A stretch of DNA of 64,000 nt from Marinitoga sp. 38H-ov (GTDB taxonomy: Bacteria > Thermotogota > Thermotogae > Petrotogales > Petrotogaceae), in assembly GCF_011057715.1 (NCBI RefSeq), contig NZ_LNGH01000016.1, positions 1 through 64,000 of the forward strand, read 5' to 3'. The translations under genes and the position numbers were made by a program. This document shows, one piece after another, positions 1 to 64,000 of the stretch (the first letter of the stretch is position 1; every line of letters starts with the position of its first letter). The notes below the pieces were generated by a model. It made no database searches and was not told the origin of the DNA. It saw only the letters and a list, made by a program, of their open reading frames with translations.

Positions 1-79
1 TTATTCTGAATTCTTGTTATTTTTCATCTTTGTTAATTTTCATTGTTTTTTTATTTCCCTCTTGACTTATTACCGGAGA
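1..79. other. Window edge, no supported gene
   Basis: The sequence downstream of the CoA-transferase beta gene contains only very short open frames on the minus strand (8 to 9 codons). I see no hairpin terminator, so the CoA-transferase transcript may continue beyond the left edge of the window. Confidence 0.5.
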
Positions 80-730
80 CTAAAATTCCATAATTTTTAA
101 ATCTTCTGGAACTATTAATTCTGCATCTGTTATCTTTTTTAATTCTTCTAATGTAATATCTGGAGCAATTTCTTTCAATATTAAACCATCATCCGAAGGC
201 TCTATTACAGCATATTCTGTTACTATTAAATCTACTCTCCTCACAGATGTAAGAGGTAGATTGCATTTTTTTACTATTTTTGGATTACCTTTTGCAGTAT
301 GAGTCATAGCAACAATAACTTTTTTTGCTCCTGTAACTAAATCCATAGCTCCTCCCATACCTGGTATCAATTTACCAGGGACCATCCAATTAGCTAAATG
401 CCCTTCCTCATCAACTTGCAAACCACCTAAAACTGTATAGTCAAGATGACCTCCTCTTATCAATGCAAATGAAAATGATGTATCAAATGTCATTGCCCCT
501 GGAACAGTGTCAATATATCTTCCACCTGCATTTGTTAAATACTCATTTGCATACTCTTCAGTTACTTCAGAACCTATTCCTAAAACACCATTTTCTCCAT
601 GAAAGAATATATTCATATCTTTAGGAACATAATTTGCAACTAAAGTTGGTAATCCTATACCTAAATTTACTATATTTCCAGGTTTAAATTCTTTAGCAAC
701 TCTTTTTGCTATTCTTTCTTTTGCGTCCAT
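80..730 (-). CDS. 3-oxoacid / acetate CoA-transferase, subunit B (beta)
   Basis: Cytoplasmic family I CoA-transferase beta subunit (216 aa, the usual length). It moves CoA between a short-chain acyl-CoA or acetoacetyl-CoA and a free acid such as acetate. The family motif GENGVLG at about residues 45-51 contains Glu46, expected to form the glutamyl-CoA thioester. N-terminal GIGLPT and later GGAMDL loops also fit the family. Its ATG overlaps the stop codon of the alpha-subunit gene by one base (TAATG), so the two are translationally coupled in one operon. The family call is firm. The substrate (acetoacetate, butyrate or other) cannot be told from sequence alone. Confidence 0.93.
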   Translation of the reverse strand: MDAKERIAKRVAKEFKPGNIVNLGIGLPTLVANYVPKDMNIFFHGENGVLGIGSEVTEEYANEYLTNAGGRYIDTVPGAMTFDTSFSFALIRGGHLDYTVLGGLQVDEEGHLANWMVPGKLIPGMGGAMDLVTGAKKVIVAMTHTAKGNPKIVKKCNLPLTSVRRVDLIVTEYAVIEPSDDGLILKEIAPDITLEELKKITDAELIVPEDLKIMEF

Positions 731-1383
731 TATTTTCTCCCCCTTACTACCACATAATCAACAAGTGCTCCTGGAATTTCTACTTCATTAGGACTAATAG
801 ATCCTGTTGGAACGATCTCATCAACTTCTACAATCACTAAATCAGCAGCCATTGCTATTATAGGATTAAAATTTCTTGCTGTATATGAAAATTGAAGATT
901 TCCAACATGATCTGCCCTTTTAGCCTTTACTAAGGCTACATTTGCTCTTATGGCTTTTTCTAATATATATTTTTCCCCATCTATCTCAATTATTTCTTTT
1001 CCTTCTTCTACAACTGTTCCAATTCCAGTAGGAGTTAATATACCTCCTAACCCCACTCCACCAGCTCTTATTTGTTCAATTAATGTTCCTTGAGGTACTA
1101 ATTGAACTTCTAATTCTTTAGCTATAAACTGTCTTTGAGTTTCTTTGTTTGTACCAATATGAGAAGTAATAACTTTTTTAACAAGTTTATTGTATACTAA
1201 TCTACCAATCCCTTTATCTTCATATGAAGTATCATTACAAATAATAGTTAAATCTTTTTTATTTTGTTCAATTAATGCATCTATTAATGTTTCAGGCGTT
1301 CCTATTGTTAAAAATCCACCTATCATCACAGTATCTCCATTGTTAACAAAAGAAATAGCCTCATCGGCTTTAACTATTTTCAT
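730..1383 (-). CDS. 3-oxoacid / acetate CoA-transferase, subunit A (alpha)
   Basis: Alpha subunit (217 aa) partnering the beta subunit encoded immediately downstream. The N-terminal GGF loop near residue 22, the GTPETLI segment, and the glycine-rich GGVGLGGILTPTGIGT stretch around residue 110 match the AtoD/ScoA family that builds the CoA-binding half of the heterodimer. The ATG is preceded by a GGGGTGAT ribosome-binding site. The gene is first in the operon, and the upstream 200 bases contain an AT-rich leader with an inverted repeat at 1404-1419. Together the pair probably handles acyl-CoA and acetate interconversion during fermentation or fatty-acid use; this role is inference. Confidence 0.93.
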   Translation of the reverse strand: MKIVKADEAISFVNNGDTVMIGGFLTIGTPETLIDALIEQNKKDLTIICNDTSYEDKGIGRLVYNKLVKKVITSHIGTNKETQRQFIAKELEVQLVPQGTLIEQIRAGGVGLGGILTPTGIGTVVEEGKEIIEIDGEKYILEKAIRANVALVKAKRADHVGNLQFSYTARNFNPIIAMAADLVIVEVDEIVPTGSISPNEVEIPGALVDYVVVRGRK

Positions 1384-1403
1384 TTAATCACCCCTTAATA
1401 ATA

Positions 1404-1419
1404 ATGAAATTTATTTCAT
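1404..1419. promoter_or_regulatory. Inverted repeat in CoA-transferase leader
   Basis: ATGAAAT-TT-ATTTCAT is a perfect 7-2-7 inverted repeat about 20 bases upstream of the CoA-transferase alpha start codon. A TATAAT-like hexamer on the minus strand lies at 1441-1446 but has no recognisable -35. The repeat could be an operator or a weak leader hairpin. AT-rich DNA makes such repeats by chance, so the call is tentative. Confidence 0.25.
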
Positions 1420-1556
1420 GAAAATTTTATCAATTTTTACATTATAATAAAAACTCAATAAAATATAATTAGCCTTGTTTAAAGTTATTAATTACCTTTT
1501 AATCTCAAATAATGAAATTTTTTTCACCGAGTGAAAAAAATAACAAATAAACAATT

Positions 1557-1590
1557 AAAAAAGCTTGATTCACCAGAACCAAGCTTTTTT
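1557..1590. terminator. Bidirectional intrinsic terminator
   Basis: An 11-bp stem (AAAAAAGCTTG / CAAGCTTTTTT) with a 12-base loop and T-runs on both strands. It ends the RlmI-type methyltransferase gene on the minus strand, and the stop codon touches the stem. Confidence 0.85.
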
Positions 1591-2770
1591 AATTCTTGTA
1601 ATTTTCAATTTCAAATAAATAAAATTTTAAATACTCTGTTTCTAAAATATTATATAATATTGGATGATCAGGGGATTGTGTACCTTTAAATATTTGTTTT
1701 AAAAATATTTTGTTGTCTTTTGCTGCATTTACTATTATTTTTTTAAATTCTTCTTCATACACTAACTGAGTGCATGATGCTGTAGCAAACAAGCCTTTAT
1801 TTTTTGTTATTTTCATAGCTCTTAAATTAAGTTCTTTATACCCTCTAATAGCATTATTAATAGAATTTCTAGATTTAGCTAAGGAAGGGGGATCTATAAT
1901 AACAAAATCAAAATATATATTTGCATCCTCAAATCTCCTTAAATGATCAAAGGTGTTAGTTTCAAATAATTCATATTTTTCTTTAGATATATTATTTGCT
2001 TTTAATGTTTTTTCCAAAACATATAATGCCCTATCAGAATAATCTAAAAAAGTAACATGCTTTGCTCCGCCAATTAAAGCATGAATCCCAAAATTCCCTG
2101 TATATGCAAATCCATCTAATACTATTTTATTATTTGCTAATTCTTTTACCCTTAAAGCATTATATCTTTGATCTAAAAAAAATCCTGTTTTTTGTCCTTT
2201 AGTATCAGCAAAAAAATTAATTCCATTAATTTCAAATGGAATTAATTCAGGACCATTTTTATATATCCATCCTTCTATATATTCAAAACCTTCAATATTT
2301 GAATTTTTATCATCGTCCTTCTCAAAAATACCTTTTGGTTCAAATAACTCAATTAATGCTTCTACAATATAATTCTTTAATTTATATATTCCTAAAGTAT
2401 TTATTTGAATTACAAAATAATCTTCAAATTTATCAATAATCAATCCTGGAAAATAATCTCCTTCACCAAAAATAAGTCTAAAAGACTTTTCATTACTATA
2501 TAATAATTTCCTATATTCATATGCATCTTTGATTTTATTTTTCACCCATTCATAATCTATAGTTTCATGTTTTTTTGTTAATAATCTAACTCTAATCTTT
2601 GAATTATCATTTATATAACCTCTACCAATAAACCTTTTATTATGAAATACATCTACTATATCTCCGTTTGTATATTCACCAATTGTTTTTTCTATTTCAT
2701 TTTCATATATCCAACTATGACCATTTAATACTCTAGATTTTATATCTTTTACTAAATATACATTCGCCAT
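1589..2770 (-). CDS. Class I rRNA methyltransferase, RlmI/RlmK type
   Basis: SAM-dependent methyltransferase of about 393 aa, predicted to methylate 23S rRNA (m5C in the RlmI family). An N-terminal PUA-like RNA-binding region (about residues 1-75) is followed by a central domain and a Rossmann methyltransferase. Visible motifs are the SAM-binding LDGFAYTGNFG near 218, DPPS near 293-296, and an SC motif near 332 in the position of the family's catalytic Cys. I chose the ATG at 2770 because GAGGAGA sits 6 bases upstream. An ATG 15 bases further upstream has no ribosome-binding site of its own and would overlap the preceding gene's stop. A diverged paralogue is encoded at 53845-55005. Confidence 0.85.
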   Translation of the reverse strand: MANVYLVKDIKSRVLNGHSWIYENEIEKTIGEYTNGDIVDVFHNKRFIGRGYINDNSKIRVRLLTKKHETIDYEWVKNKIKDAYEYRKLLYSNEKSFRLIFGEGDYFPGLIIDKFEDYFVIQINTLGIYKLKNYIVEALIELFEPKGIFEKDDDKNSNIEGFEYIEGWIYKNGPELIPFEINGINFFADTKGQKTGFFLDQRYNALRVKELANNKIVLDGFAYTGNFGIHALIGGAKHVTFLDYSDRALYVLEKTLKANNISKEKYELFETNTFDHLRRFEDANIYFDFVIIDPPSLAKSRNSINNAIRGYKELNLRAMKITKNKGLFATASCTQLVYEEEFKKIIVNAAKDNKIFLKQIFKGTQSPDHPILYNILETEYLKFYLFEIENYKN

Positions 2771-2781
2771 CTCATCTCTCC

Positions 2782-3552
2782 TCATTGAACTATATTTTCA
2801 ACTTTTTTTACAGTATAATATCCAACATGATATTTATCAAATATGAAAATATCATACCAATAATACATATTCTGTGTATCATTCTTTTTTAATTTTAAAT
2901 TAACTGAATTACTACGAAAACCCCAATTATTTATTGGTTTGAAATTAACATAATCTCTTGGTTTTTGGTCAAGTTCAAAAATATAAATATTATATTTACT
3001 ATTTAGATTATTTATAATCAAATTATACTCTTCATTTTTTACAACACTTTTATCAATTATTACATTCGGGTTTTCTTTAAAATGACTACCAACAGTAAAT
3101 CTATATCTACCAGATATATTTTCATCAGAATATCTTATTTCATATGTCTTATTTTCATAATTAGTAACTTCTGATTCCTTTAAATACTTTCTATACTCAA
3201 AATATGTTGTTTCTTCATCAAACCAATCCAAAAGCATGTCAAGCAATTTAGTTTCTGGAATTCCATCCTTATCATCATCCCTAAATAACTCTACTTTCAT
3301 TTTATCTTTATTTATATATTTTGTATTAAAACCTATACATGCAAAAAACATATATTTATCATTAGATTCTAATATATCATATTCTGGATAGTTATACCTA
3401 ATATCAAGTTTTAAATCATTATAATTAATATTAAATAGTGTAACTGTAGGATCATATTCTTGAGAAATTTCATCTCCAAATCTATTAAAATTGATACAAG
3501 AACTCAATAATATAATAATAGAAAATATAAAGATAATTACTTTTTTATTCAT
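2782..3552 (-). CDS. Predicted lipoprotein, function unknown
   Basis: A 256-aa protein with a type II signal peptide: a hydrophobic segment and an LLSSC lipobox place the lipidated Cys at residue 19. The mature part is rich in charged and aromatic residues and Asn, looks beta-rich, and has a DDDKDGIPE acidic stretch near residue 90 that could bind calcium. I recognise no family. It lies 11 bases before the methyltransferase start, so the two are probably co-transcribed. Its ribosome-binding site (GGAGGTG) comes directly after a strong terminator hairpin at 3571-3598, so expression may depend on read-through from the barrel gene upstream. Confidence 0.7.
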   Translation of the reverse strand: MNKKVIIFIFSIIILLSSCINFNRFGDEISQEYDPTVTLFNINYNDLKLDIRYNYPEYDILESNDKYMFFACIGFNTKYINKDKMKVELFRDDDKDGIPETKLLDMLLDWFDEETTYFEYRKYLKESEVTNYENKTYEIRYSDENISGRYRFTVGSHFKENPNVIIDKSVVKNEEYNLIINNLNSKYNIYIFELDQKPRDYVNFKPINNWGFRSNSVNLKLKKNDTQNMYYWYDIFIFDKYHVGYYTVKKVENIVQ

Positions 3553-3570
3553 AATTATTCACCTCCTAAC

Positions 3571-3598
3571 AAAAGAACCAGGATAACCTGGTTCTTTT
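3571..3598. terminator. Strong hairpin terminator between barrel and lipoprotein genes
   Basis: A perfect 12-bp stem (AAAAGAACCAGG / CCTGGTTCTTTT) with a 4-base loop and a short T-run on each side. It starts immediately after the barrel gene stop codon and ends a few bases before the lipoprotein ribosome-binding site on the same strand. Confidence 0.85.
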
Positions 3599-3599
3599 A

Positions 3600-4763
3600 T
3601 TAAAATCCTACGGATATATTAATATTTACTGAAGTATTTCTTCCATTAAATAAATTCTCTGGATTAATAGCTTGAGTGCTTAATGATGCATGTACTTCTG
3701 CTAAATATATATTCAAACCTATTCCTCCATTAAATGTCCAATAAGAATATGAATCAAAATCTGTATTAATATTATAATTTTTTATTTCTGCCCAGAAGGG
3801 TAATATACCCCATAACAATCTCTTTCCTGCAGCTACTCCCCATATAAAATCTTCTGTTTCAGGGGCATATTCTATTGATGGAACAAAATCTAATAATATT
3901 GGCAATGTAATAAAGAATGTCATTTTCCAAGGTTTGAATTCAGTGAAAACCTCTTGTTCATTAGTAGCAGATCTCAAACCAAAGCTTGTGAATTCCAAAT
4001 ATTCTCTACTAAATACTGGTTCTGCAAAAACATCATATTTATAAATCCCTATACCTTCAGTAATTGGGATATCTTTTAATCCAAATCCTATAGCAGGAAA
4101 ATCTTTTCCTGCTACAAAACCTATATCAAGAGTAAGAATACCATTATTAATTAATTTATCCATTAATGTATCCATGTGATTGAATAATGATTTTGGACCA
4201 TCATATAATAAAGAATAAGTGTATGGAAGATCGTATTTTTCACTTGGAAATGCTGTTATTAAATTATAATAACTACCATTGTTTCTTCTAACAACATCAT
4301 ATATTGGCAATGAACTTCTAATAGTACCGCCAAAAGAAAATTCTTCTCCTTTAATACCAAAGTGAACTCCACCATCAATCCACAATGAATTTCTAAAATC
4401 TAATGTGGAATTATTATGCCAATCCCTATTTGTAATTGAAAGTTCAGGAGCTAAAACAAAGGCTCCTAATTTTAACTTTCCATACATTCCAAAATCTACT
4501 TTTCTTGCTAAAATATCTGAATCAGCAAGATCATAATATTCACCTTGATTGCCTAATAAATTTAAATCCAAAGCTCCTTCTAAATCCAAACTTTCTTGAA
4601 TTAAATTAGAATTAATATCAGCGCTTAATTCTATAAAATTTCTTGCAGACCATGAAATTAATGCAGGATTTAATTGTCTATTCCATGGTGATATAGGTTC
4701 AATTTGTGAAAAAGACAAAACTGCTAAAATCATCAATATGCTTACTAAAAAAATCTTTTTCAT
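3600..4763 (-). CDS. Predicted outer-membrane beta-barrel protein
   Basis: A 387-aa exported protein. Residues 1-20 form a Sec signal peptide ending in FSQ. The mature part alternates hydrophobic and polar residues with many aromatic, Gly and Asn residues, typical of transmembrane beta strands, and ends in ISVGF with a C-terminal Phe as in many outer-membrane barrels. In Thermotogota such a protein would sit in the outer sheath (toga); this is inference. I cannot name a specific family. A promoter with both elements lies at 4806-4833 and a strong terminator follows the stop codon, so it may be largely monocistronic and well expressed. Confidence 0.65.
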   Translation of the reverse strand: MKKIFLVSILMILAVLSFSQIEPISPWNRQLNPALISWSARNFIELSADINSNLIQESLDLEGALDLNLLGNQGEYYDLADSDILARKVDFGMYGKLKLGAFVLAPELSITNRDWHNNSTLDFRNSLWIDGGVHFGIKGEEFSFGGTIRSSLPIYDVVRRNNGSYYNLITAFPSEKYDLPYTYSLLYDGPKSLFNHMDTLMDKLINNGILTLDIGFVAGKDFPAIGFGLKDIPITEGIGIYKYDVFAEPVFSREYLEFTSFGLRSATNEQEVFTEFKPWKMTFFITLPILLDFVPSIEYAPETEDFIWGVAAGKRLLWGILPFWAEIKNYNINTDFDSYSYWTFNGGIGLNIYLAEVHASLSTQAINPENLFNGRNTSVNINISVGF

Positions 4764-4805
4764 ATTTACCCCTCACTTTCATAATATTAAAATAATCTTA
4801 AATAT

Positions 4806-4833
4806 ATTATACTATTTTTGTATGAAAATTCAA
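4806..4833 (-). promoter_or_regulatory. Sigma-70 type promoter of barrel gene
   Basis: On the minus strand TTGAAT, a 16-base spacer and TATAAT, about 40 bases upstream of the barrel-protein start. It lies just downstream of the long T-tract that follows the RNase P RNA. Confidence 0.7.
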
Positions 4834-4863
4834 AAAAAAAAAAAATATATATTATTTAAAAAT

Positions 4864-5182
4864 AAGCGGGGCTATAAGCCGGATTCTGTGTTAATCGGTC
4901 ATTTATCTAAGCGGTCTACCTGGAAGGGGCATATTGCATGCCGGGCAAGCTTACCCTTCCTATTTGACCTTGCTCAAGGCGGGGGTTGCCAAGCCATTAG
5001 GTTACCCTAATGCTGGTGAAGCTCTTACCTCACCGTTCCACCCTTGCCAAATTGGCGGTTTTCGTCTCTATGGCCCTATTCCGAGGATCACTCCTCCCGG
5101 CAGTTAACCGGCGCCTTGCCCTAAGAGTCCGGACTTTCCTCATGACAAATTGTATTTTGTCACGCGACCGATCGCCCCACTA
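4864..5182 (-). ncRNA. rnpB: RNase P RNA, bacterial type A
   Basis: Catalytic RNA of ribonuclease P, which trims the 5' ends of tRNA precursors. Diagnostic conserved parts are seen on the minus strand: GAGGAAAGTCCGGAC near the 5' side, GCCATAGAGACGAAAACCGCC in the middle, GGGTAAGCTTGCCCGG, the GGTAGACCGCTTAGATAAATG region, and ACACAGAATCCGGCTTATAG near the 3' end. The ends pair as helix P1 (AGTGGGGC with GCCCCGCT). The region is far more GC-rich than its surroundings, as expected for a structured RNA in a thermophile. Transcription probably stops in the run of about 14 T residues at 4832-4845. I see no clear promoter, so it may be co-transcribed with the radical SAM gene upstream. Confidence 0.96.
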
Positions 5183-5192
5183 AAATAATTAA

Positions 5193-6104
5193 TTATCTAT
5201 TTAAATAATTAAACAATCTACCTTGATATGTGTTTCTATTTCTCATTTCTTTTTCTAATAAATTAATTATTTTTATTTTTGACATTCCCCAATTCCCATG
5301 AATAACGTTATCTTTAGGAGGATCAGCCGCAAGTCTATGTATTACTACTTTTGGATCAAGATATTCTAAGAATAATATATTTCTATTAATAAATTCTTCT
5401 AACGACAAAGGTTTTACCCCGCCATTTTTATACATTTGACCTAACACTGTGTTTTCTGTAATATACAAAGAATGTAATTTTACTCCGTCAACATTTAAAG
5501 CTGATAATATTTTTGCGCCTTCTATTATATCTTCTTCTCTATCCCAAGGTAAATCAATTATCATATGAACAATAACTTCAATATTTCTATTTTTAGCACG
5601 ATTAACCGCATCTATAAATTCGGCTAATGTATGACCTCTATTTAATATTTTTAAAGTATTATAATTGACACTTTGAAGGCCAAACTCTAGATATACATCT
5701 AATTTTTCTTTATACGATGCTATTAGATCTAATTTTTCATCTTCTACACTATCAGGTCTTGTTGAGATATCTAATATAACAATTCTATCATCAATTAATG
5801 CTGAATCGTATATTTTTTTCAACACATGAGCTGGCGCAAATGTATTTGTATTTGATTGAAAATAAGCCATATATTTATTTGCTCTTCCTTCATATCTCTT
5901 AATCATATATTCTACTTGCTCTTTTATAGAATTTTTAGGAGATAATGCTGCAAACCCACTACCAGTTTCTTCACAATATATACATCCACTAGTTCCTTTT
6001 AATCCTATTTTATTAGGACAGGTGAATCCTGCATTAATTGGTAATCTTTGAACTCTTTCTCCATATTTATTCTTTAAATACTCACTCAGTTTATTATATA
6101 ACAC
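5193..6104 (-). CDS. TIGR01212-family radical SAM protein (YhcC-like)
   Basis: A 303-aa radical SAM protein. Cys29, Cys41 and Cys44 (C-x11-C-x2-C) match the unusual cluster motif of the TIGR01212/YhcC family, along with YFQSNTNTFAP and the GLQSVNYNTLKILNRGH segment. The family's reaction is not settled, but the domain resembles the Elp3/HemN-type radical SAM core. The start is GTG at 6104, with AGGAGA 8 bases upstream overlapping the stop region of the deaminase gene. It sits between the MTA/SAH deaminase gene and RNase P RNA on the same strand. Confidence 0.85.
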   Translation of the reverse strand: MLYNKLSEYLKNKYGERVQRLPINAGFTCPNKIGLKGTSGCIYCEETGSGFAALSPKNSIKEQVEYMIKRYEGRANKYMAYFQSNTNTFAPAHVLKKIYDSALIDDRIVILDISTRPDSVEDEKLDLIASYKEKLDVYLEFGLQSVNYNTLKILNRGHTLAEFIDAVNRAKNRNIEVIVHMIIDLPWDREEDIIEGAKILSALNVDGVKLHSLYITENTVLGQMYKNGGVKPLSLEEFINRNILFLEYLDPKVVIHRLAADPPKDNVIHGNWGMSKIKIINLLEKEMRNRNTYQGRLFNYLNR

Positions 6105-6106
6105 AT

Positions 6107-7369
6107 TTATTCTCCTTTTCTAAACTTTTTTTCTAACTCAAAATAATACTTATGAAAAATTTCAAAATAATCATTTTCCTTTAATTTAGGATATTCACCA
6201 TTAAAATATACCCATTCTCCATTTACCATTGTAGAATATACTCTATTAACAGGTGAATATACTAAATGAGATTTCAATCTATTTATGTCAACTGGATACA
6301 TTTCAAAATTATTTAAATCAATAATTGCTAAATCCGCTTTATACTCTTCTTCTATTCTTCCTATTTTTTCATTTAAAGCATATCCTCCATTTTCCCAAAC
6401 CATTCTAAGTGCTTCTTCAGTTTTGAATTTTTCTGGACCATTTGACTTTTGTAGCAGTGAAGCTAATCTCATTTCTTCCCAAATATTTAATGTATTATTA
6501 CTTGCTGCACCGTCTGTTCCTAAAGTTATATTTATTTCATGTTTAAGCATATCTAATATAGGCGCAACACCATTTCCTAACTTTAAATTACTTGATGGAT
6601 TATGTGCAACTGCAACTTCATTTCTAGAGAGTATTTTCATATCATTTTCATCAACATGTATACAATGTGCTGCTATTACATTATTCTTAAACAACCCTGT
6701 TTTTTCAATATCTTCAAATTTATACATATCTCTTTCATTAATTGATTCATACAAGTGAATTGTTGTAAAAGTTTCATATTCTTTTGTTAATAGAGCTACT
6801 TCTTCAAGTTTATTCATAGGGCAAGTATATGGTGCGTGAGGCCCAAACCCTATTTTTATATTATATTTATTATGATAATTTTCAAATAAATATTTTGTTT
6901 CATCTATTCTCCTTTTCCACCCATCTTCATTATCATATCCTAATCCTCTTGTTAAAAATGCTCTTATACCAGTATTTTTTACCGCTTCAGCAGTTCCTTT
7001 CATAAATAGGTACATATCTACAACTGTTGTTACACCTTTTGATAACATCTCAAGAATTGAGATTAATGATCCATAATATGTTAAATCATCATTTAATAAG
7101 TCTTCTCGAGGAAACATCTCATTAAAAAGCCATTCTTGTAAAGTTAAATCATCCCCTATTCCTCGAAACAAACTCATAGCTAAATGTGTATGAGAATTAA
7201 TAAATCCTGGTATTATTAATTTATTATTTAAATCATATACTTCAACCTCATCTAAAATTATATTTTCAGATAATTCAGCTATAATTCCATTATCTATTAA
7301 AATATCCATTTTTTTTATATCAGCATCTGCGCTCATTAATACATATCCATTTTTCAATAGCTTTTTCAT
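6107..7369 (-). CDS. mtaD: 5-methylthioadenosine / S-adenosylhomocysteine deaminase
   Basis: Amidohydrolase of about 420 aa that deaminates MTA and SAH in methionine and nucleoside salvage. The metal-binding residues are all visible: HTH at 60-62, His205 in TIHLYES with Glu208, His235 in AAHCIH, and Asp286 in LGTDGAASNN. The N-terminal and C-terminal beta-sandwich parts of the superfamily are present (IPGFINSHTH; late ADLAIID). The ATG at 7369 is preferred over a GTG 9 bases upstream because GAGGTGA is 6 bases before it. An extended -10 promoter lies at 7389-7397, just after the terminator of the hydrolase gene. A related guanine or cytosine deaminase is possible but less likely. Confidence 0.85.
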   Translation of the reverse strand: MKKLLKNGYVLMSADADIKKMDILIDNGIIAELSENIILDEVEVYDLNNKLIIPGFINSHTHLAMSLFRGIGDDLTLQEWLFNEMFPREDLLNDDLTYYGSLISILEMLSKGVTTVVDMYLFMKGTAEAVKNTGIRAFLTRGLGYDNEDGWKRRIDETKYLFENYHNKYNIKIGFGPHAPYTCPMNKLEEVALLTKEYETFTTIHLYESINERDMYKFEDIEKTGLFKNNVIAAHCIHVDENDMKILSRNEVAVAHNPSSNLKLGNGVAPILDMLKHEINITLGTDGAASNNTLNIWEEMRLASLLQKSNGPEKFKTEEALRMVWENGGYALNEKIGRIEEEYKADLAIIDLNNFEMYPVDINRLKSHLVYSPVNRVYSTMVNGEWVYFNGEYPKLKENDYFEIFHKYYFELEKKFRKGE

Positions 7370-7388
7370 TATACTCACCTCAATTAAT

Positions 7389-7397
7389 ATTATAACA
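7389..7397 (-). promoter_or_regulatory. Extended -10 promoter of mtaD
   Basis: TGTTATAAT on the minus strand, with no good -35, about 20 bases upstream of the mtaD ATG. Confidence 0.55.
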
Positions 7398-7428
7398 CCT
7401 TTATTTTAACTTTTTTTGATAAAATAAT

Positions 7429-7452
7429 AAAATCCCCAACGCGGGGATTTTT
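7429..7452 (-). terminator. Intrinsic terminator of the rho / hydrolase operon
   Basis: A 9-bp stem AAAATCCCC / GGGGATTTT with a 5-base loop just downstream of the hydrolase stop codon on the minus strand. Confidence 0.85.
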
Positions 7453-7467
7453 ACTATAAATATTATA

Positions 7468-8214
7468 TTAATTTTCAATAAATTCTAAAAGGTTAGATAT
7501 AAATGCTTCTTTATACTTTGGTTCATTAAATACTTCGTGTTTAGCATATTTATATTTTTGTATATGTGCATTTTTTAATTTTTCTGATAATATTTTCCAA
7601 TTATCAACATTTATTATTCTATCCATTTCTCCATATTGAAGTAATATAGGCATATTTAAATTTTCAGCTTCATCTATTGCTATTTCTGCTTCTGAAAATA
7701 ATTGTTTTATAGAACCAAAAGATATTTTATTGTGAACTAATGGATCTTCAATATATTTTCTAATTGCCTCATCATCATGACAAATATCTTTAGGATCAAT
7801 CCCATTACTTATTGTTAATCTTTTTAAAAAACCAAAAAGCATAAGTAATATTTTTTGACTAGGAGTATATAATTTCCCAACTGCGGGGGAAGATAAAATT
7901 AACTTTTTGGGCTTTTTATTAGAATATTCAGAATATCTCAAAGCTATTAAACCACCTAAACTGTGGCCAAATAATATAAAGTTATCTGGCGTTATTTCCT
8001 CAATATAATCATATACCTTATAAATATTTTTTATATGACCTCTTTTTCCCTCACTCAAGCCATGACCTGGTAAGTCAAAGGTAATAATTTCATAATTTAA
8101 ATCCAATAATCTCTCTATTAAAAACTCATATCTTCCAGAATGCTCTCCAAGTCCATGTACTATTACAAAAGTTTTTTTAGGATTTTCTGTTTTTTTAAAT
8201 CTCTTTAAAAACAT
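7468..8214 (-). CDS. Alpha/beta hydrolase, monoacylglycerol lipase-like
   Basis: A 248-aa serine hydrolase of the lysophospholipase / monoacylglycerol lipase group. An early HGLGEHSGRY oxyanion-hole motif is followed by the nucleophile elbow GHSLGG (Ser85), Asp198 in GEMDRI and His226 in KHEVFNE, giving a complete catalytic triad. There is no signal peptide, so it is probably cytoplasmic. I place the start at ATG 8214, which has AGGGG just upstream, rather than an in-frame TTG at 8229. It follows rho by about 20 bases and shares its transcript, ending at the terminator at 7429-7452. The substrate is unknown. Confidence 0.8.
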   Translation of the reverse strand: MFLKRFKKTENPKKTFVIVHGLGEHSGRYEFLIERLLDLNYEIITFDLPGHGLSEGKRGHIKNIYKVYDYIEEITPDNFILFGHSLGGLIALRYSEYSNKKPKKLILSSPAVGKLYTPSQKILLMLFGFLKRLTISNGIDPKDICHDDEAIRKYIEDPLVHNKISFGSIKQLFSEAEIAIDEAENLNMPILLQYGEMDRIINVDNWKILSEKLKNAHIQKYKYAKHEVFNEPKYKEAFISNLLEFIEN

Positions 8215-8233
8215 CCTACCCCTCCCCAATATA

Positions 8234-9550
8234 TTAATCTACAAATTTTTGTTTTTCTATTTCTTTAAACAATTTAACATTATTATCGTATTTTCTCATA
8301 AGCCTTAAAACTTCCATTAATGATTCTTCGGTTGATAAATTATTCAACCAATTTCTTAAGATCCATGAATATCTTAATTCATCTTTACTAAATAATAATT
8401 CTTCTTTTCTTGTTCCAGATAATTTAACATCAATTGCAGGGAATATACGTTTATTAGATAATTCTCTTGAAAGAATTAATTCCATATTACCCGTACCTTT
8501 AAATTCTTCAAAAATTACTTCATCCATTTTAGATCCAGTTTCAACTAATGCAGTCGCTAAAATGGTTAAACTACCACCTTCTCTTATTCTACGAGCAGCA
8601 CCAAAAAATTTTTTAGGAAATGTCAAAGCTGATGGATCGACACCTCCGCTTAACAATTTACCACTTGGTGGCACATATAAATTATATGCTCTAGCTAATC
8701 TAGTTAATGAATCCATTAAAATAACAACATCATGTCCAAATTCAACAAGTCTTTTTGCCATATTTAATGTCATTTCAGCAACCTTTATTTGATTATGGGG
8801 ATCCATATCAAATGGCGCAGCAATAACCTCAGCATCTACAGTTTCCCGTATATCAGTAACTTCTTCAGGCCTCTCATCAATTAATAATACTATCCTTTTT
8901 GTTTCAGGATTATTTATAGAAATAGAATTTGCAATATCCTTTAATAATGTAGTTTTTCCTGCTTTGGGAGGTGCTACAATAAGTCCTCTTTGTCCTTTAC
9001 CAATTGGAGAAAAAATATCTATAATTCTTGAACTTACAGGAGAATTGTCATACTCTAATTGAAGCCTTTCATTAGGGTAAACTGGCGTAAGATTTTCAAA
9101 AGAAATTCTATCTCTAGCTTTTTCAGGATCTTGATAATTTACAGCCTCTACTCTAAGTAAAGCAAAAAATTTTTCTCCTTCCTTGGGTGGTCTAACTTGC
9201 CCTGCAACAATATCTCCAGTTGATAAATTAAATCTTTTTATTTGTGATTGAGACACGTATACATCATCATTTCCGTTTAAAAGAGAATTATGTGTATTTC
9301 TTAAAAAGCCATATCCATCTGGTAATATTTCCAAAACACCTTCATGAAAAAAATAACCATACGACTCTGTCTGCTTACTTAAAATTCTAAATTTCAATTC
9401 ATGATCAGTAAGTTTTGAATAATCTTCAATTCCATACTTTCGAGCTAAATTATATAACTGTCTTCTAGACATTTGGTTTAATTTTCCCATATCAACCTCA
9501 ATAGGAATAATTTCGTCTTTCTTTATATCTCTTTCATTATTTTCACTCAC
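8234..9550 (-). CDS. rho: Transcription termination factor Rho
   Basis: Hexameric RNA helicase that ends transcription (about 438 aa). Order of domains: N-terminal Rho-N helix bundle (RRQLYNLARKYGI), a cold-shock-like RNA-binding domain (ILPDGYGFLRN), then the RecA-type ATPase with Walker A APPKAGKT at about 193-200 and Walker B VVILMD at about 275-280, followed by the SGGVDPSAL and RRIREGGSLT segments. I chose the GTG at 9550, preceded by AGAGGTGA, because the family's N-terminus fits there; an upstream ATG at 9613 would add 21 residues unlike Rho. An extended -10 lies at 9636-9644, leaving a leader of about 80 bases that could allow autoregulation. Confidence 0.95.
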   Translation of the reverse strand: MSENNERDIKKDEIIPIEVDMGKLNQMSRRQLYNLARKYGIEDYSKLTDHELKFRILSKQTESYGYFFHEGVLEILPDGYGFLRNTHNSLLNGNDDVYVSQSQIKRFNLSTGDIVAGQVRPPKEGEKFFALLRVEAVNYQDPEKARDRISFENLTPVYPNERLQLEYDNSPVSSRIIDIFSPIGKGQRGLIVAPPKAGKTTLLKDIANSISINNPETKRIVLLIDERPEEVTDIRETVDAEVIAAPFDMDPHNQIKVAEMTLNMAKRLVEFGHDVVILMDSLTRLARAYNLYVPPSGKLLSGGVDPSALTFPKKFFGAARRIREGGSLTILATALVETGSKMDEVIFEEFKGTGNMELILSRELSNKRIFPAIDVKLSGTRKEELLFSKDELRYSWILRNWLNNLSTEESLMEVLRLMRKYDNNVKLFKEIEKQKFVD

Positions 9551-9635
9551 TTTTTCACCTCTCTTATTTAAATGTATAAATAAAATTTTTGATAGGATAT
9601 TTTGAAGACACATGAAGATTTAAAGTAGATAATAT

Positions 9636-9644
9636 ATTATACCA
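9636..9644 (-). promoter_or_regulatory. Extended -10 promoter of rho
   Basis: TGGTATAAT on the minus strand directly after the T-run of the ribosomal operon terminator. The transcript would start near 9629, about 80 bases before the rho GTG. Confidence 0.6.
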
Positions 9645-9649
9645 TAAAA

Positions 9650-9681
9650 AATAAAAAAAGCCTCGAAAAAACTTCGAGGCT
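9650..9681 (-). terminator. Terminator of the ribosomal super-cluster
   Basis: A 9-bp stem AGCCTCGAA / TTCGAGGCT (9659-9681) with a 5-base loop and a T-rich tail on the minus strand, 20 bases after the rplQ stop codon. Confidence 0.9.
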
Positions 9682-9699
9682 ACATTATTTAAGATAAAA

Positions 9700-10107
9700 T
9701 TATTTTTCTTCTTTTTTCTCAGCAGTTTCTACCAATTGCAACAAAGATATTTCAGCAGCATCTCCTCTTCTGAAACCTATTTTTAAAATTCTTGTATAAC
9801 CACTTGTTCTATTTCTTTCTACATAAACTTTAGCAATTTCATCTACAACTTTATTTGTAAATCTTTTATCATTGAAGTATCTATTAATTTGTCTTCTTAA
9901 TGCAACACTTCTATCTTTATTATCAGTTGTATTTGCTTCTATAGCTTTTGTCAATATTTTTTCAACTAATGGTCTTACAGCCTTTGCTTTTGCTGTAGTT
10001 GTTATAATACTTCCATGTTCAAATACTTCTCTAGCTAAGTTCTTTAATAATGCTTTCCTATGCGAAGCATATCTGCTTAATTTATTTATTTTCACTCTAT
10101 GTCTCAT
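9700..10107 (-). CDS. rplQ: 50S ribosomal protein L17
   Basis: Large-subunit protein (135 aa) near the peptide exit region. The N-terminus [20 protein letters not shown] and LARE / [16 protein letters not shown] are characteristic. It has a short acidic/lysine tail (EKKEEK). It is the last gene of the ribosomal cluster, starts 5 bases after the rpoA stop, and is followed by a strong terminator. Confidence 0.97.
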
Positions 10108-10112
10108 AGTAC

Positions 10113-11165
10113 TTAGGCTCCTCCCTTCTGGATCTCATCATAATCCAATTGGAATTTTTCAATTAATTCCTTTCGAATCTCATCTAATGATTTTTTACCA
10201 AAATTCTTAATTCTCATTAACTCTTCTGGATCCTTTTTAAGGATATCTCTTACTGTATGAATTTTTTCTCTTTTTAAACAATTTTTTGCCCTTTTACTTA
10301 AATCTAATTCATCTATTTTTGTTTCTAAAATTTCAATACTTACGCCTTTAAACTCTTCCTCAACAGTTTCTACATTCTCTTCAATATATGTAGAAACTTC
10401 AACTTCTAAATTATCTCCTTCTGGTTCAGCAAGTTCAAGGTCTTCACTTTTCCAAGAAGAATAAATGATATTAAAATGTTCTATTAATATTTTAGTAGCT
10501 TTAATTAAAGCTTCTTTTGGGTCTATAGATTTTTTTGTCCAGATTTCCAAAATCAATTTATCATAGTCAGTTCTTTTTCCAACACGAACATATTCTGTTA
10601 AATAGTTTACTCTGATAACTGGACTATAAACCCCATCAATATATATATATTCTATATCTTTAGATAAATCCATTTCAGATGTTGAAACAAAACCCTTTCC
10701 AACTGTAGCATATAATTCCATTTCAAATTTTTTATTCGCATTTAATGTGGCTATTTTTAATTCTGGATTTGCTATTTCAATTCCTGCTGGAGTAATTATA
10801 TCTCCAGCTTTGATTTCAGTAGGACCCATTTTTTCTATTCTTAAAACAACAGGTTCTTTTATGTTTGTAATATTATCAAAATCCACAACTTTCAATTCTA
10901 CTTTTTTCAAATTAACTGTTATCTCTAAAATATCTTCTTGAACGCCTTCAATAACATCAAATTCATGTAATTTTCCAGGAATTCTTATTTTTGTTATTGC
11001 TAACCCTGGAATTGAGGATAATAATACTCTTCTTAATGCGTTACCTATTGTAACAGCATATCCTCTTTCTAAAGGCGACAAGACAAACCTTCCATATTTG
11101 TATTCTAAATTTGACGATTCTTCTAAAGATTCTAATATCATTTTTTCTGGTTTTACAAAATCCAT
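10113..11165 (-). CDS. rpoA: RNA polymerase alpha subunit
   Basis: A 350-aa subunit that nucleates RNA polymerase assembly and touches upstream promoter DNA and activators. The N-terminal dimerisation domain (about 1-235) has the [19 protein letters not shown] signature, then an acidic linker (about 240-275), then the C-terminal helix-hairpin-helix domain ([29 protein letters not shown]). The length is slightly above the usual 315-330 because of the linker. The start is ATG 11165 with GGGGG 6 bases upstream. That Shine-Dalgarno lies in one arm of a predicted 11-bp hairpin (11173-11199), suggesting translational control separate from rpsD. Confidence 0.97.
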
Positions 11166-11172
11166 TCATTAC

Positions 11173-11207
11173 CCCCAATTTAGCTTTCCTAAATTGGAGT
11201 GCACCCC
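11173..11207 (-). promoter_or_regulatory. RNA hairpin occluding the rpoA ribosome-binding site
   Basis: In the 86-base rpsD-rpoA gap, CTCCAATTTAG pairs with CTAAATTGGGG (11 bp, one G-U) around a GAAAG loop, burying the GGGGG Shine-Dalgarno of rpoA. The same CACTCC can instead pair with GGGGTG just upstream (11196-11207). Two exclusive folds are thus possible. Which ligand, if any, chooses between them is unknown; ribosomal protein S4 is a natural guess because it autoregulates in other bacteria. Confidence 0.5.
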
Positions 11208-11251
11208 CTTTCTTTTTGTTAGGCGCGTGTAGCGAAAAATTATACTTAATA

Positions 11252-11881
11252 TTATTTTGAGTAAAGCTCGATAATAGCTTGTAAATCTACTGGTACTTCC
11301 ATTTCATCTAATGTTGGCAATCTTAAGAATGTTCCTTTAAATGCATTATAATCAACTTCAATCCAATCTAATCTTCTATTAGCTTTTTGTGTTAATTCTA
11401 TACCTTCTTTAATTGGTAAAATTGATCTACTTTTCTCTTTCACTTCAATTACATCTCCTGGTCTAACCCTATATGAAGGAATATCTACTTTTCTTCCATT
11501 TACTAAGAAATGTCCATGTCTTACTAATTGTCTAGCTGTTCTTCTATTTACCGCATAACCCATTTGATATACTACATTATCTAATCTTGTTTCTAAGATT
11601 CTCATTAAGTTTTCTCCTGTATTTCCTTCTTTTCTTGATGCTTCTTCGAAGTATCTTCTAAATTGTCTTTCTAATACACCATAAATTCTTTTTAAAGCTT
11701 GTTTTGCCCTTAATTGCATACCATATTGTGTAGGTTTTTTTGCTTGTTTTCCATGTTGTCCTGGTGCATATGGTCTTCTTGCAAGAGCACATTTATCTGA
11801 GTAACATCTTTCACCTTTTAAGTATAATTTAAATCCTTCTCTTCTACATAATTTACAAAGAGATCCTATATATCTTGCCAT
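11252..11881 (-). CDS. rpsD: 30S ribosomal protein S4
   Basis: Primary 16S-binding protein and small-subunit assembly initiator (209 aa). It has an N-terminal zinc-type Cys cluster (C-x2-C at about 9-12, with further Cys at 26 and 31) and the S4 RNA-binding domain ([37 protein letters not shown]). It lies between rpsK and rpoA, the standard order of the alpha operon. S4 is the translational regulator of this operon in several bacteria. Confidence 0.97.
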
Positions 11882-11902
11882 TACATTCCCTCCTCTTAGG
11901 CC

Positions 11903-12289
11903 TTACATTCCTTTTCTTTTCTTTGGTCTACAACCATTATGAGGTATTGGAGTTTTATCTTTTATATTTTCAATTACCAATCCTGCTGCTTGTAATGTTC
12001 TTATTGCTGATTCTCTTCCAGCACCTGGTCCTTTTACGTAAACGTCTAACTTTTTAACTCCAAATTTTAATGCTTCTTTAGCAATTTTATCAGCAGCTAA
12101 CTGAGAAGCATATGGTGTACCTTTTTTTGTTCCTGAAAAACCTGCTGTACCTCCACTAGCCCATAATAATGTATTTCCTGATGGATCTGATAATGTAATA
12201 ATTGTATTGTTAAAAGTGGATTGAATATGTACAACAGCTTTATCTAGAGATATTTTCTTTTTCTTTTGAGTTGTTGTTCTTCTAGCCAT
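11903..12289 (-). CDS. rpsK: 30S ribosomal protein S11
   Basis: Small-subunit platform protein (128 aa). Visible signatures are [15 protein letters not shown], the [11 protein letters not shown] segment, [15 protein letters not shown] and the basic C-terminal [12 protein letters not shown]. Start is ATG with a GAGG site. Standard alpha-operon position between rpsM and rpsD. Confidence 0.97.
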
Positions 12290-12304
12290 CGCTAAACCTC
12301 CTTA

Positions 12305-12673
12305 TTACTTTTTCTTACCGATTTTTGAAGGTCTTGGACCTTTTCTTGTTCTAGCATTTGCATGTGTTTTTTGACCTCTTACAGGTAATCCATTTTTATG
12401 TCTGTAACCTCTGTAAGAACCTATTTCTATTAATCTAGAAATATTTTTTTGAATTTCTTGTCTTAATTCACCTTCAACTAAAAAATGCTCGTTGATATAA
12501 TGTGTTATTTTACTGATTTCATCATCTGTTAATTCTTTTGCCCTTTTATCAGGATCAATACCTGTTGATTCTAATATTTCCATTGCTCTATGTTTTCCTA
12601 TACCATATATTGATGTAAGAGCAATGAACAACTTCTTATTATTTGGTACTTCAACACCCAAAATACGTGGCAT
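12305..12673 (-). CDS. rpsM: 30S ribosomal protein S13
   Basis: Small-subunit head protein that contacts the P-site tRNA and forms bridges to the large subunit (122 aa). The N-terminus is [10 protein letters not shown], with the [15 protein letters not shown] helix-hairpin motif and the basic C-terminal tail [15 protein letters not shown]. First ribosomal gene of the alpha group here, after rpmJ. Confidence 0.97.
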
Positions 12674-12694
12674 TCAAAATTCCCTCCTTTAAAA

Positions 12695-12811
12695 TTATCC
12701 TTGTCTTTGATTATGCTTAGGATTTTTAGAACATACTACCCATACTCTACCTTTTCTTCTCATAACTCTACAATGTTCACATCTTTTTTTGACTGAGGCT
12801 CGTACTCTCAT
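12695..12811 (-). CDS. rpmJ: 50S ribosomal protein L36
   Basis: A 38-codon gene too short for common length cut-offs. The translation begins [20 protein letters not shown] and ends NPKHNQRQG. The zinc ligands Cys11, Cys14, Cys27 and His33 (C-x2-C ... C ... H) are intact, the zinc-binding form of L36. ATG 12811 to TAA 12695, lying between infA and rpsM as in most bacteria. Confidence 0.96.
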
Positions 12812-12815
12812 TTGC

Positions 12816-13067
12816 TCATTCCTCCTCACTACTTGGATTTCTCTTTATTCTTTCTCTTCTAATAATTCTACCTCTATTTAAATCATAAATAGATACTTCC
12901 ACTATTACTCTATCTCCAGGAACTAATCTAATAAAATTTTTTCTCATTTTCCCAGATATGTGGGCTAAGATCATATGACCATTATCTAATTCTACCCTAA
13001 AAGTAGCATTCGGTAAAGATTCTAAAATATGACCTTCCATTACAATAACATCATCTTTTTTTGCCAC
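12816..13067 (-). CDS. infA: Translation initiation factor IF-1
   Basis: An S1/OB-fold protein of about 83 aa that occupies the A site during initiation. The [20 protein letters not shown] start and the [20 protein letters not shown] core are typical; the C-terminus is extended (RNPSSEEE). I prefer the GTG at 13067 because GAGGTGAT is well spaced upstream and the product then starts like other IF-1 proteins. The ATG at 13073 and the GTG at 13076 overlap the Shine-Dalgarno itself. Confidence 0.95.
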
Positions 13068-13084
13068 GAACATCACCTCTCGGG

Positions 13085-13837
13085 CTATTCTAATATTGTT
13101 AATACTTCAGGACCATTTTCAGTTACAACAATTGTATTTTCATAATGAGCAGATAATGACTTATCAGCTGTTATAGCAGTCCATCCATCATCTAATACCT
13201 TTACTCTCCAATCTCCTATTGAAACCATTGGTTCAATTGCAAATGTCATTCTCTTTCTAATTAATGGTCCTTTACCTTTTTCCCCATAATTAGGAATTTG
13301 AGGATCTTCATGTAATTTTCTACCAACACCATGCCCAACATAATCCTTAATAATAGAAAAACCAAATGATTCTACATAATTTTGAATAGCATGGCCAATA
13401 TCACCAATTCTATTTCCAGGGATGGCTTGTTCAATACCTATCCAAAAAGACTTTTCTGTAATTTCAACTAATTTTTTTACTTCTTCGCTAACTTCACCAA
13501 TAATAAATGTTCTTGCGGCATCTGCTATATAACCATCTAATGTTAAACCCATATCAATAGAGACTATATCACCGCTTTTAAAAACTTTTTCTTTTAACGG
13601 AAATCCATGAACAATTTCTTCATTAACAGATATACATGTTGCATATGGAAATCCACCATATCCTTTAAAAGTTGGAATAAAACCTTTTTCTTTCATATAG
13701 ATATTTACATATTTCTCTACTTCATAAGCAGAAGATCCTTCAACTACTAAATCCTTTATTTTTTCAAACAGGATAGCGAGCTGCTGACCAGCTCGCTTCA
13801 TCTTATCAACTTCAGATTGTGTCTTTATCAAAATCAT
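13085..13837 (-). CDS. map: Methionine aminopeptidase, type I
   Basis: Removes the N-terminal Met from nascent proteins (250 aa). The five metal ligands are in place: Asp95 (SIDMG), Asp106 (IADAART), His169 (VGHGVG), Glu202 (AIEPM) and Glu233 (HYENT). The N-terminal Cys-rich extension of some types is absent. Its ATG overlaps the adk stop by 4 bases (ATGA), the classical secY-adk-map-infA order. Confidence 0.96.
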
Positions 13838-14493
13838 AATATCCCTTCCAATATATTAAACACTTCTTTTGTAACTATTTCAACTGTACCACTACCGTCT
13901 ACTGTAAAGAATTGATTATATTTTTTATAAAATTCTATTACAGGGTAAGTTTTTTCCATGTATACCTTATATCTATCTCTTACTACTTCTTCTTTATCAT
14001 CATCTCTTTGAATTAACTCTGCTCCATCAATATCACAAATATTTTCTACTTTTGGTTTCAATGTAATTGTATTATATATTTTACCACATTTAGGACATAT
14101 TCTTCTAGAAGTAATTCTTTTAACAATTGTTTCTTCATCTACTTCTAAATATATTATACCTGTAATAGGATTATTTAGTTCATCTAATATTTTCTCTAAT
14201 GCTTCAGCTTGTGGTATCGTTCTTGGAAATCCATCTAAAATAAACCCTTTTTTTACATCTTCTTTTACTAATCTATCTTTTATTACATCTAACATAATTT
14301 CATCTGGAACTAATTGTCCATTATCAAGGATTGATTTAACTTTTTTACCTAATTCACTACCTGAAGCCACTGCTTCTCTAAGCATATCCCCTGTAGAAAT
14401 ATGAGGAATACTATAATGTTTAGAAACTTCTTTTGCAATTGTTCCTTTACCAGCTCCAGGAGGTCCAAAAAACAATAAATTTAGTTTACTCAT
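13834..14493 (-). CDS. adk: Adenylate kinase, zinc-LID type
   Basis: Interconverts ATP + AMP and 2 ADP (219 aa). P-loop GPPGAGKGT at 10-18, AMP-binding STGDMLRE near 33-40 and DGFPRT near 87-92. The LID domain has Cys133, Cys136, Cys153 and Asp156, the three-Cys-one-Asp zinc site seen in some thermophile and Gram-positive enzymes. Begins 2 bases after secY. Confidence 0.96.
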   Translation of the reverse strand: MSKLNLLFFGPPGAGKGTIAKEVSKHYSIPHISTGDMLREAVASGSELGKKVKSILDNGQLVPDEIMLDVIKDRLVKEDVKKGFILDGFPRTIPQAEALEKILDELNNPITGIIYLEVDEETIVKRITSRRICPKCGKIYNTITLKPKVENICDIDGAELIQRDDDKEEVVRDRYKVYMEKTYPVIEFYKKYNQFFTVDGSGTVEIVTKEVFNILEGIL

Positions 14494-14495
14494 AA

Positions 14496-15773
14496 TTATC
14501 TCCTCCCGCGGAGTTTACCTTTTTTCATAAATCCTTCATATTGTCTTGTTATCATATGAGCTTCAATTTGTTGCATAATATCTAATGATACACCAACAGC
14601 AATAAGAGCTGAAGTACCACCTATCCAAATATTTACACCTGATGCACTTCTAATAATATATGGTAATAATGAAATAACTACCAAGAATATTGCACCAATA
14701 AATGTAACTCTCATCATAGTTTTTGTAATATATTCAGCTGTTGGTTTCCCAGGTCTAATACCAGGAATAAATCCACCATATTTTTTAATATTTTCTGAAA
14801 TATCATTTGGATCAATTACTACTGAATTATAGAAATATGCAAAGAAGAAAATTAACAATGAATATAATATTAAATAAATAGGAGTTCCATATCCAAACCA
14901 TCTATTTACCCACTCTGCACCTGTAACAGATCCTAGCATTGAGGGTAAAGTCATAATTGCTGATGCAAAGATGATTGGTAAAACTCCTCCACCATTAACT
15001 TTTATTGGTATATATGTTGATGCCCCACCATATATTTTGTTTCCAACAACTCTTTTTGCATATTGAACATTAATCCTTCTTTCAGATGTTTGTAAATAAA
15101 TAGTACCTACAACTACTGCTATTGCTACGATTATTAAAATAACCCACTCAAATACACTTAATCTTCCTACTAAACCACTAGCTATATATTGAGGGAATCT
15201 AGATACAATACCTGCAAAAATCAATACAGAAATTCCATTACCAATACCTTTTTCAGTAATCATTTCACCTAACCACAATAAAAACATTGTACCTGCAACA
15301 ATAGAAACTGTGGATATTAAAAGAAATAATACATAATTTAAATTAGCTGATCTATATGCAGCTACCCCCATAGATAGGAAGAATCCTTGAAGAACAGCTA
15401 ATCCTAAGGTAACTTGTCTTGTTAGTTTTCCAAATTTCTTTCTTCCTTCTTCCCCTTCTCTCAACATTTCTTTTAAACTTGGGATTACAGATGATAATAA
15501 TTGTAAAATAATTGATGCATTAATATATGGAGTAACACTTAGAACAAATATGGAGAATTGTTTCAAAGATCCTCCAGTAAATACATCAAAAAAGCTAATA
15601 AATCCTTGTGATGCTCCTCCAACTCCTGCCAAAAAAGATTCCCATCTAGCCAAATCAATTCCGGGAATTGGAATATATATACCTACTCTAAAAGCTATTA
15701 AAGCTAATAATGTAAATATAATACGATCCCGGAGTTCCGGGATCTTCCACATATTTTTAAATGCTTCTTTCAT
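14496..15773 (-). CDS. secY: Protein translocase subunit SecY
   Basis: Channel-forming subunit of the SecYEG translocon in the inner membrane (425 aa, about 10 membrane segments). Recognisable parts are the N-terminal RIIFTLLALIAFRVGIYIPIPG segment, the plug region after it, SVTPYINASIILQLL, GIGNGISVLIFAGI, and the cytoplasmic FIPGIRPGKPTAEYI loop. The ATG overlaps the rplO stop by one base. Confidence 0.97.
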   Translation of the reverse strand: MKEAFKNMWKIPELRDRIIFTLLALIAFRVGIYIPIPGIDLARWESFLAGVGGASQGFISFFDVFTGGSLKQFSIFVLSVTPYINASIILQLLSSVIPSLKEMLREGEEGRKKFGKLTRQVTLGLAVLQGFFLSMGVAAYRSANLNYVLFLLISTVSIVAGTMFLLWLGEMITEKGIGNGISVLIFAGIVSRFPQYIASGLVGRLSVFEWVILIIVAIAVVVGTIYLQTSERRINVQYAKRVVGNKIYGGASTYIPIKVNGGGVLPIIFASAIMTLPSMLGSVTGAEWVNRWFGYGTPIYLILYSLLIFFFAYFYNSVVIDPNDISENIKKYGGFIPGIRPGKPTAEYITKTMMRVTFIGAIFLVVISLLPYIIRSASGVNIWIGGTSALIAVGVSLDIMQQIEAHMITRQYEGFMKKGKLRGRR

Positions 15774-16228
15774 TATTGAATCACCTCGACACTTCCGCCG
15801 GCTGATTCTATTTTTTCTTGTGCTTTTTTACTAAATGCATGTGCCTTAACTTTTAATGGTTTTGTTAATTCACCGTTTCCTAATACTTTTACACCATCTT
15901 TTATTTTTCTAATTATTTTCTTTTCTAATAATTTTTCAGGTGTTATTTCTTCATTTGCATCAAATCTGCTTTCTAAAACAGAAATATTAACTTCTGCATA
16001 ATCCTTCTTAAAAGGAGCGTTTGTAAAACCATATTTAGGAATTCTTCTAAATAATGGTGTTTGACCACCTTCAAAACTTGGTCTTACTTTACCTTTACCT
16101 CTAGCTTTTTGACCTTTATGACCCTTACCGCTTGTTTTACCTAACCCAGAACTCCAACCTCTTCCTGTTCTTTTTGCTACCTTTCTTGATCCTTCGGTGG
16201 GTTTTAAGTCTGATATTTTAAAAGACAT
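15773..16228 (-). CDS. rplO: 50S ribosomal protein L15
   Basis: Large-subunit assembly protein (about 151 aa) with the Gly-rich N-terminal tail ([20 protein letters not shown]) and the [17 protein letters not shown] motif. I chose ATG 16228, preceded by GAGGGGG and starting [10 protein letters not shown]. An in-frame ATG 33 bases upstream would overlap the rpmD stop and lacks a family match. Confidence 0.96.
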
Positions 16229-16241
16229 ATTTGCTACCCCC

Positions 16242-16427
16242 TCATTCTTCAATTTCTTCAACTTTTACAAGGTGTTGTACCTTTGTTATCATACCTCTTA
16301 TTTCAGGTCTATCTTCTTTTATTACTTCTTGGTTTGGTTTTCTTAACCCTAAGGCATCTAAGGTGGCGAGTTGTCTATAATGTTTTCCCGCTCTTCCTCT
16401 TACAAGTTTAATTTTTAATTTAGCCAT
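16242..16427 (-). CDS. rpmD: 50S ribosomal protein L30
   Basis: A 61-aa large-subunit protein. [24 protein letters not shown] matches the L30 core, followed by the [15 protein letters not shown] segment. Standard spc-operon place between rpsE and rplO. Confidence 0.95.
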
Positions 16428-16430
16428 TTC

Positions 16431-16964
16431 TTATCCCTCCTTATGGGCTCCTTGGAATACCTTAGCAACACTCAAGTCTCTGAGATCTGCATATTCTTTT
16501 GGAGATTTTAATTCTTTTAATCCATTCAAAGTAGCTTTAGATAAGTTTATAGCTGTTGTTGATCCTAAAGCTTTTGAAAGAATATTATGAACTCCTGCTA
16601 ATTCAACTACAGCACGAACTGCAGCAGAAGCAATAATACCAGTACCAGGTCCAGCTGGTTTTAAAAGAACTTTTGATGCATCTTGTCTTCCTAATACTTC
16701 ATGAGGGATTGTACCATTTTTTATTGGAACCTCTATTATATTTTTCTTTGCATCTTGGATAGCTTTTCTGATTGCTTGAGGAACTTCTCTTGCGTTTCCG
16801 CTTCCAACACCAACTTTTCCATTTTTATTTCCTACTACAGCTACAACTCTAAATGAAATATTTTTTCCACCTGTTGTAACCTTAGTAACTCTTCTAATTT
16901 CAATTATTCTTTCTTCAAATTCTTCAGCAGCTGCTGAAGCCATTAAATTCTTATCTAAGGCCAT
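16431..16964 (-). CDS. rpsE: 30S ribosomal protein S5
   Basis: Small-subunit decoding-fidelity protein (177 aa). The S5 double-stranded-RNA-binding domain ([40 protein letters not shown]) and the C-terminal domain ([20 protein letters not shown]) are clear. A short acidic N-terminal extension is present. Confidence 0.97.
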
Positions 16965-16981
16965 TTTCTGCGCACACCTCC

Positions 16982-17344
16982 TTAAAATTCAAGACCTGCT
17001 TCACGTGCAGCATCAGCTAATGCTTTAATTTTTCCGTGATATTTGAAGCCGCCTCTATCAAAAGATACTTTAGCTATTCCTTTTTCCAATGCTTTTTTAG
17101 CTACTAATTTACCTACTTCTTTAGCAGCTTCTATATCCCATGTTTTTTCTAATTTTAAATCTTTATCTAAAGTAGAAGCAGCTGCTAATGTATGTCCTTT
17201 AGTATCATCTATTATTTGAACATATATATGTTTATTACTCTTGAAAACTGCCATTCTTGGTCTTTCAGGAGTTCCAAAAACTTTGCTTCTAACCCTTAAA
17301 TGTCTTTTTCTTCTTAACTTTTTCTTTTGAATGGGTTTAATCAT
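16982..17344 (-). CDS. rplR: 50S ribosomal protein L18
   Basis: 5S rRNA-binding protein (120 aa). It shows [20 protein letters not shown]-like start segments, [12 protein letters not shown], and a C-terminal [20 protein letters not shown]. Lies between rplF and rpsE. Confidence 0.97.
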
Positions 17345-17358
17345 CTGGTCAGCCTCCC

Positions 17359-17913
17359 TTAAACTTTCTTACCTTGTTTTCTGATTATTACCTCACCAAC
17401 ATATTTAATACCTTTACCTGAGTATACATTTGGTTTTCTAAATCTTTTAATTTTTGCTGCAACTTCACCAACTAAATATTTGTTTATCCCTTTAACAATT
17501 ATTTTATTTGGTGCTGGTACTTCAATTGTAACACCTTCAGGCGGAAGGTATTCAATAGGGTGAGAATAACCTAATTGTAAGACTAATTTAGATCCTTGCA
17601 TTGCAGCTCTGTAACCAATACCAAGAATTTCTAATTCCTTAGAAAATCCTTCTGTTACACCTTTAATCATATTTTTTACTAATGATGCATAAGTACCTTG
17701 GAACATGTTAATTCTTTTTTCATCGCTTTTTCTTTTCATTGACTCTTCATTAGCTTCAACTTTTATTTTATTATCTTCAATTACAAATTTTACATATGGT
17801 AAATATTCTTGAGCTAATTCACCTTTCGGACCTTTAACTTTAATAATATTATCGTTAACTGTCACTTCTACTCCATTTGGTATATCTATTGGATTTTTTG
17901 ATATACGTGACAT
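17359..17913 (-). CDS. rplF: 50S ribosomal protein L6
   Basis: Large-subunit protein near the GTPase centre (184 aa). Two L6 repeats are visible, the first with VKGPKGEL and the second with the signature [19 protein letters not shown] near the C-terminus. It follows rpsH in the spc order. Confidence 0.97.
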
Positions 17914-17927
17914 TTATTCAGCACCTC

Positions 17928-18332
17928 CTACCAAACGTAACAAATTAGTTCTCCACCAACACCAAGCTCTCTAGCTTCTTTGTCAGTTAGAACACCTTTT
18001 GATGTTGAAATTATTGATATTCCCATTCCGCCTTTAACAACAGGAATTTTATCCTTTGATACATATACTCTTCTACCTGGTTTAGAAACTCTTATTATAC
18101 TATGAATAACATGTTGCTTATTTTTTCTTTCACCTTTATATTTTAATTGTATTTTTAATATTCCTTGTTTTCCATCTTCTATAAATTTATAATCAGAAAT
18201 ATATCCTTCTCTTTTTAAAATTTCAGCAATATTTCTTTTTAAATTAGATGCTGGAACTTCTACACTTTCTTTCATAACAAGGTTTGCATTTCTTATTCTT
18301 GTAAGCATATCTGCTACGGGATCACTCCACAT
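17928..18332 (-). CDS. rpsH: 30S ribosomal protein S8
   Basis: 16S rRNA-binding protein (134 aa) and, in other bacteria, translational regulator of the spc operon. It has [14 protein letters not shown] at the N-terminus and the C-terminal [21 protein letters not shown] use ATG 18332; an adjacent in-frame TTG one codon upstream is unlikely. Confidence 0.97.
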
Positions 18333-18345
18333 CAAGATTCCCTCC

Positions 18346-18531
18346 TTACCAACTTGCCTTTTTAACGCCTGGTAATTTACCTTCCGCGGCTAATTTTCTA
18401 AAACATACTCTACATAATCCAAATTCTTTATATACTGATCTTGGCCTACCACATACAACACATCTTGAATATTCCCTAGTCTTATATTTTTTAGGTTTTT
18501 TCCATCTAGCAACCATTGATTTTTTTGCCAT
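18346..18531 (-). CDS. rpsZ: 30S ribosomal protein S14, zinc-binding form
   Basis: A 61-aa S14 of the short C+ type. Zinc ligands Cys24, Cys27, Cys40 and Cys43 are intact (CVVCGRP ... CRVCFR), followed by [15 protein letters not shown]. Because this is the zinc form, its expression could interact with zinc supply. I saw no zinc-free paralogue in the window. Confidence 0.97.
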
Positions 18532-18545
18532 TATTTACCTCCTCC

Positions 18546-19100
18546 TTAATCTCTCTTGAAAGGGAAGCCCATTAATTGAAGGAGTTTTCTTGCTTCCTCA
18601 TCTGTTTTTGCAGTAGTAACAATTGTAATATCCATACCTTGAACTCTTTTTACTTGATCAGGTTTTAATTCAGGAAATACTAATTGTTCTGTTAAACCAA
18701 ATGTATAATTTCCTCTTCCATCAAAACTATTAGGATTCATACCTCTAAAGTCTCTTAATTTTGGGAAAATTATATTAATCAATTTGTATAAGAAGTTATA
18801 CATTCTTATATTTCTCAATGTTACTTTTGCACCAATAGGCATTCCTTCTCTTAATTTAAAGTTAGCAACACTTTTCTTTGCTCTTGTAACAACTGCCTTT
18901 TGACCTGTTATTGTTGATAATTCTTGTGCATGTTTTTCAACAACGTCAGCATTTCTTGAGCCCTCGCCAATTCCCATATTAACTACAATTTTAACTATTT
19001 TTGGAACTTCATGAATGTTTTTGTATCCAAATTCTTTCATGAGGGCTGGAACTACTTCTTTTTCATATTCATTTTTTAATGGAATGTATTCATATCTCAT
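18546..19100 (-). CDS. rplE: 50S ribosomal protein L5
   Basis: 5S rRNA-binding protein of the central protuberance (184 aa). [40 protein letters not shown] and the C-terminal [20 protein letters not shown] are characteristic. Standard place between rplX and rpsZ. Confidence 0.97.
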
Positions 19101-19117
19101 AATCTATTCCTCCCTCA

Positions 19118-19435
19118 TTAAACCTTATCTATGATTTCGTTACATTTTCTACAAATTCTTACCTTTTTACCTTCTTCTAAGAATCTGTATCCAACTCTTG
19201 TTGGTTTGCCACAACTTGGACAAACTACCATTACTTTGCTTGCATGTATTGCAGAAGGTTGTTCTATTATTCCGCCTTCTCTTAATTCTTGAGTTGGTCT
19301 TTGGTGTTTCTTAACAATATTAACATTTTCAACAATTATTTTATTTAATTTAGGTATTACTCTTAAAATTTTTCCTTCTTTTCCTTTATCTTTTCCAGAA
19401 ATAACTTTAACTAAATCGCCTTTCTTCACTTTCAT
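19118..19435 (-). CDS. rplX: 50S ribosomal protein L24
   Basis: Assembly-initiating large-subunit protein (105 aa). The KOW motif [18 protein letters not shown] is at the N-terminus. The C-terminal half contains two Cys pairs (CPSCGKP and CRKC), a putative zinc site seen in a subset of L24 proteins. Confidence 0.97.
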
Positions 19436-19444
19436 GCTCTCACC

Positions 19445-19813
19445 TCACCATACTTCTTGTGCAAGAGATGCTATTTTTGTGTAACCTGCTTCTCTCACTT
19501 CTCTAGCGATTGGACCAAAAACACGAGTACCTACAGGCATATTGTTTTTATCTATTAAAACAGCAGCATTTTCATCAAATCTAATATGAGAACCATCTTT
19601 TCTTTTGATTTCTTTACTTGTTCTAACAACAACTGCTTTAACAACTTGTCCCTTTTTTATATCTGTATGAGGGATAGCTTCTCTAACAGAACAAACCACA
19701 ACATCTCCAACAGTACCTACTGATTTATGAAATCCACCTAATACTCTAATTACTCTTAATACTTTTGCACCTGAGTTATCTGCTGCTCTTAAATAACTTT
19801 CAGCTTGGATCAT
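19445..19813 (-). CDS. rplN: 50S ribosomal protein L14
   Basis: Subunit-interface protein (122 aa) and docking site for silencing factors. It begins [17 protein letters not shown] and has the [20 protein letters not shown] signature. Its ATG overlaps the rpsQ stop by one base. Confidence 0.97.
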
Positions 19814-20115
19814 TATTCGTCACCCCCAAGTTCTTCCACTGTTTCGGGTGTTTCATTATTTTTTTCCGCAAAAATATTCTTTTCAACAATTCTTACAACT
19901 TTCCATGTTTTTGTTTTTGAATATGGTCTTGTTTCTTCAATTTCTACAATATCTCCTAAACCACATTCGTTATTTTCGTCATGAGCATGGAATTTTTTTG
20001 ATTTTTTAACAAATTTTTTATATATAGGATGTTTTATTTTTCTTTCAACTAAAACTGTAACTGTTTTATCCATTTTGTCACTAACAACTTCTCCAATTAA
20101 CGTTTTCTTGGGCAT
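19813..20115 (-). CDS. rpsQ: 30S ribosomal protein S17
   Basis: 16S-binding OB-fold protein (100 aa). [20 protein letters not shown] and [20 protein letters not shown] are typical. It has a short acidic C-terminal extension (about 15 residues) compared with E. coli. Confidence 0.96.
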
Positions 20116-20121
20116 TACTCA

Positions 20122-20328
20122 TTACCTCCTTATACCCAATTCCCTTTGTCTGAGAATTGTTTTTATTCTAGCTATATCTCTTCTTACCATTTTTATGGAA
20201 GCAGTATTTTTTATTTGACCTAATTCATGTTGGAATCTCATTTCAAATAACTTTTTCTTTGCTTCTTCTAATTTTGTTTTTAATTCATCATCTGTTAAGT
20301 TGATTAATTCTGCTACTTGTTTTTTCAT
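20122..20328 (-). CDS. rpmC: 50S ribosomal protein L29
   Basis: A 68-aa helical protein near the exit tunnel. [20 protein letters not shown] followed by the [16 protein letters not shown]-terminal helix. Its ATG overlaps the rplP stop by 4 bases, and GGGGGG precedes it as ribosome-binding site. Confidence 0.96.
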
Positions 20329-20753
20329 TTTGCTTCCCCCCTTATATGGTACCTGGGTACTATTTTAGTCTTAATTGGTAATTTTGTTGCAGCATATAAT
20401 AAAGCTTCTTTTGCTAATTCATCTGTTGTTCCAGCAATTTCAAATAAAACTTTTCCTGGTTTTACTACTGCTGTCCAACCTTCTACATCACCTTTACCTT
20501 TACCCATTCTTGTTCCAATTCCTTTAGAAGTAATTGGTTTATCTGGGAATATTTTTATCCATATTTTACCATTTCTTTTTAATGTTCTAACCATAGCTAA
20601 CCTACATGCTTCAATTTGTTGAGAAGTTATTAATGCTGGTTCTAATGCTTTTAAACCCCAATCGCCAAAGTCTACTAAAGTACCACCTTTGGCATTGCCC
20701 TTCATTTTTCCTCTTTGAATCTTTCTATATTTATATCTTTTTGGCATTAACAT
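20325..20753 (-). CDS. rplP: 50S ribosomal protein L16
   Basis: Large-subunit protein at the A-site tRNA elbow (142 aa). [19 protein letters not shown] start and the [17 protein letters not shown] signature are clear. The start at 20753 has GGAGGG 10 bases upstream and fits the MLxPKR beginning of the family. Confidence 0.97.
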
Positions 20754-20775
20754 TTACATCACGCCCTCCTTTAGT

Positions 20776-21408
20776 TCATAACTGAGTGTCGCCTTTATAA
20801 ACCCAAACTTTGATTCCGATTGTTCCAGACAATGTTTGTGCTTCAGCAGTTCCATAATCAATATCGGATCTTAATGTTTGTAAAGGTAATCTTCCTTCCA
20901 TATACCATTCTGTTCTAGCAATTTCAGCACCGTTTAATCTTCCTGAAACCATTATTTTAATTCCTTTAGCGCCTTTCTTTAATGCAGCAGAAATTGCTCT
21001 TTTCATTGCTCTTTTATATGAAGCTCTCTTTAAAATTTGCGCAGCAATATTTTCTGCAATTAATACCGCTTCTGTTTGAGGATTCTTTATTTCATCAATA
21101 TTTATTCTTACATTTCTATCATTAACTATTGATTCTATTTCATTTTTTAAATCTTGAATTTCTGCACCTTTTCTTCCTATAATAATACCAACTCTAACTG
21201 CTTTAATTGTTATATTAATTTGTGTTGAAGAAGGTCTTTCAATTAAAATATCTCCAATACCTGCTTCAAAATATTTATTCTTAATATAATTTCTTATTTT
21301 TAAATCTTCTTCTAAAAATTCTGCATAATTTTGATCACTAAACCAGTTAGCCTTCCAAGGTTTGGAAATTCCTAACCTAAATCCATATGGATGTACTTTT
21401 TGACCCAC
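20776..21408 (-). CDS. rpsC: 30S ribosomal protein S3
   Basis: mRNA-entry protein with helicase-associated role (210 aa). N-terminal [14 protein letters not shown], a KH domain ([19 protein letters not shown]) and the C-terminal [20 protein letters not shown]. It is at the short end of the family. Confidence 0.97.
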
Positions 21409-21420
21409 GGATATTCCACC

Positions 21421-21873
21421 TCACTTCTGAGATTTTAACTCTTTTTCTTTTTCTCTGTCTCTAACTACAACAGTAATATGTGATAATCTTTTTTGTAAGA
21501 TATCAGCTCTACCTCTACCTCTTGCCCACAATCTTTTCATTCTTGGACCATCATTTACATATACTTCAGCAACATATAAGTTATCTGCATCTAATCCAAA
21601 ATTATTTTCTGCATTTGCAATTGCCGAAACTAATACTTTATATGTTAATCTTGCAGCTTTTTTAGGACTAAACATTAATATTTGTAATGCTTCATCAACA
21701 TTTTTACCCCTAATTGCATTTACAACTGATCTTGCTTTTCTTGGAGAAATTCTTAAAAATTTTGCAGTAGCTTTTGCTTCAATTTTTGGCTGTGCTGCTT
21801 CAGCTTCTTTTCTTAATTTATGAAAAACAGATCTTTTCAATCTTTTACCATCTTGAACTCTTGATACAGCCAT
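21421..21873 (-). CDS. rplV: 50S ribosomal protein L22
   Basis: Large-subunit protein lining the exit tunnel (about 150 aa). The core begins at [20 protein letters not shown], and the extended loop has [20 protein letters not shown]. About 40 residues of basic, helical N-terminal extension precede the usual start. I chose ATG 21873 with AGGAGG upstream; an ATG at 21891 overlaps the rpsS stop and contains that Shine-Dalgarno. Confidence 0.95.
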
Positions 21874-21887
21874 GATTATGTCCCTCC

Positions 21888-22172
21888 TCATTTCACCTTA
21901 CCTTTTTTAGCCTTTTTGTCAGCATGACCACCAAATCTTCTTGTTGGTGCAAACTCACCTAATCTATGTCCAATCATATGTTCTGTTATATAAACAGGTA
22001 TATGTTTCATACCATTATGTACAGCTATTGTATGTCCAATCATTTCAGGTAATATCATTGAAGCTCTGCTCCATGTTTTAATTACCTTTTTTTCACCTTT
22101 TTCATTTAATTCTCTTATTTTTTTCAACAGACTTGGGTGTACATAAGGCCCTTTTTTCAATGATCTACTCAC
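21888..22172 (-). CDS. rpsS: 30S ribosomal protein S19
   Basis: Small-subunit head protein (about 94 aa) near the A and P sites. [18 protein letters not shown] and the [20 protein letters not shown] / GEFAPTRRF region are diagnostic. The GTG at 22172 gives the normal start and has AGGGGG about 9 bases upstream; another GTG 9 bases earlier lies next to that site. Confidence 0.96.
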
Positions 22173-22189
22173 TAACAGCACCCCCTAGG

Positions 22190-23014
22190 TTACTTTTTTC
22201 TTCTTCTTACTATAAATTTATCTGATTTTCTCTTACCACGTCTTGTCTTGTATCCTTTTGCAGGTGTTCCCCAAGGACTTTGTGGTATATGACCTTTACT
22301 TGCACCTTCACCACCACCCATTGGGTGATCAACTGGGTTCATAGCCATACCTCTAACATGTGGTCTTTTACCCAACCATCTTGTTCTACCTGCTTTACCA
22401 AATACTTCATTTATATGATCTTCATTTCCTACCATTCCAACTGTTGCCATACATTTTACGTGAACTCTTCTCAATTCACTTGAAGGCATTCTTAATAATG
22501 CATAATTCCCTTCTTTAGCCATTAATTGTGCATATGTTCCTGCGGATCTAGCAATTTTTGCACCTTTTCCAGGTTCAAATTCTATATTATGAACAATTGT
22601 ACCTACAGGAATTTTTTCTAATGGTAATGCGTTACCAGGTTTAATTTCCGCATTAGGACCTGATAATAATTCTTCTCCAACTTTTACACCTTTAGGAGCT
22701 AAGATATATCTTTTTTCTCCATCAGCATATACTAATAATGCTATTCTCGCACTTCTATTTGGATCGTATTCTATAGAAACTACTTTTGCAGGTACGTCAA
22801 ATTTTTCTCTTTTAAAATCAATAATTCTGTATCTTCTTTTATGTCCACCACCTCTGTGTCTCATTGTTACTCTACCGTATGAATTTCTTCCACCGGACTT
22901 TTTGAGAGGTTGAATCAAAGATTTTTCTGGAGTGGACTTTGTAATTTCTGAAAAATCAGTAATTATCATAAATCTCCTTGAAGGAGTTATCGGTTTGAAT
23001 TTCTTAAGACCCAT
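22190..23014 (-). CDS. rplB: 50S ribosomal protein L2
   Basis: Peptidyl-transferase-region protein (274 aa), highly conserved. The [20 protein letters not shown] segment and the C-terminal [17 protein letters not shown] loop with its conserved His are present. Usual S10-operon place between rplW and rpsS. Confidence 0.98.
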
Positions 23015-23030
23015 TATTGCTCACCTCTCC

Positions 23031-23330
23031 TTATAAATTACCTTGAAGCTCTTTGATAACATATCCTTCAGCTAATTTAACAATTGCTTTTTTCCAGGAT
23101 CTTGTTTTACCTTCGAATCTTCCTAATCTCTTTGGTTTAGGTTTAACATTCATCACAAATACTTTTTCTACTTTTACATTAAATATATCCTCAACAGCTT
23201 TTTTAATTTCTGGTTTTGTCGCATCTTTTGCAACTTCAAATGTATATTTATTTTCGCCCATTAAAATATATGTTTTTTCTGTGAGGATCGGCCTTAAAAT
23301 TACATCATATTTGAATTCTTTTCTATCCAT
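23031..23330 (-). CDS. rplW: 50S ribosomal protein L23
   Basis: Exit-tunnel protein and docking site for SRP and trigger factor (99 aa). VILRPILTEKTYILM, NKYTFEVAKDATKPEIKKAV and KPKRLGRFEGKTRSWKKAIV match the family. The ATG overlaps the rplD stop by one base. Confidence 0.97.
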   Translation of the reverse strand: MDRKEFKYDVILRPILTEKTYILMGENKYTFEVAKDATKPEIKKAVEDIFNVKVEKVFVMNVKPKPKRLGRFEGKTRSWKKAIVKLAEGYVIKELQGNL

Positions 23331-24007
23331 TAGCCGAGCACCTCCTCGATTTTTGCAACAGTGTCTTTTGTAAGGATTACTTTTTCATTATTTATAATAT
23401 CAAAAACATTTAATCCATCTACATTTGTTTTATTTCCATTTTTTCCTTGATTTGGATTATCAGCTATAATAACTTTAACGCCAGGAATATTTCTTGCTGA
23501 TAATTTTACATTAATATATTCATCCTTTTTCCAAGGTAACACAACTAAAGTTTTTGTATTTTCGAATCCAAAATTCTTTAAAACTTCTTTCATTGATTTT
23601 GTTCTTGGTTTATCAAAAGTTAAGTCATCAACAACAATCAAATTATTTTCTTTCACTCTAACGCTTAAAGCAGACTTTAAAGCTAATTTTTTCATCTTTT
23701 TTGTTAAACTTTTTGACCAATCTCTTGGTTTTGGTCCAAAAGTCACTCCACCATGTCTCCATAATGGTGATCTAGTTGAACCTGCTCTTGCTCTACCTGT
23801 ATGTTTTTGAGCCCATGGTTTTCTTCCTCCACCTCTAACTTCAGCTCTTGTTTTTGTAGAGGCAGTTCCACTTCTTCTGTTTGTTAATTGCATATCGACA
23901 TATCTGTATAATACATCTAAATTTGGTTCAATTGAAAAAATAGAATCTTTAACTTCTATAGTTCCAATCTTCTCACCTTTAACTGAATAAAGGTCTAATT
24001 GAGCCAT
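23330..24007 (-). CDS. rplD: 50S ribosomal protein L4
   Basis: Exit-tunnel protein (225 aa). [20 protein letters not shown] and the [20 protein letters not shown] extended loop are diagnostic. In E. coli L4 autoregulates the S10 operon; a hairpin upstream of rpsJ here (25032-25049) is a possible but unproven target. Confidence 0.97.
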
Positions 24008-24039
24008 TTTACTTACCTCCTATTCTTCATTTTCGGGGC

Positions 24040-24663
24040 TTACTTTTTGATTGCTTCTCTTATTATTAATAATCCACCCCTCGCACCTGGAACTCCACCT
24101 TTAACTGCTATTAAGTTATTTTCTTTATCAATTTTTACAACTTCTGAATTCAATATTGTAACTCTTTCATTTCCATAATGCCCGAACATCTTTTTTCCTT
24201 TGAAAACTTTTGCAGGTTCTGTATGGTTACCTGTTGAACCTAAAGCTCTATGGAATTTAGAACCATGTGTTTTTCTTCCTCCACCAAAATTCCATCTTTT
24301 AATTACACCAGTATAACCTCTACCTTTTGACCAACCTGTAACATCAATTTTATCTCCTTCTTCAAAAACAGTTACATCGATAACTTGACCAATTTCATAT
24401 GAATCCACATCTTCTACTTTAAACTCTTTTAATACTCTCATTGGTTTTAATCCTGCTTTTTTGAAAATTCCAAGTTTTGGTTTATTTACTTTATATTCTT
24501 TCATTTCTTCAAAACCAACTTGAATTGCAGTGTAACCATCTTTTTCTTCTGTTTTCTTTTGCACTACAACACATGGCCCAGCCTTTACAACTGTGACCGG
24601 GATGGCTTTACCATCTTTATAAACTCTTGTCATACCTACTTTTCTTCCTAAAATACCCTTCAT
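24040..24663 (-). CDS. rplC: 50S ribosomal protein L3
   Basis: Early-assembly large-subunit protein (207 aa). It begins MKGILGRKVGMTRVY and carries WSKGRGYTGVIKRWNFGGGRKTHG-type sequence (two halves around GRGYTG and FGGGRKTHGSK). Standard place after rpsJ. Confidence 0.97.
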   Translation of the reverse strand: MKGILGRKVGMTRVYKDGKAIPVTVVKAGPCVVVQKKTEEKDGYTAIQVGFEEMKEYKVNKPKLGIFKKAGLKPMRVLKEFKVEDVDSYEIGQVIDVTVFEEGDKIDVTGWSKGRGYTGVIKRWNFGGGRKTHGSKFHRALGSTGNHTEPAKVFKGKKMFGHYGNERVTILNSEVVKIDKENNLIAVKGGVPGARGGLLIIREAIKK

Positions 24664-24694
24664 GCTTATTCACCTCCAGAGCCCGATCAAAAAA

Positions 24695-25003
24695 TTAAGC
24701 CTTCATATCTACTGATACACCTGATGGTAATTGTATCTTTAATAATTGAGTTACAGTTTCTTGAGTTGCATCGTAAATATAAATAACTCTTTTATGTACT
24801 CTTTTTTCAAATTGTTCTCTTGAATAATTGTATTTATGTGGTGATCTAATTACTGAATAAATTGTTTTTTCTGTTGGTAATGGAATAGGACCAGATACTT
24901 TTGCATTACTTTGTTTAACAGCATCTATGATCTTTTGAGCAGATTCATCTAATAATCTATGATCATATGATTTTAATCTTATTTTGATTAATTTTTTTGC
25001 CAT
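24695..25003 (-). CDS. rpsJ: 30S ribosomal protein S10
   Basis: Small-subunit head protein, also NusE in transcription antitermination (102 aa). [39 protein letters not shown] and the C-terminal [12 protein letters not shown] are typical. It is separated from tuf by an 88-base gap with a hairpin. Confidence 0.97.
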
Positions 25004-25031
25004 ACAAACCCTCCTTTAAGCATTTAGCAAA

Positions 25032-25049
25032 GGGAGCGTGGAAGCTCCC
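25032..25049 (-). promoter_or_regulatory. Hairpin in the tuf-rpsJ gap
   Basis: GGGAGC-TTCCAC-GCTCCC on the minus strand, followed by only three T residues. A second small repeat (GCAAA-GTA-TTTGC) lies closer to tuf. It could be an attenuator, a processing or stability hairpin, or the S10 leader target of a ribosomal protein. No strong promoter is visible in the gap. Confidence 0.45.
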
Positions 25050-25091
25050 CGATTTTATATTTTATAGCAAATACTTTGCAAAAAGATTTTA

Positions 25092-26291
25092 TTATTCTAT
25101 TATTTCTGTAACAACACCAGCACCTACTGTTCTTCCGCCTTCACGAACAGCAAATCTCATGTTCTTTTCTAAAGCTACTGGGTAAATTAATTCAACTGTT
25201 GCTGTGATGTGGTCACCAGGCATTACCATTTCTGCTCCACCATCAAATTCTACTAATGTACCTGTAACATCAGCAACTTTAATGTAGAATTGTGGTCTGT
25301 AACCTTTCTTGAATGGTGTATGTCTTCCACCTTCTTCTTTCTTTAATACATAAATTTGAGCTTTGAATTTTTTGTGTGGTGTAATTGAACCTGGTTTTGC
25401 TAATACTTGACCTCTCCATACTTCATCTTTATCAATACCTCTTAATAAACAACCAACGTTATCACCAGCGATACCTTCATCTAATAATTTTCTGAACATT
25501 TCAACACCAGTTACAACTGTTTTTCTAATTTCATCTGTCATACCTACGATTTCAACTTCATCTCCTGGGTGAATAGCACCTCTTTCGATTCTTCCTGTAA
25601 CAACTGTACCCCTACCTGTGATTGAGAATACGTCTTCAATTGGCATTAAGAATGGTTGATCTACTGGTCTTGCTGGTTCTGGGAAGTAACTATCTACTGC
25701 ATCCATTAATTCATATATTTTTTGTACCCATGGATCATCTTGTGAATCTGCTTCTAATGCTTTTAATGCTGAACCTTTAATTACAGGAACTTCGTCTCCT
25801 GGGAATTCGTATTGGTTTAATAATTCTCTTACTTCCATTTCAACTAATTCGATAATTTCTTCATCATCAACCATATCTGTTTTATTAATGAAAACAACAA
25901 TTGCAGGAACGTTAACTTGTCTTGATAATAATACGTGTTCTCTTGTTTGTGGCATAACACCGTCTGTTGCTGCAACAACTAAGATAGCACCATCCATTTG
26001 TGCAGCACCTGTAATCATGTTTTTAATGTAGTCAGCGTGACCTGGACAGTCAATATGTGCATAGTGTCTGTTATCTGTTTCGTATTCAACGTGTGATACA
26101 TTAATTGTAATACCTCTAGCTTTTTCTTCTGGAGCTTTATCGATTTGATCAAATGGTGTGAAATCTGCGTACCCTTTCATTGATAATGATTTTGTAATAG
26201 CAGCTGTTAATGTTGTTTTACCGTGGTCAATATGTCCGATAGTACCGATATTCATATGTGGTTTACTTCTGACGAACTTTTCTTTTGCCAT
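25092..26291 (-). CDS. tuf: Elongation factor Tu
   Basis: GTPase that delivers aminoacyl-tRNA to the ribosome (399 aa). G1 GHIDHGKT at 19-26, switch I RGITIN, G3 DCPGHADY with the catalytic His, G4 NKTD, then domains 2 ([15 protein letters not shown]) and 3 (the C-terminal [14 protein letters not shown]-type end). Only one tuf copy is seen in this window. Codon choice is highly biased, as expected for an abundant protein. Confidence 0.98.
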
Positions 26292-26324
26292 TTTCTTTTC
26301 CCTCCTCTATCTTTTGTGATGATA

Positions 26325-28403
26325 TTATTTATTTATTATTTTTTCAGCAACTGAATTTGGAACTTCTTCATAATGAGAGAATTGAATAGATTGTGTTGCC
26401 CTACCTTGAGATAAGGATCTTAACACAGTTGCATAACCAAATAATTCTGACAATGGAACTAATGAATGAATTAATCTTGTATTTGTATTTCCAACATTTT
26501 CAAATCCTTCAATTCTTCCCCTTCTTGAATTTAAGTCAGCTATTATATCTCCCATATATTCTTCAGGTGTTGTTATATCAACTTTCATTATAGGTTCTAA
26601 TAAAACTGGATTTGCTTTCTTAGCTGCATCTTTTAGTGCCATAGAACCAGCAATTTTAAATGCCATTTCTGATGAGTCAACTTCGTGATATGAACCATCA
26701 TATAATGTTGCTTTGATTCCTACCATTGGATATCCAGCTAAAATACCAGATTGCATTGCTTCTTTAATACCAGCTTCAACTGCAGGAATGTATTCTTTAG
26801 GAATAACTCCACCAACAATTTTATCTTCAAATTCTAATACTTTTGTATTATCAATAGGTTCAAGTTTAATTTTTACATGACCGTATTGACCTCTACCACC
26901 TGATTGTCTGATGTATTTTGCTTCAACATCTGCTTCTCTTCTTATTGTTTCTCTATATGCAACTTGTGGTTGTCCAACTTTTACTCCTACTTTAAATTCT
27001 CTTTTTAATCTATCTACAATTATTTCTAAATGCAATTCTCCCATTCCTGAAAGAATTGTTTCTCCAGTTTCATGATCAAGTTTTACATTTAAACTTGGAT
27101 CTTCTTCTGTCAATGCTTGTAAAGCTTTTGATAATTTTGCTTCATCATTTTTTGTTTCAGGTTCAATCGATAATGAGATAACTGGTTCTGGGAATTCTAA
27201 TTTTTCTAATACTATTTCTTCGGATTCTTCAGTTAAGGTATCTCCTGTTGTTGTATTTTTTAAACCTACGATAGCTACAATATCCCCAGCTCTGATGTAA
27301 TCTACTTCTTCTCTTTGATCTGAATGCATAAACATTAATCTTGAAACTCTTTCTTTTTTACCTTTAGTTGAATTTTTTACATAACTTCCCTTTTCTAATT
27401 TACCAGAATATACCCTAGCAAATGTTAATTTACCAACAAATGGATCTACCATAATCTTAAATGCTAATGCAACAAATGGACCATTTTCATCTGGATGTAA
27501 TTCTTTTACGAATTCTCCACTTCTTTCATCATATGCCTTAACAGGCGGTAAATCTAAAGGAGATGGCAAATAATCAACAATTGCATCTAATACTGGTTGA
27601 ACACCTTTGTTTTTAAACGATGTCCCACAAACCACTGGTACAAATGCACTTTCAATTGTTCCTTTTCTTATAGCAGCTTTTATTTTATCTTCTGGAATAT
27701 CTTCCCCTTCAAAGAATAATTCCATTATTTCTTCGTCATATTCAGAAATAGCAGTAATTAAATCTTCTCTGTATTGATCAGCCTTTTCTTTTAAATCTTC
27801 AGGAATATCCCCATATTCAAATTGAGTTCCATCTTCATTTGTCCAATATATAGCTTTCATTTTTACTAAATCTACAACACCTTCAAAATCTGCTTCAGCA
27901 CCTATCGGGATTTGAATTGGTAATGGGTTTGTTCCTAATTTATCAACCATTGATTGAACAGCATTAAAGAAATCCGCTCCAAGTTTATCCATTTTATTCA
28001 TATATGCAATTCTTGGAACATTGTATCTATCAGCTTGTCTCCATACTGTTTCTGATTGAGGTTCAACACCAACTTGCGCATCGAATACAGCAACTGCTCC
28101 ATCTAATACTCTTAAAGCCCTTTCAACTTCAACTGTAAAGTCAACGTGCCCTGGAGTATCTATAATATTAATTCTGTGATCCTTCCAAAAACAGGTTGTA
28201 GCAGCTGAAGTAATTGTAATACCTCTTTCTTTTTCTTGTTCCATCCAGTCCATTGTTGCAGTTCCATCATCAACAGAACCCAACTTATGTTTTTTACCTG
28301 TATAGAACAAAATTCTCTCAGTTGTTGTAGTTTTTCCTGCATCTATATGTGCAATAATTCCTATATTCCTTGTCTTATTTAATGGATATAACCGCTCTTT
28401 CAA
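26325..28403 (-). CDS. fusA: Elongation factor G
   Basis: Translocase GTPase (692 aa). G1 AHIDAGKT at 18-25, [10 protein letters not shown] switch I, G3 DTPGHVDF with the catalytic His, G4 NKMD, followed by domains II-V (GRGQYGHVK in domain IV). This is the canonical copy in the str cluster. A paralogue at 60533-62611 differs in the switch regions. Confidence 0.98.
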
Positions 28404-28423
28404 AACAATCCCTCCTCAAAAAA

Positions 28424-28891
28424 TTACCAGCGGTAATGAGCGAAAGCCTTATTAGCTTCAGCCATTTTATGTACGTCGTCTCTCTTTTTAACAGCAGCAC
28501 CAACACCATTATAAGCGTCAATTAATTCTTGAGCTAATTTTTCTTTCATTGGTCTTCCAGATTTATCTCTTGCAGCTTTAACAATCCATCTTAAAGCTAA
28601 AGAAATAGCTCTATCTTCTGGAACTTCAAATGGAACTTGGTATGTAGCACCACCAACCCTTCTTGGTCTAACTTCAATTAATGGTCTTACATTTTCTACT
28701 GCTTGATGATAAACTTCCAAAGGATCTTTTTCTAATTTTTCTTTTATTATATCAAACGCTCCATATACTATTGATTGTGCAATAGTTTTTTTACCATCTT
28801 TCATAATTCTTACTACTAATTTTGAAACTAAAGTATCATTATATATTGGATCAGGAGTTACTGGTCTTTTTGGCGCTCTTCTTCTTCTCAT
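28424..28891 (-). CDS. rpsG: 30S ribosomal protein S7
   Basis: Head-domain assembly initiator (155 aa). It begins [17 protein letters not shown] and has [20 protein letters not shown] and the C-terminal AHYRW end. str-operon order rpsL-rpsG-fusA-tuf is retained. Confidence 0.98.
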
Positions 28892-28903
28892 TTACTTACC
28901 TCC

Positions 28904-29278
28904 TTACTTCTTAGGTCTTTTTGTTCCATATTTACTTCTGCTTTGTTTTCTTCCTTCAACACCAGCTGTATCCAATGTTCCTCTAATAATCTTATATCTA
29001 ACACCTGGCAAGTCTTTTACCCTTCCACCTCTTATCATAACATTTGAGTGTTCTTGTAAATTATGACCTTCACCAGGAATATATGCTGTAACTTCAATTC
29101 CATTTGAAAGTCTTACCCTAGCTATTTTTCTCAAAGCTGAGTTAGGTTTTTTAGGTGTCATTGTAGATACCCTTACGCAAACTCCTCTTTTTTGAGGATT
29201 ACTTTGTAATGCTGGTGACTTTGATTTTTTCTTAATTTGCTTTCTTCCATGTCTTACGAGCTGATTTATAGTTGGCAT
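28904..29278 (-). CDS. rpsL: 30S ribosomal protein S12
   Basis: Decoding-site protein (124 aa). [14 protein letters not shown] start, [17 protein letters not shown] containing the streptomycin-linked Lys, and [13 protein letters not shown] chose ATG 29278, about 13 bases after GGAGG and about 40 bases after the likely transcription start, rather than an ATG at 29353 that overlaps the promoter. It is first in the ribosomal super-cluster. Confidence 0.97.
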
Positions 29279-29324
29279 AGTATTTTCTATTCCTCCTTTC
29301 AATATTTTAAAAAATACCAAGTGT

Positions 29325-29353
29325 ATTTTACCGCAGGTCTTTTTAATTTTCAA
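29325..29353 (-). promoter_or_regulatory. Promoter of the ribosomal super-cluster
   Basis: On the minus strand TTGAAA (29348-29353), exactly 17 bases, then TAAAAT (29325-29330). The transcript would start near 29318, giving a leader of about 40 bases before rpsL. Confidence 0.8.
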
Positions 29354-29588
29354 TTAAAATGTTGTGATGATTTTATTAAGTAACAATTATGTTAAGAAGT
29401 TTTTTTATTCGATTCCTTCTTTTTTGATAATCAATTTTTTTTTATATTTTTAAAAATCTTTTTAATACTACTTTTTAAAGTCCTTTTATTTTTTTATAAT
29501 TATATTTTAAACGTTTTATTGGAATTTATATTTATTAATTTGTTACGATATAATTCACGCTCTTGGGTGTTTTATAATACCTACTATA
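29354..29588. other. AT-rich intergenic region upstream of rpsL
   Basis: Between the rpsL promoter and the end of the metallopeptidase gene there is no credible gene. The region is very rich in A and T tracts on alternating strands, which may act as upstream promoter (UP) elements or curved DNA. I see no clear terminator for the metallopeptidase operon, so some read-through into the ribosomal genes is possible. Confidence 0.4.
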
Positions 29589-30767
29589 TTATAACACAAT
29601 AACCGAGTATTTTCCATATATTTCTTCAACATTTTTTTTAAATTCATTATTATATTTTGAACTTAAAACAAATAATGCTCTTCTTTTTACCATTGGAATA
29701 TCTACATATCCATCGGTAAAAATTATTATACCTTCTGGTCTAATGTTTTCTTCTAAATATTGAACAGCAGGTTCAAGATCCGTTTCTCCTTTCCCTTTTA
29801 TTTCTATATTTTTCCAATCACCCTTACCATATCTCATAATATTTTGAACATCGTTATCGACCTGAACCAAATATATTCTTGAATCATATATCTTTGATAA
29901 GTTCTCTATTTCAGAAAAAAACATAGAATATTCTTCGTCGATTATAGAACCACTTGTATCTATAATTATCGCTATTTTAGCCCCAAAAAGACTTCTCCAC
30001 CCAGGCTGCCCATCATATCTTCTATTAGGCCTTAATGGAGTTCTATATTTCTCAATAACAATAGAATTACCAAAAAATCTCCTAATTAAATCTTTCCAAT
30101 CTTTTTTTGATTTATTAATTATTAATGATATAGGAACTTCTAAACCAGAGGGAATATCTCCTTTAGATTTTTCATATGTTTCAGTAACCACTTCACTTAC
30201 TAAATCACTTACTATTTCATCCATTATCTCAAAATTTCCAAACTCTTCATGCGAATCAACTCTTCCCTCATCTATTAATTCTATGTCTGCTTTATTTGAT
30301 TTTTCATAATACTCCATAATCCACTTATAATACTCTTCAGCTGTTTTATTAATATAATTTATAGGAGGACCAACAAAAAAATTTTCATTATCTGTACCAC
30401 AACCTTCATCAAGTAGTGTGTCAAGCGGTACCGAAAAAGCATCCAATTCTCTTATTTGCTGATTAATAGCCGCATCCATTGCTAAATTCCATATTTTTTT
30501 ATCTTTATTATTTTTTGACTTGATAAAAATATGCCCATGAATTATATGAAATATTTCATGTTTTAATATAGCTTTAGAAAACATTAACCCTTTTGCTTTT
30601 AATCTTCTAGGATTATATAATATCTTAAATCTACCATTTTTAGATATTGATAATTTTACTGTTCTTACATTTTCTGAAGGAATATTATCAAAATACATTT
30701 TTAGAAAATTATAAAAAATACTTTCTTTTCCTAATTCAATCCAAGCTTTCTCTAAGAGATCCTCCAT
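29589..30767 (-). CDS. VWA-like metallopeptidase domain protein (DUF2201 type)
   Basis: A 392-aa cytoplasmic protein with two parts. The N-terminal half has a zincin motif HEIFH at 70-74 (continuing IIHGH). The C-terminal half is von Willebrand factor A-like: IIIDTSGSI near 265 is a MIDAS-type DxSxS, followed by acidic and GKGETDLEPA segments. This arrangement matches the putative metallopeptidase/VWA family usually paired with a MoxR-type AAA ATPase. No such ATPase lies nearby here; the neighbours are a CYTH protein and an MFS transporter. The first 16 bases overlap the CYTH gene end. The family call is good; the function is unknown. Confidence 0.75.
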   Translation of the reverse strand: MEDLLEKAWIELGKESIFYNFLKMYFDNIPSENVRTVKLSISKNGRFKILYNPRRLKAKGLMFSKAILKHEIFHIIHGHIFIKSKNNKDKKIWNLAMDAAINQQIRELDAFSVPLDTLLDEGCGTDNENFFVGPPINYINKTAEEYYKWIMEYYEKSNKADIELIDEGRVDSHEEFGNFEIMDEIVSDLVSEVVTETYEKSKGDIPSGLEVPISLIINKSKKDWKDLIRRFFGNSIVIEKYRTPLRPNRRYDGQPGWRSLFGAKIAIIIDTSGSIIDEEYSMFFSEIENLSKIYDSRIYLVQVDNDVQNIMRYGKGDWKNIEIKGKGETDLEPAVQYLEENIRPEGIIIFTDGYVDIPMVKRRALFVLSSKYNNEFKKNVEEIYGKYSVIVL

Positions 30768-31330
30768 TTCAACACCTCTATAATTTCATTTAGTCCTTTA
30801 TTCTTTTTCTTATTTGCAATGTTATTATTATAATACCTATAATCTTCAGTAACATCAGATAATACTTCAATATTCTCTTCTTTTAAAATATTAATAAAAT
30901 CATTTTTTGTGTATTTTTTTATATCTTTCATTTCTATTTCTAGTAAATACTTTTCATCAATATTATACTTTAAATCGTCTAATTCAATAAATTCATCCAA
31001 TACAATTTCAGGATTTTCTTTTATTATATAACGCACCTTTATAATCATCTCTTTATTAAATAACTCATTAATATTTTTAGGAATATATTTCTTTTCTTTT
31101 TCTATTTTTTCATGTGGAATATTAGTATTTGCTTTATACGCATAGTTCCATTTTTTTATTAATTCATTATTTTTTAATATGATTTGTAATCTCACTCGTT
31201 CGATTTCATTTTTTTCATTTCTTAAATACCATTGTACAATACCTATTTTTTTCTTAGATCTATCTATTAATTTCTTAGCAACTTTATCATCAACAATATA
31301 CTTTCTTTCAATTTCTATCATTTTTTTCAT
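30752..31330 (-). CDS. CYTH-like triphosphate tunnel protein
   Basis: A 192-aa protein starting with IEIERKY (residues 5-11), the ExExK-like signature of the CYTH superfamily (adenylate cyclase CyaB / thiamine triphosphatase / tripolyphosphatase). Further family-like parts are an Arg in RVRLQI, Lys in KWNYAYK, VRYII, DEF, and YLLEIEM near residue 145. These residues normally line a tunnel that binds triphosphate with divalent metal. The substrate cannot be predicted. The start overlaps the MFS gene by 23 bases and GAGG lies just upstream. A Lys-rich C-terminal tail (NKKKNKG) follows the domain. Confidence 0.7.
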   Translation of the reverse strand: MKKMIEIERKYIVDDKVAKKLIDRSKKKIGIVQWYLRNEKNEIERVRLQIILKNNELIKKWNYAYKANTNIPHEKIEKEKKYIPKNINELFNKEMIIKVRYIIKENPEIVLDEFIELDDLKYNIDEKYLLEIEMKDIKKYTKNDFINILKEENIEVLSDVTEDYRYYNNNIANKKKNKGLNEIIEVLKWRIS

Positions 31331-32660
31331 CCATCCTCTTTCTAGGATTTAATATTTTTAAATATAACGGTAAATTAATTTCTCTTCTTTTAAATAATGA
31401 AGGGTTTGATAATAACCAACTTTTATATCTTATTGGTTTTTCAAAAGCTTCAACACTTGTTAAATGTAATAATGCATATATTCTCAACAGAAATCCAAAT
31501 AATATCAAAAATTGTATTCCATGATATTTATCACCTAGTATGTAAAATGTTTTATCTTTCAAAAAATTACCTAATATACCCCCTATACTAGAGGATATTA
31601 TCGCCGTTATTCCTGAAACAAGAGCATATGCTCCAATGTAATTTTCAGCAGGCTCAGAAACTGTTTCTAATAACAAGTTAAAAAAAGTTAAATTTATAGC
31701 AGCCCATGCAAATGCTGAAAAAATACCGTCTAATAGTATCAAACTATGATAATTATATTCCGTCATAACAAAATATAATAATGGAGCTATAGTTGCTAAC
31801 GAGATTCCTATCATTAAAATATTCTTGTTACCATACTTATCACTTAATCTACCATAAAAAGGATATAATATCATAGTTATAATTCCTGATATAACACTTA
31901 TATTTCCTAAAAAACTTGTTTTTACACCTAATATCGCTATTTGCAAATATGAAAAATACGGTCTAGTCATTTCGATAGCAAATGTCCAAATAGCCACAAA
32001 AATCAAAAAATGCAAAAATCTCTTATCTCTAAATGGTTTTTTTAAATTTATCTTAGCTACATTTTCTTTCATTTCGGGAATTTGATGAAATAAAAATAAT
32101 ATAATTGTTGTTATCGAAAACACCCCTACTAAAGAGGTTACTAATAATATTCCAATCTTTTTATTTGGAAAGTCTAAAAATCTCGAATATATAAAGGTTA
32201 CTAATATCCCAATAGCGGATGAAAATACATTTCTAACTCCAAAATATTTTCCTCTTTCTTCAAAAGGAACTAATTCTCTCATTGAAGCAGTCCATATATT
32301 GCTTATAAACGTACCGAAAAGAGAATATATAGTCATTATAAAAACAAATATCCATGAATTTTTAATATCAAAAAATACAGCTATTGGTAAAAGGATTAAT
32401 GAACCTCTTCCAATTATAGAAACAAAAATTAAACTTTTTTTCCTATTACCAAATAATTTATACCAAAAGGGTGTAAATATTTGAAACATTTGAGAAAAAA
32501 CCGGAAAAGATGAAATTAAAGATATCTGAAAAGGATTAGCATTAAAATATAATGCTATTGAAATTATAATAAATGTCTGAGTAGCTACAAAAAAAGCATT
32601 AAAAAACATTGCTTCTACTATTGACAATTTTAATGTTCTAGATAATTTAAATTTAACCAT
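31308..32660 (-). CDS. Major facilitator superfamily transporter
   Basis: A 450-aa inner-membrane protein with about 12 predicted helices. A cytoplasmic loop after TM2 (FWYKLFGNRKKS) and the second-half loop GRLSDKYGNKN match the MFS motif A pattern. The closest general group is the drug/metabolite exporters of the MFS_1 type; the substrate is unknown. It is first in a three-gene run with the CYTH and metallopeptidase genes, with an extended -10 at 32684-32692 and a 17-base palindrome just upstream of it. Confidence 0.75.
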   Translation of the reverse strand: MVKFKLSRTLKLSIVEAMFFNAFFVATQTFIIISIALYFNANPFQISLISSFPVFSQMFQIFTPFWYKLFGNRKKSLIFVSIIGRGSLILLPIAVFFDIKNSWIFVFIMTIYSLFGTFISNIWTASMRELVPFEERGKYFGVRNVFSSAIGILVTFIYSRFLDFPNKKIGILLVTSLVGVFSITTIILFLFHQIPEMKENVAKINLKKPFRDKRFLHFLIFVAIWTFAIEMTRPYFSYLQIAILGVKTSFLGNISVISGIITMILYPFYGRLSDKYGNKNILMIGISLATIAPLLYFVMTEYNYHSLILLDGIFSAFAWAAINLTFFNLLLETVSEPAENYIGAYALVSGITAIISSSIGGILGNFLKDKTFYILGDKYHGIQFLILFGFLLRIYALLHLTSVEAFEKPIRYKSWLLSNPSLFKRREINLPLYLKILNPRKRMDEKNDRN

Positions 32661-32683
32661 CCCCTTTATTATTTTATATAAAT

Positions 32684-32713
32684 ATTATATCATTTTATAT
32701 CATTAAATGATAT
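32684..32713 (-). promoter_or_regulatory. Promoter and palindromic operator of the MFS gene
   Basis: TGATATAAT (minus strand, 32684-32692) lies about 25 bases upstream of the MFS ATG. Directly behind it, ATATCATT-A-AATGATAT (32697-32713) is a perfect 17-base palindrome, flanked on both sides by copies of ATATCATTTTA. The position, covering the -35 area, suits a repressor site. Confidence 0.45.
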
Positions 32714-32745
32714 ATCATTTTATAGAATACTTTGACCATTTTAAT

Positions 32746-32774
32746 TAAAAAATCCCAAGAGAAATCTCTTGGGA
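32746..32774 (-). terminator. Terminator of the pullulanase gene
   Basis: A 9-bp stem TCCCAAGAG / CTCTTGGGA with a 4-base loop (32753-32774), followed on the minus strand by six T residues, a few bases after the pullulanase stop. Confidence 0.9.
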
Positions 32775-32779
32775 GAATT

Positions 32780-35374
32780 TTAATTTTGATATAAGACATA
32801 AGCAGCTAATGGTTCTAAAACTATTAAATTTTCAACGGTTTCTAATACATTAATACCTGATTTTTTATCATTTACAACAACATTCCATTTTCCTTTAGGT
32901 AAATTAAATTGAACTTTTGATGAATTTGCATTATAAATAACCAAAATATTTTTCCATGTATCATTATTAGCGTTATTTTTAATAATATAAGCAACCATCC
33001 TTTTTTTAGGTGTATTTATAAACTCAATATGTTCTTTAATCATTTCAGCATCAGTCATTCTAAATGCAGGATGCTCTTTTCTTAATTCTATTAACCCTAC
33101 ATAATATTCAAATATATCATAATATTTTTCTTTTCTTGACCAATCAAAAACATTTGGTTTTTCTTTATTATATGGATTATGATCTCCATTTTTGGTTCTT
33201 GCAAAATCAACTCCACCATGTAAGAATGCTATACCTTGCGATGTTAAAATTATGGCATTAGAAAATTTTTGAGATTTCTTTAATAAATTTTCAACTTCTG
33301 ATGGAATACTTTCTTTCCATGGTTCATACCCTAAAGCCAATGCGTTTTTATCCCACAATGTATTATTATCATGATTTGATACATAATTTATTGTCTCCTC
33401 AGGATCGCTAGCCCACAATCTAATTCTAGAATCATATTCAATAGATCCTACAACTCCTCTTTTTATTTTTATTTCTTTACCTAAGGATCCTAATCCAAAT
33501 CCTTTAACTTTAGCGTCAAAAACACTACCTCTAATTGCATTTCTAATGTCATCATTAAAAACTGCAACTTTTAAACCTTTTTGATCTCCTTTTCCAAATA
33601 ACAACTTCCCTCCACCTGTCCAAGGTTCTCCATATATTAATATGGAATCATCTATATTATGCAATTCTTTGGTAATTAATTCAATAGTATCTTTATCTAT
33701 TAAACCCATTAAATCAAATCTAAAACCATCTATATGATACTCATTTGCCCAATACTTTACAGAATCTACAATAAACTTTCTAACCATAGGCCTTTCTGTA
33801 GCAATTTCATTACCAACACCAGATCCATTTGTATAATGCCCTGTATCATCTGTTCTATAATAATAATATGGAACAGTTTGATCAAATGCAGAACCTTCAC
33901 CAACAACAGCTGTGTGATTATAAACCACGTCTAAAATTACTCTAATATTATTTTCATGGAATTTTTTTATCATTTCTTTTACTTCTTTTATTCTAGAATT
34001 AGGGTCAAATGGATTAATAGAATAAAAACCGTCAGGAACATTATATAATTTCGGATCATATCCCCAACCATATTGCTCTTTAAATTTAGTTTCATCAATA
34101 AAATATATATCTTGAATAGGCATAATATGAACATGAGTTATACCCAATTCTTTTAAATGTTCTAAACCAGTTTTTACTCCACCTGGACCAACAGTATTTT
34201 CTTGTACTAAACCTAAATACTTTCCTCTCAATTCTTCTTTAACACCTGAATTCTTATTTATTGTAAAATCCTTTACATGAATTTCATATATAATTGCATC
34301 CTCCGGATTAATAAAAATCGGTTTAATATCTTTATCCCAATTTTCAGGATTTGTATCTTTAAGATCTATAACTGCTGATTTTTCCGAATTAACAGATACC
34401 GCTATTGAATAAGGATCCACCGTTTCTCTGTATTTGCCATATGAAAAAAATCTATATTTGTAATACATTCCTTTTAAGTCACCATTTACTTTAACAAACC
34501 ATACTCCTTCTTTAGATTTTTCCATCTTATATATTTTATCCGGAATTATTGAGTTATAGTCTTTGTACAATAATAGTTCTGCATTTTTTGAAATAGGAGA
34601 CCATACTTTAAATATTGTATTGTTTTTTGAATAAGTAATTCCTAAATCATTGCCATTATAATAAAAATTATCTAAAATTCCTCTCATTATTACATTTTTT
34701 TCTACATAGTTTTCTAATTTCACTTTTAAGTTTAAATCAACATTATAAAATGGTTCATTTAGAACTATTTTAATTTTATTTGTTTTTGAAATATCAGTTG
34801 GATCTAATTTAACAACATCTTTTATACTTAATTCTTTTCCTTCAGAAAATACATGAACCTTTCCTTTCCAATCATTTATATCAAAAGGTGTTGTTAAATA
34901 TAACTTTATTTCAGTAGAAGAATCCATTATAGCACTCAAAATTCTAGGACTTATATCAATATCTTCCGCTTTTGTATAAGGCTCTTCTACACTAGTTACA
35001 ACCCATATTTCAGCTACTCCCGTATCAGGAATCTTAACAAATCTATCTTTAGATACATCTTTTGCTTGCCATTCATTTAAACGAACTATGTAACCTAACT
35101 CAGAATGTTTTTCATTTAATACAATAATAGCATATGGACCAAACTCATCTTTACCAGTAAAGTTATATGCATGTCCCTCTAATGATTCCGGTTTATGAGG
35201 CCAAACCCATAAATTCCATCCATTATAATTGTTGTCAAAACGATGGTAATGTAAAATTAAAACCGTTTTACCTCCAAAATCTTCAGCAGTCTTACCTAAA
35301 CCGTATTCTGGAAAATTTGCAAAGAATAAAATTGAAATAAATAACAATATAACAGTTAATAATATTTTTCTCAT
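32780..35374 (-). CDS. pulA: Secreted pullulanase, type I (GH13)
   Basis: Debranching enzyme that cuts alpha-1,6 links in pullulan, starch and glycogen (864 aa). It has a signal peptide (about 1-19), a CBM41 starch-binding domain (WNLWVWPHKP and neighbouring aromatics, about 35-125), a linker region, a CBM48-like domain (about 240-330), and the GH13 catalytic barrel. The pullulanase motif appears as YGWGYDP at 435-441. Catalytic residues are Asp554 (DGFRFDL), Glu583 (YGEPW) and Asp669 (NHDN). It is exported, so it acts outside the cytoplasmic membrane, feeding maltodextrins to the cell. Own extended -10 promoter and terminator make it monocistronic. Confidence 0.93.
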   Translation of the reverse strand: MRKILLTVILLFISILFFANFPEYGLGKTAEDFGGKTVLILHYHRFDNNYNGWNLWVWPHKPESLEGHAYNFTGKDEFGPYAIIVLNEKHSELGYIVRLNEWQAKDVSKDRFVKIPDTGVAEIWVVTSVEEPYTKAEDIDISPRILSAIMDSSTEIKLYLTTPFDINDWKGKVHVFSEGKELSIKDVVKLDPTDISKTNKIKIVLNEPFYNVDLNLKVKLENYVEKNVIMRGILDNFYYNGNDLGITYSKNNTIFKVWSPISKNAELLLYKDYNSIIPDKIYKMEKSKEGVWFVKVNGDLKGMYYKYRFFSYGKYRETVDPYSIAVSVNSEKSAVIDLKDTNPENWDKDIKPIFINPEDAIIYEIHVKDFTINKNSGVKEELRGKYLGLVQENTVGPGGVKTGLEHLKELGITHVHIMPIQDIYFIDETKFKEQYGWGYDPKLYNVPDGFYSINPFDPNSRIKEVKEMIKKFHENNIRVILDVVYNHTAVVGEGSAFDQTVPYYYYRTDDTGHYTNGSGVGNEIATERPMVRKFIVDSVKYWANEYHIDGFRFDLMGLIDKDTIELITKELHNIDDSILIYGEPWTGGGKLLFGKGDQKGLKVAVFNDDIRNAIRGSVFDAKVKGFGLGSLGKEIKIKRGVVGSIEYDSRIRLWASDPEETINYVSNHDNNTLWDKNALALGYEPWKESIPSEVENLLKKSQKFSNAIILTSQGIAFLHGGVDFARTKNGDHNPYNKEKPNVFDWSRKEKYYDIFEYYVGLIELRKEHPAFRMTDAEMIKEHIEFINTPKKRMVAYIIKNNANNDTWKNILVIYNANSSKVQFNLPKGKWNVVVNDKKSGINVLETVENLIVLEPLAAYVLYQN

Positions 35375-35395
35375 AAAATCCCTCCTTCAATTAAA

Positions 35396-35404
35396 TTATA
35401 ACAA
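35396..35404 (-). promoter_or_regulatory. Extended -10 promoter of pulA
   Basis: TGTTATAAT on the minus strand about 22 bases upstream of the pulA start, with a weak TTTATA hexamer 17 bases further upstream. Confidence 0.55.
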
Positions 35405-35512
35405 TGAAGTTAATTTATATAAATTAAATAATTAGTTATAAATACAAATTATAATAAATTATAGCAAATTATTATTATATATAATAAAAAATCTATGTAT
35501 AATAATAAAAAA

Positions 35513-35531
35513 AGCTCCCTTTTAGGGAACT
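35513..35531. terminator. Orphan hairpin terminator
   Basis: AGCTCCCT / AGGGAACT form an 8-bp stem with a 3-base loop and T-runs on both sides. On the minus strand the one imperfect pair becomes a G-U, so that direction is favoured. There is no gene directly upstream on either strand except tRNA-Gln, which already has its own terminator. Confidence 0.6.
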
Positions 35532-35606
35532 TTTTATTTTTTTTATAATATGATATAATATTACGTTCTAATTATGGTATAATAATTTTTGCAAAGCAAA
35601 AATAAA

Positions 35607-35624
35607 AGCCGGCTAATGCCGGCT
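35607..35624 (-). terminator. Terminator of tRNA-Gln
   Basis: AGCCGGC-ATTA-GCCGGCT followed by TTTATTTTT on the minus strand, starting two bases after the encoded CCA end. Confidence 0.9.
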
Positions 35625-35625
35625 C

Positions 35626-35700
35626 TGGCTGGGGCGGATGGATTCGAACCACCGAATAACGGAGCCAAAATCCGCCGCCTTACCGCTTGGCCACGCCCCA
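35626..35700 (-). tRNA. tRNA-Gln (anticodon TTG)
   Basis: 75 bases with an encoded CCA. The acceptor stem TGGGGCG / CGCCCCA has the U1-A72 pair typical of tRNA-Gln, with discriminator G. The D arm is GCC-AAGCGGTAA-GGC, the anticodon loop TTTTGGC gives UUG, and the T loop is TTCGAAT. A consensus promoter lies just upstream and a terminator follows. Confidence 0.97.
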
Positions 35701-35712
35701 ATCACAGTAATT

Positions 35713-35740
35713 ATTATATCATATTTTTTCATTTTGTCAA
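35713..35740 (-). promoter_or_regulatory. Consensus promoter of tRNA-Gln
   Basis: TTGACA, a 16-base spacer and TATAAT on the minus strand, with TGA directly before the -10 (extended form). The best-matching promoter in the window. Confidence 0.85.
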
Positions 35741-35805
35741 CATCTTCATGTTTCTAAAATAAAATAAGATTATTACAAAAAAATAAATTAACAAGGAGGA
35801 ATAGT

Positions 35806-37455
35806 ATGAGATTTGAACTTAATATTAAAAATAATCTAATATATGTAGAAAAAGGAACAACATATTTAGAAGCCATAAAAGATATAGATCATCCTTTGAA
35901 AATATTAGCTGTAAAACATAATAATAATATAAAAGAATTAGGAAAAATTATTGAAGACTCTGGAAAAATAGAACTTTTAGATATTTCTACTATTGATGGT
36001 TTTAGAATATATCAAAGAGGAGTTTTATTTCTATTATATATGGCATTAAAAGAATTATATCCTGAAGATAAGCTTTTTGTTCACCATTCAATAGGCGATG
36101 GACTATACTGCGAATTAAAAAGTGGCAAACCTTCACAAAAAAAACTTGAAATTTTAAAAGAGAAAATGTTAGAATATGTAAAAAAGGATTTGCCTTTTAA
36201 GAAAAATACAATTAATAAATTTAAAGCAATGAAAATGTTTGAAAATATTGGATTAAAAGATAAATCCGATTTATTTAAATATAGAAAAAAAGATAAGGTT
36301 AATATATATATTTGTGATAAATATTTTAATTATTTTTATGGTTACATGCCTCCATCTACTGGTTATACTGATCAATTTGATTTAATTGCTATAGATGATG
36401 GATTTGTAATTATACACCCAACGCCAAAATCACCAAATAAAGTACCTGAATATAAGCATTTCCCTAAATTATCATATACATTTAATGAATATAAAGAATG
36501 GTTAAAAATATTAGAAGTAAGTACAGTTGGAGAATTAAATGAATTAATATCAAAAGGGCCAAATGAAGTTGTAGAATTAATTCGTGTATCAGAAGCTCTT
36601 CATGAAAAAAAATATGCTCAAATTGCAGATGATATTATTAAAAGAAAAGGAGTTAAAATAATTTTAATAGCTGGTCCTTCGTCATCAGGAAAAACCACAT
36701 CAGCTAAAAGATTATCATTGCAATTAAAAGTTAATGGTTTAAAACCTATCCCTATATCTTTAGATGATTATTTTGTAGATAGAGAAAAAACACCGAGAGA
36801 TGAAAATGGAAATTATGATTTTGAGTCTATACATGCATTGAATTTAGATCTATTTAATATTCATTTAAAAAAATTATTAAATGGCGAGGAGATAGAATTA
36901 CCAAGATTTGATTTTGTTCATGGAAAAAGTATTCCAAGCGGAAACAAAATCAAAATTGAAGATGACCAGGTCCTTATAGTAGAAGGAATACATGGTTTAA
37001 ATGAAACATTAACTGCTAGTATCCCAAGGGATTTTAAATATAAAATATATGTAAGCGCGTTAACACAAATGAATTTAGATTCTATGAATAGAATAACTAC
37101 AACAGATACAAGGTTAATAAGAAGAATTGTAAGAGATTTTAAATTTAGGGGACATTCTGCTTTGGCAACTTTAAAAATGTGGCCAAGTGTTAGAAGGGGT
37201 GAAGAAAGAAATATATTCCCATATCAAGAAGAAGCTGATATAATGTTTAATTCAAATTTAATATATGAACTTTCTGTATTAAAAATATTTGCTGAACCTT
37301 TATTATTATCTGTTAATAATTCTCATCCGGAATACTCGGAAGCTAAAAGATTATTAAAGTTTTTAGATTATTTCCTACCTATAACAGAGTTAGAAGAAAT
37401 ACCAAGAAAATCTATTATTAGAGAATTTATAGGAAGAAGTACATTTAAATATTAA
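35806..37455 (+). CDS. TGS / ThrRS-like / uridine kinase fusion protein
   Basis: A 549-aa nucleoside kinase-like protein. Residues 1-60 resemble a TGS domain. Residues about 70-230 resemble the threonyl-tRNA synthetase second additional domain, including HHSIGDGLYCE at 93-103. Residues about 280-500 are a P-loop kinase of the uridine kinase/phosphoribulokinase group, with AGPSSSGKT at 289-297, DDYFVDRE, and EGIHGLN. The fusion is known in Thermotogota and Clostridia; its substrate is not settled from sequence. GGAGG lies 7 bases before the ATG. It heads a five-gene plus-strand operon. A possible weak promoter (TTGTCA, 15 bases, TAAAAT) overlaps the -35 of the divergent tRNA promoter. Confidence 0.85.
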   Translation: MRFELNIKNNLIYVEKGTTYLEAIKDIDHPLKILAVKHNNNIKELGKIIEDSGKIELLDISTIDGFRIYQRGVLFLLYMALKELYPEDKLFVHHSIGDGLYCELKSGKPSQKKLEILKEKMLEYVKKDLPFKKNTINKFKAMKMFENIGLKDKSDLFKYRKKDKVNIYICDKYFNYFYGYMPPSTGYTDQFDLIAIDDGFVIIHPTPKSPNKVPEYKHFPKLSYTFNEYKEWLKILEVSTVGELNELISKGPNEVVELIRVSEALHEKKYAQIADDIIKRKGVKIILIAGPSSSGKTTSAKRLSLQLKVNGLKPIPISLDDYFVDREKTPRDENGNYDFESIHALNLDLFNIHLKKLLNGEEIELPRFDFVHGKSIPSGNKIKIEDDQVLIVEGIHGLNETLTASIPRDFKYKIYVSALTQMNLDSMNRITTTDTRLIRRIVRDFKFRGHSALATLKMWPSVRRGEERNIFPYQEEADIMFNSNLIYELSVLKIFAEPLLLSVNNSHPEYSEAKRLLKFLDYFLPITELEEIPRKSIIREFIGRSTFKY

Positions 37456-37473
37456 TTGAAGGGAGCGATTTTT

Positions 37474-38724
37474 TTGTCAAAAAAATTGAAAGGCATTATT
37501 ACTATTCTACTCATTATTTTTTCATTTGCATTGTTATGGGCAAATACTAACAATACAAAGGATGTTGAAAAACTATATTTGGAAAAATTCCAAGAACCAA
37601 TTTATACCTTGTTATATTATATTAATAATATATATTATGAAAAAAATGATGTTAATTATGATAAAGTTTTAGATTCTACACTTAAAGGATTAGTTGATGG
37701 ATTAAACGATCCTTTTGCTTGGTACTTAGATTCTCAACAAGTTACAGAAAGTAAAATTGAAGAATCTGGAGAATATGGTGGTTTAGGTATTTTAGTAAGT
37801 TATGATTCAAAACTTGAAGCAATTAGAATTGTTAGTCCTATGGTTGGAACACCAGCATATGAAGCAGGACTTCAGGCTGATGATTTAATAATTAGTGTTG
37901 ATGGATCTCCCGTATCTGATATAGGTTATATTGGAGCTGTTAATAAGATGAGAGGTGCTCCAGGAACAAAAGTACAAATAGAAATTTTTAGAGAAGGTTG
38001 GGAAGAAACAAAAAAAATCACCTTAATAAGAGCTAAAATAGAAACAGTTACTGCAAAATATAAAGTTTTTAATAGCGATGATTTTAAAATTGGATATATA
38101 AAATTAACAAATTTTGCAGAAAAAAGTGCATCTGAAATGCAAAAAGCTTTAAAAGCTATTGAAAAAGAGAATGTAAATGGTATTATTTTAGACTTAAGAA
38201 ATAACCCTGGAGGATTTCTTAATGTCGCTATTGATATAGCAAGCATGTTTATTAAAGATAAAACAATAGTAACAGTAAGATATTATGACGGGTCGGAAGA
38301 AATTATAAAACCAAAAACATATGAACACTTTGATTTTTTAGATAAATTACCTATAGTATTATTAGTAAATAAATCATCAGCTTCAGCATCTGAAATTTTA
38401 ACCGGAGCATTAAAAGATAATAAAATAGCTATTGTTATCGGGAAAACCACTTATGGTAAAGCAGCTGTTCAAAGACCTATTCCTCTATCTAACGGTGGAG
38501 AAGTTTGGTTACCAATAGGACATTATTTTACTCCTAATGGAAATGATATTCATTTAAAAGGTATAAATCCTGATATTGAAATAGATAATCCTACAAAAGA
38601 AATAAAAGATGTTGAACAATTAGAAGCTAAAAATACTACTACTTTTGAAGCAGTTATTGATTTAGATAATGATTTACAATTATTAAAGGCTATTGAAGTT
38701 TTAAAATCGGGGGAAGATAATTAA
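37474..38724 (+). CDS. Carboxy-terminal processing protease (S41)
   Basis: Membrane-anchored or secreted tail-specific protease of about 416 aa. An N-terminal hydrophobic segment (about 5-24) is followed by a PDZ domain (about 95-185; EYGGLGILV, GLQADDLIISVDG) and the S41 catalytic domain. The catalytic pair is Ser304 in SASASEI and Lys329 in TTYGKA, spaced 25 residues as in Prc/CtpA. I chose the TTG at 37474 because GGGAG lies 8 bases upstream. Another TTG at 37456 would place the Shine-Dalgarno inside the gene. It acts outside the cytoplasm in protein quality control or envelope processing. Confidence 0.88.
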   Translation: MSKKLKGIITILLIIFSFALLWANTNNTKDVEKLYLEKFQEPIYTLLYYINNIYYEKNDVNYDKVLDSTLKGLVDGLNDPFAWYLDSQQVTESKIEESGEYGGLGILVSYDSKLEAIRIVSPMVGTPAYEAGLQADDLIISVDGSPVSDIGYIGAVNKMRGAPGTKVQIEIFREGWEETKKITLIRAKIETVTAKYKVFNSDDFKIGYIKLTNFAEKSASEMQKALKAIEKENVNGIILDLRNNPGGFLNVAIDIASMFIKDKTIVTVRYYDGSEEIIKPKTYEHFDFLDKLPIVLLVNKSSASASEILTGALKDNKIAIVIGKTTYGKAAVQRPIPLSNGGEVWLPIGHYFTPNGNDIHLKGINPDIEIDNPTKEIKDVEQLEAKNTTTFEAVIDLDNDLQLLKAIEVLKSGEDN

Positions 38725-39419
38725 TGAGAATTTATGGAATGGTAATAGTTTTTTCTATTACCATTCTTTTATTAAGTATTATAACCTATTTTTTATTTGG
38801 AAATATTGAAAAAGAAGAAATTATAAGAGATACACTTCCTATATTTACTATAAATAATTATCATAATGAAATAAAAAATGGTATAATTTCCAAGATATCT
38901 AATTTTAAAAATATTTCAAAGATTTTTTTTGTTATTGATGATTTAGGTATTTTTGTTGGTAAAATAAATGTTGATTATTTAAATAATCATATTTATATTG
39001 CTGTAATTAATTCAGAAACTTATAATGAATTAAAAATAACTTTAAAATCATTAGATTCTTCTATTCAAGAACATAAAGAAAACATATCATTTTATGGTTT
39101 AGATTTAGTAAAAAATATATCTTATTCTAAGAATTTTACTTTAGTTAATTATCCTACTATAGCTATATTAGATTTATCAAAACTTTCACTAGAACAATTA
39201 AGTTTTTTAAAATTAAAATATTATGTTATGGATAAAAACACGTATAAGCCTTATTCATTTAAAACTGATTTTTTAGAAAACCTAAAAAAAGAAAATGGTA
39301 TAATATTAGATTCTAATATCATTAATAATCCTGGAGTTAAACCTTTATTAGAGGTATTTGAAGAGTTAGGTATTAATGTTATATATGATATGAAAGTATA
39401 TACTGGAGGAATACACTAA
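38724..39419 (+). CDS. Membrane-anchored protein, function unknown
   Basis: A 231-aa protein with one N-terminal transmembrane helix (about 5-26) and an extracytoplasmic domain rich in Asn, Ile and Lys. The later part (IFFVIDDLGIFVG, YPTIAILDLSKLS, PGVKPLLEVFEELGINVIYD) alternates beta strands and helices and vaguely resembles a divergent polysaccharide deacetylase-type barrel, but I see no metal-binding His/Asp set. The ATG overlaps the protease stop (TAATG), with GGGGGAAG upstream. Its place between a secreted protease and two membrane proteins suggests an envelope role; this is inference. Confidence 0.6.
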   Translation: MRIYGMVIVFSITILLLSIITYFLFGNIEKEEIIRDTLPIFTINNYHNEIKNGIISKISNFKNISKIFFVIDDLGIFVGKINVDYLNNHIYIAVINSETYNELKITLKSLDSSIQEHKENISFYGLDLVKNISYSKNFTLVNYPTIAILDLSKLSLEQLSFLKLKYYVMDKNTYKPYSFKTDFLENLKKENGIILDSNIINNPGVKPLLEVFEELGINVIYDMKVYTGGIH

Positions 39420-39859
39420 TGTTAAATTATATTTTTAAAATCATATTTTCACCTAGAAAAGTAAAAAGTGCTCCTTTTTACAATATATATGTTGGAATTA
39501 TAATTTTATTATTTTTCTGGTTTTCTCCATTATTTTCAAATTTAACTATATATGGTTTTTTCAAAAAAACACTTTTAATTGTTTCTTTAATATTTGTAAA
39601 TAATGGTATAAGAACATCTTTTTATGATATTAAAGATTTCAGAAATGTTTTCCCATATTATATTCTTTCTTCATCGCCATTGTTATTCATAGGTTTTTTT
39701 AGCATTCTTATTAAATACTCCTTTCATTATTATTTTATATTACCTTTTATTTGGATGGAATTATTAAAGATAAGAATAGATATAATGCATAAAAAATATT
39801 TTGCTATTATTTTTGGAATTATAATTGACACTTTAGTATATTTATTGCTCTGGAGATGA
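39419..39859 (+). CDS. Small integral membrane protein, unknown
   Basis: A 146-aa very hydrophobic protein with about four predicted helices (roughly 22-42, 48-64, 78-100, 118-143). The arrangement is reminiscent of Yip1-type membrane proteins, but there is no firm signature. It overlaps the previous stop by one base and is followed 4 bases later by the MMPL gene, so it may be an accessory of that exporter. Confidence 0.6.
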   Translation: MLNYIFKIIFSPRKVKSAPFYNIYVGIIILLFFWFSPLFSNLTIYGFFKKTLLIVSLIFVNNGIRTSFYDIKDFRNVFPYYILSSSPLLFIGFFSILIKYSFHYYFILPFIWMELLKIRIDIMHKKYFAIIFGIIIDTLVYLLLWR

Positions 39860-39863
39860 TAAA

Positions 39864-42221
39864 ATGAAAAAAAAATATTTATTACTTTCAGAATTTCTCA
39901 CTAAAAATTACAAATTAATACTAATTTTATTTTTTATTCTTTCTATTTCTATAATATATAATGTAACTAATTTAAAAATTAATTCTGATCTTTTAGAGCT
40001 TTTACCAAAAGATGATCCCATAGTTCTTTCATATAAAAATGAATCTAAAAATCAATCAGAATCTGAAATAATGATTGTCGCCTTTTATTTAAATGAAGAT
40101 ACTAATTATAGAAAATTAGCTCTTGATTTTAAAGAAGAAATGAAAAATTTGAATGGTTTTAAAGATTTAGCTAAAACAGATGTATCATTACTATTATCAT
40201 ACGGATTTTTAAATGTTTCAAATTCCAATTTAATAGATGAATTGGTAAAAAATATAAATAAAACCTTTGAATCTTTTTCTAATATAAATCCATATGATTT
40301 TAAATCATTTGAATATATTAACGATACTTTATATTTATTAAATAAATTAAATGATAATTTTGAATCTTCTAAACAAACTGATCCATTATTAGGATACTAT
40401 ACATTATCTCCAGATAAAAAAATAATGGTAATGGGAGTAACATTTAATGAACCTACTTCAAACTTAGATTTTGTAAATATTATAATTCCGAAAGTTAAAA
40501 ATATTCTAAATAAGATAAATACTAAATATAATATTAAAACCGGACTAACAGGCTCTTATATCTATTCCTATGAAGCTAATAAAACTGTTTCTTTTGATTT
40601 TTCTATTACAACATATCTTTCAATAGTACTTATTATGATTATTTTCTATATTACCTTTGGTAATTTAACAAGTACTATATTAGTTTTTATCAGTTTAATT
40701 TTTTCAGTAGGTATAACTTTAGGATTATCTACTCTTATTTTTAAAGAATTAAATATTTTAACTTCATTTGTTGCTGCAATTACTCTAGGTTTAGGTATTG
40801 ATTATGGCATACATATAACTAGTAGGTTAATAACGGAATTTAAAGAAAGAAAAAATTATATAGAAGCACTATCAATAACATATGAAACGGTATTAATTCC
40901 TATAATCTATGGTGTTTTAACAACAATTCTTGTTTTTCTTTCTTTAGTATTTATTAAACTTCCTGCTTTTACCGAAATGGCTATAATAAGTAGCTTAGGT
41001 TTATTCGTATTTGCTTTAATTATGATTTTTATTACTCCTATTACATTTTACCCTTTTAGACATATTATTCTAAAAACTTATAAAGAAAATAAAATAAATA
41101 TTTGGTTTCAAAAACTAGGAGTTTGGATACCAAAAAGGCGAAAAATAATATTATCATTTATTATATTATTTATATCAATTTTCTCTGTATTTGGTATAAT
41201 TAACTTTTCTAATTTTTCTTATACCCCACCAGGATTAGCACCAACAAATTCAGAAAGTAGTCAAACCTTTAATGATATAGCCGAACACTTTGGTAATTCA
41301 TTATTTAATGAATTACAATTTATTATTGCTATAGATGAAAATTCTCAAGAATTTATAGACGAACTAAAAAAATCACCATATATTTCCAAAGTTGAAAGTT
41401 ATTTAGATATATTAAAAAAACAATTAGGTGATTTTGAAAAAATTAAATTGAAAACTCAAGAAATATCTAAAATTGTAAACGATCCATTCACTGTTGCTGT
41501 ATTAAAAAAATACGATATTTATTCTGAAACTTTAAAAATTATTGATTTAGCAGCTAACTCAAATAATGAAAAAGATTTTATACTAGGAATTACTGAATTA
41601 ATACCAGAAAGTTTAAGAAAAAATATTTTAATTAATAAAGAAGGTAAAGATTATTTTATAGTATACGTAACTCCTTCAATTAATTTAAATGCAAACAATG
41701 GAATGAAATATTTTTATGACTCTGTTAAACAATATATAAATAGATTTTTAGGTAGTTCTAAAGCTTTGTACAGACTTATGTATTTAATAGAAAAACAATT
41801 TTTCTCTGTTCTAGCATTTTCTATTGTTATGATAGGACTTCTAACATATTTATCAAGAAAATCATCAAAAGAAACAATTATTGCTATATTAGGTTTAATT
41901 TTCACAAATTTTACAACATTTGGAATTATTTACTTTTTTGATATTAACGCAACATTCTTAACAATAATTTCACTACCTTTAATATTTGGTATTGGAGTAG
42001 ATGGATATATACATTTATTTCACGCAATTGATGAAGATAAATCGCATTATTGGCATACTTTAAAAGCTATAACATTATCATTTTTAACAACAATCTCATC
42101 TTTTATAACCTTTCAATTATCCAGAGGGGAATTACTTAAGCAGTTTAGTTTAACAATGGTTTTGGGCATTTTTATTTCATGGATTATGACAGTATTATTG
42201 ATACCTTCATTAAAAAAATGA
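39864..42221 (+). CDS. MMPL/RND-family exporter
   Basis: A 785-aa polytopic membrane protein with the internal duplication of RND exporters. Each half has one helix, a large extracytoplasmic loop (about 40-215 and 440-615) and five more helices. The membrane Asp-containing motif GLGIDYGIHI near 310 and its counterpart FGIGVDGYIHLF near 710 carry the charged residues expected for proton or sodium relay. The family exports lipids, hopanoids or hydrophobic compounds; the specific cargo is unknown. It is last in the plus-strand operon with the kinase-like and protease genes. No terminator precedes the 42365 hairpin. Confidence 0.83.
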   Translation: MKKKYLLLSEFLTKNYKLILILFFILSISIIYNVTNLKINSDLLELLPKDDPIVLSYKNESKNQSESEIMIVAFYLNEDTNYRKLALDFKEEMKNLNGFKDLAKTDVSLLLSYGFLNVSNSNLIDELVKNINKTFESFSNINPYDFKSFEYINDTLYLLNKLNDNFESSKQTDPLLGYYTLSPDKKIMVMGVTFNEPTSNLDFVNIIIPKVKNILNKINTKYNIKTGLTGSYIYSYEANKTVSFDFSITTYLSIVLIMIIFYITFGNLTSTILVFISLIFSVGITLGLSTLIFKELNILTSFVAAITLGLGIDYGIHITSRLITEFKERKNYIEALSITYETVLIPIIYGVLTTILVFLSLVFIKLPAFTEMAIISSLGLFVFALIMIFITPITFYPFRHIILKTYKENKINIWFQKLGVWIPKRRKIILSFIILFISIFSVFGIINFSNFSYTPPGLAPTNSESSQTFNDIAEHFGNSLFNELQFIIAIDENSQEFIDELKKSPYISKVESYLDILKKQLGDFEKIKLKTQEISKIVNDPFTVAVLKKYDIYSETLKIIDLAANSNNEKDFILGITELIPESLRKNILINKEGKDYFIVYVTPSINLNANNGMKYFYDSVKQYINRFLGSSKALYRLMYLIEKQFFSVLAFSIVMIGLLTYLSRKSSKETIIAILGLIFTNFTTFGIIYFFDINATFLTIISLPLIFGIGVDGYIHLFHAIDEDKSHYWHTLKAITLSFLTTISSFITFQLSRGELLKQFSLTMVLGIFISWIMTVLLIPSLKK

Positions 42222-42278
42222 TTTTTACATAAATAGTTCTTTTGTTACGTTTGAAAATTCACAATTAATATTAAAGTA

Positions 42279-42307
42279 TTGAAACTTAACATTTATTTTT
42301 GTATACT
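42279..42307 (+). promoter_or_regulatory. Strong promoter of the candidate small RNA
   Basis: TTGAAA (42279-42284), exactly 17 bases, TATACT (42302-42307). Predicted transcription start at about 42312-42314. There is no open reading frame between it and the terminator 60 bases later. Confidence 0.75.
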
Positions 42308-42311
42308 ATAG

Positions 42312-42391
42312 ATGTAAAAAGAAAATCCCCCTATCCCCCCCTGAAATAGATGGATAGACATTTAACGGATCCTTTGGATCCGTTTTTTTTT
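42312..42391 (+). ncRNA. Candidate small RNA with C-rich anti-Shine-Dalgarno tracts
   Basis: About 80 bases between a near-consensus promoter and a strong terminator. From 5' to 3' it has an A-rich single-stranded start, TCCCCC (42326-42331), then a hairpin CTATCC / GGATAG (42331-42336 and 42352-42357) whose loop holds CCCCCTG, a short linker, and the terminator hairpin at 42365-42383 with nine T residues. The only open frames are ATGTAA and a 16-codon frame running through the terminator without a ribosome-binding site. C-rich loops of this kind in other bacterial small RNAs pair with ribosome-binding sites. It could instead be the 3' end of the MMPL operon transcript, which would use the same terminator. 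Confidence 0.6.
42365..42391 (+). terminator. Terminator of the small RNA / MMPL operon
   Basis: ACGGATCC-TTT-GGATCCGT perfect 8-bp stem followed by a run of T residues. Confidence 0.92.
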
Positions 42392-42392
42392 A

Positions 42393-42401
42393 TGATATAA
42401 T
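42393..42401 (+). promoter_or_regulatory. Extended -10 promoter of the kinase-like gene
   Basis: TGATATAAT immediately after the terminator T-run. Its -35 position would fall in the terminator stem. The leader before the ATG at 42429 is about 20 bases and contains CAGGAGG. Confidence 0.6.
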
Positions 42402-42428
42402 ATTCATATATTTTTCAGGAGGTTAATC

Positions 42429-44066
42429 ATGAAAAAGTTAAAATTTATTTTATTTTCTTTATATATATTTATTATAATCACATTATTTACTTTTATAATT
42501 TTTATATACAGCGAAGTAAAAACATATAATCAAAATATTGAAAGAAATTATGTTAGAAATTTTATTATACAAACTGATAAAAAGATAATAGAAAATGTAT
42601 ATAATTATATTAAATATAATTATTTTAATTTTAAACCATTTCATATTATTATAAAAAAAAGCAATAATATATCTGACATAGAAAATAAAGATGGTTTAAT
42701 AACAAAAAATATTGAAGTTGATAATAATATATATGAATTTAGTTATTCCATTGAAGATTACTTAAATTATATTAAATTATTTACTGGAAAAGATATTATT
42801 ATATATTATAATAATAAAACTTACCCGGTTAGTATTAATTTAAATAACTTAAATAATAAACTGTCAATTAATTATGAAAACATTGATTTTTATATTTTAA
42901 ATACTAATAATTTTAATGAACGATATTCACATTTTTTTATGACTATTTTAGTATTAATATTCATAGTATTATACATAATTATTCATAGGATTTATTATTA
43001 TTCGAAATTAGATATATTAAATATCATTGAATTTATAAACAAAAGAGATGATAATATAAAATTAAATACCCAAGAAGGAAATATATTAAAAGAAAATATT
43101 ACAAAAATAATTGATAAAAATAAAAAATTAGAATCTATTTCAGAAGACTTAAAAAATGAATTTAATAAAAATATTGAAAGATATAATAATATAATAAATG
43201 ATTTTATTATTGATATTAGTAATAAGCTCCAAAATATTTCAAATTATATTTACCTTCCTAACAAAAACAAAGAAGAAATAATAAATAAAAATATTAATGA
43301 ACTTTCTAATATAATAGATAAATATATAATATTACTAGATTTCAAACAGAAATTAGAAAATGATATAGAAAACTACGATTTTTTTAACTTGGATGAATTA
43401 CTTAATGAAATAATATATTATTTATCACAAAATTTATATAATATTACCATTAAAAAGCAAAATAACTTGATTAATAATATTATTTTTGGAAATAAAAAAT
43501 TAATTTATTTATTATTATATGATATCTTAGTTTTAATATTATCCAACAAGTCTCATGGAAATATTATTTTAAAATATTATGTGATAGATGGAGAATTAGA
43601 AATAAAAATTATAGATGAAAATAATATATATAATGAATATTTAATATTACTAAAAAACAAATCCAATCATCTAAATATTGATTTAATATATAAATATTTA
43701 AATAATCTTAATGGTAATATATATATAAATCAAGATAGTAAAAATAATATAATTATAATTAGAATACCTATTAGTATAATAAATTTTCTAAATAAGTATG
43801 ATTTTAAAAAGCTATTTAAAAATTATACTTTAGAATTAATAGAAAAAAAATATACATTAAATAAAGCAAATATATATATAAATGAATTATTATTCTCATA
43901 TATAGAAACACTAAAAAATCCTACCTCTGAAAATGTTGAAAAAATCAAAAAAATTCTTAAAGATCATAAATTTGATTTATTAAATAATCTTTTAGATTAT
44001 ATTATACAAAATAATGATGAAAAAATTAGAAATTTATTAATTTCAAAATTAAAAACAGGAGGATAA
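42429..44066 (+). CDS. Degenerate sensor histidine kinase-like membrane protein
   Basis: A 545-aa protein unusually rich in Asn, Ile, Lys and Tyr. Two transmembrane helices (about 5-27 and 168-190) flank an extracytoplasmic domain of about 140 residues. A coiled-coil region (about 205-265) is followed by a segment where a DHp domain should be; there SNKLQN stands in the position of the usual SHELRTP, so the phospho-acceptor His is missing. A later region (about 355-455) has the strand-helix pattern of an HATPase domain (SNKSHGNIIL, ELEIKIIDENN, a final NIIIIRIPI strand), but the N-box Asn and the DxGxG glycines are not recognisable. A C-terminal helical extension of about 90 residues follows. 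The homology is inferred from pattern only. It is monocistronic, with no adjacent response regulator. Confidence 0.5.
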   Translation: MKKLKFILFSLYIFIIITLFTFIIFIYSEVKTYNQNIERNYVRNFIIQTDKKIIENVYNYIKYNYFNFKPFHIIIKKSNNISDIENKDGLITKNIEVDNNIYEFSYSIEDYLNYIKLFTGKDIIIYYNNKTYPVSINLNNLNNKLSINYENIDFYILNTNNFNERYSHFFMTILVLIFIVLYIIIHRIYYYSKLDILNIIEFINKRDDNIKLNTQEGNILKENITKIIDKNKKLESISEDLKNEFNKNIERYNNIINDFIIDISNKLQNISNYIYLPNKNKEEIINKNINELSNIIDKYIILLDFKQKLENDIENYDFFNLDELLNEIIYYLSQNLYNITIKKQNNLINNIIFGNKKLIYLLLYDILVLILSNKSHGNIILKYYVIDGELEIKIIDENNIYNEYLILLKNKSNHLNIDLIYKYLNNLNGNIYINQDSKNNIIIIRIPISIINFLNKYDFKKLFKNYTLELIEKKYTLNKANIYINELLFSYIETLKNPTSENVEKIKKILKDHKFDLLNNLLDYIIQNNDEKIRNLLISKLKTGG

Positions 44067-44076
44067 TCCTCCTGTT
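44054..44076. terminator. Shared bidirectional terminator
   Basis: AACAGGAGGA-TAA-TCCTCCTGTT, a perfect 10-bp stem whose 3-base loop is the TAA stop codon of the plus-strand kinase-like gene. It is also the end of the long minus-strand operon, and T-rich DNA follows on both strands. Confidence 0.85.
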
Positions 44077-44422
44077 AAAATTTTTCCTTAATTTTTTCTA
44101 TATCTTCACCTATTTCTTCCCAAATTTTATTTAATTCATCATCAGACAATTTTGCTAAATTATTTAACTTTTCAGGAACACCTTGTCTTTTTCCAGGTAA
44201 ACATCCATCTGCTTTTACTTCACCTTTCACAAAACCTTTTGCAAACCCCGGACATCCAGGATAACCACATGCACCACAATTAATTCCTGGTAATAAATTT
44301 TCTGCAAATATCACTCTTAAATCTTCTTTTACTTCAAATTTCTTTTCAGCAAATGCTAAAAATGTTCCTGCTAAAAAACCTAAAATTGCAAGTAGTATTA
44401 CCGCATTTATTATTATAGACAT
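44075..44422 (-). CDS. rnfB: Short RnfB subunit of the Rnf complex
   Basis: A 115-aa form of RnfB. An N-terminal membrane helix (about 5-25) is followed by the iron-sulphur domain with Cys49, Cys52, Cys57 and Cys74 (C-x2-C-x4-C-x16-C; NCGACGYPGCPG), expected to hold one [4Fe-4S] cluster. The ferredoxin-like [4Fe-4S] domains that follow in the longer RnfB of many other bacteria are absent; instead there is an acidic helical tail ending at a stop codon next to the operon terminator. I saw no downstream sequence that would restore them by frameshift. It is the last gene of rnfCDGEAB. Confidence 0.88.
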   Translation of the reverse strand: MSIIINAVILLAILGFLAGTFLAFAEKKFEVKEDLRVIFAENLLPGINCGACGYPGCPGFAKGFVKGEVKADGCLPGKRQGVPEKLNNLAKLSDDELNKIWEEIGEDIEKIKEKF

Positions 44423-44435
44423 TATTACTCCTCCC

Positions 44436-45011
44436 TTATATTTTTATGAGACCTGAGAATCCCATAAATGCCATTGATAAAAGTCCTGCTGTAATTAAAG
44501 CAATAGCAGTTCCTTTAAATGGCTCAGGAATATCATAGTAGTCCATTCTTTCTCTAATAGCAGAGAAAATAATCAATGCCATTCCGAAACCAAAACCAGC
44601 CCCTAAAGCATTAACTATAGTTTCAACTAATGTATATTTATTAATTACATTAATTAATGCTAGACCTAAAATTGCACAATTAGTAGTAATTAAAGGCAAA
44701 TAAATTCCTAATGCTTCATATAAATTTGGTGAAACTTTTTTTATATAAAACTCTATAAATTGAACTAATGTTGCAATAACAAGTATAAAAACAATAGTTG
44801 TTAAAAATTCCAACCCTAATTTAACCAATAAAAGATTTAAAAACCATGTAATTACACTGGATAAAACCATAACAAAAATAACTGCCATAGACATTCCAGA
44901 TGCTGAACTTATTTTCTTAGAAACCCCTAAAAAAGGACATATACCTAAAAATTTAGACAAAACAAAATTATTGACTAATATTGCTGAGAGAAATATGAAA
45001 AACAATTTCAT
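44436..45011 (-). CDS. rnfA: Rnf complex membrane subunit RnfA
   Basis: A 191-aa integral membrane protein with six predicted helices. NNFVLSKFLGICPFLGVS near the N-terminus and the VTTNCAILG-like LITTNCAILGLAL segment carry the conserved Cys residues thought to hold an iron-sulphur centre at the membrane face with RnfE. The ATG overlaps the rnfE stop by 4 bases. Confidence 0.95.
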   Translation of the reverse strand: MKLFFIFLSAILVNNFVLSKFLGICPFLGVSKKISSASGMSMAVIFVMVLSSVITWFLNLLLVKLGLEFLTTIVFILVIATLVQFIEFYIKKVSPNLYEALGIYLPLITTNCAILGLALINVINKYTLVETIVNALGAGFGFGMALIIFSAIRERMDYYDIPEPFKGTAIALITAGLLSMAFMGFSGLIKI

Positions 45012-45625
45012 TTGTTTTCACCAGCCTTTGCTTTATTTCTATTATGTATTCCTATTGCATTAAACATTGCCAATAACATACCTAAAACCAAAAATGCTCC
45101 TGGTGGTAATATCATAACATATAATTTCATAGCATCTCCCCAAATAGGAAGACCAAAAATTGTACCATTTCCCAATAATTCCCTAACAGAACCCAATAAT
45201 ACTAAAGCTCCAGTAAATCCTAATCCCATACCTAACGCATCATAAATTGAATCTAATACTGTATTCTTTGAAGCAAATGATTCAGCACGACCTAAAATAA
45301 TACAGTTAACAACTATTAACGGAATAAATAATCCTAATGTTTTCCATAAGTCATATACATATCCATGCATTAATATATCTACCATTGTAACAAAAGAAGC
45401 TATAACAACAATATATATAGGTATTCTAATATTTTTAGGAACCCATTTTTTAATTAAAGATACAACTATATTTGACAAAATTAAAACAGATAAAGTTGCT
45501 AATCCCATACCTAATGCATTTTCTGCATTAGTGGTAGTTGCTAGTGTAGGGCACATACCTAAAACTTGTATAAAAATAGGATTTTGTTCAAATAATCCAG
45601 CTTTAAAATTTTTTATATTAGCCAT
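45008..45625 (-). CDS. rnfE: Rnf complex membrane subunit RnfE
   Basis: A 205-aa six-helix membrane subunit homologous to RnfA but inverted in topology. QNPIFIQVLGMCPTLATTTNAENALGMG and LIVVNCIILGRAESFASKN show the conserved Cys residues. The ATG overlaps the rnfG stop by one base. Confidence 0.95.
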   Translation of the reverse strand: MANIKNFKAGLFEQNPIFIQVLGMCPTLATTTNAENALGMGLATLSVLILSNIVVSLIKKWVPKNIRIPIYIVVIASFVTMVDILMHGYVYDLWKTLGLFIPLIVVNCIILGRAESFASKNTVLDSIYDALGMGLGFTGALVLLGSVRELLGNGTIFGLPIWGDAMKLYVMILPPGAFLVLGMLLAMFNAIGIHNRNKAKAGENK

Positions 45626-46323
45626 TATTGAATCACTCCTTTGGATTTGAGATATTCAAATCCTGCATTTATTGAATTAGCCACTGCTCTTGGAGTAATT
45701 GTTGCACCTGTCATCACATCACTAGTTTGTATTATACCTTTTTCTTTTCCTTCTTTTATTTGTTGAGGTGTGTTTAATAATACCCCAGCATCTTTATTTA
45801 CTTTTACCCCATTCAACAATCCTTCATATGAAATTGGGAAAAATCTTTTCTTTATATTTTCTTGAGCGATATTTGCACCTAACCCTGGAGTTTCTTGTGA
45901 ATAAGAAATTACTTCCAAATTATTAAAGTATATTTCATCCTCTTTTACAAAAGATACCACAGAAATAACTTCTCCTCCAAATCCTATACTTGATACTGTT
46001 AAAATATATATTTCTTGTCCTTTATCATTTATATATTTGTATACTGGAGAATATACTTTTGAATTTGAATTTGAATATAATATTCCACTTTCATTTGAAT
46101 CCCAAATAGCTTCATCTAATTCTTTTGATGAGTTTGGAATATTACTTATTAATAATCCATCACCTTTTGAATTTTCTAACACTTTTTTAATAGCCTTTAA
46201 TTTTGCTTGTAATTCAGCATTATCTATTGCTGGCTTTGCTGAAACATATACAATTGAAACAATTAATCCAGAGATTACAATAAATATCATTAATATAAGT
46301 CCTGTCTTTATATATTCTTTCAT
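45625..46323 (-). CDS. rnfG: Rnf complex flavoprotein subunit RnfG
   Basis: A 232-aa membrane-anchored periplasmic subunit. One N-terminal helix (about 8-28) and an FMN-binding domain. The flavinylation motif reads MTGATIT, with Thr208 the expected site of covalent FMN linkage. TPGLGAN near 146 also fits. It passes electrons in the ferredoxin:NAD+ reaction that pumps Na+ or H+. Flavinylation would need an ApbE transferase, which is not in this window. Confidence 0.94.
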   Translation of the reverse strand: MKEYIKTGLILMIFIVISGLIVSIVYVSAKPAIDNAELQAKLKAIKKVLENSKGDGLLISNIPNSSKELDEAIWDSNESGILYSNSNSKVYSPVYKYINDKGQEIYILTVSSIGFGGEVISVVSFVKEDEIYFNNLEVISYSQETPGLGANIAQENIKKRFFPISYEGLLNGVKVNKDAGVLLNTPQQIKEGKEKGIIQTSDVMTGATITPRAVANSINAGFEYLKSKGVIQ

Positions 46324-47303
46324 TATTTACCACCTCTTGTTGTTCCAAAAATGCGTGGTTTAGCATAAATATCAATTAATGGCACTAATGCATTCATAAT
46401 TAAAATAGAGAATGAAACACCTTCAGGATATCCTCCAAAAAGCCTTATAACCATTGTAATTAATCCTAATCCCAATCCAAAAATAATCTGACCTTTAACT
46501 GTCATAGGGCTAGTAACCATATCAGTAGCCATAAACAATGCACCTAGCATTAATCCTCCTGCTAATAAATGAAATAATGGAGATGCATATTTTGTAGGAT
46601 CAACTAAATAAAAAATTGAAGCAATTACAAATACTGTTGAAATATATGTAACTGGTATCCAAATTTTTATTCTTCCACGAACTACTAAATATATAAAACC
46701 TATCAACAATGCTAAAGCACTAACTTCCCCTATTGATCCTGGAACTGTACCAACAAAAAGTGATTTTAGACTAATTGTGTAATCAGACCAATTTGATAAA
46801 GAATCAATACCTTTTTCTTTTAATATTGCTAAAGGTGTTGCTGTTGTTATTGTATCAAATTTATAATAAAATGGTCTATACCAAGTTGTCATTGCAACTG
46901 GGAAAGATATTAACATAAATACCCTTCCAATTAATGCTGGGTTAAATACATTTTTACCCAAACCACCATAAACATGTTTTCCTAACACAATTGCGGCAAA
47001 TGTTCCTATTAATATTTGCCACCAATTTACTGCTAAAGATAAATTCATTGCTAATAATAAACCTGTTACTGAAGCACTTCCATCTGGTTTAAAGTTTTTT
47101 TGTTTTCTAAGAACCTTCATTATAAATAATTCCATTACTTCTGCTAAAATCATTGTATATAACATTATCCATAACGCTCTTAATCCAAAAACCCATGTTG
47201 ATACAATTACTGATGGTATGAGGGCTATTAATACATCTACCATCACAGCTCTTACACTATCTTTTGATCTTAAATGTGGTGCTGCTGCAACATTCAACTT
47301 CAT
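46323..47303 (-). CDS. rnfD: Rnf complex membrane subunit RnfD
   Basis: A 326-aa polytopic membrane subunit related to NqrB. DGSASVTGLLLAMNL near 74-88 and TTATPLA near 153-159, where Thr156 is the likely covalent FMN site. It forms part of the ion-translocating core. The ATG overlaps the rnfC stop by 4 bases. Confidence 0.95.
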   Translation of the reverse strand: MKLNVAAAPHLRSKDSVRAVMVDVLIALIPSVIVSTWVFGLRALWIMLYTMILAEVMELFIMKVLRKQKNFKPDGSASVTGLLLAMNLSLAVNWWQILIGTFAAIVLGKHVYGGLGKNVFNPALIGRVFMLISFPVAMTTWYRPFYYKFDTITTATPLAILKEKGIDSLSNWSDYTISLKSLFVGTVPGSIGEVSALALLIGFIYLVVRGRIKIWIPVTYISTVFVIASIFYLVDPTKYASPLFHLLAGGLMLGALFMATDMVTSPMTVKGQIIFGLGLGLITMVIRLFGGYPEGVSFSILIMNALVPLIDIYAKPRIFGTTRGGK

Positions 47304-48628
47304 TTTTTTGCCCTCCCTTTTAAAGCTCTAGCTACTTTCTTTCCAGTTTTAAAAGATTTAACCAATTCAATACCAGCTGGACATGCATATGAACATGATC
47401 CACATTCAATACAATCCATCAACCCATATTCAAGAGCTTTATCATACTCTCTTTTTTCAACTTGCATTTTTAATAAGTATGGCATTAAATTTATTGGACA
47501 TACTTGAACACATTTTGAACATCTAATACATGGGAATAATTCTTTATCAGGTGCAACATCTTTAGTCATAACTGTTAATGCATTATTCCCTTTAAAAGTA
47601 GGAAGTTCTATATTTGGAAGTGGAATACCCATCATAGGGCCACCATACAATATTCTATCTATTTTTTCCTCTTCGACTAATCCAACATAATCTAACAAAT
47701 CTTTTGCTAATGTACCTATTCTATATATAAAGTTTCCAGGATTTTTTACACCTTCACCGGTTAGTGTAATGCCTCTTTCTACTAAAGGTTTCCCTTTTTC
47801 AACAGCTTCATATATAGCATATATTGTTGAAACATTAAATACTATTGCTCCAACATCTAATGGCAATCCACCTGAAGGTACTTCTTTTTTTGTAATAGCA
47901 TATATTAATTGTTTTTCCGCACCTTGAGGATACTTTGTTTTTAATACTTTTACTTCAATTGGTTCTCCAGATACAGCTTCTTTCATTTTTTCTATTGCAT
48001 CAGGTTTATTACTTTCAATTCCAATATACGCTTTGTTTACTCCTGTTGCATGCATAATTATCTTTATACCTTTAACTATTTCTTTTGATTTTTCTAACAT
48101 CATCCTATGGTCTATAGTTATATATGGTTCACATTCTGCAGCATTAATAATTAAATAATCTGCTTTTTTCCCTTCTGGAATAGACATTTTTACATGAGAT
48201 GGGAACATCGCTCCACCTAGTCCCACAATACCTGCTTCTTTTACTATTTCTATAATTTCTTTTGGTGATTTTTTTGAATAATCTCCATGATTAGGAATAA
48301 AATCCCATTCATCATCACCTGTTCTTTGAATAACTATTACATCATTTTTTGAACCAGATGCGGCATTTGTCATTTTAATAATTTCCACAACTTCACCAGT
48401 TACAGAAGAGTGAATATTTGCAGAGATAAAACCATTAGCTTCACCAATTTTTTGACCTGTTTTTACTTTTTGGCCTGGTTCCACTAAAATCTTCGCAGGA
48501 GCTCCTATATGATTTGTAGTGTAAATATACACTTTTTCTGGTAGTGGCAAAACCTTTATTTCTTTATGTTCTGCCAATTCCTTTTTTTCAGGTGGATGAA
48601 CTCCTCCCTTAAAAGATAATAGAGCCAT
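47300..48628 (-). CDS. rnfC: Rnf complex peripheral subunit RnfC
   Basis: A 442-aa cytoplasmic subunit with NADH- and FMN-binding parts (GLGGAMFPSHVK; NAAECEPYITIDHRMMLE) and two ferredoxin-type [4Fe-4S] motifs near the C-terminus (CIRCSKCVQVCP and CIECGSCSYACP). I chose ATG 48628, preceded by GGAGG and starting MALLSFKGGVHPPEKK. An open frame reaching 48727 would overlap the radical SAM gene and lacks homology. First gene of rnfCDGEAB. Confidence 0.95.
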   Translation of the reverse strand: MALLSFKGGVHPPEKKELAEHKEIKVLPLPEKVYIYTTNHIGAPAKILVEPGQKVKTGQKIGEANGFISANIHSSVTGEVVEIIKMTNAASGSKNDVIVIQRTGDDEWDFIPNHGDYSKKSPKEIIEIVKEAGIVGLGGAMFPSHVKMSIPEGKKADYLIINAAECEPYITIDHRMMLEKSKEIVKGIKIIMHATGVNKAYIGIESNKPDAIEKMKEAVSGEPIEVKVLKTKYPQGAEKQLIYAITKKEVPSGGLPLDVGAIVFNVSTIYAIYEAVEKGKPLVERGITLTGEGVKNPGNFIYRIGTLAKDLLDYVGLVEEEKIDRILYGGPMMGIPLPNIELPTFKGNNALTVMTKDVAPDKELFPCIRCSKCVQVCPINLMPYLLKMQVEKREYDKALEYGLMDCIECGSCSYACPAGIELVKSFKTGKKVARALKGRAKK

Positions 48629-48641
48629 TTCCTTCCTCCTT

Positions 48642-49526
48642 TCAATATTTCCTATTATGTGGAACATTATATAATGTTTTATTTGGCTTCTCATTATAAT
48701 ACGGTCTTGTGCAAAAACTACATCCACTTGTTTTTATTGCTTCATTATAAGAAATATCGACATCTGGTAATTTTACTAAAATGCCATTTTTAAATTCAAA
48801 ATCGTCTTTTTTTACATCAAATTTTTCTATAATTTCTCTAGCAAGTTGTATTTTTCTATACCTTTCCAAAGATGGAGGATCTTTTTTTTCAAATTCAGTA
48901 CCCGCAACTGGTGTAAAAGCAAATAATGATACTAAAATATTATATTTTTTCATTTCAAACATTAAATTAATTAAATCTTCATCTGTTTCCCCTAATCCAA
49001 CAATAACATGAGTTGTTATTTTTCCCGGATATTTCTTTGAGGATTCAATTAAAATGTTAAAGAGAGAGTCAAAACTCCCTCCCCTAATTCTACCAAATAA
49101 TTCTTTATTAGCAACATCAATTGATATACCTAAATCATCTATATTATACTTGAATATCTCATTTACTTCTTCCATATTTTTAGGTCTTAAAGATACTGCT
49201 TTTAACACAGGTATATCTTTTGTTTTATATAAAAATTCCTTTAAATCTTCAAAATAATTATTAGAATTAACTACTTGAAGGCATAATCTTTTAAATGGAT
49301 TTTTATCTTTAATCTTAGTTATAAATTCATCTATATTATATTCTGGCCATTTAACTCTAGACAACAAATCTTTGTCTGAATTTGCATCCTTTGCTTGAGC
49401 ACAAAAACTACAATTATATATACATTTTTCTCCCAACATCAAATAAGCTGTAGGCATATCAAAATTAATCTTACCCTTTTTAAAACCTAATAAAACAGCT
49501 GTTGCATAAGATAGTTTGACTTTCAT
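48642..49526 (-). CDS. Radical SAM protein, biotin-synthase-like
   Basis: A 294-aa radical SAM enzyme. Cys35, Cys39 and Cys42 (C-x3-C-x2-C) bind the SAM cluster; VVNSNNYFEDL and GLGETDEDLI fit a biotin synthase/lipoyl synthase-like barrel. A second Cys group near the C-terminus (SGCSFCTRPYYNEKP) could hold an auxiliary iron-sulphur cluster used as sulphur donor. It lacks the usual BioB C-terminal pattern. It might be one half of a two-protein lipoyl synthase or a cofactor-related enzyme; this is a guess. It sits 13 bases before rnfC in the same operon. Confidence 0.7.
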   Translation of the reverse strand: MKVKLSYATAVLLGFKKGKINFDMPTAYLMLGEKCIYNCSFCAQAKDANSDKDLLSRVKWPEYNIDEFITKIKDKNPFKRLCLQVVNSNNYFEDLKEFLYKTKDIPVLKAVSLRPKNMEEVNEIFKYNIDDLGISIDVANKELFGRIRGGSFDSLFNILIESSKKYPGKITTHVIVGLGETDEDLINLMFEMKKYNILVSLFAFTPVAGTEFEKKDPPSLERYRKIQLAREIIEKFDVKKDDFEFKNGILVKLPDVDISYNEAIKTSGCSFCTRPYYNEKPNKTLYNVPHNRKY

Positions 49527-49527
49527 T

Positions 49528-49791
49528 CTATTCCTCCTGAATTATTACTCCTTCTATATTATTACTAAATATAACTTTAATAATTGTTGCATCAGAAGAA
49601 GTATATATAATATTAGATGAATATCTTTTATCTTTAAAATCATTTTCAATAGTATTTATTTTTTCTAACTCTTTTTTCAATTTAATATCTCTATATATAC
49701 TATTTTTATATATATAATTTATCATAAATATATTAAATACAACCCCTATAATAATTAAAGAAATTATTAAAATTAATGAAAAATTTTTCAT
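49528..49791 (-). CDS. Small bitopic membrane protein, unknown
   Basis: An 87-aa protein with one N-terminal transmembrane helix (about 4-26), a charged helical stretch that may form a short coiled coil, and a beta-rich tail. The layout resembles FtsL/DivIC-type proteins, but there is no sequence signature. The ATG at 49791 overlaps the previous stop (TGATG), which I prefer to an ATG 18 bases upstream. Confidence 0.55.
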   Translation of the reverse strand: MKNFSLILIISLIIIGVVFNIFMINYIYKNSIYRDIKLKKELEKINTIENDFKDKRYSSNIIYTSSDATIIKVIFSNNIEGVIIQEE

Positions 49792-50819
49792 CAAAATACT
49801 CCCAACCATATACCTAAAAAAATAGCTGCTATTATTAATCCTATTGATAATCCAAAAATAATTAATATATCACTACTCCTTACTTTATTTTGAGGTAAAC
49901 CAGCTTCTCTTTTTAAACCATCTATACTTTCTTTTAAAACATCACCTATTATTTTATCTTCCGGTGGATTAAAATATTCTTCTCTTTTTCTGTGCATCTC
50001 CTCTATTCTATTAGAATCGACCATCATTTTTAAATTTTTTGAAATTACAGCCTTTCCAATTACCCCACCACCAAGATCAACTTTAATAAAATAATAGTCT
50101 GTGTTTTGAATTAATTCTTTCGCAATTAAACTTGATTCAATTGGCATAATATTTTTTCCTTGTTCGTCAAATTTATCTGGATATTGCTCCTTTAATCTAT
50201 TAATATTTGCAGGTTCAACTGGATCTATTATTAGAGAATAAACGGGATCTCCAACATCTAAATTATTTATCGTCATACCATTCAAAGGATCCGATAGAGG
50301 TAAAACTTCAGGAGAATTTAAAACATCTACTCTACTTAAATATGCTTTTTCTTTCTCTGAAAAACTTCTGTGTTGAGTCATCAACCATACAAGATCTTGA
50401 TAAGTTAATTTTTCTGCAACTATTCTTAAATTTATTTCTCCTTCCCATTCTTCAAAAATTTCTGTCAAAATAGCTTTAATAACAGCAACGTCTGAATCTC
50501 TTACTCCTAAAAACATTTTTGCGTTAACAATTTCTGGCCCATATCTTTTTATTGTAGATTGTACATATGCTAAAAATTGTTTATTAAGATCTAAAACAGT
50601 AGAATCTTTTATAGCATTATAATATAATTCTTCTAAATTTGCTTTATACTCTATATATGATAAATTTATATCAGGTAATTCATATTTGGGTAATTTAGAT
50701 TTAGGTATTGACAGTACTTTATACTCTGGTTTTCCCCTTTGTTTACCAAACATATACCCTATTATAACTTCTGCTGTTAAAGAAGATGTAGCAAAAAATT
50801 TTACAGCATAAAAATCCAT
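49791..50819 (-). CDS. Tail-anchored protein, Thermotogota-type, unknown function
   Basis: A 342-aa protein with a long soluble N-terminal region and a single C-terminal transmembrane helix (about 318-340), so it is tail-anchored with the bulk in the cytoplasm. Segments such as VDLGGGVIGKAVISKNLKMM and LDVGDPVYSLIIDPVEPANI are beta-rich. It may belong to a domain of unknown function restricted to this phylum (DUF4899-like), which I cannot confirm here. The ATG at 50819 has GGGGG well spaced upstream; a TTG two codons earlier is less likely. Lies between glgC and the small membrane protein. Confidence 0.6.
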   Translation of the reverse strand: MDFYAVKFFATSSLTAEVIIGYMFGKQRGKPEYKVLSIPKSKLPKYELPDINLSYIEYKANLEELYYNAIKDSTVLDLNKQFLAYVQSTIKRYGPEIVNAKMFLGVRDSDVAVIKAILTEIFEEWEGEINLRIVAEKLTYQDLVWLMTQHRSFSEKEKAYLSRVDVLNSPEVLPLSDPLNGMTINNLDVGDPVYSLIIDPVEPANINRLKEQYPDKFDEQGKNIMPIESSLIAKELIQNTDYYFIKVDLGGGVIGKAVISKNLKMMVDSNRIEEMHRKREEYFNPPEDKIIGDVLKESIDGLKREAGLPQNKVRSSDILIIFGLSIGLIIAAIFLGIWLGVF

Positions 50820-50831
50820 AACCAAGCCCCC

Positions 50832-52076
50832 TTATATTACATAACCTCCTGAAGGAACATCACCATTTATTTCTGTTACATAATTTCCTATCACAACATT
50901 TTTACCTATTGTTATGTTTGACGGTATTTTTGAATTAAAACCTATTAACGTTAAATCTGAATTATATATTTTCTTATTATATTGACTTTCTTTAAATTCC
51001 CCTATTCCTATTTTTACATTTTCTCCTATTTCAGTATTTTCAGCAATAATAACTTTTTCAATATATGCGCCTTTTTTAATAATACACTTATTCATAATAA
51101 CTGAATCTTTAACAATTGCTCCTTCTTCTACTATTACTCCTTGAAACAATACCGAATTATGAACCTCTCCATGTATTTCGCAACCTTCACTAATTAAAGA
51201 ACTACTAAGTTTCGCATTATTTGATACAAATGATGGAGGTAATTCCTCTGATTGAGTATATATTTTCCAATTAATATCATGGATATTTAATAATGGCAAT
51301 GGCCCTAATAGCTCCAAATTTGATTCCCAATACGACTCTAATGTACCGACATCTCTCCAGTAACCTTCATAATTATATGCAACTAAATTATTTTTCTCTT
51401 CTAACATTTTTGGTATAATATTTTTACCAAAATCATGTTCTGAATTAGGATCATTTGCATCGTCTATTAATAATTGTTTCAAAACATTCCAAGAATACAC
51501 ATAAATACCTAGAGAAGCTAAATTACCGCGCGGCTCCTTGGGTTTTTCTTGGAATTCTACAATTTTACCAAAAGAATCTGTTACCATTATTCCAAATCTA
51601 TGTGCTTCATTTATTGGAACCTCCATACAAGCTATAGTAGCATCTGCATTTTTTTCAATATGAAAATCTATCATCTCATTATAATCCATTTTATATATAT
51701 GATCACCAGATAAAATCAATACAAAATCAGGATCATAATTATCTATGTATTCTATATTTTGATATATTGCATCAGCCGTTCCCATATACCATGATTGATC
51801 TGTACTACTTACATATGGAGGTAAAATTGTTAATCCACCTGTTTTTATATCTAAATCCCATGGTCTCCCTATTCCTAAATGTTTATTCAATACGTGAGGT
51901 CTATACTGTGTTAAAACACCTACATTGTATATTCCTGAATTTACACAATTACTTATAGCAAAATCAATTATTCTATATTTACCTCCATACGGAACAGCTG
52001 GTTTAGCTAAGTACTCAGTTATAACTCCTAATCTAGTACCTTGTCCGCCAGCTAAAATCAAAGCTACAACATTCAT
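50832..52076 (-). CDS. glgC: Glucose-1-phosphate adenylyltransferase, catalytic subunit
   Basis: Makes ADP-glucose from ATP and glucose-1-phosphate, the committed step of glycogen synthesis (414 aa). N-terminal nucleotidyltransferase domain with the intact [11 protein letters not shown] motif, [15 protein letters not shown], the [10 protein letters not shown] metal-binding segment and [10 protein letters not shown]. The C-terminal left-handed beta-helix shows hexapeptide repeats (about 290-400). The ribosome-binding region TAAGGGGGGATTTTTA is unusually G-rich and is complementary over 10 bases to the candidate small RNA at 42312-42391. Confidence 0.96.
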
Positions 52077-52089
52077 TAAAAATCCCCCC

Positions 52090-53202
52090 TTATATAATCG
52101 ATCCTTTTTCTATCAATATTATTTCATTTTCACCAATTATTTTCCTTCCTTCTCTAATTTCACAATCTTTATCTATAATTGCATTCCTAATAACAGTTCC
52201 TTCTGATATAATTGTATCTTGTAATATTATCGAATTTTCAACAACTGCTCCTGCTTTTATCTTTACTCCTCTTGATATTATAGAATTCTTAACAAAACCA
52301 TTAATTATTACACCATCAGCAATAAAAGCATTTTCTACCTTAGCATTTATATTTATTTTAGGTGGAGCATAATCTTTTAATTTTGTATATATTTTTTTAT
52401 TATAAAACAGTTCTCTTCTAATTTCAGATTTTAATATATCCATATTAGTTTGATAATATGTTTTTATAGATTTTTTTATATTTGACCAATAACCTTTAAA
52501 ATCATATGCATAAACCCTTAATTTTTCTAAGTTTGGAATAATTACATCATGAACAATATCTGTACCTCCATTAGGAACTGTAGAATATAATAATTCCATT
52601 AAAAGAGATTTATTTATAAAATAAATCCCTAATGATATTCTATTAGATTTTATTTCCTTTGGTTTTTCATAAAATTCCAGAATTCGTCCCTCTTCATTTA
52701 CAACTACTTGACCAAATGTATTTAAAAGTTCCTTATCTTCAAATTCTTTTGTTAATATAGTAATATCTGCACCATGAGATAAATGATATCTATATAATTT
52801 GTTAAAATCAAAATTATATATATGATCTCCTGATCCTATTAAAACAAAATCTTCGTCTCCTCTTCTTAATAAAGTCATATTTTGAAATATTGCGTCAGCT
52901 GTACCTTTATAAACTGGTATTTCATCCTTACTTTTAAAATATGGTTGTAATATAAATAAACCACCTGTTTTTCTATCTAAATCCCATTCCTTTCCACTGC
53001 CTAAATGATCCATAAGGCTCCTTGGATAATATTGAGTTAAAACACCTACCTTTTTTATTTTTGAATTTACAAAATTACTTAAAGTAAAATCAATTGCTCT
53101 ATATTTTCCAAAAATAGGTACTGCAGCACTTGCTCTTTTTTGAGTTAATTTTCCTATTCCACTTTTAGATGATCCAGCTAAAATTAATCCTAATACTTTC
53201 AT
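52090..53202 (-). CDS. glgD: GlgD, regulatory subunit of ADP-glucose pyrophosphorylase
   Basis: A 370-aa paralogue of GlgC. The fold is retained (nucleotidyltransferase domain, then beta-helix), but the catalytic GGQGTRL motif is replaced by SSKSGIGKL, as in GlgD proteins that form a hetero-oligomer with GlgC and tune its activity. [10 protein letters not shown] and [10 protein letters not shown] are still visible. I chose ATG 53202, preceded by GAGGGGGATTGATAAA, over an ATG 30 bases upstream that overlaps the neighbouring gene. glgC follows 13 bases later. Confidence 0.92.
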
Positions 53203-53206
53203 TTTA

Positions 53207-53845
53207 TCAATCCCCCTCAAGAATTTTATCAAATTCCTCTTCTAAATGCTTTAACTTATCTATATCATTTTCTAATATTTTAGGATATAAATAATCAATA
53301 CCAAAAAGTTTTAATTTTTTTGATATAATAATCTTTAAATACGGATATTGAAATAATAGCTTAAGATTTTTCAACATTTTTTTATATGCAAATTTAAAAT
53401 CAATATTTATTTTAAATTCATTTTTTAATACTCTATTAAATTCCGTTGATATCTTTTCTATATTATTTACTTTAAGTATTTTCCACCATTTGTTTTCTAT
53501 AAAATGATTGCCTATAAATCTTAAAGATAGGATTTCATCAAAATTATATTCAAATTTCGTATGCAATTTAGATTCCGAGTAATATATATTTATTATTGGA
53601 TGTAATTTCTCATCTAATTCCATATGGGATATAAATCCATTATAATATCCTTCTGGAAAATTTTTCATTAATTCTTTATAATCAGATATGCTTAATTCGT
53701 GCAATTTATTCCCAATTTCTCTATATTTATTATTATTTACATAAAAAAATATATCTGGTCCTTGTGCTCCCAAATATAATTCTGGTCCCCATAATTTATA
53801 ATTATCTTTCATAGAATAAATTATATGTGCTAATATGCTTGGCAC
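53207..53845 (-). CDS. Zinc-dependent phospholipase C-like domain protein
   Basis: A 212-aa protein. PSILAHI at the N-terminus, LGAQGPDIFFY near 27-37, a His in GNKLHEL, and HMELDEKLHP near 74-83 match the pattern of the zinc-dependent phospholipase C (S1/P1 nuclease-like) superfamily, which binds zinc through His and Asp residues. No signal peptide is seen, so a secreted lipase role is unlikely. Start is GTG 53845 overlapping the upstream stop (TAGTG). Substrate unknown. Confidence 0.65.
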   Translation of the reverse strand: MPSILAHIIYSMKDNYKLWGPELYLGAQGPDIFFYVNNNKYREIGNKLHELSISDYKELMKNFPEGYYNGFISHMELDEKLHPIINIYYSESKLHTKFEYNFDEILSLRFIGNHFIENKWWKILKVNNIEKISTEFNRVLKNEFKINIDFKFAYKKMLKNLKLLFQYPYLKIIISKKLKLFGIDYLYPKILENDIDKLKHLEEEFDKILEGD

Positions 53846-55005
53846 TATTTAATCACCCTAATCCAGAAACATTTTAAATATAAACTTTCTGGTATTTGAA
53901 GTATCCAAGGATGATCATTTGATTGTGTTATAATATCCAAACTTTGCAACATAATTCCTTCATTTTCTACACTTCTCCTAAGCGATTCTATTAACAATGA
54001 TATATCTGCTTGATATGCACAGCTACATAAACTTAATATTCCGTAATTGTCTAATCTTTTTATACCTAATTCTGAAATCCTTTTAAAAATCTGTACTCCT
54101 TTAAATCTCTCAGTCTTCTTTTTTATTAATGATGGAGGATCCAACATCATTAAATTAAATGTATAATTTGTATTATTTAAAAACGTTTCAACATCGTCAA
54201 ATACCGTTTCTATTTCTACTCCATTTAACTTTGCATTTTCTTTAAGCAATTCAAGTGCATATTCATCCTTATCAACAGCTATCACTTTTTTTGCTCCATA
54301 TTTAGCCATATTCAATGCAAATCCACCAGTATATGAATATGCATCTAATCCTATAGCATCTTTAGAAAATTGCCTAATGTAAACTCTGTTTTTCCTTTGA
54401 TCAAAGAAAAACCCAGTTTTTTGACCATTTTTTATATCAACTATGTATTTAATACCCTCTTCTTCTATAATAAATCTATCTGGTGGTTCTTCTCCAAATA
54501 AAACTCCTGTATTTCTCTCTAAATCTTCTTCAGATGAAGTTTCAAAATCGCTTCTTTCATATATTCCTTTTATATCATCTCTAAATACTTTTATCAATGC
54601 ACTAATAATTTCATTTTTTTTATTCTCAACACCTTTGTTTCTAAATTGTATTACTATATATTTCTCATATTTATCAATAATCAATCCTGGTATTCCATCT
54701 GCTTCCGCATGAAAAAATCTATATGAATTACCAAAATTTTTTCTTATTTTTAATGCCTTTAAAAATTTATTATAAAAAAATACTTCATTTATTTCTTCAT
54801 CTTTTAACGATAATATCTTAACTGCTATATTAGATGATTTTGAAAATATTCCCTTTCCTATAAATTCAAAATCTGATGAAAAAACATTACATATTTCACC
54901 ATCTTTTTTTTCACCTGTTATTTCAGATATTTCATCTTTAAAAATCCACAAATATCCATTTTTTATCTTTTTTTCTTTTCCTTTTTTTAATTTCACTATA
55001 ATCAT
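53845..55005 (-). CDS. Class I rRNA methyltransferase, RlmI type (second copy)
   Basis: A 386-aa SAM-dependent methyltransferase with an N-terminal PUA-like region (KLKKGKEKKIKNGYLWIF), the SAM motif GLDAYSYTGGFALNMA, DPPSLIKKK and CSC near 330 containing the presumed catalytic Cys. It is clearly paralogous to the protein at 1589-2770 but diverged (different SC context, different linker). The two probably target different rRNA bases. It overlaps ndk by 4 bases. Confidence 0.85.
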   Translation of the reverse strand: MIIVKLKKGKEKKIKNGYLWIFKDEISEITGEKKDGEICNVFSSDFEFIGKGIFSKSSNIAVKILSLKDEEINEVFFYNKFLKALKIRKNFGNSYRFFHAEADGIPGLIIDKYEKYIVIQFRNKGVENKKNEIISALIKVFRDDIKGIYERSDFETSSEEDLERNTGVLFGEEPPDRFIIEEEGIKYIVDIKNGQKTGFFFDQRKNRVYIRQFSKDAIGLDAYSYTGGFALNMAKYGAKKVIAVDKDEYALELLKENAKLNGVEIETVFDDVETFLNNTNYTFNLMMLDPPSLIKKKTERFKGVQIFKRISELGIKRLDNYGILSLCSCAYQADISLLIESLRRSVENEGIMLQSLDIITQSNDHPWILQIPESLYLKCFWIRVIK

Positions 55006-55445
55006 AAGTCGTCTTGCACATCCAATCTATAATTTATTATCTCTTCATCTTTAAAGAATATTTTTAATTCTCTTTCAGCATTTTCAGGCGAATCTGATGC
55101 ATGAACAATATTTTTAGTAATACTCATTCCAAATTCACCTCTAATACTTCCAGGTGATGCTTTTAATGGATCTGTATTACCTATAATATGCCTTACCATT
55201 TCTATAACTCTCGGACCTTCTAAAACCATTACTATAATAGGTCCAGATAAAATAAAATTCATTAAATCATCATAAAATGGTTTACCTTTATGTTCTTTAT
55301 ACAATTCTTCTGCTTGTTCTTTAGTTGGAGAAATCATTTTCATAGCAACTATTTTTATTCCTCTTCTTTCTAATCTACTTATTACTTCGCCAACCAATCC
55401 TCTCCTAACTGTGTTTGGTTTTAAAAATAAAAATTCTCTTTCCAT
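55002..55445 (-). CDS. ndk: Nucleoside diphosphate kinase
   Basis: Balances nucleoside triphosphate pools through a phospho-His intermediate (147 aa). FLFLKPNTVRRGLVGEVISR, GNTDPLKASPGSIRGEFG and His115 in VHASDSPENAERE are diagnostic. GGGGGAA precedes the ATG. It overlaps the ABC ATPase gene by one base. Confidence 0.96.
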   Translation of the reverse strand: MEREFLFLKPNTVRRGLVGEVISRLERRGIKIVAMKMISPTKEQAEELYKEHKGKPFYDDLMNFILSGPIIVMVLEGPRVIEMVRHIIGNTDPLKASPGSIRGEFGMSITKNIVHASDSPENAERELKIFFKDEEIINYRLDVQDDL

Positions 55446-56065
55446 TATAATTCCCCCTTTAAAATTCCATCTTCTAAAAATATTTTTTTATCGCAATAAT
55501 TTATTAATTCATTCTCATGCGAAACTACCACCACTGTTTTTTTTAAGGATACTATCTTTTTAAATAAATTAAATACTATAAGCTTATTATTCATATCCAA
55601 ACTACCAGTAGGTTCATCTGCTAAAATTAATTTAACATCGCCAACTACAGCCCTTAAAATACTGGCTCTTTGTTTTTCACCACCAGATAATTCATATGGA
55701 TATTTATTTAATAAATTCTCTATTCCCAATATCTCCGAAATATCTCTTATTTCATTATAATTATACCTTTTTTTTCTAATATATTGAGCAAGTTTAGCAT
55801 TATCTAGTATTGTTAATTCATTTATTAGATTAAAAAATTGAAATACAAATCCTATTTTTGTCTTATCAATATTATAATTTATCTTTCCTGAATCCGGTTT
55901 TAATAATTTTCCCATTATAAATAATAACGTACTTTTTCCACTACCAGAGTGTCCATATATTCCATAATACTTATTATATTCAATACTTAAAGAAATATTT
56001 TTTAAAACATTATTTTTTTTATCATATGAAAAATAAATATTTTCCATATCTATTAAATTATTCAT
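55445..56065 (-). CDS. ABC transporter ATP-binding protein, LolD/MacB type
   Basis: A 206-aa ATPase. Walker A GHSGSGKST, Q-loop region FVFQFFNLINELT, signature LSGGEKQRASILRA and Walker B LILADEPTGSLD are complete; the H-loop His is in VVSHE. The group powers FtsX-type permeases (lipoprotein release, peptide export). I place the start at ATG 56065, behind GAGGTG, overlapping the permease stop by 8 bases; an ATG at 56128 would sit deep in the permease gene. Confidence 0.88.
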   Translation of the reverse strand: MNNLIDMENIYFSYDKKNNVLKNISLSIEYNKYYGIYGHSGSGKSTLLFIMGKLLKPDSGKINYNIDKTKIGFVFQFFNLINELTILDNAKLAQYIRKKRYNYNEIRDISEILGIENLLNKYPYELSGGEKQRASILRAVVGDVKLILADEPTGSLDMNNKLIVFNLFKKIVSLKKTVVVVSHENELINYCDKKIFLEDGILKGEL

Positions 56066-57128
56066 TATGTAACACCTCAATAGGATCAAAAGACAAAAGT
56101 TTCCTTGATGAAAAAAATGAAAAAACAAAAGACAATGAAATAATAAAAATAAAACTTAAAATAATATCATTAAACGAAATATAAAAAGGAATAGTGTCAA
56201 TGTAGAAAATCACAGATGGGAGTTTTAAATCTATTAACTTTAAAATCAAAATAGTAATATATGCAAGCAAATAACCGATTAAAAATCCTAAAATAGATAT
56301 TAATAAACTTTCTAATATAAAAACCATAGATATTTTTATTTTTTTCATACCCATAGAATATAATATACCTATTTCTTTTTTTCTTACAAAAATTGAATAC
56401 ATAACCGAATTCGAAATACTAAATCCACTCATTAATACCACAAAAAACGTAATTATCATAGCAAAATAAGAATCTATTTCAACAGCTTTAGCAAAATTTT
56501 CATTTTGCTCTTCCCAGGTGGATGATATTATATTTTTTAAATATTTTTCTTTTACTTTTTTTGCATCTTTTGGATTTTTTAAATATATACCTGTATAATA
56601 CAAATTTTCATTTGATTTGTTAACTATAAATGATGAATCTATAATGTATATTCCTGAATGAAAAATACCAGAAACTTTTATATTTTTCAGTTTAATACCA
56701 TTCGTGTCATCTGTATAAAATACATTTATTGTATCTCCTGGATTAATGTTAAAATTTTCTGCCATAACATTACCTATTATAGCTTCTTTAGTGTCTCCTT
56801 TTATTATTAAATCATTATAATACTCTAAATCATTTATTTCCCAATAAGATACTCCTATTCGTTTATTATTTTTATTAAAAAAACCTTGATAAATAGAGTA
56901 ATATATTTTATATTTTTCGCCTTCAATCTTTTCATTATATTTATCATAAATTATCACATGGGGATAAAATGAAGTAATTGAATCTATTAAAACTTTATCA
57001 AATCCTTTAATAACAGAAATAACAACTATCATTCCCCATACGCCAATAAGTATTGAAAGAAAAGGGAATAAAAAATGTTTTTTATTTTTTTTAAAAAAAC
57101 CTTTTACTAATAACAAAATTTCTTTCAT
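56058..57128 (-). CDS. FtsX-type ABC permease
   Basis: A 356-aa permease with one N-terminal helix (about 18-40), a large extracytoplasmic domain (about 45-215), and three C-terminal helices around 220-345, the topology of LolC/E and MacB. FVRKKEIGILYSMGMKKIKI is the typical FtsX cytoplasmic motif, and the end reads SFDPIEVLHNE. It functions with the ATPase encoded just downstream, probably moving lipoproteins or peptides at the envelope. Confidence 0.85.
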   Translation of the reverse strand: MKEILLLVKGFFKKNKKHFLFPFLSILIGVWGMIVVISVIKGFDKVLIDSITSFYPHVIIYDKYNEKIEGEKYKIYYSIYQGFFNKNNKRIGVSYWEINDLEYYNDLIIKGDTKEAIIGNVMAENFNINPGDTINVFYTDDTNGIKLKNIKVSGIFHSGIYIIDSSFIVNKSNENLYYTGIYLKNPKDAKKVKEKYLKNIISSTWEEQNENFAKAVEIDSYFAMIITFFVVLMSGFSISNSVMYSIFVRKKEIGILYSMGMKKIKISMVFILESLLISILGFLIGYLLAYITILILKLIDLKLPSVIFYIDTIPFYISFNDIILSFIFIISLSFVFSFFSSRKLLSFDPIEVLHNE

Positions 57129-58300
57129 GCATTACTCCCCACTAAAATAATTGCATCTGAATTTAATGTATTATAGTAATTTTCACTTAAAAATTTTATA
57201 ATAGAAAAGTAAATATCTTTATCTTCTATAAATTCAAAAGCTATATTACTATATCTTTTCTTTAACTCATCAAAAATTATTTTCTCATAACTCTTATTTT
57301 TAATAATAACATATGATTTATTATGTTTTATACTTTCGATATTTGGTAATATATCAACAATTTCTATTAAATATCCAGAAGAATTTTTCCACCTATTACG
57401 TGTTACTGTATAAAAACTTAAATTAAAATTCTCCATATTATTAATAAATGTAATCCAAATTTTCTCCTGATTTTTTGGTTCTTCAAAATTAATTAAATAA
57501 TCGTTCATATATTTTATTTTCTTACTGTCAACTTTTACATAATCTCCAACAACTTCTATTGGTAAAGATAAAAAACTTATATTGGCATTTTTTGCAACTA
57601 AAAACAAAGAAAATAATTTATTATAATTAAAAGAATTAACTGTATTATCTAACACTTTTTGAATAGAATATAATATTTTTGAAAAACCTGCATTTTTTGC
57701 AGAATTCATTAAAGCAAATAAAACATCTTTTTGTCTTTGAATTCTTCCTAAATCTCCTAATGCATCATGCCTAAATCTTGCATAATACAATAATTCTTCA
57801 CCATTCAGATAATTATATCCTTGTTTAAAGTCTATATGTAAATTCTGATGAAAATCTTCATAATACATATCATTAGGAACATAAATCTTTACCGGAGAAT
57901 ATATATCTCCAATTTCTTTAAAAAGACCATAATCAAAAATTAAATAATCTGATATTTTTACTTTTACTATGTTATGTATAATTTCTTTTAATTTTTCTAT
58001 GCCATATTTAACATATATTGCATTTATTCTTATTGTTTCATTATCAACATTTATTAATAAATCCCTTGGAATAGGTAATACTAATACTTTATTTTTTTTC
58101 TCACTTACACTTACTAATAATATAGAATCTGTTCTAGAAACTTTTTTATCTACATCGGTTGTATCCATACCTAATACTAAAAAATAATATGGATCTTCTA
58201 TCTTTTCCATTTTAGTATATATATTAACAAATGGATAAATCATTGATATTATTATTAATATAGAAAATAAAATACCAAAAAAATACATCAAAAATTTCAT
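57125..58300 (-). CDS. LytR-CpsA-Psr (LCP) family protein
   Basis: A 391-aa membrane-anchored protein. After an N-terminal helix (about 4-26) the LCP domain shows LVLGMDTTD, RTDSILLVSV, LPIPRDLLI, RINAIYVKYG and YARFRHDALGDLGRIQRQKD, including the conserved Arg and Asp residues that bind polyprenyl-pyrophosphate. The C-terminal part (about 280-391) resembles a LytR_C domain. LCP proteins attach glycopolymers to peptidoglycan or export anchors. It overlaps the permease gene by 4 bases. Confidence 0.9.
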   Translation of the reverse strand: MKFLMYFFGILFSILIIISMIYPFVNIYTKMEKIEDPYYFLVLGMDTTDVDKKVSRTDSILLVSVSEKKNKVLVLPIPRDLLINVDNETIRINAIYVKYGIEKLKEIIHNIVKVKISDYLIFDYGLFKEIGDIYSPVKIYVPNDMYYEDFHQNLHIDFKQGYNYLNGEELLYYARFRHDALGDLGRIQRQKDVLFALMNSAKNAGFSKILYSIQKVLDNTVNSFNYNKLFSLFLVAKNANISFLSLPIEVVGDYVKVDSKKIKYMNDYLINFEEPKNQEKIWITFINNMENFNLSFYTVTRNRWKNSSGYLIEIVDILPNIESIKHNKSYVIIKNKSYEKIIFDELKKRYSNIAFEFIEDKDIYFSIIKFLSENYYNTLNSDAIILVGSNA

Positions 58301-58304
58301 TGGA

Positions 58305-59024
58305 TCACTCCAATATGGTTTTTAACGTTTCTAAAGATGTTTTATCAATATAATTTCTTTCAAATTGTTTTTTTAAATCAGGTAATTTAACAGTTACTGG
58401 GTTTGAAAGTAATGTTTTTATTTCTAATTTATCATAACTTGTAATAGAATAATTTGAGAATGCTTGTAGAAATGAAAATGATCCATTAAATGATAAATTT
58501 GTATTTCCATATTTTCTTACTTCGTTTACAATTTTATTAGCTGTCAATATATCTAATATTCCTGATTTTCTAACTTTTAAATAATTAAATAAATTATCTA
58601 TATTATTTCCATTGCCTTTAATTATACTCATAAACGCTGGAATACTCTCTTCTTTTAATACAAAATAATATTTTATAGTTGATGGATTAATATCAAAAAT
58701 TTGTTCAAAATTGGTTAACGCTTCCTCTGGATTTAACGAATTAATTTGTAATCCTTTTTCTGAATAAAAAATATTATCTTGACTTTTTACTATAAAGACT
58801 TTTCTTGATTGATTTTTAACTCTAACAAAATATAATTCAGTATTATTTTTAGTTTCATATGTTATTAAATAACTTATAGCATCAGCTTTCATTTCTGTTG
58901 TATTTTTTAGATTATTATAAAAATAAAATATTCCTCCAGCAATAACTATTATAATCATCAATATTAATATCCATATCCATTTTCCTGAAGATCTTTTGCT
59001 ACCTCCAACTTGTATTCTTGCCAC
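58305..59024 (-). CDS. Membrane-anchored protein upstream of LCP, unknown
   Basis: A 239-aa protein with a basic N-terminal tail, one transmembrane helix (about 17-36) and an extracytoplasmic domain. The region AISYLITYETKNNTELYFVRVKNQSRKVFIVKSQ and the following helices look like a very diverged LCP-like or LCP-companion domain, but the catalytic residues of LCP are not present. Its place 4 bases before the LCP gene suggests that the two work together. Confidence 0.6.
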   Translation of the reverse strand: MARIQVGGSKRSSGKWIWILILMIIIVIAGGIFYFYNNLKNTTEMKADAISYLITYETKNNTELYFVRVKNQSRKVFIVKSQDNIFYSEKGLQINSLNPEEALTNFEQIFDINPSTIKYYFVLKEESIPAFMSIIKGNGNNIDNLFNYLKVRKSGILDILTANKIVNEVRKYGNTNLSFNGSFSFLQAFSNYSITSYDKLEIKTLLSNPVTVKLPDLKKQFERNYIDKTSLETLKTILE

Positions 59025-59043
59025 TTAATACACCTCCAAATTA

Positions 59044-59607
59044 TTATTTGTTTATATTATAATTCCATGCATCTATTGTTTCTTTTAATAAGTAATGTTC
59101 TTTATTTAAAGCAAAAATAATTTTATTTTTTAATATTTCCTTATATGCTAAATCTAAATCTATATTAGCAATATTTCTAAAATATTCTACATTATCATAA
59201 TTTCTTGTAGGTTCTATAGAATCTGAAATAAAAAGTATTTTTCCAATATTATTAAAATATTTATATCCACTTGTATGATAGTATATTGCTTCATAAATAT
59301 CATTTGGAATTTCATACTCTCTTTTTAAATATTCGGCAGCTATTTTACCATGTAATAATATAGGATTTTTTTCTTCCACATATGAAATATCAATTCCATA
59401 AACTTTAGCAATTTTTAAAAACTTATAAGGTTTTACATCTCTAAATAAATCATGCCCTAATGCAGCAATTTCTGCTTTTATTTCATTTTCATTATACTTT
59501 TCTGCTAATATTTTTGCTGTATAGGCTACACCCATAATATGTTTTATTCTATGTTCTGTATTTAATCTTTTTACTATTTTTTTTAAATAAAAAAGTATTT
59601 CCTCCAG
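59044..59607 (-). CDS. yqeK: YqeK-type HD hydrolase, probable CTG start
   Basis: HD-domain protein of about 188 aa related to YqeK, a diadenosine tetraphosphate (Ap4A) hydrolase. HRIKHIMGVA, the HD pair in LGHDLFRDV, LLHGKIAA, YYHTSGY and ISDSIEP provide the metal ligands. I favour a CTG start at 59607: GAGGTGA lies 5 bases upstream, overlapping the stop of the ylxP-like gene, and the protein then aligns with YqeK starts. The alternatives are an ATG at 59631 and a GTG at 59616, neither with a ribosome-binding site. In many bacteria yqeK lies next to nadD and rsfS; those are absent here. Confidence 0.82.
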   Translation of the reverse strand: MEEILFYLKKIVKRLNTEHRIKHIMGVAYTAKILAEKYNENEIKAEIAALGHDLFRDVKPYKFLKIAKVYGIDISYVEEKNPILLHGKIAAEYLKREYEIPNDIYEAIYYHTSGYKYFNNIGKILFISDSIEPTRNYDNVEYFRNIANIDLDLAYKEILKNKIIFALNKEHYLLKETIDAWNYNINK

Positions 59608-59617
59608 AAAAATCACC

Positions 59618-59899
59618 TCATAATATTTCATAATCAGAATTTATCACTCTTAATCCAAATTTATATTCAATTATATCTTCCATTTTTTCATAAAAAGATA
59701 GTAAGTAATCTACATCATTTGATAATGTTGATAAAGTAAATTGAAATATTTTCTTATTATCATTAAATCCACTTTCAATAATGGCAATATTAAATTTTTT
59801 TCTGAATTCGTTTGAAACTTTTTTTACTATACTCCTTTTTTCTTTCAAAGATTTAATATTAATTAATTCTACTTGAAATGTTGCTAATAACACTTTCAT
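59618..59899 (-). CDS. YlxP-like DUF503 protein
   Basis: A 93-aa protein matching the DUF503/YlxP family: an N-terminal strand followed by SLKEKRSIVKKV and a ferredoxin-like alternation of strands and helices. The family is often linked to ribosome maturation genes (rbfA, infB) but has no proven activity. ATG after GGTGATTT, 3 bases after the cobalamin adenosyltransferase stop. Confidence 0.8.
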   Translation of the reverse strand: MKVLLATFQVELINIKSLKEKRSIVKKVSNEFRKKFNIAIIESGFNDNKKIFQFTLSTLSNDVDYLLSFYEKMEDIIEYKFGLRVINSDYEIL

Positions 59900-59902
59900 A
59901 AA

Positions 59903-60430
59903 TCACCATTGTTTGTACTCTATTTTATCAATTAAATATTCTTCATATCTAGCCATAATAAATAATAAATCTGATAATCTATTTACATATTTTAACAAAT
60001 GCTCTGATATATTATCTGTTTTTGAGAGTGTAACTATTCTTCTTTCTGCTCTCCTAGCAATAGTTCTACATACATCTAATTTTGCTGATTCTATTGTATT
60101 ACCAGCTATAACAAAACCTGTTAAATTCATTTTATTTTCAAAATATTTCACATACTTTGTAAGTCTTTCTACATCAGATGTTTCAATAGGTTTTACATAT
60201 ATTTTATCTTTTGATGCCAATTCACCTGCTACTTTAAATAAATCATTTTGCACTTCATTTATTATATTTTTTACTTCATATGATTTCACAAAATGTTTTG
60301 CTTCACCTAAAAAAGAATTTAATTCATCAATTGTTCCGTATGCTTCTACTCTTATATCATCTTTAGATACTCTTTCACCTGACCATAAACTTGTATTACC
60401 TTTATCTCCACCACCTGTACTTATTGACAT
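59903..60430 (-). CDS. ATP:cob(I)alamin adenosyltransferase, PduO type
   Basis: Converts cob(I)alamin to adenosylcobalamin (175 aa). The N-terminal TGGGDKGNTSLWSGERV segment binds ATP; AYGTIDELNSFLGEA and CRTIARRAERRIV further support the family. It heads the long minus-strand operon, with an extended -10 promoter at 60466-60474 and a GGAGG site. No other cobalamin gene is in the window. Confidence 0.93.
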   Translation of the reverse strand: MSISTGGGDKGNTSLWSGERVSKDDIRVEAYGTIDELNSFLGEAKHFVKSYEVKNIINEVQNDLFKVAGELASKDKIYVKPIETSDVERLTKYVKYFENKMNLTGFVIAGNTIESAKLDVCRTIARRAERRIVTLSKTDNISEHLLKYVNRLSDLLFIMARYEEYLIDKIEYKQW

Positions 60431-60465
60431 TATACTCCTCCTTACTATTTTTATTGTACAAAAAT

Positions 60466-60474
60466 ATTATACCA
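60466..60474 (-). promoter_or_regulatory. Extended -10 promoter of the 16-kb operon
   Basis: TGGTATAAT on the minus strand, about 35 bases upstream of the adenosyltransferase ATG and just after the terminator of the preceding gene. Confidence 0.6.
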
Positions 60475-60500
60475 TTTAAAATGTGAATTTTTAAGTACTA

Positions 60501-60527
60501 AAAAAAAATGGTTGCCAAAAGGCAACC
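60501..60527 (-). terminator. Terminator of the EF-G-like gene
   Basis: GGTTGCC-TTTT-GGCAACC stem on the minus strand (60510-60527) followed by A then nine T residues, just after the stop codon. Confidence 0.92.
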
Positions 60528-60532
60528 AGAAA

Positions 60533-62611
60533 TTATTCTTGTTCAGCTTTTTCTCTTTCTCTTTCTTGAATTATTTTTTGTTGAATATCAGGTGTAACTT
60601 CTTGATAAGTTGAGAATTTCATTGTGAAATATCCTTTACCGCTTGTAATAGAACTTAATCTAGGGGAGAAATCTAACATTTCTGCAAGAGGAATTTCAGC
60701 TTCAATTTTATCCATACCTCTACCTACAGATTGCATTCCCATTGGTCTTCCTCTTTTAGCAGAAATCTCACCCATTACATCTCCGGTATATTCTGTTGGT
60801 GTATAAACTTCAACCTTCATAACAGGTTCTAAAATTACAGGATTAGCATTATTCATACCATCTTTAAATGCTTGTCTAGCTGCAATTTGGAAAGCTATAT
60901 CAGATGAATCAACATCGTGATAAGAACCATCAAATAAAGTGACTTTAATATCTACAACAGGATATTCAGCAACTACACCCTTTTTCATAGCTTCTCTAAT
61001 TCCTTTATCAACTGATGGAATAAAGTTCTTTGGAATTACACCACCAACTATTTTATCAACAAATTCATAACCTTCTCCACGAGGTAATGGTTCTATTTCT
61101 ATCTTAACATGACCATATTGTCCATGACCACCTGTTTGTTTCTTATGTTTATACTCTGCAGTTACCTTTCTTCTAATTGTTTCTCTATATGCAATTTTAG
61201 GTTTTCCAACTTCTACATTTACCTTAAATGTTTTCTTTAATCTTTCAACCATTATTTCTAAATGTGTAGTTCCTAATCCAGAAATTATTGTTTCTCCAGT
61301 TTCAGGATCAAATTCCCATGAGAATGTTGGATCTGATTCTTGTAATTTTGACAATGCATTGTTTACTTTATCTATTTCATTTTTAGATGATGTTTTTACT
61401 GATTTTGAAATCATTGGTTCAGGGAATTCAGGGTATTTTACTTTTATTAATCTAGATGAATGAGCAACTGTATCATTTATTTTACTTTTTTTCAACTTAG
61501 GTACAACTATAATATCCCCAACTCCCGCTTCAGAAACTTCTTCTCTATCATTATATCTTGGAATATAAATATGTGCAACTTTTTCATTAGAATCTTCTTG
61601 AACTTCAACAAATGAGTCTCCAGGTTTTATTTTACCGGCTAAAACTCTAATAAATGTTAATTTACCCACAAAAGGATCAACAGCATTTTTTACAACTAAT
61701 CCTACAAATGGTTCTTCTTCTTTAGGTTCAATAACATATTCTTTTCCATCGAGTTCTCCTACAAACTTTCTTTCATCTGGATGCATTCCTACTAATCTTA
61801 TAGCTTCTAGAAATCTGTCCATACCTATATTCATTTCAGCAGATCCTACTAAAATAGGAACAATTTCATCATCTTCAAATGCTTGATGTAATGCATTAAA
61901 TACATTTTCTGGATTTAACGCTTCTTCGCCTTGCTCAAGATATTTTTCCATCATTTCTTCATTTGTTTCTACAATATCTTCAATTAATTCTTGATGATAT
62001 GATTCATAATATTCCTTTGCTTCTTCAGGAACAATATCTAATTTTTTATCTTTACCACTTTTATCTTTGTCATATTCAAAAGACTCATGAGTTATTAAAT
62101 TTACAATACCTTTAAAATCAGGTCCTTCACCAATTGGAACTTGTAATGGAACTACTTTTACTCCATCTTCAAATGTTTCTTTAATAGTAGAAACTAATTC
62201 ACCAAAGTTTACTCCTTCTTTGTCCATTTGAGTAATAAATATAAATATTGGTTTTTTATTTTCTCTTGCTATTTTCCATATTCTTTCTGTAGTTACTTCA
62301 ATACCTGCAGATGCATTAATTACTAATACTACATTATCTACCGCATTAACAGCAACATCTATATCCCCTAAAAAATCAGCCATTCCAGGTGTATCAAAGA
62401 AATAAAATTTTGTATCTTTATAGTCAACTGCTACCACATGATTAGAAAATGATGCACCCTTTTCTTTTTCAATCTCCTCTGAATCCAAATATCTTTGACC
62501 AATTCTATCTGCTCCACAATAATTATTTAATATAGCATCCATTAATGTGGTTTTCCCACATCCATGATGGCCAAATAGCCCCACTATCCTTTTTTTGTCT
62601 ACGTTTGCCAT
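60533..62611 (-). CDS. Elongation factor G-like GTPase (second copy)
   Basis: A 692-aa paralogue of EF-G with all five domains. G1 is GHHGCGKT at 14-21 and G4 is TQMD. In G3 the usual DTPGHVDF reads DTPGMADF, so the catalytic His is Met. The switch I RGITIT of EF-G reads KGASFSN. Domain IV retains GHGQYGHVK. These changes define the EF-G-like/FusA2-type group, which binds the ribosome but has altered or no translocase GTPase activity in studied cases; the role here is inferred. It follows a phosphodiester glycosidase gene by 26 bases and ends at a strong terminator. Confidence 0.9.
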   Translation of the reverse strand: MANVDKKRIVGLFGHHGCGKTTLMDAILNNYCGADRIGQRYLDSEEIEKEKGASFSNHVVAVDYKDTKFYFFDTPGMADFLGDIDVAVNAVDNVVLVINASAGIEVTTERIWKIARENKKPIFIFITQMDKEGVNFGELVSTIKETFEDGVKVVPLQVPIGEGPDFKGIVNLITHESFEYDKDKSGKDKKLDIVPEEAKEYYESYHQELIEDIVETNEEMMEKYLEQGEEALNPENVFNALHQAFEDDEIVPILVGSAEMNIGMDRFLEAIRLVGMHPDERKFVGELDGKEYVIEPKEEEPFVGLVVKNAVDPFVGKLTFIRVLAGKIKPGDSFVEVQEDSNEKVAHIYIPRYNDREEVSEAGVGDIIVVPKLKKSKINDTVAHSSRLIKVKYPEFPEPMISKSVKTSSKNEIDKVNNALSKLQESDPTFSWEFDPETGETIISGLGTTHLEIMVERLKKTFKVNVEVGKPKIAYRETIRRKVTAEYKHKKQTGGHGQYGHVKIEIEPLPRGEGYEFVDKIVGGVIPKNFIPSVDKGIREAMKKGVVAEYPVVDIKVTLFDGSYHDVDSSDIAFQIAARQAFKDGMNNANPVILEPVMKVEVYTPTEYTGDVMGEISAKRGRPMGMQSVGRGMDKIEAEIPLAEMLDFSPRLSSITSGKGYFTMKFSTYQEVTPDIQQKIIQEREREKAEQE

Positions 62612-62637
62612 ATACTACACCCCCACTGTTAGAATAT

Positions 62638-64000
62638 CTATTTTTTCTTAAAAACTCCCAAGAAAGCGGGAATTTTATTTCTCCAATTTTCAGATCTATA
62701 ATTTAAAAATCTTCCGTTATAATAAAATAAAGATGAACTTCCCCCATCAAGCATCATAGCTTGCCTAATATTGCCTATTTTTTCTAATAATAATTGAGCT
62801 TCATCATAATTTATACCAGGATTAGATTCCATATATCCATCAACTACTATAAATAATACCATATTTTCATTATCAATTGCAACTATTGTTCTAGGTGTTT
62901 TTCGGTTAATAATGCTAGATGAATAGGATAATTTTTCTTCTTTTAATGCTTCTTGCATTAAATCATCTGTCAATAGCAATGGTCCACCTTCAACCATTTC
63001 TTTAATAGCTATATTTTGATTAATATCTATATCAAATATAACTTCTTCCCCTTCTTCTAAATTAGGTATATACTTTAAATATTTTCTTTCAATCAATAAT
63101 AATTTCTGATCATTTATTGGGATTTTTTTACCTATGTTAATTATATATCCATTCTCTATTAATAAAAATAAGTAATCATCTTCATTTTCTTTTATTTCTC
63201 CCTTATATTCTGAAGTATATAATTTCACATCGCCTTTCCAAGCAGTATTTATTGCTTTAATCCAAAAAGGTACATCTTTTATATATATTTTATATTCCAT
63301 TACAACATTTTTAATATAAGGATTGCCATATTGATCTAATATAAAACTAGGTCTATAATATGACGATATATGTTGAATTTTACCATTTGAAATTATCTTT
63401 CCAATAGGCTCTAAAGAAGAAACATCAAAATACCCTGCATTAATTGCCAATATTGGATTTATTTCATTTAAATATTCTTCTGCATCTATTGTAGCCCCTA
63501 AATTATTAAATATAACTTTAATTTCCAATTCCTTTGGGTTAATTCTAGCAATATGAACAGGAACTATTCTTCCGCCTAAATCAATCATTTTATTTTCGAC
63601 TTTAATTAATTCTGTGTCTATTATTTGATCATTTTTTATTTCTTTTAATTTCTGTTCTAAAGGAGATGCTTTAGGTGTTTCTTCTTTAGTATTTGATTGA
63701 CTTTTTAATGTATTATCTTCTTTTGAACCACTAATTTTATCTTCATTCATATTAAGGATAATAGTTCTATTAGAAATATTTAAATCATAGCTATTAAAAT
63801 TTTTTATTTTATACTTAACAACATTATCAGAAACCATAACAAAATCTATATCTTTAGGAACTGGAAACTCATTAAATGCAGGATATATAACTATACCATC
63901 ATTTTCAACTTTTATCATATTTTCATTTATAATATGACTTAAAGTAAAAATAATTTTATTAAATGAAAACTCTATTTTTATTATTCTAGGAATACTTTTA
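62638..64000 (-). CDS. Phosphodiester glycosidase (NAGPA domain) protein, 5' end outside window
   Basis: The reading frame is open to the right edge, so the N-terminus lies beyond the window; an internal ATG at 63918 is not the necessary start. At least 450 residues are visible. The C-terminal part is a phosphodiester glycosidase (exopolysaccharide-related NAGPA) domain: LAINAGYFD, GKIISNGKI, TPRTIVAID, FIVVDGYMES, AQLLLEKIG and the diagnostic MLDGGSSSLFYYNG. The segment before it (strand-rich, IKVENDGIVIYP) resembles an AMIN-type or other envelope-binding domain, followed by a Ser/Thr/Lys/Glu-rich linker. It is probably secreted and acts on glycopolymers. Confidence 0.82.
   Translation of the reverse strand, partial: KSIPRIIKIEFSFNKIIFTLSHIINENMIKVENDGIVIYPAFNEFPVPKDIDFVMVSDNVVKYKIKNFNSYDLNISNRTIILNMNEDKISGSKEDNTLKSQSNTKEETPKASPLEQKLKEIKNDQIIDTELIKVENKMIDLGGRIVPVHIARINPKELEIKVIFNNLGATIDAEEYLNEINPILAINAGYFDVSSLEPIGKIISNGKIQHISSYYRPSFILDQYGNPYIKNVVMEYKIYIKDVPFWIKAINTAWKGDVKLYTSEYKGEIKENEDDYLFLLIENGYIINIGKKIPINDQKLLLIERKYLKYIPNLEEGEEVIFDIDINQNIAIKEMVEGGPLLLTDDLMQEALKEEKLSYSSSIINRKTPRTIVAIDNENMVLFIVVDGYMESNPGINYDEAQLLLEKIGNIRQAMMLDGGSSSLFYYNGRFLNYRSENWRNKIPAFLGVFKKK

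Follow-up and report, generated by a model that had tools for sequence, protein, structure and literature searches.

A candidate C-rich small RNA family of the Thermotogota with predicted pairing to Shine-Dalgarno sites

Does a short interval beside an MMPL protein gene of Marinitoga sp. 38H-ov hold a small RNA (sRNA) gene of its own and, if so, what might that RNA do? The interval lies in the window, by which we mean the whole stretch of 64,000 nt analyzed here (contig NZ_LNGH01000016.1, positions 1 to 64,000). A first-pass annotation had claimed an independent sRNA gene at this place, linked to the MMPL operon and analogous to the C-rich sRNAs that bind Shine-Dalgarno (SD) sequences. Such sRNAs are established in other bacteria (PMC9410917, PMC8216469). 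Based on comparative sequence analysis, we consider it likely that the locus encodes a trans-acting sRNA of about 80 nt, a member of a nearly phylum-wide family, that represses mRNAs by pairing with their G-rich SD sites.

Layout of the locus

The elements that had been described for the locus were all present. The promoter TTGAAA-17-TATACT occupied positions 42279-42307, with its -35 box (TTGAAA) at 42279-42284, a 17-bp spacer and its -10 box (TATACT) at 42302-42307. The terminator, described as strong and ending in a T-run, had a perfect stem (AACGGATCC-TTT-GGATCCGTT, 42364-42384) followed by that run. The two C-tracts, CCCCC at 42327-42331 and CCCCCCC at 42335-42341, were separated by UAU. 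No open reading frame of at least 50 aa overlapped 42279-42391. The 5' end of the RNA probably lies near 42313-42315, that is, 6-8 nt past the -10 box. The features of the locus are the following:

42236-42307, plus strand: conserved upstream region that extends into the promoter and carries GTTAC/TAAT/TTAAC boxes at a spacing of about 21 nt (alignment A1, 19 genomes)
42279-42307, plus strand: sigma-A-type promoter, TTGAAA-17-TATACT, its position kept in 19 aligned family members
42313-42391, plus strand: small RNA, about 78 nt long, its 5' end predicted (homology searches, fold, alignments, covariance model)
42326-42352, plus strand: C-rich core UCCCCCUAUCCCCCCCUGAAAUAGAUG (alignments A2 and A3, tabulation)
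42332-42358, plus strand: genus-restricted hairpin CUAUCC/GGAUAG, whose 3' arm and following bases, GGAUAGACA, are predicted to pair with a permease leader
42364-42391, plus strand: intrinsic terminator, CGGATCC/GGATCCG and T-run, its stem retained in 19/19 family sequences with compensatory changes

The 80-nt sequence folded at -18.3 kcal/mol (z = -3.1 versus shuffles). A 53-nt profile of the upstream region had no other site in one complete relative, in which it scored 21.6 bits and the runner-up 7.6 bits.

Conservation and genomic setting

Conservation of the C-tracts in close relatives had been named as a test of the locus, as had a covariance search of the Thermotogota. The C-tracts were indeed conserved, far beyond the genus. 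Searching 21 family genomes at the nucleotide level (E <= 1.3e-5), we detected the element in the window's genome and in 18 of the other 20, and the copies in six other species of the window's genus were near-identical (6/6). The family copies had in common AUCCCCCUAU-C(5-7)-UGARAUA, the -35/-10 arrangement, the upstream boxes and the terminator. The hairpin CTATCC/GGATAG, which had been presented as part of the predicted RNA, stood in the seven genus members, the window's copy included, and failed as a defining form, since 12 of the 19 family sequences, all from outside the genus, break it. A shorter UAUC/GAUA hairpin with a C-rich loop was predicted in most copies (single folds) and read UUAUUC/GGAUAA instead in two genomes; it is nearly without variation, so covariation cannot test it. 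When folded as a consensus, the phylum alignment A3 (MAFFT) gave zero pairs, probably because MAFFT had misaligned the differing terminators; single folds do give the terminator hairpin.

We built a covariance model from 19 family sequences and ran it on 103 Thermotogota genomes. Matches of about 30 bits or more were obtained in 85 of these genomes, with all 11 families represented (count from the score table); the remaining 18 genomes scored below about 30 bits and were counted neither as carrying nor as lacking the RNA. About 50 of the matches were inspected by eye. The core CCCCUAU-C(5-7)-U(U)GA-R-AUA was near-invariant across the phylum (alignments A2 and A3), and promoter and terminator co-occurred with it in other genomes. 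Copies of the Thermotogales type had the sequence (A)CCCCCCUAUCCCCCUUGAGAUACACCCCCCAC(GGCUUU), with a terminator of family-specific sequence after it, and in these genomes about 30 nt were nearly invariant, the non-C positions UUGAGAUACACCCCCCAC included.

Comparison beyond the Thermotogota consisted of an exact-pattern scan of a species-genome collection, which returned 32 loci, and of model scoring of pattern-preselected loci. The exact-pattern matches outside the Thermotogota look like chance, at no more than 26 bits with the model: this was the best score among 29 loci not labelled Thermotogota, which had been preselected for the C-tract pattern, with locus L081 set apart. That locus (L081:5329-5406), on the Bacillota-labelled contig JAMOAB010000007.1 (Bin_63), carried a full Petrotogaceae-type copy scoring 93.8 bits, and the contig is most likely a mislabelled metagenome bin.

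The genes adjoining the RNA varied among genera and often lay on the opposite strand. In the window's genus they encoded an MMPL and a hypothetical protein, in Petrotoga-like genomes PHP-domain and gamma-carbonic-anhydrase-like proteins, in other genomes chemotaxis-receptor-like and radical-SAM-like proteins, and elsewhere MnmE-like, MurA-like, MiaB-like or phosphate-permease-like proteins (names read off the protein starts). With different neighbors in other genera, the supposed link to the MMPL operon found no support. At the level of sequence comparison, the RNA gene was shown to be free-standing, with its own promoter region and terminator and with neither a conserved neighbor nor a conserved reading frame; promoter, terminator and conservation together support the earlier claim of an independent sRNA gene.

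Some observations concern the neighboring genes themselves. At G007:C17:95192-97464 (L038), the MMPL gene was broken by several stop codons and the adjoining RNA was intact. The 545-aa protein encoded downstream of the RNA (window 42429-44066) had no relative in the genome collection, and the protein at the same place in genus relatives was strongly diverged.

Three other accounts of the locus can be weighed against this conservation. The locus might act in cis, as a leader or attenuator of the gene that follows at 42429, rather than give rise to a free RNA, as the terminator lies about 40 nt upstream of a start codon in the window; a second promoter-like sequence, TATAAT, directly follows the terminator. 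We consider this account very improbable and largely refuted by the downstream genes, which change from genus to genus and frequently have the opposite orientation; in addition, the terminator stem was unbroken in all family copies that we examined, and no competing stem was conserved among them. That the RNA encodes a short peptide is hardly credible, although the window copy does allow a TTG-started frame of 16 codons. The C-tract is 5, 6 or 7 nt long among relatives, which shifts the frame from one to the next and therefore leaves no conserved reading frame or peptide, and neither the start codon nor a ribosome site was kept among them; the peptide account is thus refuted.

Finally, the locus could be an accident, the tail of the MMPL operon with its terminator and a fortuitous C-run. 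Promoter-like sites and C5 runs, taken individually, occurred in the window at about the expected frequency: there were 119 promoter-like sites against 113 expected and, on both strands, 21 C5 runs against 25.7 expected under a first-order Markov model, so that C-runs are not rare in this AT-rich DNA, contrary to the earlier assertion. Terminator-like sites numbered 9 against 3.6 expected. Promoter, terminator and C-run are each feeble evidence on their own, and paired C5 tracts no more than 12 nt apart alone were unusual (1 observed, 0.125 expected). The locus is nevertheless far above chance because it is conserved, in 18 of 20 other family genomes and 85 of 103 genomes of the phylum. This phylum-wide conservation, independent of MMPL, refutes an accidental origin and leaves it a negligible probability. 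The case for selection had earlier been made from composition; that argument fell, and its conclusion stood on conservation at the family and phylum levels.

Candidate targets and proposed mode of action

To look for targets, we calculated duplexes of the core with positions -40 to +20 of every start in a complete relative from the same genus (G009). The 2112 genes screened came from a home-made gene caller, and they were ranked by energy alone in this single genome, a ranking to be read with caution since any G-rich SD pairs with a C-rich RNA. In this genome, 235 of 735 GGGGG words lay inside SD windows, compared with only 2 of 735 for CCCCC; a C5 tract is therefore unusually well suited to reach ribosome sites.

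The start of an NCS2 permease gene (Pfam Xan_ur_permease) ranked first of the 2112, at -40.4 kcal/mol, with the next at -31.7 kcal/mol. None of 154 shuffles that kept the C-tracts (25 + 129) reached -40.4 kcal/mol; the set of 129 had a mean of -30.7, an sd of 2.1 and a best value of -39.0. The permease leader, UGUCUAUCCAAAUCUUWUUUAGGAGGGG, was kept in 7/7 species of the genus (its first U absent in two), unlike the intergenic DNA upstream of it, which varies; in the window's genome it lies at G000:C8:42946. Duplexes with the leader alone had energies of -33.7 to -35.7 kcal/mol, and those with paralogous permeases -15 to -20 kcal/mol. The permease gene is located directly 3' of three xanthine-dehydrogenase (xdh) subunit genes. 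Within this permease/xdh operon, four starts took ranks 1, 33 (xdh FAD), 46 (fdrA-like) and 79 (xdh 2Fe-2S) of 2112.

Further high-ranking starts belonged to a second xdh cluster, a nucleoside hydrolase and RapZ (Pfam), and to four apparent glycogen genes (named from protein starts). Iron-sulfur functions were not enriched among the predicted targets. The window itself contains glgC and glgD (about 50832-53207, minus strand), with two possible target sites:

52077-52090, minus strand: AGGGGGG, SD sequence of glgC; G-rich SD in 7/7 genus members
53200-53216, minus strand: GAGGGGGAUUGAU, SD sequence of glgD; G-rich SD in 7/7 genus members

These G-rich SDs were kept in genome G018 too, and the glgD SD of Petrotoga-like genomes was of another type, not G-rich. 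Permease orthologues outside the window's genus had no pairing site. Across the phylum, the pattern CAAGGGGGATA occurred near ATG at 29 sites versus 8 in a reversed control, an excess that SD preference alone could explain. Comparative support for a predicted target is limited to the permease at the genus level, and the NCS2 xanthine/uracil permease is the best-supported candidate target in the window's genus.

On the model that we favor, in which the RNA represses by SD pairing, it would be transcribed under its dedicated signal and held through its U-rich tail by Hfq, which is encoded in 21/21 family genomes. The C-tracts, displayed as an unpaired seed or loop, would pair with the G-rich SD sites (GGGGG, AGGAGGGG) of selected mRNAs, and the pairing would block ribosome binding and repress the mRNA. 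At the permease leader, GGAUAGACA of the sRNA would pair with UGUCUAUCC and the C-tract would cover AGGAGGGG. This predicted pairing is kept in seven species. The analogy to C-rich SD-binding sRNAs drawn earlier is supported.

The strictness of the core counts against SD pairing as the full account, since it exceeds what pairing with many changing SDs needs. An alternative that we regard as unlikely is titration, with the invariant core bound to a single constant partner such as an RNA-binding protein or the ribosome. Speaking for it are the roughly 30 nt that are near-invariant among Thermotogales-type genomes, including the non-C positions UUGAGAUACACCCCCCAC that are unnecessary for SD pairing, and the recurrence of the short UAUC/GAUA hairpin with its C-rich loop. 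However, complementarity of the core to rRNA or RNase P RNA was no greater than that of shuffled cores, and the long pairing to the permease leader beat all shuffled controls. More tentatively than the repression model, we suggest that the RNA might date from the common ancestor of the phylum with a core of 20-30 nt near-frozen, its strictness reflecting either a constant partner (a protein or the translation machinery) or a fixed core regulon, in contrast to an ordinary sRNA that evolves fast.

Related RNAs and significance

Other C-rich RNA genes were observed as well. A second C-rich RNA gene, consisting of UACCCCUAUCCUCCUUAAAAUAAA and a terminator, was found in the window's genome at G000:C11:90807-90873 (minus strand, L145) and also at L141-L147; this RNA of the window's genome and genus relatives is probably a paralogue, and its AUCCUCCUU resembles the anti-SD end of 16S rRNA. 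Another class, found in Kosmotogaceae-like and other genomes (L151, L154, L155, L157 and L160), carried GACCCCCCUAUCCCCCCUUGGAUAG and its own terminator; in several copies an AGUGC/GCACU-type stem encloses the sequence. Upstream of a uracil permease gene in two genomes (L281 and L285), we noted a AGUCCAGNGAGGCU-like sequence, which presumably resembles the PyrR binding loop.

Searches against Rfam 15 at gathering and relaxed thresholds returned no family that reached threshold, RsaE/RoxS and FsrA included; the best sub-threshold match was MicF, at 21.8 bits versus the 79 needed (E 0.45). Like RoxS/RsaE and FsrA of the Bacillales, the Thermotogota RNA is short and has C-rich, putatively unpaired regions and its own terminator (PMC8216469, PMC9410917). 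Those RNAs target SD sites of metabolic mRNAs, and SD pairing is what we predict here (PMC8216469, PMC9410917). In contrast to them, it has a core, CCCCUAUCCCCCUUGAGAUA, that in our searches was seen in Thermotogota only, and it had no sequence match in Rfam 15. IsrR of Staphylococcus carries three C-rich regions, and the G-runs of its AT-rich genome are mostly SD sites (PMC9410917); it is Fur-controlled, and we found no homology between it and the Thermotogota RNA. The T. maritima transcriptome of Latif et al. (2013) includes 13 putative ncRNAs without structure or family (PMC3636130), and the C-rich RNA may have been one of these. For Thermotogae, a survey from 2022 gives just one annotated sRNA (PMC9029176).

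With this family, the deep-branching and largely thermophilic Thermotogota gain a concrete, testable sRNA, together with Hfq and a named candidate for its target. Base-pairing sRNAs are usually fast-changing. An sRNA with a near-fixed core over most of a phylum would belong to the most deeply conserved regulatory RNAs, housekeeping RNAs aside, and the family opens the question of how SD pairing might work at high temperature.
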